A stretch of DNA of 64,000 bases from Ulva prolifera (lineage: Eukaryota > Chlorophyta > Ulvophyceae > Ulvales > Ulvaceae). Position 1 is the first letter of the stretch, and each line of letters starts with the position of its first letter. Of the stretch, positions 1-64,000 are shown one piece after another. The notes below the pieces were generated by a model. That model ran no database searches. It saw nothing but the letters and a program-made list of their open reading frames with translations, and was not told where the DNA came from. The stretch is from contig CM041199.1 of assembly GCA_023078555.1 (NCBI GenBank), positions 248,001 to 312,000 of the forward strand, given 5' to 3'. Both the position numbers and the translations under genes were made by a program.

Positions 1-285
1 GCGCATGTGAACACCGGCGCTGTGCAGATGGCCCATGTGGCTACGAGGCACATCGGCAACCACCCCGACCACGCCCGGCGCCGCCACGAGTACATCCGGC
101 AGACACTGACCGACACGCCGGCGGCCTCGCCGTGGCGTGGGGGCCGCGCGCCGCCGCCGACACATGTGCGCGGCGTGCTGCTGAAGACCCGCCGCGTGGA
201 GCCCATGCATGCGCCGCTGCTGATCAAGGACCTCGCCATGAACTTCCGCGCCGCTGCGGCTCCGTTCTCATTCCCTGCCGCTTGA
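1..285 (+). CDS. 3'-terminal exon of a gene cut by the window edge
   Basis: The frame is open from base 1 to a TGA at 283-285 and gives about 94 residues with the high third-position GC seen in the confident exons of this window. The peptide is basic and His/Arg-rich in its first half (for example HVATRHIGNHPDHARRRHEY) and ends in an Ala/Pro/Phe-rich tail. There is no convincing start codon, so I read it as the last exon of a gene that begins upstream of the window, or the last part of one. I do not recognise the family. A chance open frame in GC-rich DNA is possible, but the codon use argues for coding. Confidence 0.4.
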   Translation, partial: AHVNTGAVQMAHVATRHIGNHPDHARRRHEYIRQTLTDTPAASPWRGGRAPPPTHVRGVLLKTRRVEPMHAPLLIKDLAMNFRAAAAPFSFPAA

Positions 286-3200
286 ACCCGAGATCTCTGT
301 CGTCCATGTGGATTGCAGAAGCACACGCCCCGGTGGCCCCGCATATATTAGATGGCACTGGGCTCACATGATATCGCTGGTGGACTGCAGCTGGTGCTTG
401 CCACATGGTGTGACTGAGACGTGGCGCCATGACGAAGCTTCTCAAACAGCTCAATTGCAAGGCCATGTACTCAGGGCCGTGGGAGGCCTGGGCTTGTGCA
501 TGCCAGTCTATTGCCTGTGAAGCTAGCTTGGCTCTGGAGTATGAGATATCTAGGTTGTAGATGTGTCTTCATACCGTAGGTACATGTAGGGTCACCGAGA
601 TGACATTCGGTGTCATAATATCAGGACTCGGCAGTGCACCTTGCTGCCGCCATGTGTTGGGTATACCCTATAGATTAAAACTCCGCGCATGGGCGGCCCT
701 CTGCGCGATCGGAGCTCAGGGCCCAGCCATTATCTCGAGATAGAGTTTGCTGGGGACGTCCGATTGAGCCACCGCAGCCACTGCCGGGCATACGTATACG
801 GTACCGAGAAAAGGGATATTCTATGCTTTTTCTGCCAGAGGAGGTGGCGCCATGCACGTCGAGCCTGTTCGCGCTGTCGAAACACCAGAGCGGAGTGTTC
901 AGGAGGGCAGCCTTGCTATGTGTGCTAGTGTAATGTGGCTCTTAGGCATATGCATGCCTTGTGGCGTTGGCAGCTGCAGCTGGCGCCACGTGCAGACTCA
1001 TGTGAGCCTGAGCGCTCAGGCTCACATGAAGCTGGCGCCATGACTCAAGGGAAACAAGCCTTACAGCAGGATATGCCAACCGGTCACATGCTTCCGCAGC
1101 TATCAGTTGCGCACACAATACCTTTCGTGTGGAACTACACAATCAGTCGGCCGAGCCTCAAGCTGGCAGTGCTGTTTGCGCCCATCAAACGGACAATCTG
1201 GAAGCGCTGAGAACTCCTAAGATTGACAGTCAGCATGCATCGCCTTCGTGTATGCGCTTGGGAGAACGATCGTGGCACCCTCATGCTTCACACACGGAAC
1301 CGGTATCCCGAATAGTTCTACTAGGCTAGTAGCCTCGAGTGACCACTGGTGCTTCAGCTACTCAATTGGGCTTGCCTCGGTGCTGCCCGGTCTGTTCGTA
1401 GGTGGCGCAGGGTACACACGTAGGTAGCACATGCCCTCGTTTGGCTACCTACATCTCTTCACGATCTTTGCATCCGGGCTCCCAGGCGCGAAGCTGCGCA
1501 GATCATGTGCCACAATTGCGAAGACGACGGATACTGGGGGTGGAAGCCGAATTCCCCAGTATTGGGGGTGGCTACGCATCCGCCGCTGTCAACGGCCTGC
1601 ACGATGTGTCCGAGAAGCATTGAATAGCCCCCGGGCGGCGATATGTACATATTGGCACGTGCCAATGCAGCGTGGGGTCGCTGTGCAGCATTTCCGGGGC
1701 TACCACCCAGAAATTGGACCTGAATATTCTGAATTGTTACATATGATCGGGCCCGATGACCCAACACTGTGTCTGTGCACTCGCGATGATCGATTGGAAC
1801 AGCACCATGCATCGATGTCTTGGCATACATGCAGCTCGGCAGTGGGTGCGTGCGGAGTTTCGATCAACAATAGCAGGGGGGTGCAGCGTCGCTGATAGAC
1901 ACGCATGAATGTAGCAGTAAATGCATTCATGAACGGCCTGGCGCAACTGGCTTGTCATATCCGCCGGGCGTGACCTCAACGGCGCCTCGGCGCTGCCCTC
2001 TCGGGCGACGGGATTAGCTGCCCCCCCAGCCCCCGCACCCCCCCATACGCGTTTGAACTTGCTGTGCAAGGTTCGACGGGATCCCGAGCACTACAGTCGA
2101 GAAACTGTCGTCCAATGCCACAAATGCACTACATCGCAGCGCACATTAAATAATTCGCCGCAAAAGCTTTGCTTTCCAAGGTAAGGACAAACAAAGGACG
2201 TCTCGTGTTTCTGCTACTGTTTTGATTCTTTTTGAATGATTGTTGACGAGATTGCGTGCTAGCGAGAGTGGCGTGGTGTACATCCGTCTGGGGAACAAAG
2301 AGGGGGACCCGGGGTGCGTGCAGGTGAGCTTCACGATGTGCATTTCGAGATGTCGCCAAGCCATGCGGTGAAGTGGCGCCCGCGACCAATCCCCACTACA
2401 AGCACGACAGTCACCCGGGAAACGTGCTGATATAGCAAAGTTACAGACGAGCCAGAGAGAGCTGGTATCAGTGCCCATGCCCCAAGATGTCGTCCGTGTA
2501 CTTGCAACAGAGACAGAGTGCGTGATCGACAAATTTGGTACTGAGAGACTCTGCGGACCAAGATAGAGAATACAAAATTGTCACTGCAAGGAGGTGTGAA
2601 GCTTGCAAGATGTGAAGTCCTGTCGTCGTGAGCGTGGCTAGTGTCTGTTGATGCACGCCCACGCGGACGCTCCTCGATGTCTTCCTAAATCGACGGGAAA
2701 TTGAGATCTTTCTACAGTTATATTGCGTCTTAGGTACAGCAGGTCTTGTGCGGCCGTCTGAACTGCTCTTCTGCGTGGGCATTGGCCTGTGTAGATTCTT
2801 GCTGTAGCTGCCACACCCGCCAGATTCCGTAGTTGTGCCGTATGTGCCTGTGAGCACTATATGATTGTGAAAATCGTTATCTCTGTGCTCTTTACGTGCT
2901 GGTGCCTATTCACCCGATGGTCTCAAATCTCGCGGATGTCGCCTCGACTATCCCCGTCGCTGGAGCAGACGAAAGCCGCGTAGACATGGCGATATGAACA
3001 CAACCGTGAGTTCAAGCGATGCAAAAGGTGACAACGCTAGGACCGCTCGATGTTGCTATGCTTGGGACTGGCCTCCACATCTCTCCGTACACACACAAGA
3101 GTCGCAACAGACAGCACAGCTCCAATTACAGGCGGGGGACGGACTCCATATCCTCTCATTGAAGGATCTATCTCCCTCGTAGCTTCCAGTCTGCTCTGTC

Positions 3201-3561
3201 GTGTCCAGCGTCTGTGCCTTGTGTGTTGCACGAACACCAGCCAAGCTGGGGGGGGGGGGGGGGTAGCGCACGCCCAGGCTGCCTTTCACAAGCACACCCC
3301 GCCACCGCACAGATCCAGGCACCCGCCATACTACTCTATTGACAGATTTATGACATGTTGGGCAGTGCAGACCGGCCACAGACTACGACGCTGTGTGACG
3401 CCTATGTGAATCATGCGGATGACAAGACATCGTTCGGCCCATTTGCCATGCCTGCATCAGGACTGATGAGTGTCCTCAGGGCGAGGGGTCAGACGTGAGG
3501 TGCAGCCGATGTGCAGCGCAGGAGTCCAGCACCTCTGCTGCAGCTGCAGCTGCCCGCCGTG
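286..3561. other. intergenic stretch with repeats, no supported gene
   Basis: No open frame here has coding-like composition or a recognisable domain. The stretch holds one hAT-like MITE copy (1668-1769), a short inverted sequence around 967-1036 (TGTGAGCC repeated around the centre GAGCGCTC) and a G tract at about 3246-3263. Overall composition is nearer 50% GC than the coding exons. Confidence 0.5.
1668..1769 (+). mobile_element. hAT-like MITE, copy a
   Basis: This 102-bp element begins CAGCGTGGGGTCG and ends GACCCAACACTG, so its ends are imperfect inverted repeats. Internally it shares the block ATGATCGGGCCCGATGACCC with copies at 5589, 38276 and 61566. The flanking 8-mers (TGCCAATG and TGTCTGTG) match at only about five positions, so the target duplication has decayed or the insertion is old. 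Confidence 0.65.
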
Positions 3562-6017
3562 ATGTGGAGCATCTGCAGCGTGATCGCCTGGGCTGCAGCG
3601 GCCGCCCTGCTGCCACCAGCAGCGACCGCAGCACGCCTCGACTTGTGGCCCACAAGCACCGGCCGGATCCGTGGCCTGAACGAGAGCCGCTACTATGCGC
3701 ACGGAGAGGAGCGAATCGGGTGCGGCCCTCCGCGACACCGTCACGCTCCGGGCCCTTCCGTTGTCTTCTTTTCTCCTGAGGTACCTGTGGCTGGCATGGC
3801 CACAACCATTCTCCAGAGCCGCCACATGCCCCTGAACCTTACCTGCACTCCAACAAGCCGCGTGCTTGTAAGGGGCGAGAGCCACGGCGCCTGCGGCTCT
3901 CGCCGCGGCGCACTGGCCGGGCCTCTCACGCCGCTTCACGCTCCAGCGGCAGCCCGGTGCATGCATGCATGGCGCCCGGAGGCTCCGGAACGCTGGTGCA
4001 GCTCAGCATGACCGCAGCACACCCGCGGCAGTCCCGCGTCGTGGCTATTGGAGCGCCCTCCGGCCGGTGGCTCGGCAGTCACACCCGCGGCCTCCAGAGC
4101 TCTGGCACACGCAGCTCAGCCACCGCGTGGGGCACCCGGCCAGCAGCTCCAGGCCGCCGTGTGGACGTGTTGCCCCGGCGGCCTGCCGCTGCCCCTGCGA
4201 CAGCCAGCAGCGGCAGCCTCGGCGCTCAGTGTGACCCTGCCGCAGCAGCCCCACACACAGCAGGCCGGCGTCAACTCTTCTTTGCTAATGAAGTCAATTC
4301 GCTGCAGCCGCATCTCACGGGCCACGCCGGCGGGTGACACCGGCCAGGTGCTGCTGCAGGTGGGACCTCCCATCCTACGGCACGATCAGGGTGCTCAGCG
4401 GCGTCGCGGCGGGGTCCTACATCGTGTCCAAGGACGACCGCCGCGACGGGCAGAGCGCGTTCATCCGCGCTGACACGGACGCGCAGCTGGCGTCCGTCTT
4501 TGAGTTCTACTACCGCACAGACGTCGATGTGTACATGCTGACGGGCGTGAGCTTCAAGTTTGGCCCCGGCACCGACGACGGCTGGGGCGAACGCATGTGC
4601 GGTTCGCGGGTGGCACTGCCGGGTTGTCTCGAGCCGCGCGGTGCATGCATGCGGTGGCTGGGCCACGTGCATGGCTCTGCTGCAGATGTGCCTGTGCATG
4701 AGCCACAGTACTCGTATATGTCCACGCAAGTGTGCAAGTGCTCCGCGAATATCTCTGCTTCACTTCCGCCGTGCCACGTCACGCCTGTCCGGAAGACCAT
4801 TCACGGTACATCCAATTCGCCACACGCATGTGATCCACTGTATGGCAGAGCGGCGTGGGCTGACTGCGCGCCTGTGCATGAACAACATGCCTGCGTTACA
4901 AGGACAAAGCGAGCGAGGCAGCACCGCGGGCAACATGAACGCAGCACATGAACAGCATGGCCCTGTGCGTGCGTGTCACTGTCATGCGCCGCAAGCACAC
5001 TGGAAACCCGGTCACGAGCAGTCCACTTGCGAGGCTCCGGCTTTAGGTCCTGAGGGGCCGCTGCTGTGACTCTAATCTACCGTGCGTCTATACCACGACC
5101 TGCGTCTGTGTGTGGTGTGTTTATGGGGTGCGGGCAGTGCCCGCATGGCAGGTGGTGTCACCGTGTGGTGCCTCCGAGGGCCAACTGTCGCTGCTTCTCG
5201 CCACCGCTGTGGGTTCCTCACGGAGCCATCACGTATGCATGTGTCCAGTCACATGCCATCAGGCCACACTCGTCGCACCTGTACGCCTCTTGTATGCATG
5301 CCTGGCATCTGTGAGTGATGTGGTCTGCCTTCTCCCGTTGCTGTGTTGGCTGCAGTGTTCTGGCGCCGCAGCTGGGCAGCCTCGCTCTCGAGGACTGAAT
5401 GTCAGGCAGCCTGCCATCAACCCAGATGCAGGCGTTAGTTTGCTAGAATCCCTGAAGTATGCTGATATCTGATGAGGCCGTTTGGCGAGGCCGAACGAGG
5501 TCACGTGTGTCCACGATCGTGATCACCCTCGGCCAGTGAGCTTCCCTCCCCCGACAGTACACACCCCCTCGACCCATTCGGCGTGCACCAGTGTTGGGCA
5601 GCCTCGCAGAAGCTTCAGGTCTGCCACCGGCAAATCAGACCCAAACAATCGGAATTGTTCTGCGTGGTCGGGCCCGACGACCCAGCACTGGTCCACACAC
5701 GGTGGCAGCGGCGGCCTGCGTGCAGGTGCCTCTCAGTGCATGGCACGCTGCCGGACGACACGCTCCCCAACGACGAGACGCGCGTCATCGCGCACCAGTA
5801 CCAGAGCCTGCTGCGGGTGTGGAAGTTCACGGCGCACGCGGACGGCGGCTTCGTGATGCAGCCGATGCCCCACTGGACCGGCGGCAACGAGCAGAAGGAG
5901 GCCGGGTACTACCTCGCCGTCCCGGAGGACGTCCCGCCGCGCGACGAGCAGAGCAGGTTTGTGTCCGTCGTGAAGGATGCGGACAAGGCCGCCCGCGTGG
6001 AGATCGAGGTGCCGTGA
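3562..6017 (+). CDS. secreted protein of unknown family, multi-exon
   Basis: The ATG at 3562 opens a clear signal peptide (start MWSICSVIAW, then Ala/Leu-rich, cleavage probably near TAARLDL). Exon 1 runs to about 3867 (donor GTAAGG). A probable exon near 4270-4330 (peptide QLFFANEVNSLQPHLTG) joins in phase to an exon at 4360-4596, whose product has an acidic, aromatic-rich, beta-like stretch (VFEFYYRTDVDVYMLTGVSF). This joins in phase to the last exon, 5726-6017, ending EIEVP-stop. The link from exon 1 to the second exon is not phase-resolved, so an exon or splice choice may be missing. The product is probably exported or cell-surface. The last intron carries a MITE copy (5589-5690). I do not recognise a domain. 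Confidence 0.55.
5589..5690 (+). mobile_element. hAT-like MITE, copy b
   Basis: This 102-bp copy begins CAGTGTTGGG and ends GACCCAGCACTG, with the family core GGTCGGGCCCGACGACCC. It lies in the last intron of the secreted-protein gene, about 35 bp before that intron's acceptor. No clear target duplication remains (GCGTGCAC against GTCCACAC). Confidence 0.7.
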
Positions 6018-9000
6018 GGCGGCGGGCGCACGCAGGCGGGCGTACGCTCCGTCTGGTGGATGTGTGGCTTTGGGGGCGTGTACTAGTGAATGTGGCGGGC
6101 CGGCGTGGGGGCGGCATGGCAGGGCATCGTAGTGAGAAGTCCTCGGACTCTATTGCAATGTAGCTTTCTGTGTGTGCTGTGAGAAGGGTGGCCGTTCCTT
6201 ATGCGGAGATGATACAGGGATGGTGTCAGAGTGCTGCTCCCCCCCCGGCCGACACGCTCTCTCCAGGAGGGGGCCCCCACGGGGGTGATGAGGGTGTCGG
6301 GGGCCGGCGTCGCCGGCTGACGTACACACCTGCTCTGTGCATGTTCCGCCAGTGCAGCAGGGCACAGGAGGTGGCTGCTGATGCAGTCGGGGGCTGCATG
6401 ACGAGTCTACTCCCATGTGCTGTTTTGTTTCCTTATGAAGACCTTGAACCAGGGTGGATCAGGGAATGTGTGTCACAAGGGCAGGGAGTCAGGGAGATGC
6501 TTGTAACCATGCTACTGTTGTGGAAGGTGCTGCCATCGAGCCTGTTATCAACGCCCTGGCATTGGACACACGGGCTTGCCTGCCCTTTGTTTTAAAATTT
6601 TTTCAAGCAGGACCCTGAAGCAGAGGACGACACATTGCTTTACTTCACACGGTGCGGCCCGACGCAGCCGCACCTGCAGCCACGCTGCCCGCAACACAGT
6701 AAACGTAAAGTACAGCTAGACTCACTGAGCTGTATCGTCTTGCAATCCACCAGACAGAGCGTTTAGCAGAGTCCCCTGGAGAAGCTCAAGGCCGCGGCCG
6801 CCCGGGGGTGTGTTCGTGTGGAGATAGCGTCGGCTGTTGCCAAGCGTCTGCATCTTGCAGCCCCCTGCAGGGCGAGTCGTGCCCTGCAGTACTTGAAGAA
6901 GAATCCGCTCAACATGCGCCCTCGCCGCGGCTTACCCTCGCGGCGGGCTGCAGCTGCGGGGCATGCATGGCACTGCCAGCCCCAGAGGGCCCCACAGCCA
7001 CACGGTGCTCAAGGCGGGCACCCGCCTTTGCCACCAGTGGAGGCCTGGCCTGCCCACAGTCAAGCTGACCCTGCTTCAAGAGGTGCGCATATGGCCGGTT
7101 AGTGTGACTTGGGGCAAGAGGAGGTTGTCCTGGTGAGGAGGGCCAGACGTTGTGGATCATGGCCCTGCCAGTGGACTTGACAAGGGCCATTGAAATTTGA
7201 CATGCATCCACCTTGAATGGCCATGATGCATACGCCAATGCAATTTGAGGCTGAGACAGCATACACGGACACTTGTATGATCAACCTGCAGCTGCAGCTA
7301 TACCATCCTAGCTCAAGCAGCCCAAAATTCCAATCAAGAATGCAATTGCAACATTGCTTGCTGGGCAGCCTTGCTTGTGAGTTGTGAAAGCCATATCTCG
7401 AGATACGCATGCTTCGTGTTGGCAGGGAACTCCCAGAATCTGGCAATCCAGGCTATCACAATCACTGCAGATCTCTCTAGTTATTCAGGGTCAACACAGC
7501 TGTAGGGTTGGTCAACAGGGTCGCCGCGGCCGGCTGTTGCTCAAAGTCCAACATTAACCACCAAACAATCCCTATCTCGAAGCTGCAGGCTAGGCAGTGA
7601 GCAGCTGGTGGTATGTATTGTACGTGCGCATTGTTCTCCGCAACACATGGAGGTGAACGCTGACAGGTGTACGTTCGACCAGCCGTGAACGCGTACGTAA
7701 GTGCTACCAGAGCCAGGGTTCCCAGCTGTGGGGTCATCCAGCAAACTGGTCTAAAGCCATGATGCATCTGCAGCTGGAGTGCCCGAGTCACAGCATGCGC
7801 AGAAAGCGACCCACACGTGACGGAGAGGTAGGTGACGCCGCTGCAGCCGCACATGAATCAATTGACACAGTATGCACGTACATGCAATTGCTTAAGCCAG
7901 ACCGTGGCCGCTCGACAGTCGAATCGACACCCCTCGACACCACATGCATGGTGCACCAAGCCACCCAGCTACATGACTCCACACTGCAGATGAGGGCAGC
8001 TGCCAATGTAGGCAGCTGGGCAGCTACCCCGCCATAGTACCAACTTGAAATACATCCACACCCGAACATATCCGCACCCGATTATACAAACATTGTGCTC
8101 CATGTGGGGCTTCAATCATTGGCTGGAATCACCGGCAGGGCAGGGCTGTACACGTGGTACACTTGTGCCCAGCCCAGTGCCATGAATGAGTGGATTTAAA
8201 TTTGCGAGTGGATTCCGAGAAACGGCTCGATGCCGGCCTCTGTCCTTTGTAACTATACAAACATCCACACGCTGCATCTGCCCTAACGGGCATGCACGGA
8301 ATTCATTTTAAGTGGTGAATGATTAGTCTTGTACAGACGCTTGCTTGCCTCCTGCGGTGGTGCCTGCAATCATGCCTGGCCTCTGTCCTGTGTAACTCGA
8401 AACATCCACACCCTGTCCAAACATGTGCACTGTCCGGCAGCCTGCGGCTGATCTGCATGCGCAATTAATTGACAATCGGCTCATAGGCGTTTGAGGCCCA
8501 TTATAAGTTGTTTACACTGTCTGAATGGGCCCCGGGGTTCCCAGTTTGGCCCTTTGACGTGTGGTCCCGCTTATTTACAGTTGCCAATGCCCTGCAAAGA
8601 CATGGCTGATGGCGTCCAGAGTGACTTTACTTCACTCTTCCAGAACAATCCAGCACAACTAAGCCACAGGCAACACCCTACGCAGCCGCCCAACACCGCC
8701 CGCGCCCCAACCGCTGCTGCAGTCCTCAAGTGTAACGGCTGTGTGTGCACATGTTGACGCTGCGAGAGGATTCTGTGTTGCCTTTGTTGTCTGGACCTGT
8801 TCGCGTTGTTGTGAGCACAGCGCTTAGCATATGAGCTCGATCGCCGGCTTGCATCTTCTGCCGGATAACGCGAGCGCCGCTCCATGTACAGCAGCTACAC
8901 GCGAGTGAGTGCGAACTTGCAGCGCTCTTGTACACGACATGCATGACATATGTCATGCGCAAGATTCAATGAAGTTCATGTATTTCCGCCACTGCTGCCA

Positions 9001-9454
9001 TCGCAAGGCTCTGCGATTTTGAAGTATGTAACTCGATGGCGACGGCATACGATCCACAGGAACCTGAACGGCAGCCGTGGTTCTCCGAAAACAGAATTTT
9101 ACCGGCGGTACCGGTTGTCTGTGGCTGCGGCGATGTGCCGGAGTTTGAGCGCGTCGTTCGCAGGCCACGTTGGCACAATGCATTTGCGAATTCTTGACTC
9201 GTGTTATGCCCGTCGCTATCCAATGCACAGCATCGAATTACCAATGGCACATTAAATTCCGGAATCATCCTGCGTCTCGCTGACGAAATGGATACACGTC
9301 CCGGGACGGCCCGCCGCTTGCTCGACCTCTGCAGATCTGTTTGCTAGCTATAGACTACCGCACTGTCGTGTGTTTGAGCAGAGACCGCCCCACTCACGCC
9401 CAAAGTGTCACTGCAACTATCAAGCTCTTATTGCAGTGGTCCGTCAGCCTGATA
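6018..9454. other. intergenic stretch, no supported gene
   Basis: This stretch has short open frames on both strands, but none has a domain, a signal or consistent codon bias. GC-rich patches near 6900-7080 could be a diverged exon, but I could not build a spliced frame. Several short CTGCAGC palindromes and scattered GCATGCATG-like words are present. Confidence 0.45.
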
Positions 9455-11318
9455 ATGAAGCTGGCTGTCGTCACGTTCGCCGCGGCAGTGTGCTGCTTGG
9501 ATGTCTCGGTACGGCCTCAGCTATTACAGCATTTCCATGGACATGATCAGTTTGGGCCTTTGAATTCCAAAGCTAGACCGGGTATTTCAAGTCATCCTTC
9601 TGCTGGAGATACGTTGCTGCAGCCTTGGGTCCATTGGGGCAGCTGGGCGGATCGGTCAGCCCAACCAACGATGAAAGCGTGCTCGTACGCCGAACGGTAA
9701 CGAGCGTCACTAGCCCCCTTCCAAGTTCGACTGCCATTGCTGCTGATAGATGCTATATTGCAGGCGCGGCAATTGCTCGCACGACCGGATCCTCAGCCAT
9801 CGGACGGGCTTCTGTTTGGCGTGGGGAATGCGACATGGAGTGGCACACCTCGGATTGTCTCTTGGCATCCGCTAGCGACGGTGTATGACAATTTTCTGAC
9901 ACCTGAAGAATGCGACTATCTTCTTAACAAGGCACGGCCAATGATGGAGCCTGCAATGATAGTGAACAGCGAGCAGCACATTCACAAGAAGTCCCCGGCA
10001 CGGACGAGCCACGGCGCTTTCTTCGACAGCTTTGAAGACGAAGTCATGTCAATGATCAGCCACAGAATAGCGCACGTCGCCAAGGTCCCGCCTGGTGTGC
10101 CACTAAACCAAGCTGCGCAGCGATGCCGCATGCCGTTGCGATGACACGGACAACTGCACGCTTTCCAAACTGCCCGAAGCTTCACACGTGACCATCGCCG
10201 TGCTGTTCAGAGAACTTGGAGCCGTACCAGTTCATGAAGTACGGCGAGAATGAACAGTACGTACGGCACGTTGATTACTACAACCGCGAGGAGCGCTTCT
10301 TCGGCCACGACTTGGACAAGTTCGGAGGGCAGCGCATCAAGACTGCACTGCTGTACCTCACCACAGCTGAGCAAGGCGGAGAGACCGTGTTTCACAAAGC
10401 AGCAAAGAATAACAGCGTCGGCCTCAACAGCTGTGCTGGCAAGTGCGATCCTGCTTATCCTCCCTCCCAACTTCACAGTGCAGCGAGCTCAGAACAGCTG
10501 CTGCATGCTGCTCTGCACATGACTGTCCGAGAGATGTGCCACACCGAGACTGTTTTGACAATCAGATTGCTACATCCAGCGTACGAAATGACCACCCAGA
10601 AATCTCCGCGGCGCTTACGCCCTCCCACACATACACCCCAGCATGCCACACCATGACCGCCCCACGCGGCCGGAGTCACAGTGACAATAACAGCAATACC
10701 GGCAGCGCTGCCGGCATGGCCCCGGGGCCTGTGCGAACACGCCATGGATGCCTGCACCAGCACTATCATTGAGCCAACCCCCAACAGACAATATCACCAC
10801 AAGCAAAGCTCTTCGGCTGCTTCCGACAGGAGACCTTTGTCGACGTGTGCTATGGCTACAGGGGCACCGCCGTCAACGTCGTCGCCGGGCAGCTCCTCGT
10901 CTTCCACGACATCCTTCCCAACGGCGAGCTCGACCCGATGACGTCGCACCAGAGCTGCCCGGTGCTGTCCGGCGAGAAGGTTGTCGCGGTCCGCTTCATC
11001 CGCGAGGAGGAGTGCCGAGTCAACAAGTTCTTCTCGTGGCGCAAGTGGAACGGCAACGTCTTCTGCGAGGACGACCACACGCGCTGCGCGGAGTGGGCGG
11101 CGCGGGGGCACTGCACGACGTCGGACCGCGCCCTGCGGGAGCGCATGGTCGGGGACGCGAACTGGCCGGGATTCTGCGAGCGCACGTGCGACGACTGCCG
11201 GCCGCTCGAGGAGACGGTCGTGGCGCTGCGGAAGGAGCTGGGGCAGGTGACGCCGGCGGAGGCGATGCCGGGGCGGCGGCAGCATGCGGAGATGCGCATG
11301 GGGGAGGTGTATGTGTAG
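9455..11318 (+). CDS. prolyl 4-hydroxylase with C-terminal ShK domain
   Basis: This is a 2-oxoglutarate/Fe(II) dioxygenase that hydroxylates proline in secretory-pathway proteins, in algae mainly cell-wall glycoproteins. Exon 1 (9455-9508) encodes a signal sequence (MKLAVVTFAAAVCC). Exon 2 (9764-10094) and exon 3 (10211 to about 10432) join in phase; exon 4 (about 10804-11318) ends in TAG. The iron site is visible as HVD in QYVRHVDYYN and the distal His in MTSHQSCPVLSG; the following GEK supplies the 2-oxoglutarate-binding Lys. GGETVFH and LPNGELDP are family landmarks. The C-terminal ShK-like domain has six Cys, from FCEDDHTRC to FCERTCDDC. Total is about 365-375 residues. The exon 3/4 junction is uncertain by a few codons. 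The location is inferred as ER/Golgi lumen or membrane. Confidence 0.9.
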
Positions 11319-12641
11319 CCACAGGGTACAGGCCAGGTGGACGCGTGGCCACAGGTGGCGCGGCGGTCGCACAGCACTGCAGCATCCCGGGGGGGGGGGA
11401 GGAAGTTGACCCATCCATACTGGTAATTGGTGAAGCCGCCTGTGCTGGCGAAGCGAGTAGTGCGTGTGCGAGGTGACCGCCATGCGGCCTCCGCCCCACG
11501 TTTGTTGGAAGCCGCTTGGCAGCCGCTCGCTGGGTGTCTTGAGCCACCCTGAGCGTGCCACATGGCCCAATGCATGCAACACACAGGCGCCACACACATG
11601 TCTATATCCCGCAGGCTGAGGCGGGCGCCGTCAGGGGTGTCGCCACGGCGGTGGGCGTGTGAGTCTGTGCCGCACGTGCTGACGACCCACCGTGCGCGCA
11701 GCATGCATGTAGGCCGCAGCGCGATAGCTCTGCTGCAGGGGCACTGTGTCTGTCTGTGTCCAGCACGCTTACCACTAGATTTGCAGCGGGCGTCTGTGAC
11801 GCTGCAGTGGCGTGGCATGGCGCTACGCCACTGTGGTGGCGCGCCTCCTGCTGCAGGAGGAGGCAGCTGCCACACGCTTGAGCTTACATCGCTTTGACCC
11901 TGACCGCCTCAGTGTGGGCCTCTGCTCCCGCTCTGCATGGAGCCGGCTAGCCCCAGGCTGCGGCGCCCGAGCCCTACGGCGAGTCGACTGGCGCTATGCA
12001 TGGACGGCATGCGTGTGTCCATGCATCGCGCCAGCTGTACTTGCGAGGCAGGCCCATGGTGCAGAGTGGCGTGAGTGCGTCACAGCGGCAGAGGCGCGCG
12101 TGCATGGCCGGGCCCAGGAGGACGTGCCGTGGCCACGAGTGTCACTGTGGCCACGAGTGTCACCGTGGCCATTGCTGCTGCAGCGGTGCGAGCGCGCCGA
12201 ACCGATGCCGGGTGGCAATGGCGGTGCGAGGCGCGCTTGCAGCAGTTTGTGAAAGTGTGTTTGAGACCGATATCAGTCCGAGTAGACTGGAGGGGTGTGT
12301 AGCAGCGATTGCGTTGAGGGTGGTAGAGGAGTTGGCGGCTGGAGGGTGAGCTGAAGCTGAGAGTGCAGGTGACGCTGTGGCAGCTATCCCGGCGTTTGCC
12401 TGCTGTCTGTAGCGTTCCGTGTAGTGGGCCCAGAAGCGATTGTTGCAGAGAGGTTTGCCTTGGAGAAGTTTTAAGTTACAGGTGATTTTGATACGTGTTG
12501 CGGGGCTCAGTTTTGCCCAGGGCTACTGCCTTTGGGCGTTGTGTAACTGTATGTGCTGCTCAGGCATGAAGAAGTTGCCGCAAGAGCGCAAGTGCGCTGG
12601 TGTTTGGCAGCCTGTGATCTGCTGCATGCTACTGTAAGTCA

Positions 12642-12683
12642 GTGGCAATCCATTGGTGTAGGGGCCATGCCACTGGATTGCCA
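12642..12683. repeat. imperfect palindrome of the CAATCCAGTG hairpin family
   Basis: Arms GTGGCAATCCATTGG and CCACTGGATTGCCAC flank a short GGGGCC-containing centre. The same arms recur at 16404-16444 and 45671-45707, so this is a dispersed family rather than a chance hairpin. Confidence 0.6.
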
Positions 12684-12864
12684 CAACAACCGTAGCCGCG
12701 ATGGACTCGACTGGCGTCTGAGTGCGGGATGTACAGTGAATCATGTAGAGTGAAAATCGTGACGCAACAGGCTGCAGCATCAGGAGCAGAATCTGGAAAC
12801 TCGTGGGTTGTGCTGCAAAGAGGAAGCCTGAGCGGCCGGTGGCATCACCAAGCAGGCAGGACAG

Positions 12865-12985
12865 CAAGCGCAGTACAGCAAGCGCAGTACAGCAAGCCCT
12901 GGGGCTCCAGACCGTCACCTGCGGCTCATCTGGGGCTCCAGACCGTCGCCTCGGGCACATCTGGGGCTCCAGACCGTCGCCTCAC
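12865..12985 (+). repeat. compound tandem repeat (14-bp and about 32-bp units)
   Basis: A 14-bp unit (AGCAAGCGCAGTAC) occurs about two and a half times, followed directly by about three copies of a roughly 32-bp unit starting TGGGGCTCCAGACCGTC. The units differ by a few bases. There is no coding context. Confidence 0.75.
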
Positions 12986-13558
12986 AGATGCAGGCGGCTC
13001 CACCTCCACACCTGTGGCTCGTTGTCCATATCTAGCACCCGCACCTGACGTGCACGTCTGCTCTGAAACGCATTCATGGTGTCTTCGATGTTACAATGCT
13101 AACTGCGCCTCAGCTCAGACGTGTCCACGGTCTCTAGAGCTTCTGATTTGCGAGAGATGCAGCGCACCGGTTTTACCTCAACCACCACTCTCCCATGTGG
13201 CCTCAAGGCATTCAAGCACAGCTGTCGTGGCAGCGCTGGTTCCACACGCTGATGCACGTCTATTGTAGACCTGGCCAACCATGGTCTTAGCGCTATAATT
13301 AATGAAACATGGACTGGGCACTGTGGCACGCGCGGTGTGTAGGCGCCTCCGCAGCACCTCCAGAAGGGGCCTAGCACCTCAACAGAGGCTGAAGCTTCAG
13401 TCCTAGGCCCGAGTGATGCTTAGTGTGACATACACCTACACACAGCGCAAGACCTGACAACACTGGTTTACAAATTCTACATGCTTCCTATGACATCATG
13501 CCTACACGGACGAAGCCGCCTCGAGCTCTCATCACTACTGCCCACCAGCGGACCCAGC

Positions 13559-14806
13559 CTACTCATCAGAGAACCTCTCCCTGACCTCTTTGCTAGCCCC
13601 TTGCGCCATTGCCCCCATCATCAGCTGGGCCATCCCTCCCATTTCCGTGGAGCCTGCATCGCAATCCACCACAACCAGGTTCTCCCCATAAGACCCGAAT
13701 GACAGCTCAGAGGCCGGAGCGAGCATGTAGTCTACCCCAGGCCTCAGCTCTGTCTCAGATAGCCAGGTGTGGCTGTGTGCCTTGAGGTCTTCCTGGTCTC
13801 CAACAAGCGCCCTGCAGTAGACTCGGGGCCCTCGAGCAAAGAGCTCGGCGTGCATCGCTGCGACTGTGCCACCAGTCTCCGGGACTTGGATGTCGCAGGT
13901 GTCCGAGGTGCCAATGCTCATGGCTGCCTGCACATCAACGTGATTGTGGCGCTTGTCACGTAAGGCCCTCAGGTGCACAGGTCTGTGACTGGTTTGGAGG
14001 ATGGACCTGAGGAGGCATGCTGAGCGACCTGGACAGCGTTCTGTTGCCCAAGGAACCCAGGATCCGAGTGCACTCACATCAGTCACTCAGGTCTTCATGG
14101 CGAGTAGGCCGTATGACAGGAGCCACATTACGGTAGGGATGGCAACAGCAACATGAGCAACAGAGCATGTTGCTCGTACTGGCGACCCGGAAAGAGAACT
14201 CAGAAACCACACAGGACAGTGTGTGATACCAGTTGCTGCCTGCAGCTCTGTATTTCTACATGGCGTCAGGCATTCTCGTTACTTGAGAGCAAACGTTGCC
14301 CTTCTTACCAACGGAGATGCAGAGGATGTTCTGAATTTCTGAACGGATCCAACGGCATACAGGCATCAATCACAGTGAAAGCATCAAGCCTCGTTATGGT
14401 ATGGCTTTCGGGAGGTTGTTGACTCGAAATCGTATCGAGTCCGCTGCGTGCAGCGCAGCTACAGGCCCTTCCCCGACACACATCCGTCCTTGACCTGATC
14501 ACTTCCACTCACACCCTGAGCAATGAAACGACACGTAATACTAGGTTTCTATGTGCAAGTATGCTTTTGTAATCGACACAGGCCATCAGAGCAGCAGCGG
14601 GTGTCCGCCATGTCGGAATGACATTCCATGCCGGTTTGCTTCGGGGTTGCATGATGATCACAAGAAGGTAGAATTACCTGCAGCTCTAATTTCTTGCCTG
14701 ATGGCGTGGTGACGACTGCATGGGCCTGGGGGATGATCGCAGACGAACGAGCTGTTGTAGTTGTGCTGGCAGATGGTCTGATGGCCAGCGAGAAGGGCGA
14801 AGCCAT
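13559..14806 (-). CDS. FHA-domain protein with plastid-type transit peptide
   Basis: The two-exon model is phase-consistent: exon 1 is 14806 to 14678, exon 2 is 13927 to 13559, giving 165 residues. The first about 30 residues (MASPFSLAIRPSASTTTTAR onward) are Ser/Thr/Ala-rich, lack acidic residues and look like a chloroplast transit peptide. The FHA fold follows across the splice: TPSGKKLELQ joins AAMSIGTSDTCDIQVPE, the usual strand followed by the IG(R/T)S...DI motif. Then come HAELFARG, the LSET turn, the L-G-V-D-Y-M-L strand and ELSFGS. FHA domains bind phosphothreonine. The canonical Arg after IG is Thr here, which may weaken phospho-binding. The family resembles small plastid FHA proteins of plants (established knowledge); the client is unknown. 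Confidence 0.75.
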
Positions 14807-15673
14807 AGTGTTCCTGCTAAAGCGCGAAGGTTTCATCGTCTGGCCCAGCTGCGGTCAACACGTACACTGCTCAACGTTATAGCTAGGAATCTTGTCCGTA
14901 TTGTGAATACGTGCCCTTGTGAAGGCCTTGGTGCAAGTCTCAACAAACACGGAGCAGGGATGCTTTGCACTGTTCAGATGGCAATGTGTACGTACGAGGT
15001 ATCATCATTTGCAATCTCGCTGGGCACATGAGATTCGGCGATTGTACAGTGCCGCTAGCGCCATTGCCGGATCCGACGTCGACACGAATCCGAAGCAGAT
15101 ACGTGGACATGCATGCGGCATGCATGGTTGGGCGGTGGCAGAAGACCTCAACGTGGGCATCACACCCAGGCATCTGCCTCAGCGCCTCGAGAGCCTCGAC
15201 ATGTGCCACACACATCCTAGCACAATGTCACGAGGCCAAGTCGAGGAGGCTGACAGCACCGCTGGTACTGCATAGTAGCGCAACACAATTTTACAAGACT
15301 GTCTATCACATTGGACAGTCCTCACAACGCTCTATGCCATTGTGCCATGTGTTTACACACACTGGCCAACTCTGGCTCTATTCCAACCACTCTGGCTCAG
15401 CCTCACAACAGTCCTCACAACACTCTATGTCATTTTTACATCATGATGTGTGTATACACACATCATGTGTGTATACACCCACCCACCAACTCCGGCTGCC
15501 AGCACCGCCGCACGGCCACAGTCCAGACCGTGGCTGCACAATCAAATTTAAGTTGACTCATGTGAACACTGGCAGCCAGCCACACAATGCACGGGCTGCG
15601 GCTGCGGTCAGTTATGGCTTGCATATATCGGCGATCGCTGACAATCGGCGGACGCACGCTCCGTGCGTGTCTT

Positions 15674-15898
15674 GTAAAGTAAAGTAAAGTAAATCTAAAT
15701 TTACTGAGCCGTATCCTATTGGACATTGACAACTCCGAATTAACGGGACCACATATGCCGAAGGGGTAAACCACCTGGAAACCCCCCTCAGACGACCGTA
15801 CGCAACTCACAGGGCCTCCTCCTGTGCTAAGCGAGGTGGTCACGTGCGGCCGTTTCGATTCCCCAAAGCGCACGCAGAATCGAACCCACGACCTCCTG
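15674..15898 (-). mobile_element. tRNA-related SINE, copy A
   Basis: Read on the minus strand the element starts with a tRNA-like T-arm/B-box (GGTTCGATTC inside GTGGGTTCGATTCTGCG). It continues through a conserved body (CGGCATATGTGGTCCCGTTA, then TGTCAATGTCC) and ends in a (TTTAC)n tail. It is nearly identical to the copies at 24475-24694 and 59283-59503. The B-box implies RNA polymerase III transcription. The tail is probably what the partner reverse transcriptase recognises. Confidence 0.85.
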
Positions 15899-16403
15899 AA
15901 ACGGAGGGGGTAGCTTTTAATCCGTCCTCAACCCATTGCTGTGGGCGGCCCGGCCCGCCGCGCCCGACCCCCACGTCTGCACACTTCACGGCATGCAGGC
16001 TGGACACTCTGCATGCATGACTGCTCTCGACCAACCACGTCATGGCCGACCCCGATGCAAGCTCACGATGGACCTCGCCCACAACCGCATCGCCGTCGGC
16101 TGTTCATGCCATCATCGACGTACCGCATGCTGCGCTCGATCGCAACTGCAGATTCCAAAGCCTCAATTGACAATGGAGCACAGAAACACGGCAAGCGATC
16201 ACAGGTCAACGTGGTACGACAGTGGCGGCAGCAATTGGTGAGGTTTGCGGCTGGGAAGTCACTGCACTGTGGCCGCCGCGCCGCGGCTGCTGCTGTAGCC
16301 GGCCACAGAACGTTCTGTGCAGACAGGCACGCGGGGGCTGCGGACGGTGCTGTCCATGGCTTCACACCGGCCGCTGAAAGCGGACGCAGCAGGGTCTGCA
16401 CAT

Positions 16404-16510
16404 GTGGCAATCCAGTGATATGGCCGCTATACCACTGGATTGCAACAGGAGCTTTTGCCTGTGGCAAACCGGAACCACGAGGTATAGCGGCCATATCATC
16501 GTTTTGCAAC
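16404..16510. repeat. nested hairpin cluster, CAATCCAGTG family
   Basis: CAATCCAGTG at about 16408 pairs with CACTGGATTG at about 16433. In addition GATATGGCCGCTATACC pairs with GGTATAGCGGCCATATC about 50 bp downstream. The result is two alternative stem-loops sharing sequence, a structure seen in foldback or MITE remnants. No coding frame crosses it. Confidence 0.65.
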
Positions 16511-19289
16511 AGGGTCAGCCTGGACACTTCCATCATGAGATATCTCCATTATATCACAGGTCCCCAGAGTCGTGTCCCTAGCATGTCGGGGTGCTGTGAG
16601 GCTCGGTCTTGCGGTCAACATGCTGTGGCCTTTGCAGCACCCGTGATGTTTTCTCCCTGCATGTGTGTGTTCCGTGTTTGCAATGGTCTATGTGAGATCC
16701 CTCAGCATTGGTGTACTTGACACACACACACACACACATCATCTGAGGAAGTGATGCAGATGCACTGCCTTTGACCTCACAGGCGAGTATCCCAGCATAC
16801 ACAGCCCTGCACTGCAACATAATCATCTATCGTACAGAAACACTGCTTTTGGATACAGGGCCTTCTCAAACCACCCCAGCCACGGTGCTGCAGCCTCCCA
16901 CATTCCACACACGGGCCCGTCAGCACAGGTGTGCTTAAGCACAGGTGTGCCCACTAAGCTTGCGCATGGGGCATCTCGACACTGCAACGGGACCATGTGA
17001 TACTGATGAGCATGTAGCAATGGGGACAGTGGCGTGCCTCCGCTGAGCTGTAGTCACCTTTGTCAACTCAGTGCGTTGCGGCACAAATGACCGACCGCCA
17101 TATGCAGAAACAAGAGCTGAGTTATAAAATGCACTTGAAGGATGTTGGTCTTTTAATCTCCACGCTAAAATGTTACCAAATATATTCTGTCGAACAATTC
17201 ATTGCTTTGCTTTACATTGTCCAGCAGCAGCAGTATTGTTACTATTAATATTCATTATTTATAATATGTTATTTTCATCGTGAAGACCTATGTCTAAACC
17301 GGCGTTGAAAAAGTGCCGTGGCGACATCCATCCGAACGATGAAGATGCTGGCTGTGTCGAGCAGGAAGCCTGACAACTGCAAGGTCCACGCATGCTGGAG
17401 AAGAGCATCCAGCATCACAATGGGCGTTGGCACGTGAGTCATTTTCCATGGGGCAGAGAGCGCGAACATCACAGGTGACAGTGCGATGGTATGGAGCAGG
17501 AAGGTCTTTTGGCTGTTGCAGCCTCCAGTTGACAAGCTCGATTTCCAGTGAACCGCCAGGGAGGCTGTCCAGGGAAGCCGTGGTGGCTGCTTGTTCACAG
17601 TCTGCCGTGTATCAGATCGAGCCCAGTGAGCAGAGCGCCTCGGTCAATCAATTCTCCTTGTAGGGCTCAAGTGCATAACAACAAGATGAGCAATCAGCAG
17701 AAACGAAAAAAATGTGATGTGATCAAATGTAATGTCGACACATGACCGGTGAGGCCGACCAGTCAAAGGCACAGACCCTCCACGCCTTCCAGACTGCCGG
17801 AGTTTAAGCACCTGTCCGGCTTGAAGCAGTGATGTATGGAACTGTCAGTCAGTGGCATGTGCTGCGCAGTGTCCTGCCCCAAAGGGGGTGCACTCCACAC
17901 TTAGAGCCCCATTAAAGGAAAGACATGCGGTCAGATGCATTAGTCATATATGTAGCTGATGAATATGTTTTGATCCAGTGTTGGTGGTCCCTGATGGTCT
18001 CAAGAGTGCAACAGGAACGTCTGGGAAGGCCATGGCTCCACGGCCGCATGCACAGCCAGCTTGAATCAAGTGTGTAAAACACATTCGCAGAGGGGCACTG
18101 CATGCTATGCAAGATAGCTGCTCTGGCGATGCCGGCACAATTCGGCAAAGAAATTTTACATGGTGCTCCGCAAGCATCAGTGATTGCACGAGACATGCCA
18201 GGCACACGAAAGCCAAATCACCTGCGTGTAAGCACCATGTCAACTATGATCTGAGACGCTGATGCTGGTGGTCAAGACCAAAGTCGTAGGCGCGGCTTGT
18301 CGAAGTGCCTCCAGGACAAAAGCATGACTGCCATTCGTTCCTTACTCATGCAACCATCTTGCACCACAGGCCTTGCCGTCAGCTGGCAGGACATGGCGGA
18401 CCTTAGGCAGTCAAATTCACTGAGACACTACCTCACGGCGCGCGGGATCATGCGGCTCGGAGCATGTGCAGTCTTGAAGTGGATCACCACGAAGCACTGC
18501 ACACTCTGGCCACGTCGCTGACGTACGACCGTTTATGTCGACGAAGCAGGTGTGAAATGCGTCGCTGTCGCAGCGCGCTCTCTTCCGGGACACATAACAA
18601 GGTTCCAAAGTGTCTGATGAATCGCGCTGATCTTACAACAATGTAACGCATGCTGCTTCCACTGTGTATCGGATCTTGCTTGACAAGGTGTGGTTGCGAG
18701 ACAGCGGCGCTTGTGGCCAAGGGGACCCCGTGCTACATGAACGGGGCGATACAGGCAAACGGCGTCGGGATGGGCGATACCTCGACCTGCTGTAGAGCAT
18801 TGCAGTGCACACGTTGCACTTCAGGCGGAACATGCCCTGTATCATAGCCTCTCTGCGCGCGGAAACCTCTGTCACCAATTGGCTCTTGTTAACGGCATGC
18901 AGTTCTCCTCACAACACGGGCCATGGCGCCCCTCAGCTGAGCTTCCAATGTCTTGAACCTGTCAACTCATGAAGTAATAAGGCTGTAATGTGGGAACCAG
19001 ACGCGAAGAAGCGGGGGAGAGCATACGCAGAAAAGTTCGGCCAGCCCACTCTGCCCCAGCTGGGGGACGAGACCGGAGGTGCAATAGTTAGGTATCAGGT
19101 GTGGAATCTGGGCTATCCTGGTGTGCTTAGGAAGGGCGTAGGAAGATCGCGGGGCTGGTTCTTGTGGTTTGCATGCATACTTCAGCGGATGTGCCATTGT
19201 GCGGTGCTGCATTGCTGTTGCAAACATTCACCAGAATATGTGCAGATGTGATTGAAGCTACCGTGATGTGGTTTGCGCATGCTGCTTGC

Positions 19290-22200
19290 GTGCAGGTCGT
19301 CAGTGCTAAAGAGAGGCTGAAGCGTGCGAGTCCGGTATCCGCAAAGGAAGAAGTCACCAATGCAACTCTAGATCTCCTGCTTGCAGCTAGGCAACGGCTA
19401 CGGCCTATTTCAGCCAGACAAGATAGCTCTTCCAGTGCTGGTGTGTCGCCTCGCCGAGTCCTCGATGGCACTGTTGCAAGTCAGCGCCATTTTCCTCGTG
19501 AGGGGGGCGCGCTGCTTCCATATATTGAATTGAGTTGCCTGACGCTTCCCTGTATGCATGTATATGAAACTTCATGTATGTTTGAGAGTGCATCCCGTAG
19601 ATCGGAAGAATTGGTGCGCCAGGATTTATGGTGCCCACCGGCCCCGATAGGCGGTAAGCAGCCAACACGAAGACATCTGCTTACACATCATCTTGATACT
19701 CACGTTCGTTTATGTATTGTTTCCAGATGAAAGTGGCCAGGATTCTCAATTTCAGCCAACCTTGCGCGGCACCAGGAATGTTGATTGCGCACAGAGCGCA
19801 GTGCGAGACCGTCCAGGGACCCCAGATGCGCGGCATTCGTCCAAAACTTCCAATACTCACATTTCGGCCGACGCATACACGAGCGCGCGCCGCTGCTTTG
19901 ACCTGCCAGAGAGCCCAGCCCGAGCACCCACCACCTGGGAGGACTCGTCGCGCGCGGGCGCAAGGTCATCCTCGAATCATTACAGCAAGCACATCCATGA
20001 CCTTCATCATAGAGTCTGTAAAGTTCGGCGGCGAGAGGAAGAACAGGTAAGCTCTTCCCACACGGGGCCCTGGTCGCAAGTTACCCCGGGCCCGTGAGCA
20101 CTTTTGTCGCGGAATTCCAACATCGCTCTTTCAAATTTCGAGCCATTCCAGCAACATGAGACTGTACAACTTCGAAGAATCACCCGCGCTCGCTCGCTTG
20201 AGCTGCAGACCATGTCCTAGCCGGCACTACAGCTCGGTGCACAGTCATCACTTGAGTACACATAGCTCACCAATGCAGCACCATTGCTCCCCAAGCTCAC
20301 CTCTAACACAAACGCCTCTCTTGACACGTCTCGACGTGCAGCGGCTGGAAGCGGAACAACTGATAGAGCAAGCTCAGGAGCTCCTCAAGCAGAGCCGGGC
20401 GCTCTACGATGACGGGGGTGCCCGGTCCAGCTGGACCAAGGTCCCCATGTCTTTCGTCCGGCAGCTGTGGGACGCGAACCCCTGGTTCCGCCCGCCTATA
20501 CACGAGGAAGCCGATGGATCCATCCCTTCCTCACCCGAAAGCCTCTCCCCTTTCCCGAGTGCACCTCAAGGGCAGCCAACCTCAGCCGTTTTTTCCCCCA
20601 TAGCCACCACGGAAGCCCTAAGCCTACGAGACCTGGACCCCATGCCACTGCATGCTACATCCGGTGCTCATCCAGCCCCATATTCCTCCACTTCAGCGCA
20701 CACAGCAACGCACACAGCGGCGGCGTGCGACGCAAGTCGCCCGCTGCTGCCCCCGCTCCACCTCACCCCAGTTTCCACACAGTCCTCCTTCCGGACGCCT
20801 GGCACAAAGACCGCCCCGTCGACACCGCTGTCGCGCACACTCACGCGGCAGGCGTCAAACCACAGCACCGACATGTCCCCGCCGTCGACGCCCGCGCAGG
20901 TCACCCTCGCGGCGCCGCCGGCCACGGCCGCGGAGGCACAGGTCACGCCGCGCACGCGCCGCGCGCTCATGACCGGGCTGCTCACCGGCGTGCGCGAGCG
21001 CCTCGGCCGCGGCCGCCGCGACGCCGGCGGGGCAGACCCTGCGCAGCCCCTCCGCCAGCGCAGCCTCTCGGAAGACGCGGGGCTGCGGCGGCGCCGCGAG
21101 GCGGCGGCGGAGGCCGCACTTGCGGAGCTGGAGGCGCGGTGGCACGGCGGCGCCGTGCCGCCGCGGCCGGCGGCCTGTGGGCCGAGCGCGAGGGCGCCGA
21201 GGGCGCCCGGCGCGAGGCGGGTGCAGTGCAGCAGCCCATGCGGCAGGGGCGGGTGCTGCTGGTGCGGGGACGCGCTGTGCGTGCACAGCAGGCTTGGCGT
21301 GAAACAAGGATCACAGACACGTACCACAGGTGTTGCCCCCTGTGCTGTGCATGCATGCTGCCGTCACGGCTGTTGGTGTCGTGCCTTGCGGGCCGAGGGG
21401 GCCTTTTAGTTGAGGGTCCTTCGGCCACAGGGGAAGTGTTGCTGCCTCTCGCATGTGGTGGCGCTGTCGCTGTGACACGTGCGTTGTGGTGCAGGCGCTG
21501 CCATGAGTGCATCAGCAGACGCACAGGCAGGCTCTGGTGCTGCGGTCAAGGTCCCTGCAGAAGCCAAGGCACCTGCCGCAGCACCGGCAGCTGCACCAGC
21601 CCCTCCGCCACCTCCACTGCCGCCTCGTCCTGCGGGAGCTGCCCCGCCACCACCTCCGCCCCTCCCACCGCCGCCCGCCGGCTCCACAGCACCGCCCGGC
21701 CCCAAACCCCCTCCTCCGCCGCCGCCACCCCCCCTTCGTCCGGGTGCCGGCGGTGCGCCCCCGCCTCCTCCCCCCCCGCTTCCAGGCAAGGCTGGAGCAC
21801 CCCCACCTCCACCGCCTCCCCCGCCTCGCGCAAAAGGTGGCGGCCCGCCGCCTCCGCCACCCCCGCCTGGCCGCGGCGGGCCGCGTGGCGGCGTGCTATC
21901 GCCGAAAGTTCGCACCGCGCTGCTGGCGGACGCCAAGCCGCTGGTGCCCCGCGGCGCGGACCCCACGCGGCTCGACGAGCTCACGATCGACATCCGCAAG
22001 CTCCACATCGACCAGGTGATGCCGAAGGGGCCAACGCTGTTTGCGGCGATGCTGGACGTCCCCCGCGCCGCTCTCGAGCAGTTTGTGCTGTGCGCCGCCC
22101 CCGTCCCCTCTGGCTGCTTGCTGCGATGCCTGTGTGTTCTGCAGCGCTGGGGCGTGCATACCTGCAGTCCATGCGGTGTCCCTGCACATGCCGATGATTT

Positions 22201-25200
22201 CTATGCAGCTGGATTTGCAGTAGTGTGTACGCGGATTCTTCTCCGTGTGGCTGCTCTCTACCCTGCTGTTGGGTCATCTGCTGCCACTAGCGGTGCTTCA
22301 TCTGGTGTTGTCAACTTGTCAGGGTGATCCAGCAAGGATTGTGGTGTAGAAATGTACTCACACGAATTGCAACGATAGATAGTATGATGCACACAGCAGC
22401 TAATGTCGCACACCACGACTGTGAACCGGGCTTCTGCTGTTCTCATTGTATCACTGATGGTGCCGTTCGTACGCTGTCTAGTCCCACACAGGTGCTTCGC
22501 CAAGGTGAAGGAGCCACCCCGCTCCGGCCGCACCTCCCGCGCCAGCGCCACCTCTCCCGAGCCCGGCGCCGCACCAGCCACCCCCACCGCCGCAGACGCA
22601 GCAGCGCCGAGCCCCGGAGGCTCGCGCTCCAACACCGCCGCGACCATCCACATCCTCGACGCGAAGCGCGCGCAGAACGTCGAGATCACACTCAAGGCGT
22701 TCAAGCGGCCGCTTGCGGAGCTCGCGGGCGCGGTCGCGCGCATGGAAGCGGCGGAGCTGCCGCGCGAGGCGATCCCGCAGCTCGTGTCGATCATGCCGGC
22801 TGAGGCGGACTACGAGCGGCTGCGGGCGGGGATCGAGGCGGCAGGGGGCCGTGCCGCGGTCGGCGGCCGCCTCGGCGTCGCGGAGGCGTTCTTCCTGCTG
22901 CTATTGGACATCCCGGCAGCGCGGGAGAAGGCGGAGGCGCTGGAGTTCAAGGTCACGTTCACAGACATCGTCGCGGAGCTGCAGGTGCGCGCCCGCGGCA
23001 TGCGGTGATTCTTGGTGCCTCTACACGCATGCATGCGTGTGTGGTGCAGTCTCTGGGATGGCTGCATTGCAGATAGTCGCCTCCGGAGGTTCGCAGATCT
23101 AGCGTGCGAGAATCGTGCGCTGCAGTGGGGGCAGCGTGCACCGCCCTCCAGACGCGCTCTACGCATGCTCGCGCCACCTTTTGTTTTTTGTATCGCGAGC
23201 TGTGATCCGATGGAACGCCGGCGTGTTGGTGGCTTCAGCGTGGCGGTGCTGTGCAGGAGGTGTGCAGCAGCATGGAGGCGGCGGTGGCGGAGGTGCGCGC
23301 GTGCGGCGGGCTCTCGGTGATCGCGCGCGCCGTGCTCGCGTTCAGCAACCGCCTGCGCCTCGCCGGCAGCCTCGCGGCGGGCGCGGAGGGCAACGCGGCG
23401 CAGCTGCAGGTGCTGCAGCGGCGCGCCGTCGCGGCGTACGACGTGGCGAGGCTGCCGCAGCTTCTCGACACGCGCACGCTGCTTGGCGGCGGCACCAAGC
23501 TCTCGCACGTCCTTGTGGCCATGTGCGGCACCCCAACGCTCAGATGCTGTGCGTGTGCATGCGCGCGCGAGCGCGTGCGCTGGGGATACTGTTTTTTGTA
23601 TGTATGTATGTCTGCATTGTCGCGCATCCATATCTGTTGGGAGATTGACCACTCCGAAATCCGGGATTGCACGAGGCATTCAAGCTGCGTATTGCGGCGA
23701 ACATGTGGTGTGCGATACTTCAGCATGGGTGCCCTGGCGGTTGCTGGCTCTGAGCGCAGGTGATGGTGCCATAGGTGGAGTCGTGTGCTGCTGACTACCT
23801 CTGGGCCCTGCAGCTTGGTTAGGTCAACGTGAGCGTACCTGCCCCCATAAGTGGGGTTGGGCCCTCGCGCTATGCTGCTGCTGTCAATCTGGGCTTGCAA
23901 AGGGGGGCTCCTACCGCAAGCGTTTTGCAATACAACTGCTTTCAGCACAGACGGCCGGAGTTACACAGCATCATACGCTCTAGAGGCTTCAATGTGCCTG
24001 TGGGTGTGGCTGTGTCATCATTATATTCCATGTAAGGTTTCGTGCATGCACCCACGTGTGCTGACACGGCGTCGGGGCACAGGTTGGAGCAGACCCGGCC
24101 GGACGCACTCGCCCTGCACGAGGCGATGCCGTCGCTGCCCCGCGGGGCGGAGCACACGTTCGAGAGTGTCGCGCGGCGCCTCGCGGAGCTCAACGCCGGC
24201 ATCGCCGCCGTCCGCACGCAGGCGCACGCGGCCGACCGCGCCGCCGCCGGGCCCAGCGCAACAGCGACCGCGGCCGCGCCGGGGAGCGGTGCAGACGCCG
24301 CGTTGGCGGCGGGCGGCGGCCCGGGCCTGCAGTCGCACCCGCTGCCGTCACTGCTGCTCGGCGATGGGCCCGCTAGCGGCGGCAGCCTCGGGAGTCTGGG
24401 AGGTGCGGGCCGAATGCGGTGCTGCAGAGTGACCGCCTGAGTGTTCCATGCTGTCCATAACCGACCTGCTGTCTGTAAAGTAAAGTAAACCTGAATTTAC
24501 TGAGCCGTATCCTATTGGACATTGACAACTCCAAAGTAACGGGACCACATATGCCGAAGGGGTAAACCAACTGGAAACCCCCCTCAGACGACCGTACGCA
24601 ACTCACAGGGCCTCCTCCTGTGCTAAGCGAGGTGGTCACGTACGGCCGTTTCGATTCCCCAAAGCGCACGCAGAATCGAACCCACGACCTCCTGTCGCTT
24701 CGCCGTTCAGTGCCTGTGTTGGAGCGGGGCAAGGTCATGTGCTCCATGCATTGCACAGGTGCCGCAGCTCAACCGGTGCTACGAGGTGACTCTGCACTGT
24801 GGAGCGATCGAGAAAACAGGTGTTGCTGCAGGCACCCCGGTGCCGTCGTGTGAAGCTATGTCTGGCCCAGTGTCCCCCCTGGCGGCCGCGGGCCCCTCCT
24901 CCGGCTCCCCCTGCGCCTCCGTCTCGCCGACTCTGGGGATCTGCGGTTCGGATGCCGCCCGCCCCGCCCCAGACGCTCACCAGCACACGCCGCAGAAGGC
25001 CGCCCACCCCGGCCTCCACCCGCCCGCCGGCAGCCCCTCTGAACCACACAGCCCCGAGTTCAGAGCGCCGGCGGGGAGCCCCCTGCTGCGCTCCGGCGGC
25101 GGCGGCCGTGGAGAGGGCGGCGAGGCGTGCACGCCGCAGCTGCTCTCGCGGCCGAGCGGCGGCGCGCCGGAGCCGTCCCCGCAGAGCGACGCCCTGTGGG

Positions 25201-25442
25201 CGTTCCTGCGCTCCGCGGAGGGGCAGGTGGCGGCGCTGGAGGCGCGGCTGGCCGCGGCTGAGGCGGACTTTGCGACGCTGCTCGCGTTTTTCGGGCAGAA
25301 GGTGCCGGCCGCGGAGGCCCTGCGCACGGCGCAACCAGCCGCGTTCCTCTCGCTGGTGGTGAAGATCGTGGACGGCATCAGCACGGCGCGTGCACAGCGG
25401 GAGCAGGTCGATGCGTGCGCCTCCGGGAGCTGCGACGCTTGA
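19290..25442 (+). CDS. formin (FH1-FH2 actin nucleator)
   Basis: Formins nucleate and elongate unbranched actin filaments. The FH1 exon (21495-22080) encodes long polyproline runs. FH2 is spread over exons 22492-22984, 23257-23522, 24083-24402 and 24832-25442; all joins from 21495 onward are phase-consistent. FH2 landmarks are LEQCFAKVKE, LDAKRAQNVEITLKAF, EAFFLLLLDIPAAREK, the KLSHVLVAM helix and a C-terminal coiled segment ending at the TGA. Upstream exons 19737-20046 and 20342 to about 21176 join in phase into a charged coiled-coil (RRREEEQRLEAEQLIEQAQE) and then a Ser/Pro-rich region; their link to FH1 and the first exon near 19290 are less certain. The usual GNxxN turn of FH2 reads FSNRLR here. 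FH2 has long Ala/Pro-rich inserts (after KVKEPPRSGR and before SDALWAF). A SINE lies in the last intron. Confidence 0.85.
24475..24694 (-). mobile_element. tRNA-related SINE, copy B, in formin intron
   Basis: This copy is nearly identical to copy A over its full length, with B-box GGTTCGATTC at its minus-strand 5' end and a (TTTAC)n tail. It is antisense to the formin gene inside the intron between 24402 and 24832, which otherwise splices in phase. High similarity to copies A and C suggests fairly recent family activity. Confidence 0.85.
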
Positions 25443-27363
25443 GCTTCCCACCTTCCCAAGGGTGTCATCAGGAACCCTGTCTACGGGCGTGACTGTGTTG
25501 ACCCCTCGCGAGCTTCTGGCTGCAGAGGCTGGTAGTGTGCTGGGGTGCCGTGCCATACAACGGCCCGTGCTCTTTTAGTGTGTCTGTTCATCTATCAAAG
25601 GTGTTGGGGACTTGTGGACTACCCGGCTGTTTGGTGTATGTCTAAAACTTAAGAGAAAAGTCACAGGGAGAGATTCTCCATTGCACGTCAAGCTGCAGCT
25701 AGAGGGGGGAAAGTGAGGTCAGGGTAGGGCAGGGCAGCGCCTGCAGCATGTCGCGACGGGTGAGTCAGCAGGATGGTTGCATCGCCACGCAACAGCCGGG
25801 CTGTGATCCTGGTGGCGCCGGGTGTAGGGACGCGGCCGGGCAGTCCTTGAGTTCATAGCGGTGGTGAGGCGATGCCTGCACTGCTGTGGTGTGGCTGCGC
25901 GGACGTGATGCATGGGAGGCATGCATGTTTTTGCCGTTGCTGGGGTCTTTTTGTATCGGGCAAGGATGTGTTTAGGAAGTGATCGGTGTGCGGACTTGAC
26001 AGTGCCAGCCTGGCCTTGCTGGTGATCTCTCATGAAGTGAGAAGGTGTGTGTGGGTGTGGAGACTGTAAATATCTGCCTGATGGGTCACCTGGCCACGGT
26101 GATGCTGCCTGGCGCCATCCGTACAGGGGCCCCTGATTTCGCAACCTCATGTGAACGAACGTCTCAGATTGTGTAAACGCAGCCAATTTCAGTAAGTCAC
26201 AGTGTAGCCAAAACGCATGTTCCCTGCGAACATGTACCTTCTGGTACTCAAACTCTCAGGATACTGTGGGTTTGGCTCCCGTGCAGTGCTGAGAACCACT
26301 GGATGTACTGCCAGACCAGATGTGGCGATGCAAGAAGTGACCGATGTCATGGGTCATGACGTGCTGAGGGTTCAGCGCAGACTGGCCAATCTTTGTGCTG
26401 CCAGTGGCCCGCCACACTGAACCACACATGAAGAAATTTGATGGGCATAAAACTTCCAACGGAAGAACCGAGGCGTGACATCCACGATAGTGTCTTGCCA
26501 GAGCTGTCTCTGACGAGGACTGTGAGCATTGTGGTGGGAGAGTGGTGATAGCTGACATACCATGGCTAGTCGTTTTTAGCTGTCTGCCTTGATATGATGT
26601 GTCTATGATGCTCGAAAAGTGTGTTTGTGTGATCTTCGGAACAGGGCTTTATTCCTCTCATCAAAAACTTGTACAAAACTTGTACAAAAACTTGTGCCTT
26701 CATCTGGTGGCAGTGCCTGGTAGCGCTCTGCTGTGCAATGGCCCAGGCCCTTGTGGTGTTCGTCGTGTTTTCGGGCACAGTCACCATTGTTCAGCAAACT
26801 CAACAAACTCTCCAGGCCCACTAGACCAAAGAGCATCTCACCCATGCAGGCCTGAAAACCCTCAGGAAAGGTCGCAACACAACCATATTGCCATTCAGCC
26901 GAAACTACACTGTGGAAAGTGCTTCAGGATTGCATGTTGCTGCATCAAACAGGATCACAGCAGGGGTCACATTGCCGTGCTGACCTCGGGTACATACAGC
27001 AGAGAGCATGGACAGCACAGCTTTGAGGGTTCTGACGTTGCCCGACCTTGCTGCAGTGCTGCGGGCATACTGTCCTGACGACTTACAGTTGTGCATGCCG
27101 GTGAAACTTCAGAATTGCGGCTGTGCTGCAAATCGGCAGTCCCACTTGCACCATTTGGCACGGCACTATGAACAGGAGGCATCCTGGTGACATTGATTGA
27201 ATAGTCTCTCATGACGACAGCAAGAACTGTGACAGCTAGTTCCACCTTCTCTCGCATAAGCCGCAACGGTCACAAGCACACGCTGGCCGGCTGTGCTTGT
27301 TCGAATCGACTGGCAGAACCACAGCAGGGAGCACTGCCAACAGCAAGCATGACCGCCATGCAA
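25443..27363. other. intergenic stretch between formin and HU genes
   Basis: The genes on either side converge here. I see no gene: open frames such as 26599-27078 (+) and 25719-26186 (-) have no domain or signal. A short triplication of AACTTGTAC(A) lies at about 26665-26695. Confidence 0.45.
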
Positions 27364-28056
27364 TTATTTCTTATCTGGCCCAGCGTAGGTCTCCTTCACC
27401 CCGTCCTTGAAAGCCTTTGCTGCAGTGAACGCAGGTCGCGCGGATGCCGGCAGGCTAAGCTCTGCGCCAGTTTGGGGATTGCGGCCCTTCCGTGCACTGG
27501 TCTCAGTACGCTTGAATGTTCCAAAACCTACAATGACTACTAGATGTTGTCCTGCGTTCGGCATGTCGTGCCTGGGCCGGCTGTGACGAGTAGCGTGCGG
27601 CAGTCAGGCCAGCGATCACAGAACTAAAACCGACGCCGTGCAGAACACCACGACCTTAAAGGAACCTTATCGCAGCACAGATACCGCATTGCCTAACGTA
27701 GTGGTGAAGGAGGCTTTCGCCGCGTCGTCCGTAACAAGAGAAAGCATTAACACACAGAAAGAGCGATTGGGAGATGAAGCTAACAGGTTGGAAGAGGCAG
27801 CTGCATTGGCCGCACCTTTGAAAGAGACCTTATTGCCATTCGACACCGTTTCAGAGATTACGTCTAACGTTTTGTTGACCACGGTCGCGACGTCGGATTG
27901 ATCGTAGTTCAGTTCAGCGGCAATTTTCTTGACAACATCGCTCTGCGCCAGATCTCCATCTGCTTTGGCACTTGCTTTAGTCGACGCGCGAGCTGCATGG
28001 GCCATGTACGCCGGCTGAGCGCCTAACGCGCGGTATGATGTTCGGAGCGCTTGCAT
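27364..28056 (-). CDS. HU-like histone-like DNA-binding protein, plastid-type leader
   Basis: HU is the bacterial nucleoid protein that bends DNA as a dimer; green algae carry a nuclear-encoded version in plastid nucleoids. Exon 1 (28056 to 27816) and exon 2 (27527 to 27364) join in phase to give 134 residues. Residues 1 to about 34 ([12 protein letters not shown], then Ala/Ser/Lys-rich) resemble a transit peptide. The mature part has the helical dimerisation region ([20 protein letters not shown]) and, across the splice, the signature [20 protein letters not shown] followed by [13 protein letters not shown], which is the DNA-binding beta-arm. The C-terminal helix ends [12 protein letters not shown]. 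An in-frame ATG at 28098 would lengthen the leader. Mitochondrial targeting cannot be excluded. Confidence 0.88.
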
Positions 28057-29335
28057 TCTGCTGGCTGGAGAAGGATGTCCCTGAATTGGTTTGTACATAT
28101 CAAATCGCACAGGAACTGCGAACAGTACAAATGCTCGTGGATCCCGTGAGGTGTCGTCGAGGCGGCACTTTCGTGGAATACGGGAAGGCGACGCAGACCA
28201 GGACCAAAACAAAGTGTCGACGACCATGAATTGTGCGAAGTAGGGCTTATGTCCACATTGTGGAAGGCGCCGGATCCCCGAGAGAGGCATTGGGTTTGCG
28301 ATTCAAAAACAATCGACCAACCGCGAGACTCCCCTCCGAAGGACACGTCCCGACATGTCGGTCAAGATCTTCGGCTGTGAGAACGATGCATCGGCTGTGA
28401 GAACGATGCATGTTGCAGCGAGTGATGTCAGGCATACGATGCGTAGAATCATTTACCATCTACCATAGCATATTATGCTCTTTGTGAAGGAATCATCCGG
28501 TTGTTATCTTGTAATCCGCATGTGACGTTGGAGTCACGAAACAGAGCTTCCCGAAATGTGTTCACGTACGCCAAGCTATACACTGTTGAGCTGACTGGGT
28601 TGTACGTACCTTCAACCAGACGGCGTGTCGCTGGCTTTCAGGTCGCGATGATTCGACATAGTCGCAGCCTCGTATGTCCTGGAGATAGTCGCAGGTCTAG
28701 GATAACCAGATGTGTGTCACCGACTCAGATGCACCCATACATCACATGCTCCATCTCGTGGCGTCAGCCTACTCGCTTTCAACTAGATCAGGTCTCGCCT
28801 TCGCAGCCCTCGTGGACTTGTGGCATGGCTCAGGGCACCAACCTTCCGTGACCAGCAAGTTCAGCAGGGGCCTTGTCGAGACTACGCAGGCGCAGATGTT
28901 CATATATAATGCACGACTTGCTGCAAGAAATCACATGTAGAGTGCAATCAGCACTGCTGCCCGGGCCATCGATTGGCATCATCTATTCTGTACAAGCTGC
29001 CCGGCTCCCCGACCTTGTGTGGTTGGCCCCACTCCCCGCACAAAGACACCTCTTCAATGCCCACACGTTCTGAATGCGATATGCCTGCGCTGTGTCGCAT
29101 ACGTTCCTGCCTCAGGCCCTTCAAGGCCACGTCCCGGTCAGCCCATTCTCTGGCCACCGGTCAGCCGCAATTGCAGCAGCACCTCTGTGTTTGCAGCAGC
29201 GCATTTGCAGCAGGCGGCCTGTGCTCAGCTGAAAAACGCAGCAGCATCGCTGTGATCGCAGCAGCACGTCTGTTAAAGGCATGATGTGCTCAGCTACAAC
29301 CGCAGCAGCATCTCCGTAACATGGAGCCGGTGCTC
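28057..29335. other. intergenic stretch between HU and peroxiredoxin-thioredoxin genes
   Basis: No gene is supported. A perfect 20-bp direct repeat (unit TCGGCTGTGAGAACGATGCA) lies at 28370-28409, in the presumed upstream region of the HU gene. A GCAGCAGCA-rich block with three CAGC(T/A) clusters at about 29170-29320 lies just downstream of the peroxiredoxin-thioredoxin stop codon. Confidence 0.45.
28370..28409 (+). repeat. 20-bp perfect tandem duplication
   Basis: The unit TCGGCTGTGAGAACGATGCA is present twice head to tail, about 315 bp upstream of the HU start on the opposite strand. It could be promoter-proximal, but its role is unknown. Confidence 0.85.
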
Positions 29336-32008
29336 TTACATCGCAGCAAGCTTCCCCACGGCTTCCTCAAGGGGCTTCTTCTTGTAGCCGACAACTTCAG
29401 TCACCACTTGTTCCCCGCCCTTGAAGAACCTGAAGGCAGGCAGTGCGCTCACGCCGAGCTCCCTTGCAAGCGGTGCCAGCTCCTCGCTGGCCGTGTCAAA
29501 CTTGTAGAACTTGATGTTCGGGTGGCTCTTCTGCAGCGCCTCGACGTGTGGCGCGATCATGCGGCACTTGCCGCACCACGGCGCCATGAAGTCGACCTGT
29601 AGCAGCACCACACAGGTGAAAACAATTTTGTTTCCCACACCCGGTGTGACCTTTTGTGACCAAGCGGGGCTTTCTGGCGCGGTTTCAGATCGGACCTCTG
29701 CATCGCAGAGCACCTACAGTCCGCATTCAAAGCATGGGCATCATGATCGGCAGCTGAGGCCGTAGGGGCAGGATCGAATGCATTGGCATGGGGCGTTTCG
29801 TGACCGCTGCGTTGTTGACCTGCCCTGCAGGGCCCTGTGCGCCGGTGAGCCGGCCGGCCACCACGCCACTCACAGCCGCCGCCCCCTGCTAGCTGCAGCA
29901 GTATCACACAGAGCCGCTCCATAGAGAGGCTCACCGCACGGAGGCCGAGCGGGCAGCGTCAGCACATGCCGTGGCAATGGTCCACACCAAGCTCTAAGCT
30001 ACAAGGACGACGCGCCACATACGGTGTCGCCGCATCACGACAGGAGCCAATGACCAGAGCCAAGCAACGCACCGACAGAGCCGCACGCAGTCCGATCACT
30101 TTCATCATTGAAACATCAGAACATGTGAGCATGTGCTGCGGCATTATTCGTTGTGTGATATAAATTGATTATGTATCGTGTATAAAACATAGCAGATGCT
30201 ATCGTGCCATCACGGGCTGTATCGCCGCACACCACGACGGGCCCGTCCTGTGCGATTGCCGCCGAGAACTCCTCAGGGGACGCCACGGGCAGCAGCGTCT
30301 TGCCGAAGTCGTCATCGTCGTCCGAGGCCGCCGCCGAGCTGAAGTACTCGAGCGACGCGTCGGGGTCGGCGATCATCGTCGCCTCGCCCGGCTGCCAGTT
30401 TGCAGGGCACACAACGCCATGCTCCTCGACGTACTGGAACGCGTCGAGCAGGCGGCTCGCCTCGCCGACGCTGCGCCCGACGTCGTTGTGCAGGATCTGC
30501 ATCGCCTTGAGCTCGCCCTGCACGGCGGCGCGCGCGTGCATGGGGTGCATGCGTGTTCACATATGTTGCTGTCTAGTGGTATATATACCATACTACCACT
30601 ACACAAGACATCAATCATATCACTGGGCTGCCACAGTGCCATGGAGGGTGATAGATTAGCAGGCCAGGTAGGCACCACAACCCATGGCACGCTGCGATCA
30701 GTCGATGGGAATTGCGTAGCGGGTGATCCGGGAGTGCGCAGTGCGCGGCCGCCCCCGCACAGCGCAGCACACAACCGGCTGCACAGCATGGAGCACAGCT
30801 TGGCACACAGCATGGCGCACAGCACACAACCGGCTGCACAGCATGGAGCACAGCATGGAGCACAGCATGGCGCACAGCACACACGATCAGATTTACTTTA
30901 CTTTACTTTACACGTCCGGTCTGCTGCAGGCATGCAGTTGTCAAGGGTGCCACCGGCATCACACCGGCAGCACGCAGCACACAGCATGCACTCCCGGCTT
31001 CACAATGACCACGCAGCGGCAGGGCCTGACGGCAATGCATTCACAACCATCCCTAGCACGCAGCACGCAGCACGCACCGTGGGGTCCATGAGGAACATGC
31101 CCCGGTAGGGGAAGTTGCCGGCGCCGAGGACGCCGTAGGCGCGGGAGACGCGGCGGTCGACGTCCGCGAGGAGCGGGATCTGCATCGCGCCGAGGCCGCC
31201 GCGGCGCCGGGGCGTGCGCATCCACGCGAGGTGCACCTCCGCGGAGTCCGTGGAGGCCCCGACGACCTCGCAGTTGCGCGCGCGGAAGCTCTCGGCGGCG
31301 TCGGAAAACGCGATGATCTCCGTCGGGCACACAAAGGTGAAGTCTTTAGGGTAGAAGAAGAGGAGGACCCACTTGCCGATGTAGTCGGCGGCCTTGACCC
31401 TGCAGGGGGGGTGGGGGTGCAGCTGTGGCGGCCCGGCTACATGCGGATGTTTGACACATGGACTTGCGTCGTTTGCGGTGGGCATTTGCAGGTGGCACAG
31501 CACGCGTGATGCTGTAAATTGTGACCCACACACGGTGGCATGGGGCCAGGGGTGCGGATCGGGGCGGGGCTACAAAGTGCCGATTTGGCTGATGTGTTGT
31601 GCGGAGAATGGCACAGAGCGGCAGGGGCATTCGCTTGGGGTATCATGAAGCGGGGGCACGCGAATGCTTGGTTGTGCAGACGCGGCGTGTGAACGTCGTG
31701 GCCACTTGGCGTTGCGAAGGCAGCCCCTGGCTACGTGTGCGAGGTCTATCTGGAGCGCCAGAAATGTGCCTAGAGCAGTGGGGCAAGGCCTTCGCCACGG
31801 TAGCGTCGGCTGCCGGCCTGAGAGGCAGCACAGGCAGCGATAGTGGTGGCGGTGCGGATGTGGCGCACTCGGTAATTTCATTGTCCACCACCGCGTCTGC
31901 AGAGAAGTTGGGCGCTGGTCGCCCAATTCCAATCATCGACTGCTGGATTCCATCTGGAGGAAGTGTGTAAGCTTGTAGTGTTTCCTTTGACCGGTTCCAG
32001 TCGCACAT
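29336..32008 (-). CDS. typical 2-Cys peroxiredoxin fused to thioredoxin
   Basis: Four exons, 32008-31869, 31399-31078, 30517-30233 and 29596-29336, join with every phase intact to give 335 residues. Residues 30 to about 215 are an AhpC/Prx1-type peroxiredoxin: [10 protein letters not shown], then [12 protein letters not shown] with the peroxidatic Cys at 71, and HGVVCPANW with the resolving Cys at 191. Both motifs of overoxidation-sensitive enzymes are present: GGLG (in [10 protein letters not shown]) and a C-terminal EYF. A short acidic linker (SDDDDDFG) leads into a complete thioredoxin domain, from [14 protein letters not shown] to [13 protein letters not shown] (Cys257/Cys260) and the cis-Pro turn [10 protein letters not shown]. 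The product should reduce peroxide and recycle its own disulfide. The frame is open upstream of the ATG to near 32075, so an extra 5' exon is possible. No obvious transit peptide is seen. Confidence 0.88.
30760..30915. repeat. tandem repeat plus SINE tail in peroxiredoxin-thioredoxin intron 2
   Basis: Units of about 9-15 bp (CAGCATGGAGCACAG, CAGCATGGCGCACAG) alternate with ACACAACCGGCTGCA from about 30765 to 30885. They are followed by AGATTTACTTTACTTTAC at about 30892-30912, which matches the 3' tail of the SINE family without its body. Confidence 0.7.
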
Positions 32009-32911
32009 GAAGGTTCTGTGCGCCTCATCGGTGTCAGGATCCCATTGCCCCTCCCCAACGTAGGCTTGATCTACCTCTCTGCAACCAGAGCTACGTAGTA
32101 ATAAATAGACCGCGCCAGGAATGCGGACGTATTTGTTGTGTGGCGAGTAGGCTTGCGACTCTGCTCACGTCTGCTACCGTCAGGCTGACAGGGCGCACGC
32201 TCGAGTCTGCGGACGGCTGGCTAGAAGCGCGCAGGCTTTGTTTGTATCAGCACTTTGTAATGAAACATGTACAAGAGGTTCAGAAGGACGCATACGTGGA
32301 TAACCGGCTGCTGCTTGTCCCGAAAGATGCGCGGTTGGCAATCACTCGCGACCAGACATCGCGACGTCTGGCAGCATGCATACACAAAGCAGCCAGACTC
32401 ATCCTGACGTGATTTCCGACAAAGTCGTTTGCAATCTAGTCAATGCCGATCAGCGGAATTGTGGCAGCTGCAGGCTTCGCCAGTTGATCGCCGTGTACAA
32501 TTTGAGACAGCTCGTCGTCTATCTCACTCCAGTCAGACAACACGCTTGTACAATAGTGTCTTGTCACAATACCTACATCAGAAGTTCATGTGCACGACCA
32601 TGTCTCGTCGCGTAGCTAGTCTGCCATGCATGCAATTGGCTCCCTGTTCGATGCACACCGTGCAGCAACAGTGCTGCAATCGCGCCCGCACGCAGGAAAA
32701 TTGTCTTGCAGAGAAACAGCTCATTGTTGTATGCACGAATCATCCGCGTTCTGCTGATTTCCTCCGGGCGCTTGGTCTTGTCTACAAGTGTTGCGACAAG
32801 ATGGTTCTACGTGGACGTTGCAGCGTTAAAAACGCTACTAGGCTACATATTTAACGATGTAACGCTGAGCTTGTGTATGTCTGCGAGTCGGCTGAAGGAC
32901 CTCTGCTGTAG
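32009..32911. promoter_or_regulatory. shared upstream region of two divergent genes
   Basis: The peroxiredoxin-thioredoxin gene (minus) and the spastin-like gene (plus) point away from each other across this stretch. No core promoter motif is evident. Part of it probably holds 5' exons: on the minus strand the frame before the ATG is open, and on the plus strand an open segment at about 32190-32412 (peptide MKHVQEVQKDAYVDNRLLLV) may be a 5' exon of the spastin-like gene. Neither is proven. Confidence 0.35.
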
Positions 32912-35900
32912 TGTTTGGAACAAAGCGTTGCATTGCCTTCGTTTGTGCGCTGCGTGGTGGACATCCAAGAGGCAATCTGCACCCCGGCTTCTCAGGAACA
33001 AGAGCATCTTGCAGATGCTGGGAGGATGGGGGCGTCGACAGCAGCCGAGCGACTCGCAGAAGGACTATCGCAAGCTGCAAGAGTGCTATTCCCTGATGAA
33101 GGCATGTTTCCCAGGAAGCTGGCGTGGGGTGACTCACTTGCGCACACGGACCCGTCCAATCTCAAACTTCTTGCAGGATACACTAGCAAAGGCCGATGAA
33201 CTGATGGCGAAAGGAAACGTGCAGTCAGCTCGGACGCACTGGGAGTTTGCCGTCAATAACGTTGCCCCACACGCTCAGGGCTTGAATCCTGTCTCAGATG
33301 GGGTCTATGGCAACGTCAAGCTCTGGCGAGACGGCATTACACACATGTCTCAACATGCTAAAGACCGGTGTGTCGCCGGTTTGTCCATCACGCGCCAGTG
33401 TCAATCACATGCCAGTGTCACACAAATGCAAATTGGCACCAAACAAGGCAATCGAGCACCTTGAAGCTTCTCAGTAAGCCATTGCATTGCTCTTCGAGCA
33501 GCTCATGGATTGACGCGAGGCTGGAGAGATCCCTCCAGCATTCCTACAGATTCCTCTCACGCTTGCCACTGTGTGCCCATCTGCACAGCTCTAATGCTCA
33601 CGCCTAGCCGTCCCCGGGCCAGAGCCATCGGCCCTTCACGCACATACAAAAAACAAATCTGGTCATGGATCGCAGTTGGACTCCAGCACGCCACATTCAT
33701 TCCGACACCAGCATGCGATCGCTGCTTCTGCAGGTTGGCAGGCCGAACACCAAGGCCCGCTGAGCCACAGGCGAGACAAGCAGCAGCCCCTCGGGCCCAG
33801 CCCTCTCAGGCCAGCCAGCGCCAGCAACCGCCGCAGCAAAGGATTGGTCCTGCAGGGCCCAGTGGTGCTTCAAGCGGACCAGAAGCTCGAGGTGCGCTGC
33901 AGCCGTCCGTCCGTCTGCCTATCCTCCTGATTCCTCCAACAGGCTCGCACAATCAGCCCGAGGCCAACCTTCCGCGCAAGTGTGCTTCGTTCAGTGGTAC
34001 AGCAGCCAGATGTCAGTCCACTGCACCTCTCAGACTCGTTCAGCGTGACTGTGTGGACAGCTGGGCGAGGTGCACTGGGCCACAGGGACACCATGGCTGA
34101 GGGCAGTGTGTCGGGCTGGCCTCTAGCGCGGGCCGCGCTGGAGGCCAGCCCGACATACGCGGCACTTCCAGAAAGCCTGCACGATCAGTTGCTCCGTGAT
34201 TCACAAGACTGTGATCGCGGGATCTGGGGGTGGATTGTAGCGCATGGCCGCTGCAGTGCGTGCACAGCACCGCCTCCGGATGACCGTGACAGGCACACCG
34301 CTGGGGCGCAGCAAAATGGACGCCCACATAGCCTCACCACCACGTACCACACGTTCACTCAGCGCTGTGTGCGGGGCCTTGCTGTGACTGGGCGCTGTGT
34401 TCGGGCGAGTTCGACGTGGGTGACACTCTCCTGGCGTGCGTACACTGGGCCGTTGGTGTGCTTGCTCGTTGCCCTGGCGGTGCTGTCGGCCACTCCGGCT
34501 TTGTCTTTGTGACACACAGTCCTTGTGACACACAGTCACACGGCTGCGCCTCTGTGGGCACAGTTGTCGTGCATGTACAGTCATGTATGTACAGTCACAC
34601 GGCTGTGGGCACAGTTGTCGTGCATCTACGCCAATGCACATCTCTGGGGTTTGGTTCCAGTATCCACCCGGTCCATGCTCACGCGGCATCAGCCGAGCAC
34701 AAAGGTAGCGTCTAGCTTTGTTGCCTCGTTCGGTCCCGACTCTGGAGTTGTCAATGTCCCAATGGGTCTCCACGCCATTTTGTTCACCATCAGCATGGCG
34801 GCCTTGACATCGTCTCCAGCGCGCGCAGCCGCCGCAAGCGCTCCTCACCTCTACCCTGATCCGTATCATCTGCACTGTCAGCAGAGGAAGTGAATGCCTC
34901 CGGCGTGCAGGCTCAGCGGCGGCAGGCCGCCCCGGGGCGCAGCAGGCCGGCGCCGCCGCCGCCGCAGCCGGCCTCGAGGCGGCGCTGGAGTCGGAGGTGC
35001 TCGTGGACAAGCCGGACGTGAAGTGGGACGACGTCGTCGGCCTCGGCCGCGCGAAGCAGGCCCTCCAGGAGGCTGTCGTGCTGCCGACCATCCGCTCGGA
35101 CCTCTTCCGGGTGCCGCCCTCTCACCCGGACGTGCCCGGACGGGTGCCTTGACGGGTGCCCGGACGTGTGCGTACATGTCAATCTAACAAAAACAAGGTT
35201 TTATTTGAAGGTGTTGCTGAGCCGCGTCCTGTGTGCCTGCTTGTGTGCATAGGCGCCTGCCGTGGGTCGCTCACGCGTAACTACCCCCCCTCCCCCAGGC
35301 TTTCGTCGAAACATCGGTATGCCATCGGCTCGTCTTAAAGTACTCAGGCGTGCGAGCGAGGAGGCCAGGATCACTTTTGCCGTGGCGTTTATGCACGGCC
35401 TACACGGCGGCGTGCTTTGCTGTGATGTGCTTGCACGTGTCTCCTGTGGCGGGATGCCGTGGCTCCAGGCTCGCCGGCGACCGCATGGACTGCCGCAGCT
35501 CACATGCACACGTAGGGGGTGCCATCGTCCCATCGAACATCCCGCCACAACCCGCAGCATGCCGTTCGGGGCGAAATGCTGGCACCTGGGCCGTTGGCCG
35601 CGCACCAGAGTGCCCTCGACAGAGTGCCCTCGAGCGATGCAGTGTTTCTTGGGTTCGTTTTCTCTCCGCCACACCGCCGCTGCTGGCACAGCAGGCAGCG
35701 CTGCGGCGTAGGCCCGGCCTCCGCCCATGCAGGCCCTTGCAGCGGCTGTTCTCACCCACATTGACGCCGCCCGCACCCCCCCCCCCCCCCTGCCCGGGTC
35801 ACCTTCTACCCATGCATGGCCAGGAGTGCAACCCACCCTCCGGGTCACCGCACCGCCACCGCCCCCGCAGCACTCGGCGATCGGTCGAGTTTCTTCGCCA

Positions 35901-38638
35901 TGCAGTGGGGAACGTGATTGTACACTCCAAGAACACAGAGGTCCTCGTCGCGTTTTGAATGTGCCCGTGCTGCTATGACTGGACGCGTGTGCATGCATGT
36001 ACAGGGCATCCGGTCCCCGGACCGCGGCATCCTGCTGTACGGGCCGCCGGGCAACGGCAAGACGCTGTTGGCGCGCGCCGCGGCGGGGGCGGCGTCGGCG
36101 GCCTTCCTCGCCGTCTCGGCGTCGGCGCTCACCTCGAAGTGGCACGGGGAGGCTGAGAAGCTCGTGCGTAGCCTGTTCAAGGTGGCGCGCGCCCGTGCCC
36201 CGGCCATCATCTTCCTCGACGAGGTGCACCACCCACGCCAGCCACGCACAGGCCGCACCATCCGAATGTCGTCTTCACTCCGCATGCATGCGTGTGCCAT
36301 CGGCCTCAGGTGCCGCGGCCCGCCCGGCCGACAGACAGCGCGACATTCTGCGTGGGGCAGGAGACAGTCCACGGCCGAGGGGGCCGTGCCGAATTGGGTA
36401 GTCACTTCACGGAATCCCAAGTAGATTTATCTCGAGATAACGAGGTAGAGTGGCTCCCGCGTAAGCTTCCTTGTAGGGGCTAGTGTGAGAGGGTGGCTGC
36501 GGTTACGCACAGACTCGCACCACTGCCACATAACACATCGACTCATCTCGTCATCAGCAGCTGGGCCCACACAGCATGCGCCGCATGCGTGACCCGCCAG
36601 CATTCCATGGTGAACATGGGCACTGTTTGTCAGAGCCGGCAGTGGTGTACGTACACGCACACCACAGCCACACTGGTATCTCTGGGCGGGAGGCGTGTTG
36701 AACAAAGAAACGGCGCAGGCGAGGTCGCGTGCTGTGACCGCATGCCCGCAGCAGAGGGGCGCTGTGGGTGTGCAGGTGGACTCGCTGCTGGGCGAGCGCT
36801 CTGCGGCGGAGCACGAGGCGTCGCGGCGCCTGAAGACGGAGTTCCTCGTGCAGATGGACGGCGCGTCCGGCGACAACGCACGCCTGCTCGTCCTCGCCGC
36901 CACAAACCGCCCGCAGGTACGTCGACTCAACAGCCCCGACACTGAGAGATCCCTCAACCCCCCCTCTCTACGATTTGAATCTCGAATGCCCTTTTGAGCA
37001 GTGTGAGTTGGCGCGCATGGGTGTGTGTCCAACATTTGCATGTTTTACAACGACAGCGTCGGAGTCGCCAGGAGCACCGCCAGAGCAGCGAACAAGCAGG
37101 CCAACGCCCCAATGCATGCACGGCATGAGGCGTACACCGACGCCGAACCCGAACACGGCGCCCAGTCACAGCATGACAGACATCTCCATGTGTGCCGGCG
37201 TGCACGAGAGGCACTGAGCCAGGGGGATGCCAGTGCGAGGCCCTGATCCAGGGTGCGTCCCTGCAGGATCTGGACACCGCCGTCATCCGGAGGCTGCCGA
37301 AGCGCATCTACATCCCCCTGCCGGACCTCGACGCCCGGACGACGATGATTCGGAAGCTGCTCAGCGACGTCGCATACAGGCTCTCGGGTGCGTGGCAGCC
37401 CCGACCGCCTCGCAGGTGCCGCCGTGGCGCACTCTCGCCCATTCCCTGCCCTTCGATCTGCACCGTTGCAGCAGCTTGCTCGGCGACCGATCAAGCTGTA
37501 TGTGGTTACAAAGGACAGAGGCCGGGCGTGGAGCCGGTTCTCGGAATCCACTCGCAAATCCACTCACGCATTCATGGCACTAGGCCGGGCCCGAGCGCGT
37601 ACCACAGCCCTGCCGGTGATTCCAGCCAAAGATTGAAGCCCCGCACGGAGCACATACCCCTTCCCGTTACACAACGCTACAATCAAGCTGTATGCACGTA
37701 TGCCTGACTGAACAGCCACATCCGAAGGGCCCTTGGCCACCCTGACAGCCTCAGCACAGGCCGAGACGCCCTCGTCGTGATCAGGGAGTGATTCGGCACC
37801 ACACACAGCACACCGTTTGAGTTTTCGCCAGGTCGTCGCTGACACATTGCGTATGTGAGGTTGCACTCAGGGCAGGCACAGCTGCTAGCTGCCGAGCTGT
37901 GCGTCTTGCCTGCGCCCATGTACAGGCTGCGCTTCAGCGGTGCTGGTAGCATACCATGAAGTGCGCGGTGCCGGCGTCTTGCGGCCCCGCGGCCGACCTC
38001 AATGAAGGCACTAGCTCATATTGATTATCGGGCCGGGCGAGCAGACGCTGCTCCACAGAGGTGCACCGCACATCACCACGCATGCTCACCATGCGTTCGC
38101 ACGTCTCCGCCCAGATTCACGGCACATGTGGTCCCGTTAATTCGGAGTTGTCAATGTCCTTTCAGGATACGGCTCAGTGAATTCAAATATTGTCTTTACT
38201 CTACTTAACGAGCCTCCGCTTGTGCGGCTTCCCTATCATGCTCGGTCGATGCAGTGGGGATGGTATGGTGCAGGGCAGTGTTGGGTCGCGTTGCAGCATT
38301 TTCAGGGCTGCCACCCAAAAAAATAGACCTGGATTCTCAGAATTGTTCTATGTGATCGGGCCCGATGACCCAACACTGGTGCAGGGGAGGAGATGCGGCA
38401 GCTTGCTGCAGGCGCGGAGCTCTACAGCGCATCGGACCTGAAGGCGTTGTGCCACGAGGCTGCGATGGGGCCGCTGCGGGAGCACGGCGGCTCGCTGGCC
38501 ACCGTGAGGGCGTCGCGCCTGCGGCCGGTCACGGTGGCGGACTTTGCGGCTGCGCTGACCGTCATCCGGCCGTCGGTGACCGCGCAGCAGGTGCAGCAGC
38601 TGGAGCGCTGGAGCCAGGGCTTTGGCGCTGCAAGCTGA
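32912..38638 (+). CDS. spastin-like MIT-AAA ATPase (microtubule severing)
   Basis: Exons 32912-33082, 33177-33367, 33734-33891, 34911-35110, 36005-36223, 36776-36916, 37267-37387 and 38385-38638 all join in phase (484 residues from 32912). The N-terminal part is a MIT-like helical bundle ([11 protein letters not shown], ending HMSQHAKDR), followed by a Pro/Gln-rich linker. The AAA core has [18 protein letters not shown], Walker A GPPGNGKT, pore loop [12 protein letters not shown], Walker B IIFLDE spliced to [21 protein letters not shown] and the paired-Arg finger VIRRLPKR. The C terminus [20 protein letters not shown] fits spastin/fidgetin better than katanin or Vps4. It is a hexameric ATPase acting on microtubules or membranes. 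The start codon lies in an unidentified upstream exon. The last intron's acceptor lies inside a MITE target duplication. Confidence 0.88.
34110..34154. repeat. near-perfect palindrome in spastin-gene intron
   Basis: Arms GTCGGGCTGGCCTC and GAGGCCAGCCCGAC enclose AGCGCGG-G-CCGCGCT, so nearly the whole 45-bp stretch is self-complementary. It sits in the intron between 33891 and 34911. Confidence 0.8.
34462..34625 (+). repeat. dispersed repeat (GCCCTGGCGGTGCT family) plus short tandem repeats
   Basis: The block around TTGCTCGTTGCCCTGGCGGTGCT, followed by CCACTCCGGCTTTGTCTTTG, recurs in inverted orientation at about 37060-37112 and 38708-38758, and directly, more diverged, at about 45775-45832. 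Next to it are duplicated GTGACACACAGTC and CACACGGCTG...GGGCACAGTTGTCGTGCAT units. Confidence 0.6.
34727..34765 (+). repeat. SINE 3' fragment
   Basis: GGTCCCGACTCTGGAGTTGTCAATGTCCC matches the body/3' junction of the SINE family (GGTCCCGTTAATTCGGAGTTGTCAATGTCC) over about 30 bp. The fragment lacks both the tRNA-like head and the TTTAC tail. Confidence 0.45.
38124..38207 (+). mobile_element. 5'-truncated SINE, fragment D
   Basis: This fragment runs from ACATGTGGTCCCGTTAATTC to a degenerate CTTTACTCTACTTA tail. It contains TTGTCAATGTCC and GATACGGCTCAGT like the full copies but lacks the tRNA-related head, consistent with 5' truncation during reverse transcription. It lies in the last intron of the spastin-like gene. 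Confidence 0.75.
38276..38378 (+). mobile_element. hAT-like MITE, copy c, at a splice acceptor
   Basis: This 103-bp element has ends CAGTGTTGGGTCG and GACCCAACACTG and the family core TGATCGGGCCCGATGACCC. It is flanked by a perfect 8-bp duplication GTGCAGGG (38268-38275 and 38379-38386). The right copy supplies the acceptor of the last spastin-gene intron (GTGCAG, then exon GGGAGGAG). Confidence 0.88.
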
Positions 38639-39498
38639 GGGCACGGCCGTGTGTGCGGGGGGATGCTTGCGCCAGAGTACGGTGTCGGGGGTACATGTGA
38701 AACGGACGGAGTCGGGGTGGCCGGTAGCACCGCCAGGGCAACGAACAAGCGCGCTGACGCCACCAATGTGAGGGGTATGTACGTAGTTGCATGCACTCGG
38801 TGCGTGCTCCTGAAGAGGATTCTGTGGTGTCCAGTGGGTTGTGGCTGGGGCTCGGGAGGCTGTGGCAGTGTGGCCGCGAAACCATTTGGGGAGATGCGGG
38901 TGGTGATTGAGACGCATGCAATCAAGATTCTTACCAGCCTATGTATTTCAGGATGCTGGATGATGTAACGCATCATGTGCAGTAGGCTGCAGTGAACATT
39001 CGAGAGCAATGTGACTGTTTCCGAAATGTGCCATGTCTTTGGTGCAAGCGTTCAAGATTTGTTGTGTGCATGTCCACCAAATTGGCACACAGGAAGCCCA
39101 GCTCATTGTTTCAGCAAGCGTACCGCGCTGGCGATGTGTAGACGGTGTAAAGTGTTGTGTGAGCGGAACAACGCCCCTTCTACCTACAGGACCAGTGTCT
39201 CGATATTCCGAGGCAGTACACCTGTACAACCATGTAGCACCTCGGCGACTCTCATGCGCCAGGTACGGTGTACAATTGTGAAGTACATTTGCACTGCACT
39301 TGTATGCCGTTCCTGAATGACATGATTGATTACCGCATGGATAATGGCGGTATGCGTGAGCGAACCATCTGACGACGTACTCCGCAACGTAGGGCACATC
39401 GAGACTTCTTGCTTGCACGTGAACGGATGTGAAACACTGTAGTGTAGAAGTAAGCTGTGTAGACGCATGACTTCAGATAATGACGACTCCACTGTGCC
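38639..39498. other. short intergenic stretch between spastin-like and RanBPM-like genes
   Basis: It contains one inverted copy of the GCCCTGGCGGTGCT dispersed repeat (about 38708-38758). A plus-strand segment at about 39187-39264 between CTACAG and GTACGG could be a 5' exon of the next gene, but I cannot link it. A minus-strand open frame at 39330-39683 overlaps the RanBPM-like first exon and is probably a shadow. Confidence 0.4.
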
Positions 39499-42400
39499 AT
39501 GGAGCTGGTATTTGCCTTCACAAGTGCCTCCGCATCGCGGCGCTGGGCACAGGGGAGCCAACTCAGCAGCTCGAGTAATTCGAAACGTTCATTCATACTT
39601 GAAGGTATGATTTGCGTACTGAGTCGCATGATCTCATCGGGGCTGCCAAACGAAGCGATCACAGTGCTGTTGAGGGCACACACCTTCAGGCACTACCCTT
39701 CTAGATATAATTCGACTTGGCCAAGCGTCAGGCGATGCACAAATGTTACAGATACTGTTTTCAATCTGGGACATCAGTCCAGTCTGCGTGTTGTGCAGTT
39801 TGACCACGAGACATCTACAGTCGCGTTTGAGCCAAATGACGCTGCTGACATCACATCTGTCATCAGGACACGCAAAAAGATACCAGAACACCTACCCGTC
39901 TACATGTTTGAAGCCTATGTTGAAGACGCAGCTGATGCTGGTCCAGCCAGCAGAATCGGTGTGCCCCAACAGTCGCAACCATTCTCGCAATCAACGAAAC
40001 GGACGTATCCCGTTACACTGCGCACCTAAATGCTCCTTGTTTGAATGTGTCAGGGCTACGCTTATGCACGGGCACGGCCTAATTCGCATAGGCATCTATA
40101 CAGCGACACCTGAGAGATGTCTGTTTGTATCAGGTCTGTTCAGAGCACAACAGCAGGTCTCACAGACTCAGTTTGCATGCGTCAGGTTCCCATTACAGCA
40201 GGTGATGCAATATCTAGAGATGTACCCACCAGTCTCACGTCAGTGTTTACATGTCAAGCGTACAGCGAGCCTGTTGCCACAAATTCTGCTGCCCACACCT
40301 TTCCCTCTATGCGGCCATCTGGCTTGTGTCGCAGCGTCCAGGAGAGCAACAGCCTCAGGTGATCTGCACCGCTCATGCTAGCTTGGCCGCGCCTACTTCT
40401 GCACGCCATTCGTCTCGGCTATATTGTCCCCGTGCTGTCTGTTTCCCACCCACTGTGTCACGCTGCCCCTGCACATGTGCAGCTGTCATGCTATCGCTTT
40501 TCACAGGCTTCAAGGGCACTCACAGCGGGTCTCAAGCACACTCATCCCATTATCATTAACAGCTGCTCCACAGCCTAGCCGACTTCTTGCAAATCCGATG
40601 CCACTGCTCACAATCGTGCACGATACATGGCCTTCCTTACAAGGAGTGCCATCGCCATTGATACGCCCATGTGTCATGGTGTACGTGGTACCAGAACATG
40701 GGCGATCCAGTGCAGGTCACAGCTGCTCTGTGCGGTCAGACCTTCTCTCACCCCTCCCTCGCCACTCGGAGCAACACGCACCTGCACTCCAGCCACGTTT
40801 CACCGCATCCGCGACGTCTGCACTCCGGCTGTGCGTTCCGCCCCGTGCCTCTGAAGCCGACCCCCCCCCGGCACTCTGTCCCCTCTGCCACCACTCCCTC
40901 ACGTCGACGCCACAAACGCCTCTTTGATTCGCTGCTGATGGCTGCACGGCCTCGTTGTCCGTCTCGGTGCTGCGCCACACAGCCGTCCGAGCACTTGTAC
41001 TTTGTCACACACGCTTCCCTGATGCTGTCCTCGCACCACCTCCTTGCCAGCGACCGCAACGCCCGCCTGCGTGCAGCGGTCGGCGTGCAGTTCATTGACA
41101 CCTCGCTCGCGGCGCTGCCGGGCATCGACCGCCACAGCCTCGCCGTCCACAGCGACACCGGCCTCCTGCACTCCCTCGCCACCGACGGCACGCCCTTCCT
41201 GCACTACGGCAAGCGCGACACCATCTCCGTCGCCGTCAACGCCGTCACCGACTCGATCGCGGTGTACAAGAACGGCCTGCGCCGCGGCGCCGCGCTCGTC
41301 GGCCTGCCGGCGCGCCGCGCGGTGTACCCCTGCATCGGGTTTGACCTCGCGAGGGCGCGCGTGGAGGTCAACTTTGGCCACAAGCCCTTCCGGTGTGCAA
41401 CCCCCCGCGCTCGGGCCTGCACTCCCTCGCGGGACCGCCCCATGCCCATGCAACAATATCGCTTGTGCCTTGTCGCGGTTGAAAGATGGCACGGGTAGTA
41501 TGGAGTTTGATTCTGCAGAGATAGAGTGGAGAGGACAGGCATGGCTTCAGCCAGCTGCTTATCAGGCTCGCGCGCACAGTCTTTTCTTTGTGGAGAGGGG
41601 CACATGGGTCCCAGTGCGCACCAGAGTGTCGGCAGGGTCGTGCACGACTTGCTGTGTCACGGCGGCTGCGTGCAGGCACCCGGAGGTGATGGAGGAGCTG
41701 CACATGGACGCGCGTGCCCTGATCGCGCAGCAGATCGCAGCCTGCCCTCCCCTGCAACTCGCGGTGCACCTGAAGAACCCTCTCGCCGCAGCGACTGCGA
41801 AGCTCCGCATCGACGCCGCGGACACCCCTGCCGCCACCGCCACCCCCCCACAACAGCGTGGCGCCGCGGCACCTGCCGATGGCGGCGCCGACGCGCAGAG
41901 TGGAGCCGCGGCGGCGGCGGCGCAGCCGCCCGCCGCCGCCGCGGCGTGCTCCACGGAGTCCCTGCAGATCATCGCGGTCCTGGACCACCTCATGCATGCG
42001 TGCTGTTGGCAGACTGCGGCGAAGCTGAGCGCCGCGCTGCTGGAGCGTGCCGCTGTGGCGCGGAGTGTCGCGGAGGGGGACGGCGAGGAGGCGCCGGAGC
42101 GGCCGGTGTGGGAGGCGCTCGCCGCGTCACTCGTGAAGGAGGAAGCGCATGCCGAGATCCAGCAGCGGAAGGAGGCTCTGGAGCTGGTCATTGGTGGGAA
42201 GGTGGCTGAGGTGCGTCCGATACGTGCGACTGCATTTGCCGCTGACCTCTGCGCTCAGCACGTCACCGTCTGATGTGTTTAATGCTGGTATCTACTTGGG
42301 CCACGGAATCATGCTACATGACATGTGTACAGTTCGCATACCGTGTTTTAGTGTATAGATTACACTATAACATGTGGTGGGGTGAGCTTGGGTTCCATTT

Positions 42401-45400
42401 CACCAAACTACTCTGTGTTGTGTAGACCACAATGCAGCACATTGCTCAGTACAAGTTCCGTCTTGCATTATGCATGGCTGGTCAGTCCTGACTCACTCCA
42501 CACAGACGCACGCACTGACATGCACAACAATCGTCTCATGTGTAGCTCATGCTTGCCAATCGACTAGACAGATGTGCAACCATCACTGAGCAATGCATAC
42601 AATCTCCTAGCACGAAGACCGGACTTGCATTAACTGTGGCACTGCGCTGCCATTGGCGGTGTGGCTGCAGACTGGTGGTCACAACAGGTCCAGTGTTCCA
42701 GATTGGGTCAAATCCGCCGCGTCAGCATTACAAAAAGCCACAGACTGGGCTTGCCTTCACTACCTTGAGTGACTGACGACATCATATGCCTCTGCTGCAC
42801 GCCAGACATGCACTGGCACGCCATACATGCACTGTACCTGATCATACAGCAGACCGAGACAAACGGTCCTGCCTGGCTTCAAGATCACACCACGCTTACA
42901 AAGCATCTGCACCACAGCGACGCTGCCGGCATTGGTGCAGGCCTCGACGCCGCTGTGCAGCAGGACTAACTCTCTGTATCTCTCACCCCCCACACTTCAC
43001 TAGATAACAACCCAATTTCATGCACGGTGAAAATTTACCTACTGTTCTATCTCTACTGATTGGCCTTGGCTATACAGCTTTGTGGAATGGTACAGCGAGC
43101 TCTCTGCTAGTGTTGAGCAAGCTGATGTGTACCGAGATAACACATCTGAGCCCTGTGACACCGATCTTTTATGTGATGGACTTCGAAGATTTGGCATTCC
43201 GTACTTGAACTGTTTAGCCCGCGAGTCGTGGCCTTTGCCCGCGTGCCCGCTGGTCCTGAAGACGTGCCTAACGTCCGCATCGTCATGAACGCTCGCGGCG
43301 TCACTCAGCGGTGTTGTGCAACCGCTTTGTCCCCCCTTGGTACCGGAGGGTGATCGCATGCCCGGGTCCAAACGGGCTGAGAGATCCCTTCGCGGTGAAG
43401 CTGTGTCATGAAAAATATCGTTGAGGCCGCTGACGTACTTCGCCTCGAAAGGCTGAGCATCTTGCACAACGGGAGTTGATGCTCCAGATGGAGATCCTCC
43501 GAAGTAAGGCAACACCCCGCTCTGGGAGTTGATGCTATGTGTGCGGTCTGGCAGCAACAGGTTCGCGATATCAGCGAGCTGCAGCTTCTGCAGCTGCGCG
43601 TGAGTGATACCACCTGAAGTTGTTGCTAATTCCGCCGAATTGCCTGCAAAAGACGTGCCACCAGCAGAGTGGTGGGAAAGCCGTGCCAGCGTCCTTCGCG
43701 GCTGAGGTCTGTCCTCTTCATTCGGAAAGGGCACAGGATCCACAGCGATTCTGAAATCGGAGGGATCATAAAGCTTTTGTTGAACATTCTTTGACCCTGC
43801 AGACATATCGCAGCACACATTCAGAAATGTTGCTGCTCGGTCGACGGAAAATTCTGGAATGAATGCCTGGTCATATACAGCACGTCTTCCAATGAAATGC
43901 TTCTGCGGCAACACAACGTAGCCATGTGTTATCGTCGCGTTTATTGGTGGACCTGTGGAGAGCCTGTTACACTCACCTTTCTTCCGTCTGCGCAACGCAT
44001 ACCGCACTGCACAGAAGATACAGATGAACGTCAGCAGAGACATCGGTATCCAAACGTAAACTAAAGGTGGACTGAAGAGCTTCTCAGCGTCGAACCCATC
44101 CTGGCCCGGTTCCGCTGAAAGCGTCCGCATTGATGGCATCAATACATGTTAAATTCCACACTCAGAATAGCTTTGAGATACTATAGTGCCAAAAGTACAT
44201 CACGGATGCGTTTGCAAGAGCCGCGTCGATTGGAGGCTTCAAGCGCAAGCAGAAGGTCACTCCTTACAACATTGGATGACTGACAGCGCGCTGCAGCAGT
44301 CAGGTTTTCCAGCGGTAGACATTTTCGTACAAAGCAACTCAACGTGTTGCACTCGTTTTGCCAGGTAAATCTGAAAGCCAGGGATTGCCGTCCCTGCTGA
44401 ACCAGAATTGCAAGCCTCTCGCGATAACGCAGTCGTATGAGCATGCGTGTGCTTGTTTTCGACGCACGTGTATCACCACCTCCCCAGTTCGACGTCAAAC
44501 GAGGGTCAACGCCAGCAGCGCCGAACATCGAACACAGTATCTGATGAAATCATTCGCTGCACGTGCAACATTCCGCGAGCGAGCGCGACGTGACTGCCGG
44601 CCGGCACCTGTCATCCGTACACCTTGTCACGCTTGACGTCATCAAGCTATCGCTTGCGCCAGCCATGCACATCCCATCCTAGCTGGCCTGCGTGTTTCTG
44701 GCACAGCTGGCAAGAGTGCGTTTGCATCACAATTTCTACGGAGCGTGCCATGTTCGCGTCAGTGTGCGAGATGATATGGCGCCGGCACAACCGCAATTCC
44801 GGAACGGAAGCATGCCGGACTGACCACCCAGCTCGGCGGAGCTCCGGTGACCTCGCAAGAGCGGCCAGCATGCACCGGGTTTGGCGGGTTTGGGTCACCG
44901 ACACCACGGGTCACCAACACCACCAAATCACCAATGGTAGCCCCCTGTATACCTCTCACAGGAGTGGAATCCGTTCAAACTTCCATACTATAACCCGTGA
45001 ACATGCTGCTGCCAAAACACAGCCCAACGCATTTCAGTTGAAACAGCTGTGGAGCTGAGATTGTCATTGTTGCAACAGCAACATGGCCCTTGCGTGTCTT
45101 GTCACCGCGTATGTGCCTGACAGGCCAAGCCCAGCTGCCCAGCCACTGCCACAGGCATCAATCACATCCTTACCAGCCGTATCCTAGTACCATCCCCCAA
45201 GCTGTTATGCTTCCCTGTAGCAGTCCACGGTTCCGAAGATTGCAGCAGCAGTCGGTGTCGGCTGTGTTGCTGCACAGTGGCTTGGCCAATGCCCATGCAG
45301 CATGGGCCATGCTCCATTCGGTGAGCCGAATGTGCCCATGCAGAGGCTCAAAGACTAGCAATGCAGACTCTGCATGACCATGTGAGTTTCAGCGCAACAA

Positions 45401-48189
45401 GCTGTGCAGTTGTAGTCTGTGCGGCCAATAGCAGTACTGTGCATCAAGACCATCAACATGGGCCTTGCACCAAGCCCGACAGCACAGATGCCGGCTCCAG
45501 CGTGCTCTGCATTCCGGCACCCCACCAACAAACAATCACCACACACGGAGCTCATGCAGCTGCGGCAACTTTGATCACTGGAATGCCACAGAAGCTGGGA
45601 CAGCTGCTGGGACCATGAGGCCGGGACGACACCACCCCCTTGCACTAAGAGGCCATTGCCACTCTTGCAGAAATCCAGTGGTGCAGCAATTATCACACTG
45701 GATTGCCACAGCAACACCAGCCACCCAACAACGAGCAGTGTACACAAAATTACACGTGTGCTGTTCGTGGCGTTCACGCGGCGCCCTGGCGGTGTTACCT
45801 GCCTCTCTGGCTCTGTCCTTGTTACACAACATCAACAACAAACACCGCTGCCAGTATCCGCATCTAGCTCAGCGCTTCAACACTTCGTGTGCCCTCCGAG
45901 TGCCTGCGATCCTCAGTACAAGGACATGGCCGGTCTCGCCGCCTGCTCCCAAGCAGTTCTGGTCCAGTTTGCAGGACCAGTGTCTACCGTGCGTTGCATC
46001 ACCACCTCCGCGTGATGGTGGGCGCACTGCCAGGGCGCCCACTGGTGCCGCGAGTCTGCGTTCCATCTTGCTGCAGCTGTGGTTTACCCCCCCCCCCCCC
46101 CCCCCCCAATACGGTGGCGAACAGCCATGTACGAGTCGTGAAGCAGCAATCAATCGATGTAAAGCACCTGACTGGAAAGGGGTGCGCAGGCGGTGGAGCT
46201 GCTGCGGGGCCTCGCGCCCGAGCTGATGGTGTCAAGCGGCCACATGCTCTTTGAGCTGCTGCTGCAGCGCTTCATCGAGCTGCTGCGCGGCCAGCCAAGC
46301 CACGAGCGGCAGGTAGAGGCGATGCGCTTCGCGCGCGAGGAGCTGCACCCTCGGCTGCACGACTCACAGGAGCGCAAGGCCTCCCTCACGGTGCGAACCC
46401 CCCCCCCCCCCCCCCCCCCCCTTCTTGGAGTGTCCCAATGTATGAGGTGTCCCTGTATTTGTTCGACGCCAAAGGTGCAGTGATGAATCTGGCGGTTGGG
46501 CGGCGGGGTACGTCTGCGGTGAGCAAGTGGAGGTGCCTGAGTCGTGCTATGATGGCGGCACTGGTGCCATGGTGTTTCGGCCTGGGCAGTGTCCACGGCA
46601 GCCCCACCCGGGCATGTTGCAGTGACCTTGGTGACCTTCTGGTTGGCTTGGGCGAGGTCTCGTGGTGTGAGAGTAGGCGTGTGTCTGTCCGTCCGGGTCG
46701 GAGAGGTGGCTGCTCTGACGGGCAACGTGAAGTGCTGCGTGCTGCGGTCCGTGGCCCAGACTGGAGTGTTCTCCTGCCGTTCGTGGCTGAGGAACTGTCG
46801 ATCTCTGAATGAGGCTGGGCGCCTCATACAAGCCAGGGGCATCGGCCACATCGTCCCCCTCGATGGTACCTGCAAATCACTGCATTGCCGTTGCAACTGA
46901 ATCTGTCACTGCTCGGGGGGTAATCGTTCAGATGGGGAAGATGCGAAACATGTGCTCGGTCTGTGTGTTGTGTGTTGTGTGTTGTGTGCGCTGGAGATCC
47001 ACTGACATGTTGTGTGCGCTGGAGATCCACTGACATGACGATTGTGGGGAGCAGCGTGTGATATTTAAATCACAGTCAATTAGGGCACCACGCTTCAACA
47101 GGCCTGGGATCATCTTCCCGGATGTTGAGGCCTTGGTCCTTGTGCGCATTGCATATATGGCTTTCTGTTTTGCTTTGCTGCACACCATGGGGAATCTCGG
47201 TATTGGTAGACTGGATGTTGACCTGCCTGCATGCTTGATGTCATCTTTGGCTGCTGCATTGCTTGGCAGGGGGAGCAACTCCCTTACCATTTCACTTGCG
47301 GCTGGGCCTTGTACCGTGGTCATCACATCAGCACATCAGCGTCACCCTTGCGGCTCCCCACACTGATGCCACCGGCAGCTCCTTGTCATCCCCAGCGCAA
47401 AGTCTGCCAGGCTGCGTCACAGCTCACTAGGCTGACTGGGGTCATCGGTGTGTCATCTGTCACACCCCACTGAGTCAGGTCCCGGATCTGTGTTCAGTGA
47501 CGCATGCATGCATTTTCATAGGAGCATTTCATAGGAGCAGACAAATCACACGAGCTCCGGCCACGGCATGGTAGGCCACCAGGCATTGCAATCATAGCCT
47601 TTCTCGTGTGTCCAGGCAGCGCCTCAGCACGCAGACAGCCTCATCTGGCAACGCACTCTGACTCTCTCAGATGCCGAGACAGCGGTGCGTGATGTTTGGT
47701 ATCTGGGGTATCTCAGATATCAGAGATGGAGGGGGGTCAGTGTACACGTGTCACATCTCAAGACAGGTGCATGGTGCAGTCGTATCTCGGACCCAGCACC
47801 CACCGTCACAGAATGCATGCATGCGTGCCTGTCCTCCTCTTTGAGTGTGGCGGGGAGGTGTGCACGCCATGCATGTGTCACATGCATAGGTGCTCGAAAC
47901 ACAGGCTGGCCGCGTGCAGGAGGCGCTCACGCTGCTCGCGTACCCCGACCCAGAGCACAGCCCGGTGGGGCACCTCTTCCTGCCCGCCCGGCGGCAGAGC
48001 CTCTCGCGCCGCCTCAACCGCGCGCTCATGCAGCACCACGGCAGCTCGGGCCGCAGCGGCTTGGAGGCGCTGCTGCGGCAGCTGCGCGCGACGCACGGCG
48101 AGATGCGGGACCTCGGCATGGTGGCTGCAGGGGCGCTCTCTGTGGACGATGTCATCCACCGCGGCCTCGACTCTTTTCATGGCCAGTAG
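39499..48189 (+). CDS. RanBPM/GID1-like SPRY-LisH-CTLH-CRA scaffold
   Basis: RanBPM-type proteins are scaffolds of the CTLH/GID E3 ubiquitin ligase. Exons 39499-39958, 41077-41392, 41676-42210, 46190-46390 and 47905-48189 join in phase to give 598 residues. SPRY spans exons 1-2: IPEHLPVYMFEAYVED, then LPGIDRHSLAVHSDTG and VNFGHKPFR, matching the RanBPM order. Exon 3 holds a Pro/Ala insert, a LisH-like helix pair (VLDHLMHACCWQTAAKL) and the start of CTLH (IQQRKEALELVIGGKVAE), continued in exon 4 (AVELLRGLAPELMVSSG). The last exon is the CRA part: ALTLLAYPDPEHSPVGHL is diagnostic. The ATG at 39499 is in a good context (GTGCCATGG), but upstream exons cannot be excluded. Intron 3 (42211-46189) contains an antisense gene; C tracts of 21 and 24 flank exon 4. 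Confidence 0.85.
43039..44370 (-). CDS. single-pass membrane protein nested in RanBPM-like intron
   Basis: The main exon (44114 to 43039, with a stop) encodes one transmembrane helix (VYVWIPMSLLTFICIFCAV) followed by RYALRRRKKGE, a positive-inside anchor, and a cytoplasmic tail of about 310 residues that is Ser/Pro-rich with RRxS-like basophilic sites (for example HKRSVSQGSD). An upstream exon (44370 to 44204) joins in phase and adds a Cys-containing segment (ECNTLSCFVRKCLPLENLTA with an NLT sequon) that would be extracellular. Alternatively, translation could start at the ATG at 44139 with no ectodomain. More 5' exons may lie further upstream (44370-44960). I do not recognise the family; a receptor-like topology is inferred. 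It is antisense within intron 3 of the RanBPM-like gene. Confidence 0.6.
45671..45707. repeat. hairpin, CAATCCAGTG family, third site
   Basis: AATCCAGTG and CACTGGATT flank a 15-20-base loop, followed by GCCAC and a CAACACC context also seen near the 12642 site. It lies in intron 3 of the RanBPM-like gene. Confidence 0.55.
46087..46107 (+). repeat. C21 homopolymer tract before RanBPM-like exon 4
   Basis: This uninterrupted run of 21 C lies 82 bp upstream of the exon at 46190. It could serve as an extended pyrimidine tract; homopolymer length is also prone to sequencing error. Confidence 0.85.
46398..46421 (+). repeat. C24 homopolymer tract just after a splice donor
   Basis: This uninterrupted run of 24 C begins 7 bases after the end of exon 4 at 46390 (donor GTGCGAA). 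The opposite strand would be G24, able to form stacked quadruplexes. Confidence 0.85.
46958..47038 (+). repeat. GTGTGTT and 29-bp tandem repeats
   Basis: A run of GTGTGTT units at about 46963-46988 is followed by two copies of a 29-bp unit beginning TGTTGTGTGCGCTGGAGATC. It lies in the last intron of the RanBPM-like gene. Confidence 0.75.
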
Positions 48190-50569
48190 CAGCCATACTA
48201 TTTGTTTGGCGCTTGTGTGACACACTACACTGTCGCATGTGTGGTGTTGCTTTCCGTGTCGTGCGGGCGGAGTCTGCATCGCTACCTACCCCTGTTGCTT
48301 TGTCTTGGTAACACAGCACATTGTTGATCTTCTTCCTGTCCTTCACGCTGTGACGACTGCCGTGCTGGCTGCCTCACCGACTCCGTCCTTGTAATCCACA
48401 GCACAGCCTTCTTCCTGTGCAGCACTCTGTGCGTGACACAATTATTAGGCAGGGGCGGCGCTGGCCTGGCCTGCAAGCGACTGCACACACCTGCATCGCA
48501 TTGATCTGACCAATCATGTCCGCCCACCATGTCAACGCGCCGCGCCTGCTGCCAAATGCTGCGCTGGCACGGCCCGCCTGTTGGACTTGGTCAGCGCGGG
48601 CATTGGCTGTGATGTGCTGTCGACGCAGCAGGTCCATCTTGTTCCTTTGAGGTGCGGGTGAATGGTGCTTGCGCGTGGCGGCACAGCGGCCATCGGGAGG
48701 CCATCGTGATACTACAAGTGCCCCAGAATGGTGCAACGCATGGGTGTCATGGACTGGTGGTCATAATATCGTTGCTGAAACTGCGATGTGTCTGAGGGAA
48801 TGTTGGAGGTGGAGAGTGCACGGTGGTGCACATCTGGCACCACCACCTGGCATCAGACCGGATGACTGCAGGATCTCTGTATCAAAGAGATACACTGTAG
48901 CTCGCAGTGGTACGCCTGAGCCGTGGCCACCGCCGTGGCTACCTGGGCCACGACAGCTGTCCACAGTCTCGGCAACAGGTACAGGTAGCTACCGTGCTCC
49001 ACGACTGCAGTCATGATGAAGCTCGCGGTCCGTCCAACAACAACCGGTAGCTGATATAACTACAGGCCATCTAGCTTGAGGGGTAAGCCGCCCCGCCTAG
49101 CACACTATGAGCCATCTCCTGTGATTCTCCGCCGTGTTTCTGGTCGGCCGTGCCCGGCGGGCGGTGCGGTTGGTGGCGTGATGGCCAGAAGGTGTTGCGC
49201 CATGGCCGGCACAGCTCTGACGTGGCGCGGCGTCGCTACATGGGGGGATGGGGGGGGGGGGGGGGGGGGGGGGGCGCTTAACAGCAGTGAGCCTGATGCA
49301 TTGTAGATGTGCGTGGGGTGTGGTGGGGCTGTGGGAGCGGCGGCCCCATGCAGTGACAAAAGACAGCAGGTAGACTTGCGTTGGGCTGTCTCGTGCGCGG
49401 CTGCAGCTGTTGTTGTTGCTGTTGCTGTTTCTGTCGGTGTACAGATGTGAACGTGTGTGTAGGTGTGTGCAGAAGTGTTTTGGTGTTTGTGTGCGTGGGT
49501 GGCGGTTTGCTGGGCTCTGCTTGTACACGGCGCGGTTCGCGTTGCAGGGTGGTGGTGCTCGCCAGCTCTTGTGTGCTTGTTCTGCAGGGGAAGCCAACTG
49601 TGCCCTGAGTGGGCTGTGTTGATGTTCCCTTTCTGTTGCCGCATGCTGTTCATGCGGCCCTCTCTGCCTTCCCGCCTTCTTCCTCAAGGCCAATCGAGTG
49701 GCCTTTGTGATATCACAATTGTGAGTCACAAATCGAGTCACAGGACGCCTGCAGCACAACGTGCCTGTGGCAGCCTGTCTCTGTTGTTGCTGATGCATGT
49801 GCCTAGTGCAAGGTACCTTGTTATTGTAGGGTGTGATAGAGGATTCGGTGTCATGGTGTTGTTGGTGTTGTCACTATACGCCACCAGAATGCCGCGGCGC
49901 AGCATACAGCTGCAGAACACAATCCGGTCGGCAGCAGCACTCGGCACCGATCGGAAGCAGCAGCGGTCTTGCAGGACCTGCATACGATACCTAGGACGTG
50001 CCTGTGTGCCCAGGTCTCGGAGGCGCACAAAGAATAAAAAGTCGTGCCCGGCTTGGTGCTTCAAGCTGGTTGGGTCCAAGCCATCACCAACCCAGTGCTC
50101 CGGTGTTTCTAGAACAAGCGGAGCTGCTTGGGCGTGGTTTTCAATCAAGGACACTGATCTGGGATGCAACAGTCATGTGGCTTGGGTGCATGCATGATGC
50201 ATGCTCAGCTGGTTCAGCTCATGCCTGTTTTCGTACTGGCAGCTGTCCCTGCGATCTGTGAGCATCCCGATACTTGCATTGCGTCGCACGCTATGAATGC
50301 ATATTGAAGACCCCTCAGCTAAGCTTGCAGAGCCTGTAGCTTTTCAGCGTGACGCTCAGCCATGCCGCTTTCTCTAGCGAGAACGCTGCGGTTGTGCTGT
50401 GTGGTGCAATCTGCGACCGACCATTCCGATCCCACCATGCTGCAGGTCCTCTCGACGATGGTGCGTTAAGAACGCCCTGCTTGTGGTTACGGGTGCTCCG
50501 ATGCCGGCAGTTCCGGTCAGAGCTTTCCGGTCCGAACTTCGGATCCGGAACACAAATTGTCATTCGAGG
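48190..50569. other. intergenic stretch, no supported gene
   Basis: Open frames on both strands, including 49463-50197 (+) and 49738-50169 (-), lack domains. The stretch contains a G25 tract at 49250-49274 and a diverged copy of the GCCCTGGCGGTGCT dispersed repeat near 48350-48400. Confidence 0.45.
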
Positions 50570-50577
50570 GCACTCTG

Positions 50578-51985
50578 AGGGGGTCATCCACTCCCGCTCA
50601 AGGGTGGTCCCCCCCCGGGCGCGCAAAATTCGCTGCGAAACACAGAAATTGGGGAAGGTTTCCACTATTGTTTAAGTAGGTTGGGAACTCGTAGTGTTCG
50701 ATCTCAGACTTGGGAAAAGTCCCCAAGGTTCGTACCCTTTTCGGCACAAACAGCCATTCTCCCCAATATCGACAGAACGAAGAGATAACGTCCCCAATCA
50801 CTCGCCTTTGCTTCCAGAACACGAACCACGCCATAAATAAGCTATAACATGTTGCTATCTTTGTAGTTGGTGTATTTCCGTTGTATGCGGGTGACCCGAC
50901 ACAGTGTGTACAGTACGTAGTGTCGTTCGGCTGCCAATCAACTTGCTGGAGACGGCAAGCAAGCGTCGATCGATGGTGTTTTTGTTATATGTTAAGCAGT
51001 GTCGTTGGTCAATGAGACAACGCCGATTACGTGCGTCGACGGCTGTATGGCACGTTTGCACGCACAGTTCTGTCGTAACGCGACGCAATCACGTGCTCAT
51101 CGCATACCAAAACACGACCATCAGATCAGCAGTCGGAACAAGCATTCTGCGCTGTTTGACAGCGTCCTCGCGAGAAGTAGCCCACATTGGAGGATGTCAG
51201 GCGCTCATTTACCACGACAGACTCGCCACCTCACTAAACACATCGACCACACTACGCCACTTCCTCCAGGCTTTGGACTTGCATCCTGTGTGTGGGCCCG
51301 TTAGAGCCTCGACTGTTGTTCAGCTCTGCAACTGCATTGGCTTGCACACTGCACGAGCGCAAATGCTCCGAACGGCCGTGACTTGGTTCCAGCCGATGTC
51401 CAGGCAACAAAACGAATTTATATGCTCTCGTGCTTTTGCTTATGTTGTCAAGCAGGGTCCATTTGGTGCACCTCCGGGTCACCGTCTGCTGCCCTGTCAG
51501 AGAGACAGGAACGATTCGAGAGCGCTGAAACTGCAGATGCCAAGACACGTAAAACGGTGTGATCATTTGCGAATAGACACAGTTAAAGCTACTCGCTTTG
51601 TCTCACTTGTGCACTGTTACCCCTGCGTGCCGTCTCAACGTGCACGAATCAGCTGCCTCCCATTTGACAAATTCGATGCAGCGCGGCCGTCTAGGGGCAA
51701 CATAACACAATGGCAAAGGTTGACGAAGAAGTTTGGGAAAGATTGGGAAAGGAGCTGAGACACTGGGCAACATTGGGGAGCCGAGGACGGCAAATCGAGG
51801 TTCTCCCCAACCAGACCGGCCATTTCGGCGATTGTGACCCATTTTGCCCAAGACTCCGAACTAAAACACTACGATTGTTCATTCAAGATAGACAATAGTG
51901 GAAACCTTCCCCAATTTCTCTGTTTCGCAGCGAATTCTGCGCGCCCGGGGGGGGACCACCCGTGAGCGGGAGTGGATGAACCCCT
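50578..51985 (+). mobile_element. 1408-bp DNA transposon with long TIRs and 8-bp TSD
   Basis: The terminal inverted repeats are about 90 bp (50578 to about 50668, and about 51893-51985 in reverse complement) with only about four mismatches. They start AGGGG(G/T)TCATCCACTCCC and end TTTCCACTATTG. The 8-bp duplication GCACTCTG lies at 50570-50577 and 51986-51993. Inside each end are further TTGGGGA/TCCCCAA subterminal motifs. An 8-bp TSD and G-rich TIR fit hAT-like elements, but no hAT transposase motif is visible. Near-identical TIRs and a perfect TSD mean a young insertion. Confidence 0.9.
50973..51758 (+). CDS. transposon-borne 261-residue protein of unknown function
   Basis: This is the only long frame in the TIR element: ATG at 50973 to TGA at 51756-51758; the frame is open from about 50895. 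In DNA of about 50% GC an open frame this long is unlikely by chance. The product is basic, with a helical middle (TTLRHFLQALDLHPVCGP, then NCIGLHTARAQMLRTAVTWF) and scattered Cys/His without a regular zinc-finger spacing. I see no DDE/D signature and no hAT dimerisation motif, so I do not call it a transposase. It may be a remnant, an accessory protein or cargo. The stop falls in the right subterminal region, so the frame may be shaped by the element's end. Confidence 0.45.
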   Translation: MVFLLYVKQCRWSMRQRRLRASTAVWHVCTHSSVVTRRNHVLIAYQNTTIRSAVGTSILRCLTASSREVAHIGGCQALIYHDRLATSLNTSTTLRHFLQALDLHPVCGPVRASTVVQLCNCIGLHTARAQMLRTAVTWFQPMSRQQNEFICSRAFAYVVKQGPFGAPPGHRLLPCQRDRNDSRALKLQMPRHVKRCDHLRIDTVKATRFVSLVHCYPCVPSQRARISCLPFDKFDAARPSRGNITQWQRLTKKFGKDWERS

Positions 51986-52600
51986 GCACTCTGTGCGCAC
52001 GTAGCAGGTGCCCACATACTTGCAATTGCGGCACAACCGTCATTTATCCAGGAGGCAAAAACGTCATAGCACATGCAGATCTAGCCAATATTAGTTCTCC
52101 CGCTATGTTTGCCTGCAACCGGGAAGGCACATTGCACTGCAGTGGAGCGGCTCCTCACAGTGCACTGCAGTGGAGCGGCTCCGGATCCAGAGAATTTTGC
52201 ATGCGTGTCCACATGCAGAGGGTATGCACTGCATACTATGCAGAGCGTGAGTGGATTTGCGTGTGTATTCCTGGCAACGGCTCGCTGCCCGGCCTCTGTA
52301 CAGGACATGTCCTTTGTAACTATGCAGAGCGGATGCATAGCGCCGAATCAGGGCTCCGGCCCATGGCATGATGCCTCCGCGGCTTCACGGTGAAGTCTGC
52401 AAACTCTCAGTACCCATGCAGTTTGCATGCCGGTAGCATATTCAATTTGAAATCTGCTGCACGAAGAAGGGTGCCCAGACGTCGCCACAGCAGGTTTGTG
52501 TACAGCCTAGGGGCCTAGCTATAGGCGCCTAGCTATAGGCGATGCGCACCGCCTATTCGTAGGTTTGTTGAGGTCCACCGCCTTCATACAGACGCCGACA

Positions 52601-52909
52601 ATGTCGTCAGCATCGCATTCTATAGTTCTAAGAAGGAATGGATCTGCTCGACTCTCCATGGGCTCTGTTCAAGGCTTGGATCCTTGCCTCGTTGGACGTA
52701 AATCGTGCATGCAACTGCTTGCTGTGCGAGTTCAAGATGTGAAGCGGTCGCAATATGCGAGCAGACGACGTCACTTGCACGCCAGACGCTTCGCATGCAG
52801 CTGCGGGGCAGATGCTTCACACCAGATGGATTGCAAGCTCAGAGCTCATCCTGTCAGTGTTGATCGCTGGGTGAGCCGCAGACAATTACAATTACTACGG
52901 AACAAGTGA
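52601..52909 (+). CDS. weak candidate small ORF, possible targeting leader
   Basis: The ATG at 52601 opens 102 residues starting MSSASHSIVLRRNGSARLSM, which resembles an organelle-targeting leader (Ser/Arg-rich, no acidic residues). The rest has a CSCGADASH Cys pair and a basic C terminus. Codon bias is weak and there is no domain, so this may be a first exon with an unseen partner or chance. Confidence 0.2.
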   Translation: MSSASHSIVLRRNGSARLSMGSVQGLDPCLVGRKSCMQLLAVRVQDVKRSQYASRRRHLHARRFACSCGADASHQMDCKLRAHPVSVDRWVSRRQLQLLRNK

Positions 52910-53514
52910 CGCTAACTCTTCAAGAATAGACAGAAAAGGATCAATTCTGTGCAGCAAGAGGAGATCAACTGGAACATCGGAGCCGGGCGTCCCTAGGCCT
53001 CGTTCACCGGAAGAGGCGTCTTCTGCTATTTGAACAGGCTCAACATCCCGCACAGTGAGACTAGGAGCTACTGAATTGTCTGTACATGTGCAACTTTCCT
53101 GCCAGGGCGTACCTTGCACTGCTGCAAAGGGATGGGCATCTTCAAGACACAAGCTGCCAGGCAGCCATAAGGTGTGAGCGCAACGCTCATGCGCCACGAT
53201 TGGACTGTGTGAATGTTCAGCTGCTACACCCACTGGTCTGTGCATGTGCGGTTGGTGCAGATTGTGTGGTGGCCAAACCACAACCCAGGGTGGATGAGGT
53301 GCAAAGGCAAAGTTGGCTTATGTTGCAGTGCAGTGGCGTGCCATGGCCGTCATGCAACAAACTTGATCCAGTGAGAAGGACAATCGAGTTCCATGATCTG
53401 CCACTCTGCCTGCTATTGCTTCTGAGTTGCTCCTATTTGAATTCACTCTTGAGGCCTCACAGCACTGCATCACTGCATGTACTGAAAAGTATGAGCCTGC
53501 GCAGACTCCTACAG

Positions 53515-53598
53515 GACTCCATGGGCCAAGCATTCCGGAGCATGCGCATGCTCCCCCCCGAGCATGCGCATGCTCCGGAGTGCTTGGCCCAGGAGTCT
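53515..53598. repeat. long imperfect hairpin with C6 loop
   Basis: The left arm (GACTCCATGGGCCAAGCATT, then CCGGAGCATGCGCATGCTC) and the right arm (GAGCATGCGCATGCTCCGG, then AGTGCTTGGCCCAGGAGTC) pair over about 38 bases around CCCCCC. Each arm also contains its own GAGCATGCGCATGCTC palindrome. Directly downstream, CCTTGTTC(C/G) occurs three times before an A9 tract. Confidence 0.85.
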
Positions 53599-54053
53599 CT
53601 CCAAAGTGAGCAGCCTTGTTCCTAGCCTTGTTCCCAGCCTTGTTCGCACAAAAAAAAAACCGACCGCCTCGGATCTGATCTCCTCACACACCAACTGTTA
53701 TCAGTGTGGGCTCTATATAGCTATGTACTTTAGACCCCACATATGCGTCTCGACGTCGGATACTGAACTACTATCCACTGGCAAGCAGTAACAACATGGA
53801 GAGCGGTGTTGGTGCATGTTGTTGGTGCAATAAAACTCTCTATGTCATGGCACCTAATTATAAGCTTTATCAGCACAAGGAAACTTCGTTCAATATTGAA
53901 CTCAAAATATAAGGAATTCATTCCTTCTGGAGGTGGTGCAATCTACATGTGCTGGAACGGAGAGACACATAATATATGATATCAGCCTGGAATGAGGGCC
54001 CTGCGATGGTGACACAGGCACGGTACCTGCAATTGTGACAGTGTATGCTGGGG

Positions 54054-54100
54054 CAATTGCTGATTTGGGGTTGCCAAGCTTGGCAACACCAAATCAGCAA
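54054..54100. repeat. hairpin with repeated AAATCAGCAATCCCCC
   Basis: ATTGCTGATTTGG and CCAAATCAGCAAT flank a TTGCCAAGCTTGGCAA core, forming an almost complete stem. The right arm is repeated again about 40 bp on (CCCAAATCAGCAATCCCCC). Confidence 0.75.
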
Positions 54101-55124
54101 TCCCCCTTGCATCCCCAACAGCATACACCCAAATCAGCAATCCCCCCTGGTTGAGAGCAGTGCAAGACCAGCATGCAAGGCCGGGGATGCATCTACTTCG
54201 CTGCTGAAGCGAAATCTATGCATCATGGCTCCTGCATCTGGACCACTCGCAAGCGCTTTGGCCATGTAAAGCACACAAATATGCACACCGAGCGTACGCA
54301 CTTCTGTCGCGATTGCCAGTGGTGGCATGCATGGTCGACCGGCACAGTGCTGCGTCCGAATTGACGACGCGTCGACAGCAATGTTTAAAGATCCCTCTCG
54401 AAGATTGCATTTCAATTGAGCTCAAGACGAGGGTGGCGACACATATCGTCGCGATGTGTCGTCATGATGGAACGCCACCACACTCAGCTCTAATTGAGTG
54501 TGAGTAGGGGCTGGATCACAGCGCTGCAAGCAATGAGATCGATGTGTGCAAAGCTGCGCATGCGTATATACCGTACGATTATTCGTACAGCGACCGGCGC
54601 CGGCGGCCGTATGCACGATGCTGGTCAATGCTCGGCTTGGGAAAGAGATTCAAGCCCACAACGGGACTGAGTCTGCTAGCTGGCTCAGATGTCAGAAGCC
54701 GCGGTGGCGGTGCATGTCCCTCATCGAGTGTCGTTGTGAGCGTGTGCTGTGTGACATAGAACGAGAACAGAGCGACAAATGTGCCTGCGCTGTGCACGCT
54801 GATTTACATCATGTATATGTGGCGCGGCAGAGCATGTGCACGGAGCACCGCGGCCGGCGCGCGGAGGGAAGTGTGATGCACGACGATATAACGAGGCGAC
54901 GCCACCGCAGCTTAAGGCAGTTGCTGTGATATCGATGCGCAAGAGTATTATAAATATATATGGTAACACGTGACAAAGCAGAATCGACGGGACAAACTGA
55001 AGACCATACGCAAATCATGACCTCTTGTGAGCATGCCCATAAACATCTCGTTTGGCAGGCAATGGGCTGAGCTGTATACCCGTGCACGGCCGTGCGCCGG
55101 CAAAACAGCGGCACGCCTCGTCGG

Positions 55125-55210
55125 GGACGAAATGCATGCACGTTTGTGCGTTAACGCACAAACGTGCATGCATTTCGTCCGCAGCCTCATGAATTCATGA
55201 GGCTGCGGAC
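55125..55210. repeat. two abutting perfect palindromes (56 bp and 34 bp)
   Basis: Bases 55125-55180 form a perfect 56-bp palindrome centred on GTTAAC (arm begins GGACGAAATGCATGCACG). Bases 55177-55210 form a perfect 34-bp palindrome centred on GAATTC (arm GTCCGCAGCCTCATGAA). They share GTCC. Both can extrude as cruciforms. Confidence 0.95.
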
Positions 55211-56814
55211 TATCGCACGCATGCACGTTCACATTCACGGCAGTGACCGGCACGGCGCGTCAGGGTGGAATAGCTTGCCATGCATGGTCGTGTCGACGCA
55301 TCTCAGGGCCGCGTGGGGTTAGCCTCCGCGGAGCTCCGTGGACCCTGTTCGCCACAACAAGACCTTGGTTGACGCTGGAGGGTTATGCTAGGTGCGTTCC
55401 CGTCTTGCGACGCATATGCGTGTGAGAATAAGTGATCAATTGTCACTGCAAAAAGATTATCTACGATGCTCCAAATTGAGATACGACGGCGCGCAATGAT
55501 GGCCAGATGTCCTCGTCAATGCGCATGCAGCATTCACTGCTTCAATCCAGCGCGAGCATGGCCGCCTGGAGCATATGCAAAGACGGATCGTCTTGTACTT
55601 GTAGTCTGTTACCCTCATCCTCCGATCTTTCCATCTTGCACTGCCTTGGGATCCACATCGTCCTTCAGTGCTCAGGTAAGCGCCATGTCACCCGCCTGAT
55701 CCTGCCTGTGTCGCTGATCCTTGTCTGCCGACGTAAAGCTACTCTATAGCTATGTATAATAAGGTATTGGTCCTCAGCTTTGCCCTGGCGGGACGCCTGT
55801 TGGCTTATCCTCGTGACGCAGACGTCGTCGTGCATGTTTCAGAACAGATATAATTCTCCTTCCGCAGCCTATAGTGACCCGCCATACACTTTATATTTTC
55901 ACAATTGTGCCGTGATTGTGGGACATGGGCCTAGTGGTGACCGCTTGGCGTGCGCCTGCGCACAGCTGTTTTGTCTTGTGCAGATACAGCTGCGCAGCTG
56001 CCCTTCTGAATAGCACCATCATAACTATCAGCAGGATGGATGTATATCCACAATGCCCATGTCTGAGTGATGCTATTCTGTCGGCAGTATGTGGGTGTGA
56101 GCTTGGATAGAGGGATGCTTTCAGGCCATGTCGCTTCCATCTTCCCAGGGGCAGCGGTCGATGTGAGAGCAGCGACGTCATTCACAATTTCTGATGTTTC
56201 TAGTGTGCTGTGGCTGCGGCACCTCTGTTGGGGCATCTGCCTGTGTCTCTGTCGGATAGTCTAACCGTCCAGCTAGCTGCAGCAGCTGCAGCATGCGCGC
56301 ATGCGTTGCAGCTGGGGTGGCCATGCCCGAGTTGTCTCCCAGAGCCCAGGCGAAGCCCTGCATACATACATCCTTCTAGCGGCTCCGTGTCCTCATGGTG
56401 CAATGCGAAGGACGGGTTGCTGCGCCTGTGTGTGTGTCCCACACATGGGCATCTCGTCGGGTCCACTCTGTCAGATAGACTGGGGCACCATGGAGAGCCC
56501 GAAGCACCTGCTCCTAGCACAGTCATGCTCCTCTTCGCACTCACACGTACTTCCGCTTGATCCTTGCTTCGATGCACTTGAGGCAAGTTGGGTGTAGTAT
56601 GGTGGCAACGCTGCATGGGACGTCACCATGGGTCCGAACTGGCATAGACCCTGGCCACATTAGTCTTCTGCACCTCAGCCATGTGTACTACTGTACACGG
56701 GAGCTGATAGGCTGGCGTGCGTGGCGTGCCGCAACGTCAGGGATCTGGGTGCTTAGCTTAGAGCACTACTGTGAGCGCAGCATGGAGGCGGGCCAGCGAC
56801 AGGGGTGTGCTCTG

Positions 56815-57147
56815 CAGGTACAGAAGTCGACGACACGGCAAAACAAAGGTTTCTGGAAGACCGTTCTCGGACTTTGGCCCTTGTTCACGGACCGTGAAGA
56901 TGAAGCGCGGCGTTGCGTCGTCAACACACAGTCAAGCGGTAAGCACGCGGTCACAATTACGGTGCGCATTCACCCTGCCCAGCCTCGTTGCAGCGAGTCG
57001 ACGAAACGAACATCGCGTGAATTGGTTTGTGTTGCCTATGATAATCTCGTTTGTGTGAACGGACTGGCCATTCCGTTGCACAGGCTCACGTTGGAGGACT
57101 GCCATTGCTTCCACACTCTCTCAAGGTCCAACTGCATGTGCCCGTGA
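56815..57147 (+). CDS. weak candidate terminal exon, unknown product
   Basis: After TCTGCAG at about 56817, the frame is open to a TGA at 57147 and encodes a charged peptide (KGFWKTVLGLWPLFTDREDE, later GKHAVTITVRIHPAQP). Composition is more protein-like than neighbouring frames, but no partner exon or domain is found. Confidence 0.25.
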   Translation, partial: QVQKSTTRQNKGFWKTVLGLWPLFTDREDEARRCVVNTQSSGKHAVTITVRIHPAQPRCSESTKRTSRELVCVAYDNLVCVNGLAIPLHRLTLEDCHCFHTLSRSNCMCP

Positions 57148-57612
57148 ACATCATTGTGAGCAGATGAGATGTTGATATCATTGAATCTGTCAATTTTGTT
57201 CATCATGTTGCTGCTGCCATTTTTTGCCGATGCACCGGACTTGACGCAAAGCCCTGCGAGTGCGCGCATACACCAATCGCGCAGCATCTAATGTGTCCCA
57301 CACTGAGCCTCAACTGTTCGATAAACGACATGAGTAATCGGAGGTGCGATTCAGGGACGTTTCTGGTGTGCACTGCGCCTGTCTCGTGGCGAGATGGCGC
57401 ATCTGGCACCATGCATGCTTCCAAGCATCTGCCGAGCAAGACATAGGCAGACACACTAATCAGTGCCGCGGAGCTGCACGGGGAACTCTTGTATTTGCAA
57501 CCACACCTGTGTGCTGGTCTTTGTGTCGACGGGGAGACTGTGGTCAGCCTCTGTGTTTGAACCGTCATCTCGCAGCGCCAAACGCTTCTGATTTGCGTGC
57601 AGGTCGCCTGGA

Positions 57613-60600
57613 ATGCGAATGAGACGGCAGTCCAGCATACTTGCCTGCCTTATTTGTACAGTCGTGGCGTTGGGGAGCAGCATCGACGCGTACGCAGAAC
57701 TGTACTTCGTAGAACCCCCGTCCTGGACCAAGACTGACAACTGGCGACCTGCTGCCGCGCCTGGATCGCAATACTACTGGCATGACACATCCTTCGCCCC
57801 AGCCTGTCAATGGGATATCGGGCGGTTGCTGAACGAAGCGCTCGTCGTGCCAGTGCGCTCCTCGAGGCCTCGATCCAGCACGCTGACAAGGCCTGCTGTT
57901 CTGCCCAGATGATTCGCGCCGTTCTCCCCAGGTCGCGTCAAAGCAGCAGTCAGGCCTTCTAGACCCGCTTGCGCGACTGCAGCCACAGCGCTGTTCCGGA
58001 TGAGCATCTTCCAGCCTGTCGTTGCAGGATGTCTAGGCCCTGCTGCCAAGCAGGACCACGTCACTGCCCACCTGTCATCACCACCCCCGCTGCATTGCAG
58101 CCTCTAAATTTACAACACATCATCAGCTCTGAAGATCCTGTATCAGACCTCGCGTGTGTCGAACGCGCAGCGTCCAATCTCTTCCAATGCGCCACGCACC
58201 AATCGCCCAATCGCCCGAGCAGTGTGCACATACCTCATCACACCACAATCACACCCGCCCTCTCACACTGAATCCCACAGCACCACCGCAGGCATGCACG
58301 TGGACAGCCGGCTGCGCCATCGAGGGCTGCACCAATAAGTGCGTGGCCAACATGTTCCAGCGCCCCGACACGCTGTACAAGGCCAAGAACCCGTACAACC
58401 TTGTCAGCATTCAGCAGTCCCCCGTGCCGACGGTCCCCGGCGCCCCGGTCGGCCAGGGCTGGTCCCGCTACCCCATCATGCGGGACACGCTCGCCGTCGA
58501 CGCGTACCGCTGCCCCATCATCGCCGCCACTATCCTCGAGCTCGCGCGGTCGGCCAGCGTCAACATCTCCGCAACGGAAGGCCTCTCCGCCCCCGGCCTC
58601 GTGCGCCCCTCCCCCCCCCCCTGAGCTGCTCACAGCCCCGGCAGCACAAGCTGTCAATGCGCCCATGGACATGCCAATAGACGTGTCATCATGCTGGACG
58701 AGCTGTCCGATCCTTGCCGCAGCATATGTTCGCAGCACACATTTTGTGCTGGTGCTACTGATATATGCCTGAGTCGCTTCCGGAACCCGAAGACGTGGAC
58801 ATCGCCATTGATATGGCTACGTAACATTGCGTTTGTGCATGCGGTGCTCTCTGCCTCCGAGGCTGTGGCCCTGTAACGTACATACAGCCACACATGTGTG
58901 GGGAGCGAGGCAGCTGGGGTGTAGGGCTGCCCGACGGATGCGGACGTGGACCTCGTGGCGGCGGCGCTGGACGAGCGCGCCGCCCGCCGCAACCAGACCA
59001 ATGCCTTCAAGTCCGCAGCAGGTGCACTCCCCCTCCCCCCGCTGCTGCTCAGGCTACCCTCATCCCAAGACGCCCTGCGCCGCGCAGCGCAGCCATGGAG
59101 CACTTCGTTTGAGGCTGCCCCCGCCGCAGGTCCTGCACAATGCATTGATCAAACGCCGATTTGTTAACTGTTGACTCTGGTCTGGACTACGAAAGCTGAG
59201 CAGGGTGCCCTCCATCCACGCTGAAGGGTGAGTCCTGTCGGGGAGCGGTCTAGCCGTTTCGTCGTGGGCAAGAACAGCGTTTCAGGAGGTCATGGGTTCG
59301 ATTCTGCGTGCGCTTTGGGGAATCGGAACCGCCGTATGTGACCACCTCGCTTAGCACAGGAGGAGGCCCTGTGAGTTGCGTACGGTCGTCTGAGGGGGGT
59401 TTCCAGGTGGTTTCCCCCTTCGGCATATGTGGTCCCGTTAGATCGGAATTGTCAATGTCCAACAGGATACGGCTCAGTAAATTCAGACTAACTTTACTTT
59501 ACAGCCGGTGGCTGCCGATTCTCAGCAGTGCTGCTGCTTCACTGCAGCCGTGTGTCAGGCCTGACCGCACCGAGATCTCGTGCGAAGAATAGGTTGCACC
59601 ACCGCTACAGCACAGCACACTGTGCCATCCCCGTGAACGAAACCTTTGAACAGTTCCTTCAACCAGCCGTGCGAGAGTGCGCCGACGTGCACAGTGCCGG
59701 GTGTGTGACTGCTGACGCGGGCTGCAGATGAGGCGATCGCGCCGTTCACGTACGAGTTCACGTACAACACCACCTACCTCGACACCCCGAGCTACGGCTC
59801 CCTCTCCTTCGCCGGTACCGCCGCGCAGGCCAAGGACCTCCTCGCCCGGTACGCCGCTGACTCTGAAAACAGACACTCTGAAAACAGACACTCTGAACAG
59901 ACACTCTGTGTTTGCTGGCCGTGTTCCTTCATTGGGGTCTTCTGCCAGTTGCTGTGGAGATTTTGCGCTGAGGCAGCGTGGCCTCTATTGCAATTTCCGC
60001 ATCGCCCTCCTGTTGGCCCAAACGGCATCGCCCTGCTGTTGGCCCAAACGGTATCGTGCCTGCCATAGCTAAACATCACATCGCCAGTGTCGACTCCAGC
60101 GCACTTCAGCTCAGACATCCTGGCTGCGCGCACTCGTGCATGGCGGAAGAGTGCAGGCACCGCAACCCGGACGCGGGGGAAGCCGACCATGCAGGCGCGC
60201 GCCACCCAGTGCAGCCCACCACGCCGCCGCTGCCGTGCAGGTACTGCAACCAGACGACGATCGGGGTCGAACTGCAGGAGGCGATCTACAACGTCGTGCC
60301 GGCGTACCAGGACATCTTCTTCGACCCGGGCCTCGGGTACCCCAGCGGCGCCTTCAAGACCGTCTGCCGCGACAACGAAACCATCATCGACGAGCTCCCT
60401 GCGTATGCCGCCCCCCCCCGCCTCTCAATGATGGTCTGCCGTACAATGGCTCGAGCTCCTGAGATTTGTCGCGTCCACCCCCCACATGGCTCTGCCGACC
60501 ACGCGAGCCGCTCTGCGGCCAGTGTACGCTGCGTGAAGCTGCGTCCGGCCTCTTCGTACACACCTCCCTTCTGCATTGCGGCGAAAAGGGGCGGCACAGA

Positions 60601-62847
60601 TGCTCTCTGGCCACACCACCCCCTGGCAGCGCAGTGTCTGCGGTCTTGGTCTCACCTGTACACCCTGTCCTGTCATGCCCACAGGCACAGTTCTGCGCCT
60701 GCCGTCGTTTTGTCCGTCGGCTTAAGGCTGCGCCCCCAGCACCCACTTATGTTGTTGCCACACGTATGGAGCGGCATCGCAAGCTGGCAGTGCAGAAGTG
60801 GCGTTCTTTGTCCACTCTTGAGGCTTACGCATGACACCGGCCATCTCTCAGGTGGGCACGCACCGGTGTCGCCGCAGCAGACGCGTCCGCGCTGGTGTGC
60901 CAAAGCGGCGCCGCATGCGTATGCATTACCCATGGTTGAACAAATCATCAAATATGACACCAAAAAAATCAATGGCCTCACGGCCGGACGCGTCCTCACA
61001 GCTGGCGGGTGCAGGCGGAGCACGCTCGCGGCGATTCGCTCGGCCTTCAACGAGACGCTCGCGGCCATCCCCGGCGCGCAGTGCTACGGCCAGCTCGCGC
61101 AGTTCCTCGACCCCCAGGACACCCCCTGGCGCGACCGCCTCGTGCGCGACCCCACGAGCCGTCCCCTCTGGCGCCCCGCCGCGCGCCGCATGGTCGAGCT
61201 GCACCAGAAGTGCATGAGCATCACCGACGAGGTGCGTGCCGCGCGCTGAAACGTCACAGCAGATCACTGCGGAAACAGATCTGCCTGAAAGTGAAGTATA
61301 CTTGGATATGTTGAGCTTGTGTCTCACCGGATATTCACAACTCAGGATACCGGGAAGCACATATGCTGTGCCTGTTGAGCCTGTGTCATACCGGATATTC
61401 ACAACTCAGGATGCCGGGAAGCGCATATGCTGTGCCGGCTGGCGCTGCACCGGCTACTACCACGCATTGTGATGATGATACATGCATGTCACACATGCAG
61501 AGCGACAGCTGGTCCGGTGGGAGTTGACTGTGCACAGCGGAGGTAGCAGTCGTGGTCATCTATGGCAGCATTAATATTGGGACGCCTCGCATGATTTACA
61601 GGGCTGCGACCCAGGAATTAGACCCAGTAGCAGTCGAGGCATTCCATGTGATCGGGCCCGAACAATCAATGCTGATCCATGGGTCACGGGAGCATCTATG
61701 ACCGTTGCCACCTGCAACGGGCCTCAACTGCCGAACGGGGACACCGTTGGCTTGACCTCGGCGTATGTGGTCCCGATCATTAGGAACCGTCAATGTCCAC
61801 AATATATACAGCCAGGGCGTTCCAGAACTACTTCGCTTGAATCACGTCCTCAGGCGCCAAGCCAGTGATGTAGCCTATATCTCAGAGATACAGCGTATTT
61901 TTCAACCCCCCCTGATAATAGCCATCGTACCATACGCGTATTTTTGCTTAACGTACTTTATCACGAACCGTACCAATGCAACTCTGGCCGCTGTGGTGCA
62001 GAACATGTGCAAGGAGGCGCAGTTCCCGGAGCAGATCACCGTCGTGGACAACTTCCTGACGTACCTCTCCGGCCTCGACAACCAGGGCAACTGGGTAGAC
62101 CCGTACAAGGAGATCTTCATGCGCCCGCCACCCCCCGCGCCGCCGGCTCCGCCGCCGCCGCCGATGCCCGCGCCTCCGCTGTCTGGTGCGCCCTCCGTGA
62201 CCCCCATGCCATGCCGGCCTCCCTTGTGGACATGTACAGGTGTGAGGTAATAATTCAGTGTGTGCACTGGACAGTGGCTGTCTTGCGCTCCTCCATGCTG
62301 TCTAACCTGTTTCACTCTCGGGAGCCCCGCACAACCTGAGTGCATGCACTATCACATCGGCCATGCCATATGGCATGGGCGATGTGGCGTGTGCTTACGA
62401 ATCAGGATCCTTGCACCGAACGAGGCATCCATCTTCGCACTGTCACCAGATGCGGGGCAATGGTGCACGCAAAGTCGGTCCCACGGTGGCGTCAGCAGCG
62501 TTGCCACGTCGTCTCTTGCAGAATGCAGTACCACATCAGGCGCTGCCGCTTGGGCACATGCCTCGCATCTGCGTTGCAGGGGCCCGCATGTAACGGGGCT
62601 GCTGTGTATGTGTGCAGCTCAGCTGAACGCCACCAACGCGACCGCTCCGTCAAACCAGACGTTCACTCTGGCCCAGGCGCCACCTGTCACCACCGAAGCA
62701 GAGACGGCGCCGGGCCCGGCGCCGACCGGCGATACGTTCCTGGACAGAGGCGCTGCTGACTTTGGTGCTGCTGCTGGCTTTGGTCCCCGTGCCGCCGCCG
62801 CCGCCGTGGCCATGGCTGCCGCCGCGGCGATGATGATGATGCTGTAA
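57613..62847 (+). CDS. secreted, N-glycosylation-rich protein with GPI-like tail
   Basis: Eight exons, 57613-57846, 58292-58600, 58925-59021, 59728-59848, 60241-60402, 61015-61231, 62002-62185 and 62618-62847, join with every phase intact to give 517 residues. The start has a signal peptide (MRMRRQSSILACLICTVVAL, cleavage near DAYA). The body has about ten Cys, including AGCAIEGCTNKC, and many N-glycosylation sequons (NQT, NTT, NET, NAT). Near residue 420 a polyproline hinge ([19 protein letters not shown]) leads to a Thr/Pro-rich stalk and a hydrophobic Ala/Met C terminus (AVAMAAAAAMMMML), as in GPI-anchored proteins. Inferred role: cell-surface or wall glycoprotein. I do not recognise the family. 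Introns carry a SINE (59283), a MITE (61566) and tandem repeats (61311). Confidence 0.82.
59283..59503 (+). mobile_element. tRNA-related SINE, copy C
   Basis: This copy is in sense orientation: B-box GGTTCGATTC at 59295-59304, the conserved body with CGGCATATGTGGTCCCGTTA, TGTCAATGTCC and GGATACGGCTCAGTAAATTC, then an ACTTTACTTTACA tail. It lies in intron 3 of the secreted-glycoprotein gene. The head may extend upstream to about 59230 (TAGCCGTTTCG as a possible A-box). Confidence 0.85.
59868..60060 (+). repeat. short tandem repeats in intron 4 of the secreted-glycoprotein gene
   Basis: ACTCTGAAAACAGAC units occur about three times at 59868-59908. A 25-bp unit containing GTTGGCCCAAACGG(C/T)ATCG is duplicated at about 60003-60058. 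Confidence 0.75.
61311..61438 (+). repeat. 64-bp tandem duplication
   Basis: Two copies of a 64-bp unit start at TTGAGC(T/C)TGTGTC and contain CCGGATATTCACAACTCAGG; they differ at only a few positions. The block is intronic, between 61231 and 62002. Confidence 0.85.
61566..61674 (+). mobile_element. hAT-like MITE, copy d
   Basis: This 109-bp copy begins CAGCATTAATATTGGGACG and ends CAATGCTG, with the family core TGTGATCGGGCCCGA. It is flanked by 8-mers ATCTATGG and ATCCATGG (one mismatch), supporting an 8-bp target duplication. A SINE 3' fragment (GTGGTCCCGATCATTAGG, then GTCAATGTCC) follows at 61766-61797. Confidence 0.75.
61766..61797 (+). repeat. SINE 3' fragment E
   Basis: GTGGTCCCGATCATTAGGAA followed by CGTCAATGTCC matches the SINE body/3' junction. 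The head and tail are missing. Confidence 0.5.
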
Positions 62848-63944
62848 GCCGGGCCGCGCATGCGCGGTGGCCGTGGGAGGGCAGCCGTTAGAGCACTACT
62901 GTCGCAGTGCCGGAGGCACGCTGGCGGTGTGTGTTTTCCCCCCGGGTGGGGGTGGGGGGGGGGGGGGGGGGGGGGAGGCGCAGGAGCCGCATGCACTCGT
63001 GAGGGGTGGGGGGGGGGTTTATGTTTGAGGGCTGAGACTGCCGATTGTTGAGGTCAGTGTGAGGTTGTAGCGGCGCCTCGCATGTGCACTTCCCAGACGA
63101 GCAGCCGGCGGCTGCGTGTGTGTATGTGCATTAGCACCAATTCATGCTGTGCATGCATGTGCATGCGTATCCAAGCCCATGACCGCACAGCGTGCGCGCT
63201 CTTGCTGCCTCCCAGGGACCCAGGCCCGGCAACAAAGGCTGCCAGAACCCTGCGGGATTGGTGCGGCGCTGGTATTCATGTTGACCTGGACCCTTCTCAG
63301 CAGCAGCAAACCAAATCCAATAAGGGCAGGGACCATGCAAGGTGGTGCAGCCGCACCGAGGACCTTGCCGAGAACAATGAGAGGATTTTTTCCTGCGGGA
63401 CGCACCGGTTGGGGGGGGGGGGGGGGTCCGAGGCCGCCTCTCTCCCCCTGGCGCGCCCCCTGATTACCGGTATGAAGTGTCGCGCGGCGTGACTGCGCGG
63501 TTCCGCCGCTCCGCTGTGTCGCACCGAGGGCGGCTTTCTTGTTACCCCAAGGGAACCGCGATTGGAGCGGTCGGCTGCGTGTTGCAGAGAAATCAGACTG
63601 GGACGCATTCCCAGCGCTTGAAGAGATGCCTGTGCAATTGCGTGTGTGTGTGCTTGTGTATCTGTGTGCCTGCTTGTGCAGGATGTGTGTAGCGGATGCA
63701 AAGACTTGGCATCGCCGTGCCAGAGTGCCCCTGGTACTCATTCTTCCAGATGTTGCAGTGGCTACCGTGGCAATTTTCGGGTCGTTGAGGTGTTGCAAAG
63801 CCGGCGCCCTCCTGTAAAGTGAAGCCTGTGTTCATTCAGTCTCCTCGCCCAGAGGTCGGGGTGGGGTCGACACGAGGGTTGCTGTTGTGCCACACCCGGA
63901 GCACCGCTGTGATTGTAGACAATGAGCTGAAACGGCACGAAAAC

Positions 63945-63991
<47 letters not shown>

Positions 63992-64000
63992 CTGTTGACG
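62848..64000. other. 3' flank of the secreted-glycoprotein gene; G tracts and GT microsatellite
   Basis: No gene is supported. G tracts of about 22 (62955-62976), 9 (63010) and 17 (63411-63427) are present, the first about 105 bp after the stop codon and so perhaps in the 3' UTR. A (GT)n microsatellite runs from about 63943 to 63988. Confidence 0.55.
63943..63988 (+). repeat. (GT)n microsatellite
   Basis: About 22 uninterrupted GT dinucleotides, followed by CCCCTGTTGACG at the window end. Confidence 0.95.

Follow-up and report, generated by a model that had tools for sequence, protein, structure and literature searches.

A hAT-like MITE family of Ulva prolifera with copies at 3' splice sites, where the target duplication rebuilds the acceptor

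The last intron of an AAA gene and the element at its 3' end

The window (the whole stretch of 64,000 nucleotides analysed here) carries on its plus strand a gene for an AAA protein. An exon at 36005..36223 covers the region from Walker A to Walker B, its translation including FLDE, and the next one (36776..36916) is bounded by the acceptor GTGCAG and the donor GTACGT, both read from the sequence; the match to Pfam AAA supports these exons. A further exon (37267..37387) precedes the last intron, which begins with the donor GTGCGTGG at 37388 and, if the right-hand of two possible acceptors is used, extends to 38384 (997 nt). The last exon (38385..38638, stop codon included) encodes the lid and the Vps4_C region, as assigned from its translation and Pfam.

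The 3' end of this intron is occupied by a 103-bp miniature inverted-repeat element (MITE) at 38276..38378 on the plus strand, with the left terminal inverted repeat CAGTGTTGGGTC (38276..38287) and the right one GACCCAACACTG (38367..38378), both read from the sequence and complementary at 12 of 12 positions. The element is 95.1% identical to a consensus of 74 copies, and it is flanked by two exact copies of the 8-bp target duplication GTGCAGGG, at 38268..38275 and 38379..38386, each of which contains the whole acceptor GTGCAG together with GG of the exon. The AG at 38272-38273 marks the older acceptor position, and that at 38383-38384 is the acceptor which restores the frame. The other acceptors read in this gene end in CAG as well.

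Splicing from the donor at 37388 to 38385 restores the AAA reading frame in the joined translation. Joined with the two preceding exons, the right-hand reading matches Pfam AAA (3.1e-39) and Vps4_C (2.2e-6), and neither of the two displayed alignments with solved AAA proteins from PDB is interrupted by a gap at the junction. Left-hand splicing would make the MITE part of the exon and lead to an in-frame TAG at 38324-38326. In these respects, i.e., a MITE exactly at the last intron/exon boundary, a perfect duplication identical with the acceptor, an in-phase right-hand copy restoring the C terminus and an early stop after the left-hand one, the first-pass annotation of the window was borne out. 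Its description of the gene as spastin-like is better broadened to AAA (spastin/fidgetin-like), as PDB chains of spastin and of fidgetin-like proteins match it to about the same degree, the highest-ranking PDB entries being of the AFG2 type. No empty site for the insertion was found in the alga's own genome, where the exons of the gene are single-copy.

Other repeats were observed in the same intron. A 190-bp high-copy repeat (37497-37686) has matches at 84-93% identity, often several close together, among the about 40 of 3,148 candidates that were scored, and is flanked by two copies of ATCAAGCTGTATG (37490-37502 and 37682-37694). An 85-bp stretch (38120-38204) is found again elsewhere in the genome, close to copies of the 190-bp repeat, at C3:11731093 and C5:2082491. 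Elsewhere in the window, three more copies of the MITE, partly diverged, lie near 1668 (+), near 5589 (+) and at about 24700-24799 (-). A minus-strand reading frame at 31000-31569 encodes, as read from its translation, residues which we take to be typical of a 2-Cys peroxiredoxin. The window has no match in Rfam.

Copy number, target motif and hAT-like affiliation of the family

Copies of the element were sought in the window's own genome (88.9 Mb in 44 contigs), whose chlorophyll-binding proteins point to a green alga. A search with the element gave at least 41 matches among the 40 of 935 candidates that were scored. Both exact 12-bp terminal repeats, 89-114 bp apart, were found at 189 places (none for a reversed-pattern control), and single exact repeats at 881 (446 + 435; control 8 + 3). 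If both ends decay independently, these figures give an estimated family size of roughly 1,000 copies. Within the genome stretches analysed, 76 copies, some of them old, were collected with up to three mismatches allowed per repeat; the family consensus is 102 bp long, and the median identity of 74 copies to it (0.951) equals that of the window copy (0.951).

The 8-bp duplication is perfect in 36 of the 76 copies, has one mismatch in 24 and more in 16, against a background of 0.25% perfect duplications in mismatched left/right pairs; no copy has a maximal match of 7 or 9 bp. The 36 perfect duplications prefer C or G in first place, TG in second and third, and CAG in the last three positions. 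Thirty of them have the T in second place and 24 the A in seventh, a preference of the nTnnnnAn type, which belongs to the hAT superfamily. GCAG stands directly before 95 of the 881 exact repeat ends, whereas base composition predicts 9.2. The target form of the family, STGnnCAS, thus resembles the acceptor motif of the genome, (T)GCAG.

A candidate transposase-bearing relative came from the 16 matches of the hAT dimerisation domain (PF05699) in the genome. The 3' flank was read for four of these loci, and one of them (C4:10092314) has CCAACACTG followed by GCCTGCAC there, downstream of the open frame. The combination of GCCTGCAC and CAGTGTTGG has a single exact match in the genome, at C4:10090225, 2.6 kb upstream of that 3' end, where the sequence reads GCCTGCAC CAGTGTTGGCA. 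Together these ends delimit an element of 2,597 bp (G000:C4:10090233-10092829; L110, L088) with 11-bp repeats, a perfect 8-bp duplication GCCTGCAC and a PF05699 match at 2.6e-6. Because the MITE shares with this hAT-domain element its outer 9 bp and the length of the duplication, the family is hAT-like. The inner sequences differ, so the larger element need not be the direct parent of the MITE, and that the only hAT partner found has the outer 9 bp alone in common may be held against the assignment.

Terminal inverted repeats of hAT elements typically start with CAGTG, and so do those of the present family. The 8-bp duplications, the high copy number, the lack of coding capacity and a transposase-bearing relative with common outer ends in the same genome are likewise features of hAT-superfamily MITEs. 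What sets the family apart from these is that several of its copies fall precisely on 3' splice sites, the acceptor being part of the duplication. To our knowledge, this hAT-like MITE family has not been described earlier. For hAT elements in general, 8-bp duplications and repeats of 10-25 bp are given in PMC3942097.

Further copies on acceptors and the weight of the motif

Exons starting exactly at the CAG of a duplication were sought with a codon model trained on the same genome and then by homology. The places examined numbered 96, namely the 76 copies and 20 more GCAG-flanked places, 15 of which have the CAG on the far side as well. Six further homology-supported acceptors with the CAG in the right-hand duplication were found, which makes seven genes with the AAA gene. 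Since at least 41 of the 96 places had been chosen for a GCAG-flanked repeat (in contig order from the 95) and the window copy was the starting point, the proportion of 7 in 96 cannot be taken as a rate for the whole genome.

The six further genes encode an aldo/keto reductase (AKR, L084; Pfam 1.9e-10, PDB 6.4e-10), a carotenoid isomerase (CRTISO, L040; TIGR02730 4.2e-30 from the first residue, with no Pfam and no PDB match), a plasma-membrane Ca-ATPase (L006; PDB 1.1e-7, with no Pfam match for the piece alone), TBC1D31 (L079; PDB 1.8e-31 with the upstream exon joined, and no gap at the junction), a DEAD-box helicase (L105; Pfam Helicase_C 1.6e-17) and a ZNFX1-like protein (L101; Pfam AAA_12 2.2e-6, just above the cut-off, PDB 2.3e-7). 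The upstream sides of all six copies score as non-coding in the codon model.

Several candidates were dropped: L093, where the upstream side is coding by score too; L075, L085, L053, L016 and L109, with no homology at E 1e-3 in those tested (L053 left out); and L078, where both sides score as coding and the duplication is imperfect. In a distance test, 4 of 30 acceptor-type boundaries called within 440 nt of a copy lay at 6-8 nt; the boundary of TBC1D31 was misplaced by the coding score, to 39 nt.

Boundary-like sides, coding after the CAG and non-coding before it, make up 9 of 49 CAG-bearing sides, compared with backgrounds of 5.6% for all CAG (p 0.001), 8.3% for TGCAG (p 0.018), 10.1% for the closest 8-mer motif (p 0.056) and 13.8% for TGCAGG (p 0.23). 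In all 76 copies, a set that includes chosen ones, 8 are acceptor-like (p 0.003); the least biased sample, 51 copies other than the window copy and picked without regard to GCAG, has 3, where 3.2% of target-like sites qualify (p 0.22). Coincidence of the motifs accounts for much of the placement at acceptors.

The remainder of the figures, which come with small numbers, a self-trained coding model and several tests tried, suggests an extra preference for acceptors or a survival advantage there. GCAG-flanked ends are boundary-like in 6 of 36 cases, compared with 53 among 778 motif-matched sites that belong to no element (p 0.039; with 6 of 41, p 0.067), and confirmed by Pfam in 3 of 36, against 7 of 778 (p 0.008; with 3 of 41, p 0.011), the Pfam background covering 50 of 52 open peptides from these sites. 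Moreover, a single copy of the 76 (L078) is coding on both sides, compared with 6.9% of target-like sites (p 0.029). These comparisons would fit an element that, beyond the common motif, is drawn to acceptors or kept there by chromatin, by transcription or by purifying selection against insertions into exons; yet the least biased set gives no such signal, the two tightest motif backgrounds speak against one, and with the caveats named we hold an influence of this kind to be distinctly improbable.

Lengthened introns and the choice between two identical acceptors

The first-pass annotation saw in the insertion the step proposed for introner-type elements, which does not agree with the length of intron already present upstream. 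From donor to left-hand duplication, the intron measures 880 nt in the AAA gene, part of it another repeat, 501 nt in TBC1D31 and about 650 nt in the Ca-ATPase gene (donor uncertain), the three genes for which the upstream exon was available. In the AAA gene, then, the insertion extended an intron that was already there, at its 3' end. Among the 76 copies, 59 have non-coding sequence on either side, and neither a donor-side nor a whole-intron case could be confirmed; of 67 GT-bearing sides one is donor-like (L038, with a weak score and by coding score alone), against 4.2% of target-like sites. The family rebuilds a 3' splice site, which is not intron gain of the introner type.

Introners create a new intron inside an exon, as set out by Gozashti et al. 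(2022; PMC9860276). The terminal repeats, the duplication and the splice site within it, here an acceptor CAG in seven genes, resemble those of some introner families in that account, but there the intron is new, and here an existing one becomes longer at its 3' end with the spliced mRNA unchanged. With long introns ahead of the left-hand duplication in three genes and one copy in 76 between coding sides, it is very improbable that the family consists of introners making whole introns by insertion into exons. The maize element Ds1, also of the hAT type, has an 8-bp duplication and can interact with splicing; according to PMC5432752, Ds1 has donor and acceptor sites within its own ends and was studied for exonisation, whereas here the acceptor is duplicated host sequence. 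No described case of hAT MITEs on acceptors was found in the literature searched, mostly at title level, and repeated insertion into 3' splice sites, with the duplication rebuilding the acceptor, is an unusual feature of the family.

We consider it likely that a hAT-type MITE entered an existing intron at its 3' splice site, that the duplication carried the acceptor along, and that use of the right-hand AG leaves the mRNA unchanged. A non-autonomous element of this type would enter the 3' splice site of a pre-existing intron, and its transposase would make an 8-bp duplication, with a preference for STGnnCAS targets; as this form resembles the acceptor motif (T)GCAG, the duplication can carry a whole acceptor. 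Two identical acceptors 110-117 nt apart would result, the right-hand AG would remove the element along with the intron, and the unchanged mRNA would be the probable reason why such insertions persist in genes that look functional. From the reading frames, predominant use of the right-hand AG seems probable, with the intact mRNA as the likely cause of the copies' survival.

The coding outcome of left-hand use was read in five genes, with L101 and L105 left aside. It leads to a stop within 9 codons in TBC1D31, 12 in the AKR gene, 16 in the AAA gene and 47 in the carotenoid isomerase gene; with such stops in four of the five genes, right-hand use is the likelier. In the Ca-ATPase gene (L006, copy at 1500) it adds 37 open in-frame MITE codons, so exonisation is possible there. 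The left-hand AG, moreover, still has its original upstream sequence and is met before the right-hand one. As a rule the first AG after the branch point is favoured, which would speak for the left-hand one. Either the end of the element must thus supply the branch-point region, or the left-hand AG must be skipped. Masking of this AG by a hairpin was considered and rejected: base pairing between the terminal repeats is predicted, yet the fold as a whole is no better than those of shuffled sequences (z 0.92; 162 of 200 as good).

The old upstream context, the order of the two AGs and the open Ca-ATPase copy would agree with a left-hand AG that is still used, wholly or partly, the element being exonised and the gene weakened, alternatively spliced or heading for loss. 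We regard this as unlikely, given the early stops in the other four genes, whose downstream exons retain recognisable domains. The stretch free of AG before the right-hand acceptor bears on a different proposal, in which the family would act as a mobile module for 3' splice sites: the motif would steer copies onto acceptors, and the element end with the duplicated CAG would replace the branch-point region of the host. This stretch measures 44 nt in the AAA gene and 40 nt in TBC1D31, and only 19-21 nt in the other three genes read, so that the proposal fits only some copies and seems to us rather doubtful. If true, it would place the family at a stage before introners, with element ends selected for acceptor function before founding any intron.

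Returning to insertion into an existing acceptor with right-hand splicing, it is reasonable to suppose that the insertion in the AAA gene has been tolerated owing to use of the right-hand acceptor. Several acceptor-keeping insertions of one hAT-type family are present in recognisable genes of one genome. Each of them is a natural test of how the spliceosome chooses between identical AGs 110-117 nt apart, and of whether the end of an element can act as a branch-point region. They bear on how transposons reside harmlessly in introns and on how a DNA transposon may become an introner, and would make one route of mobile DNA into introns testable.
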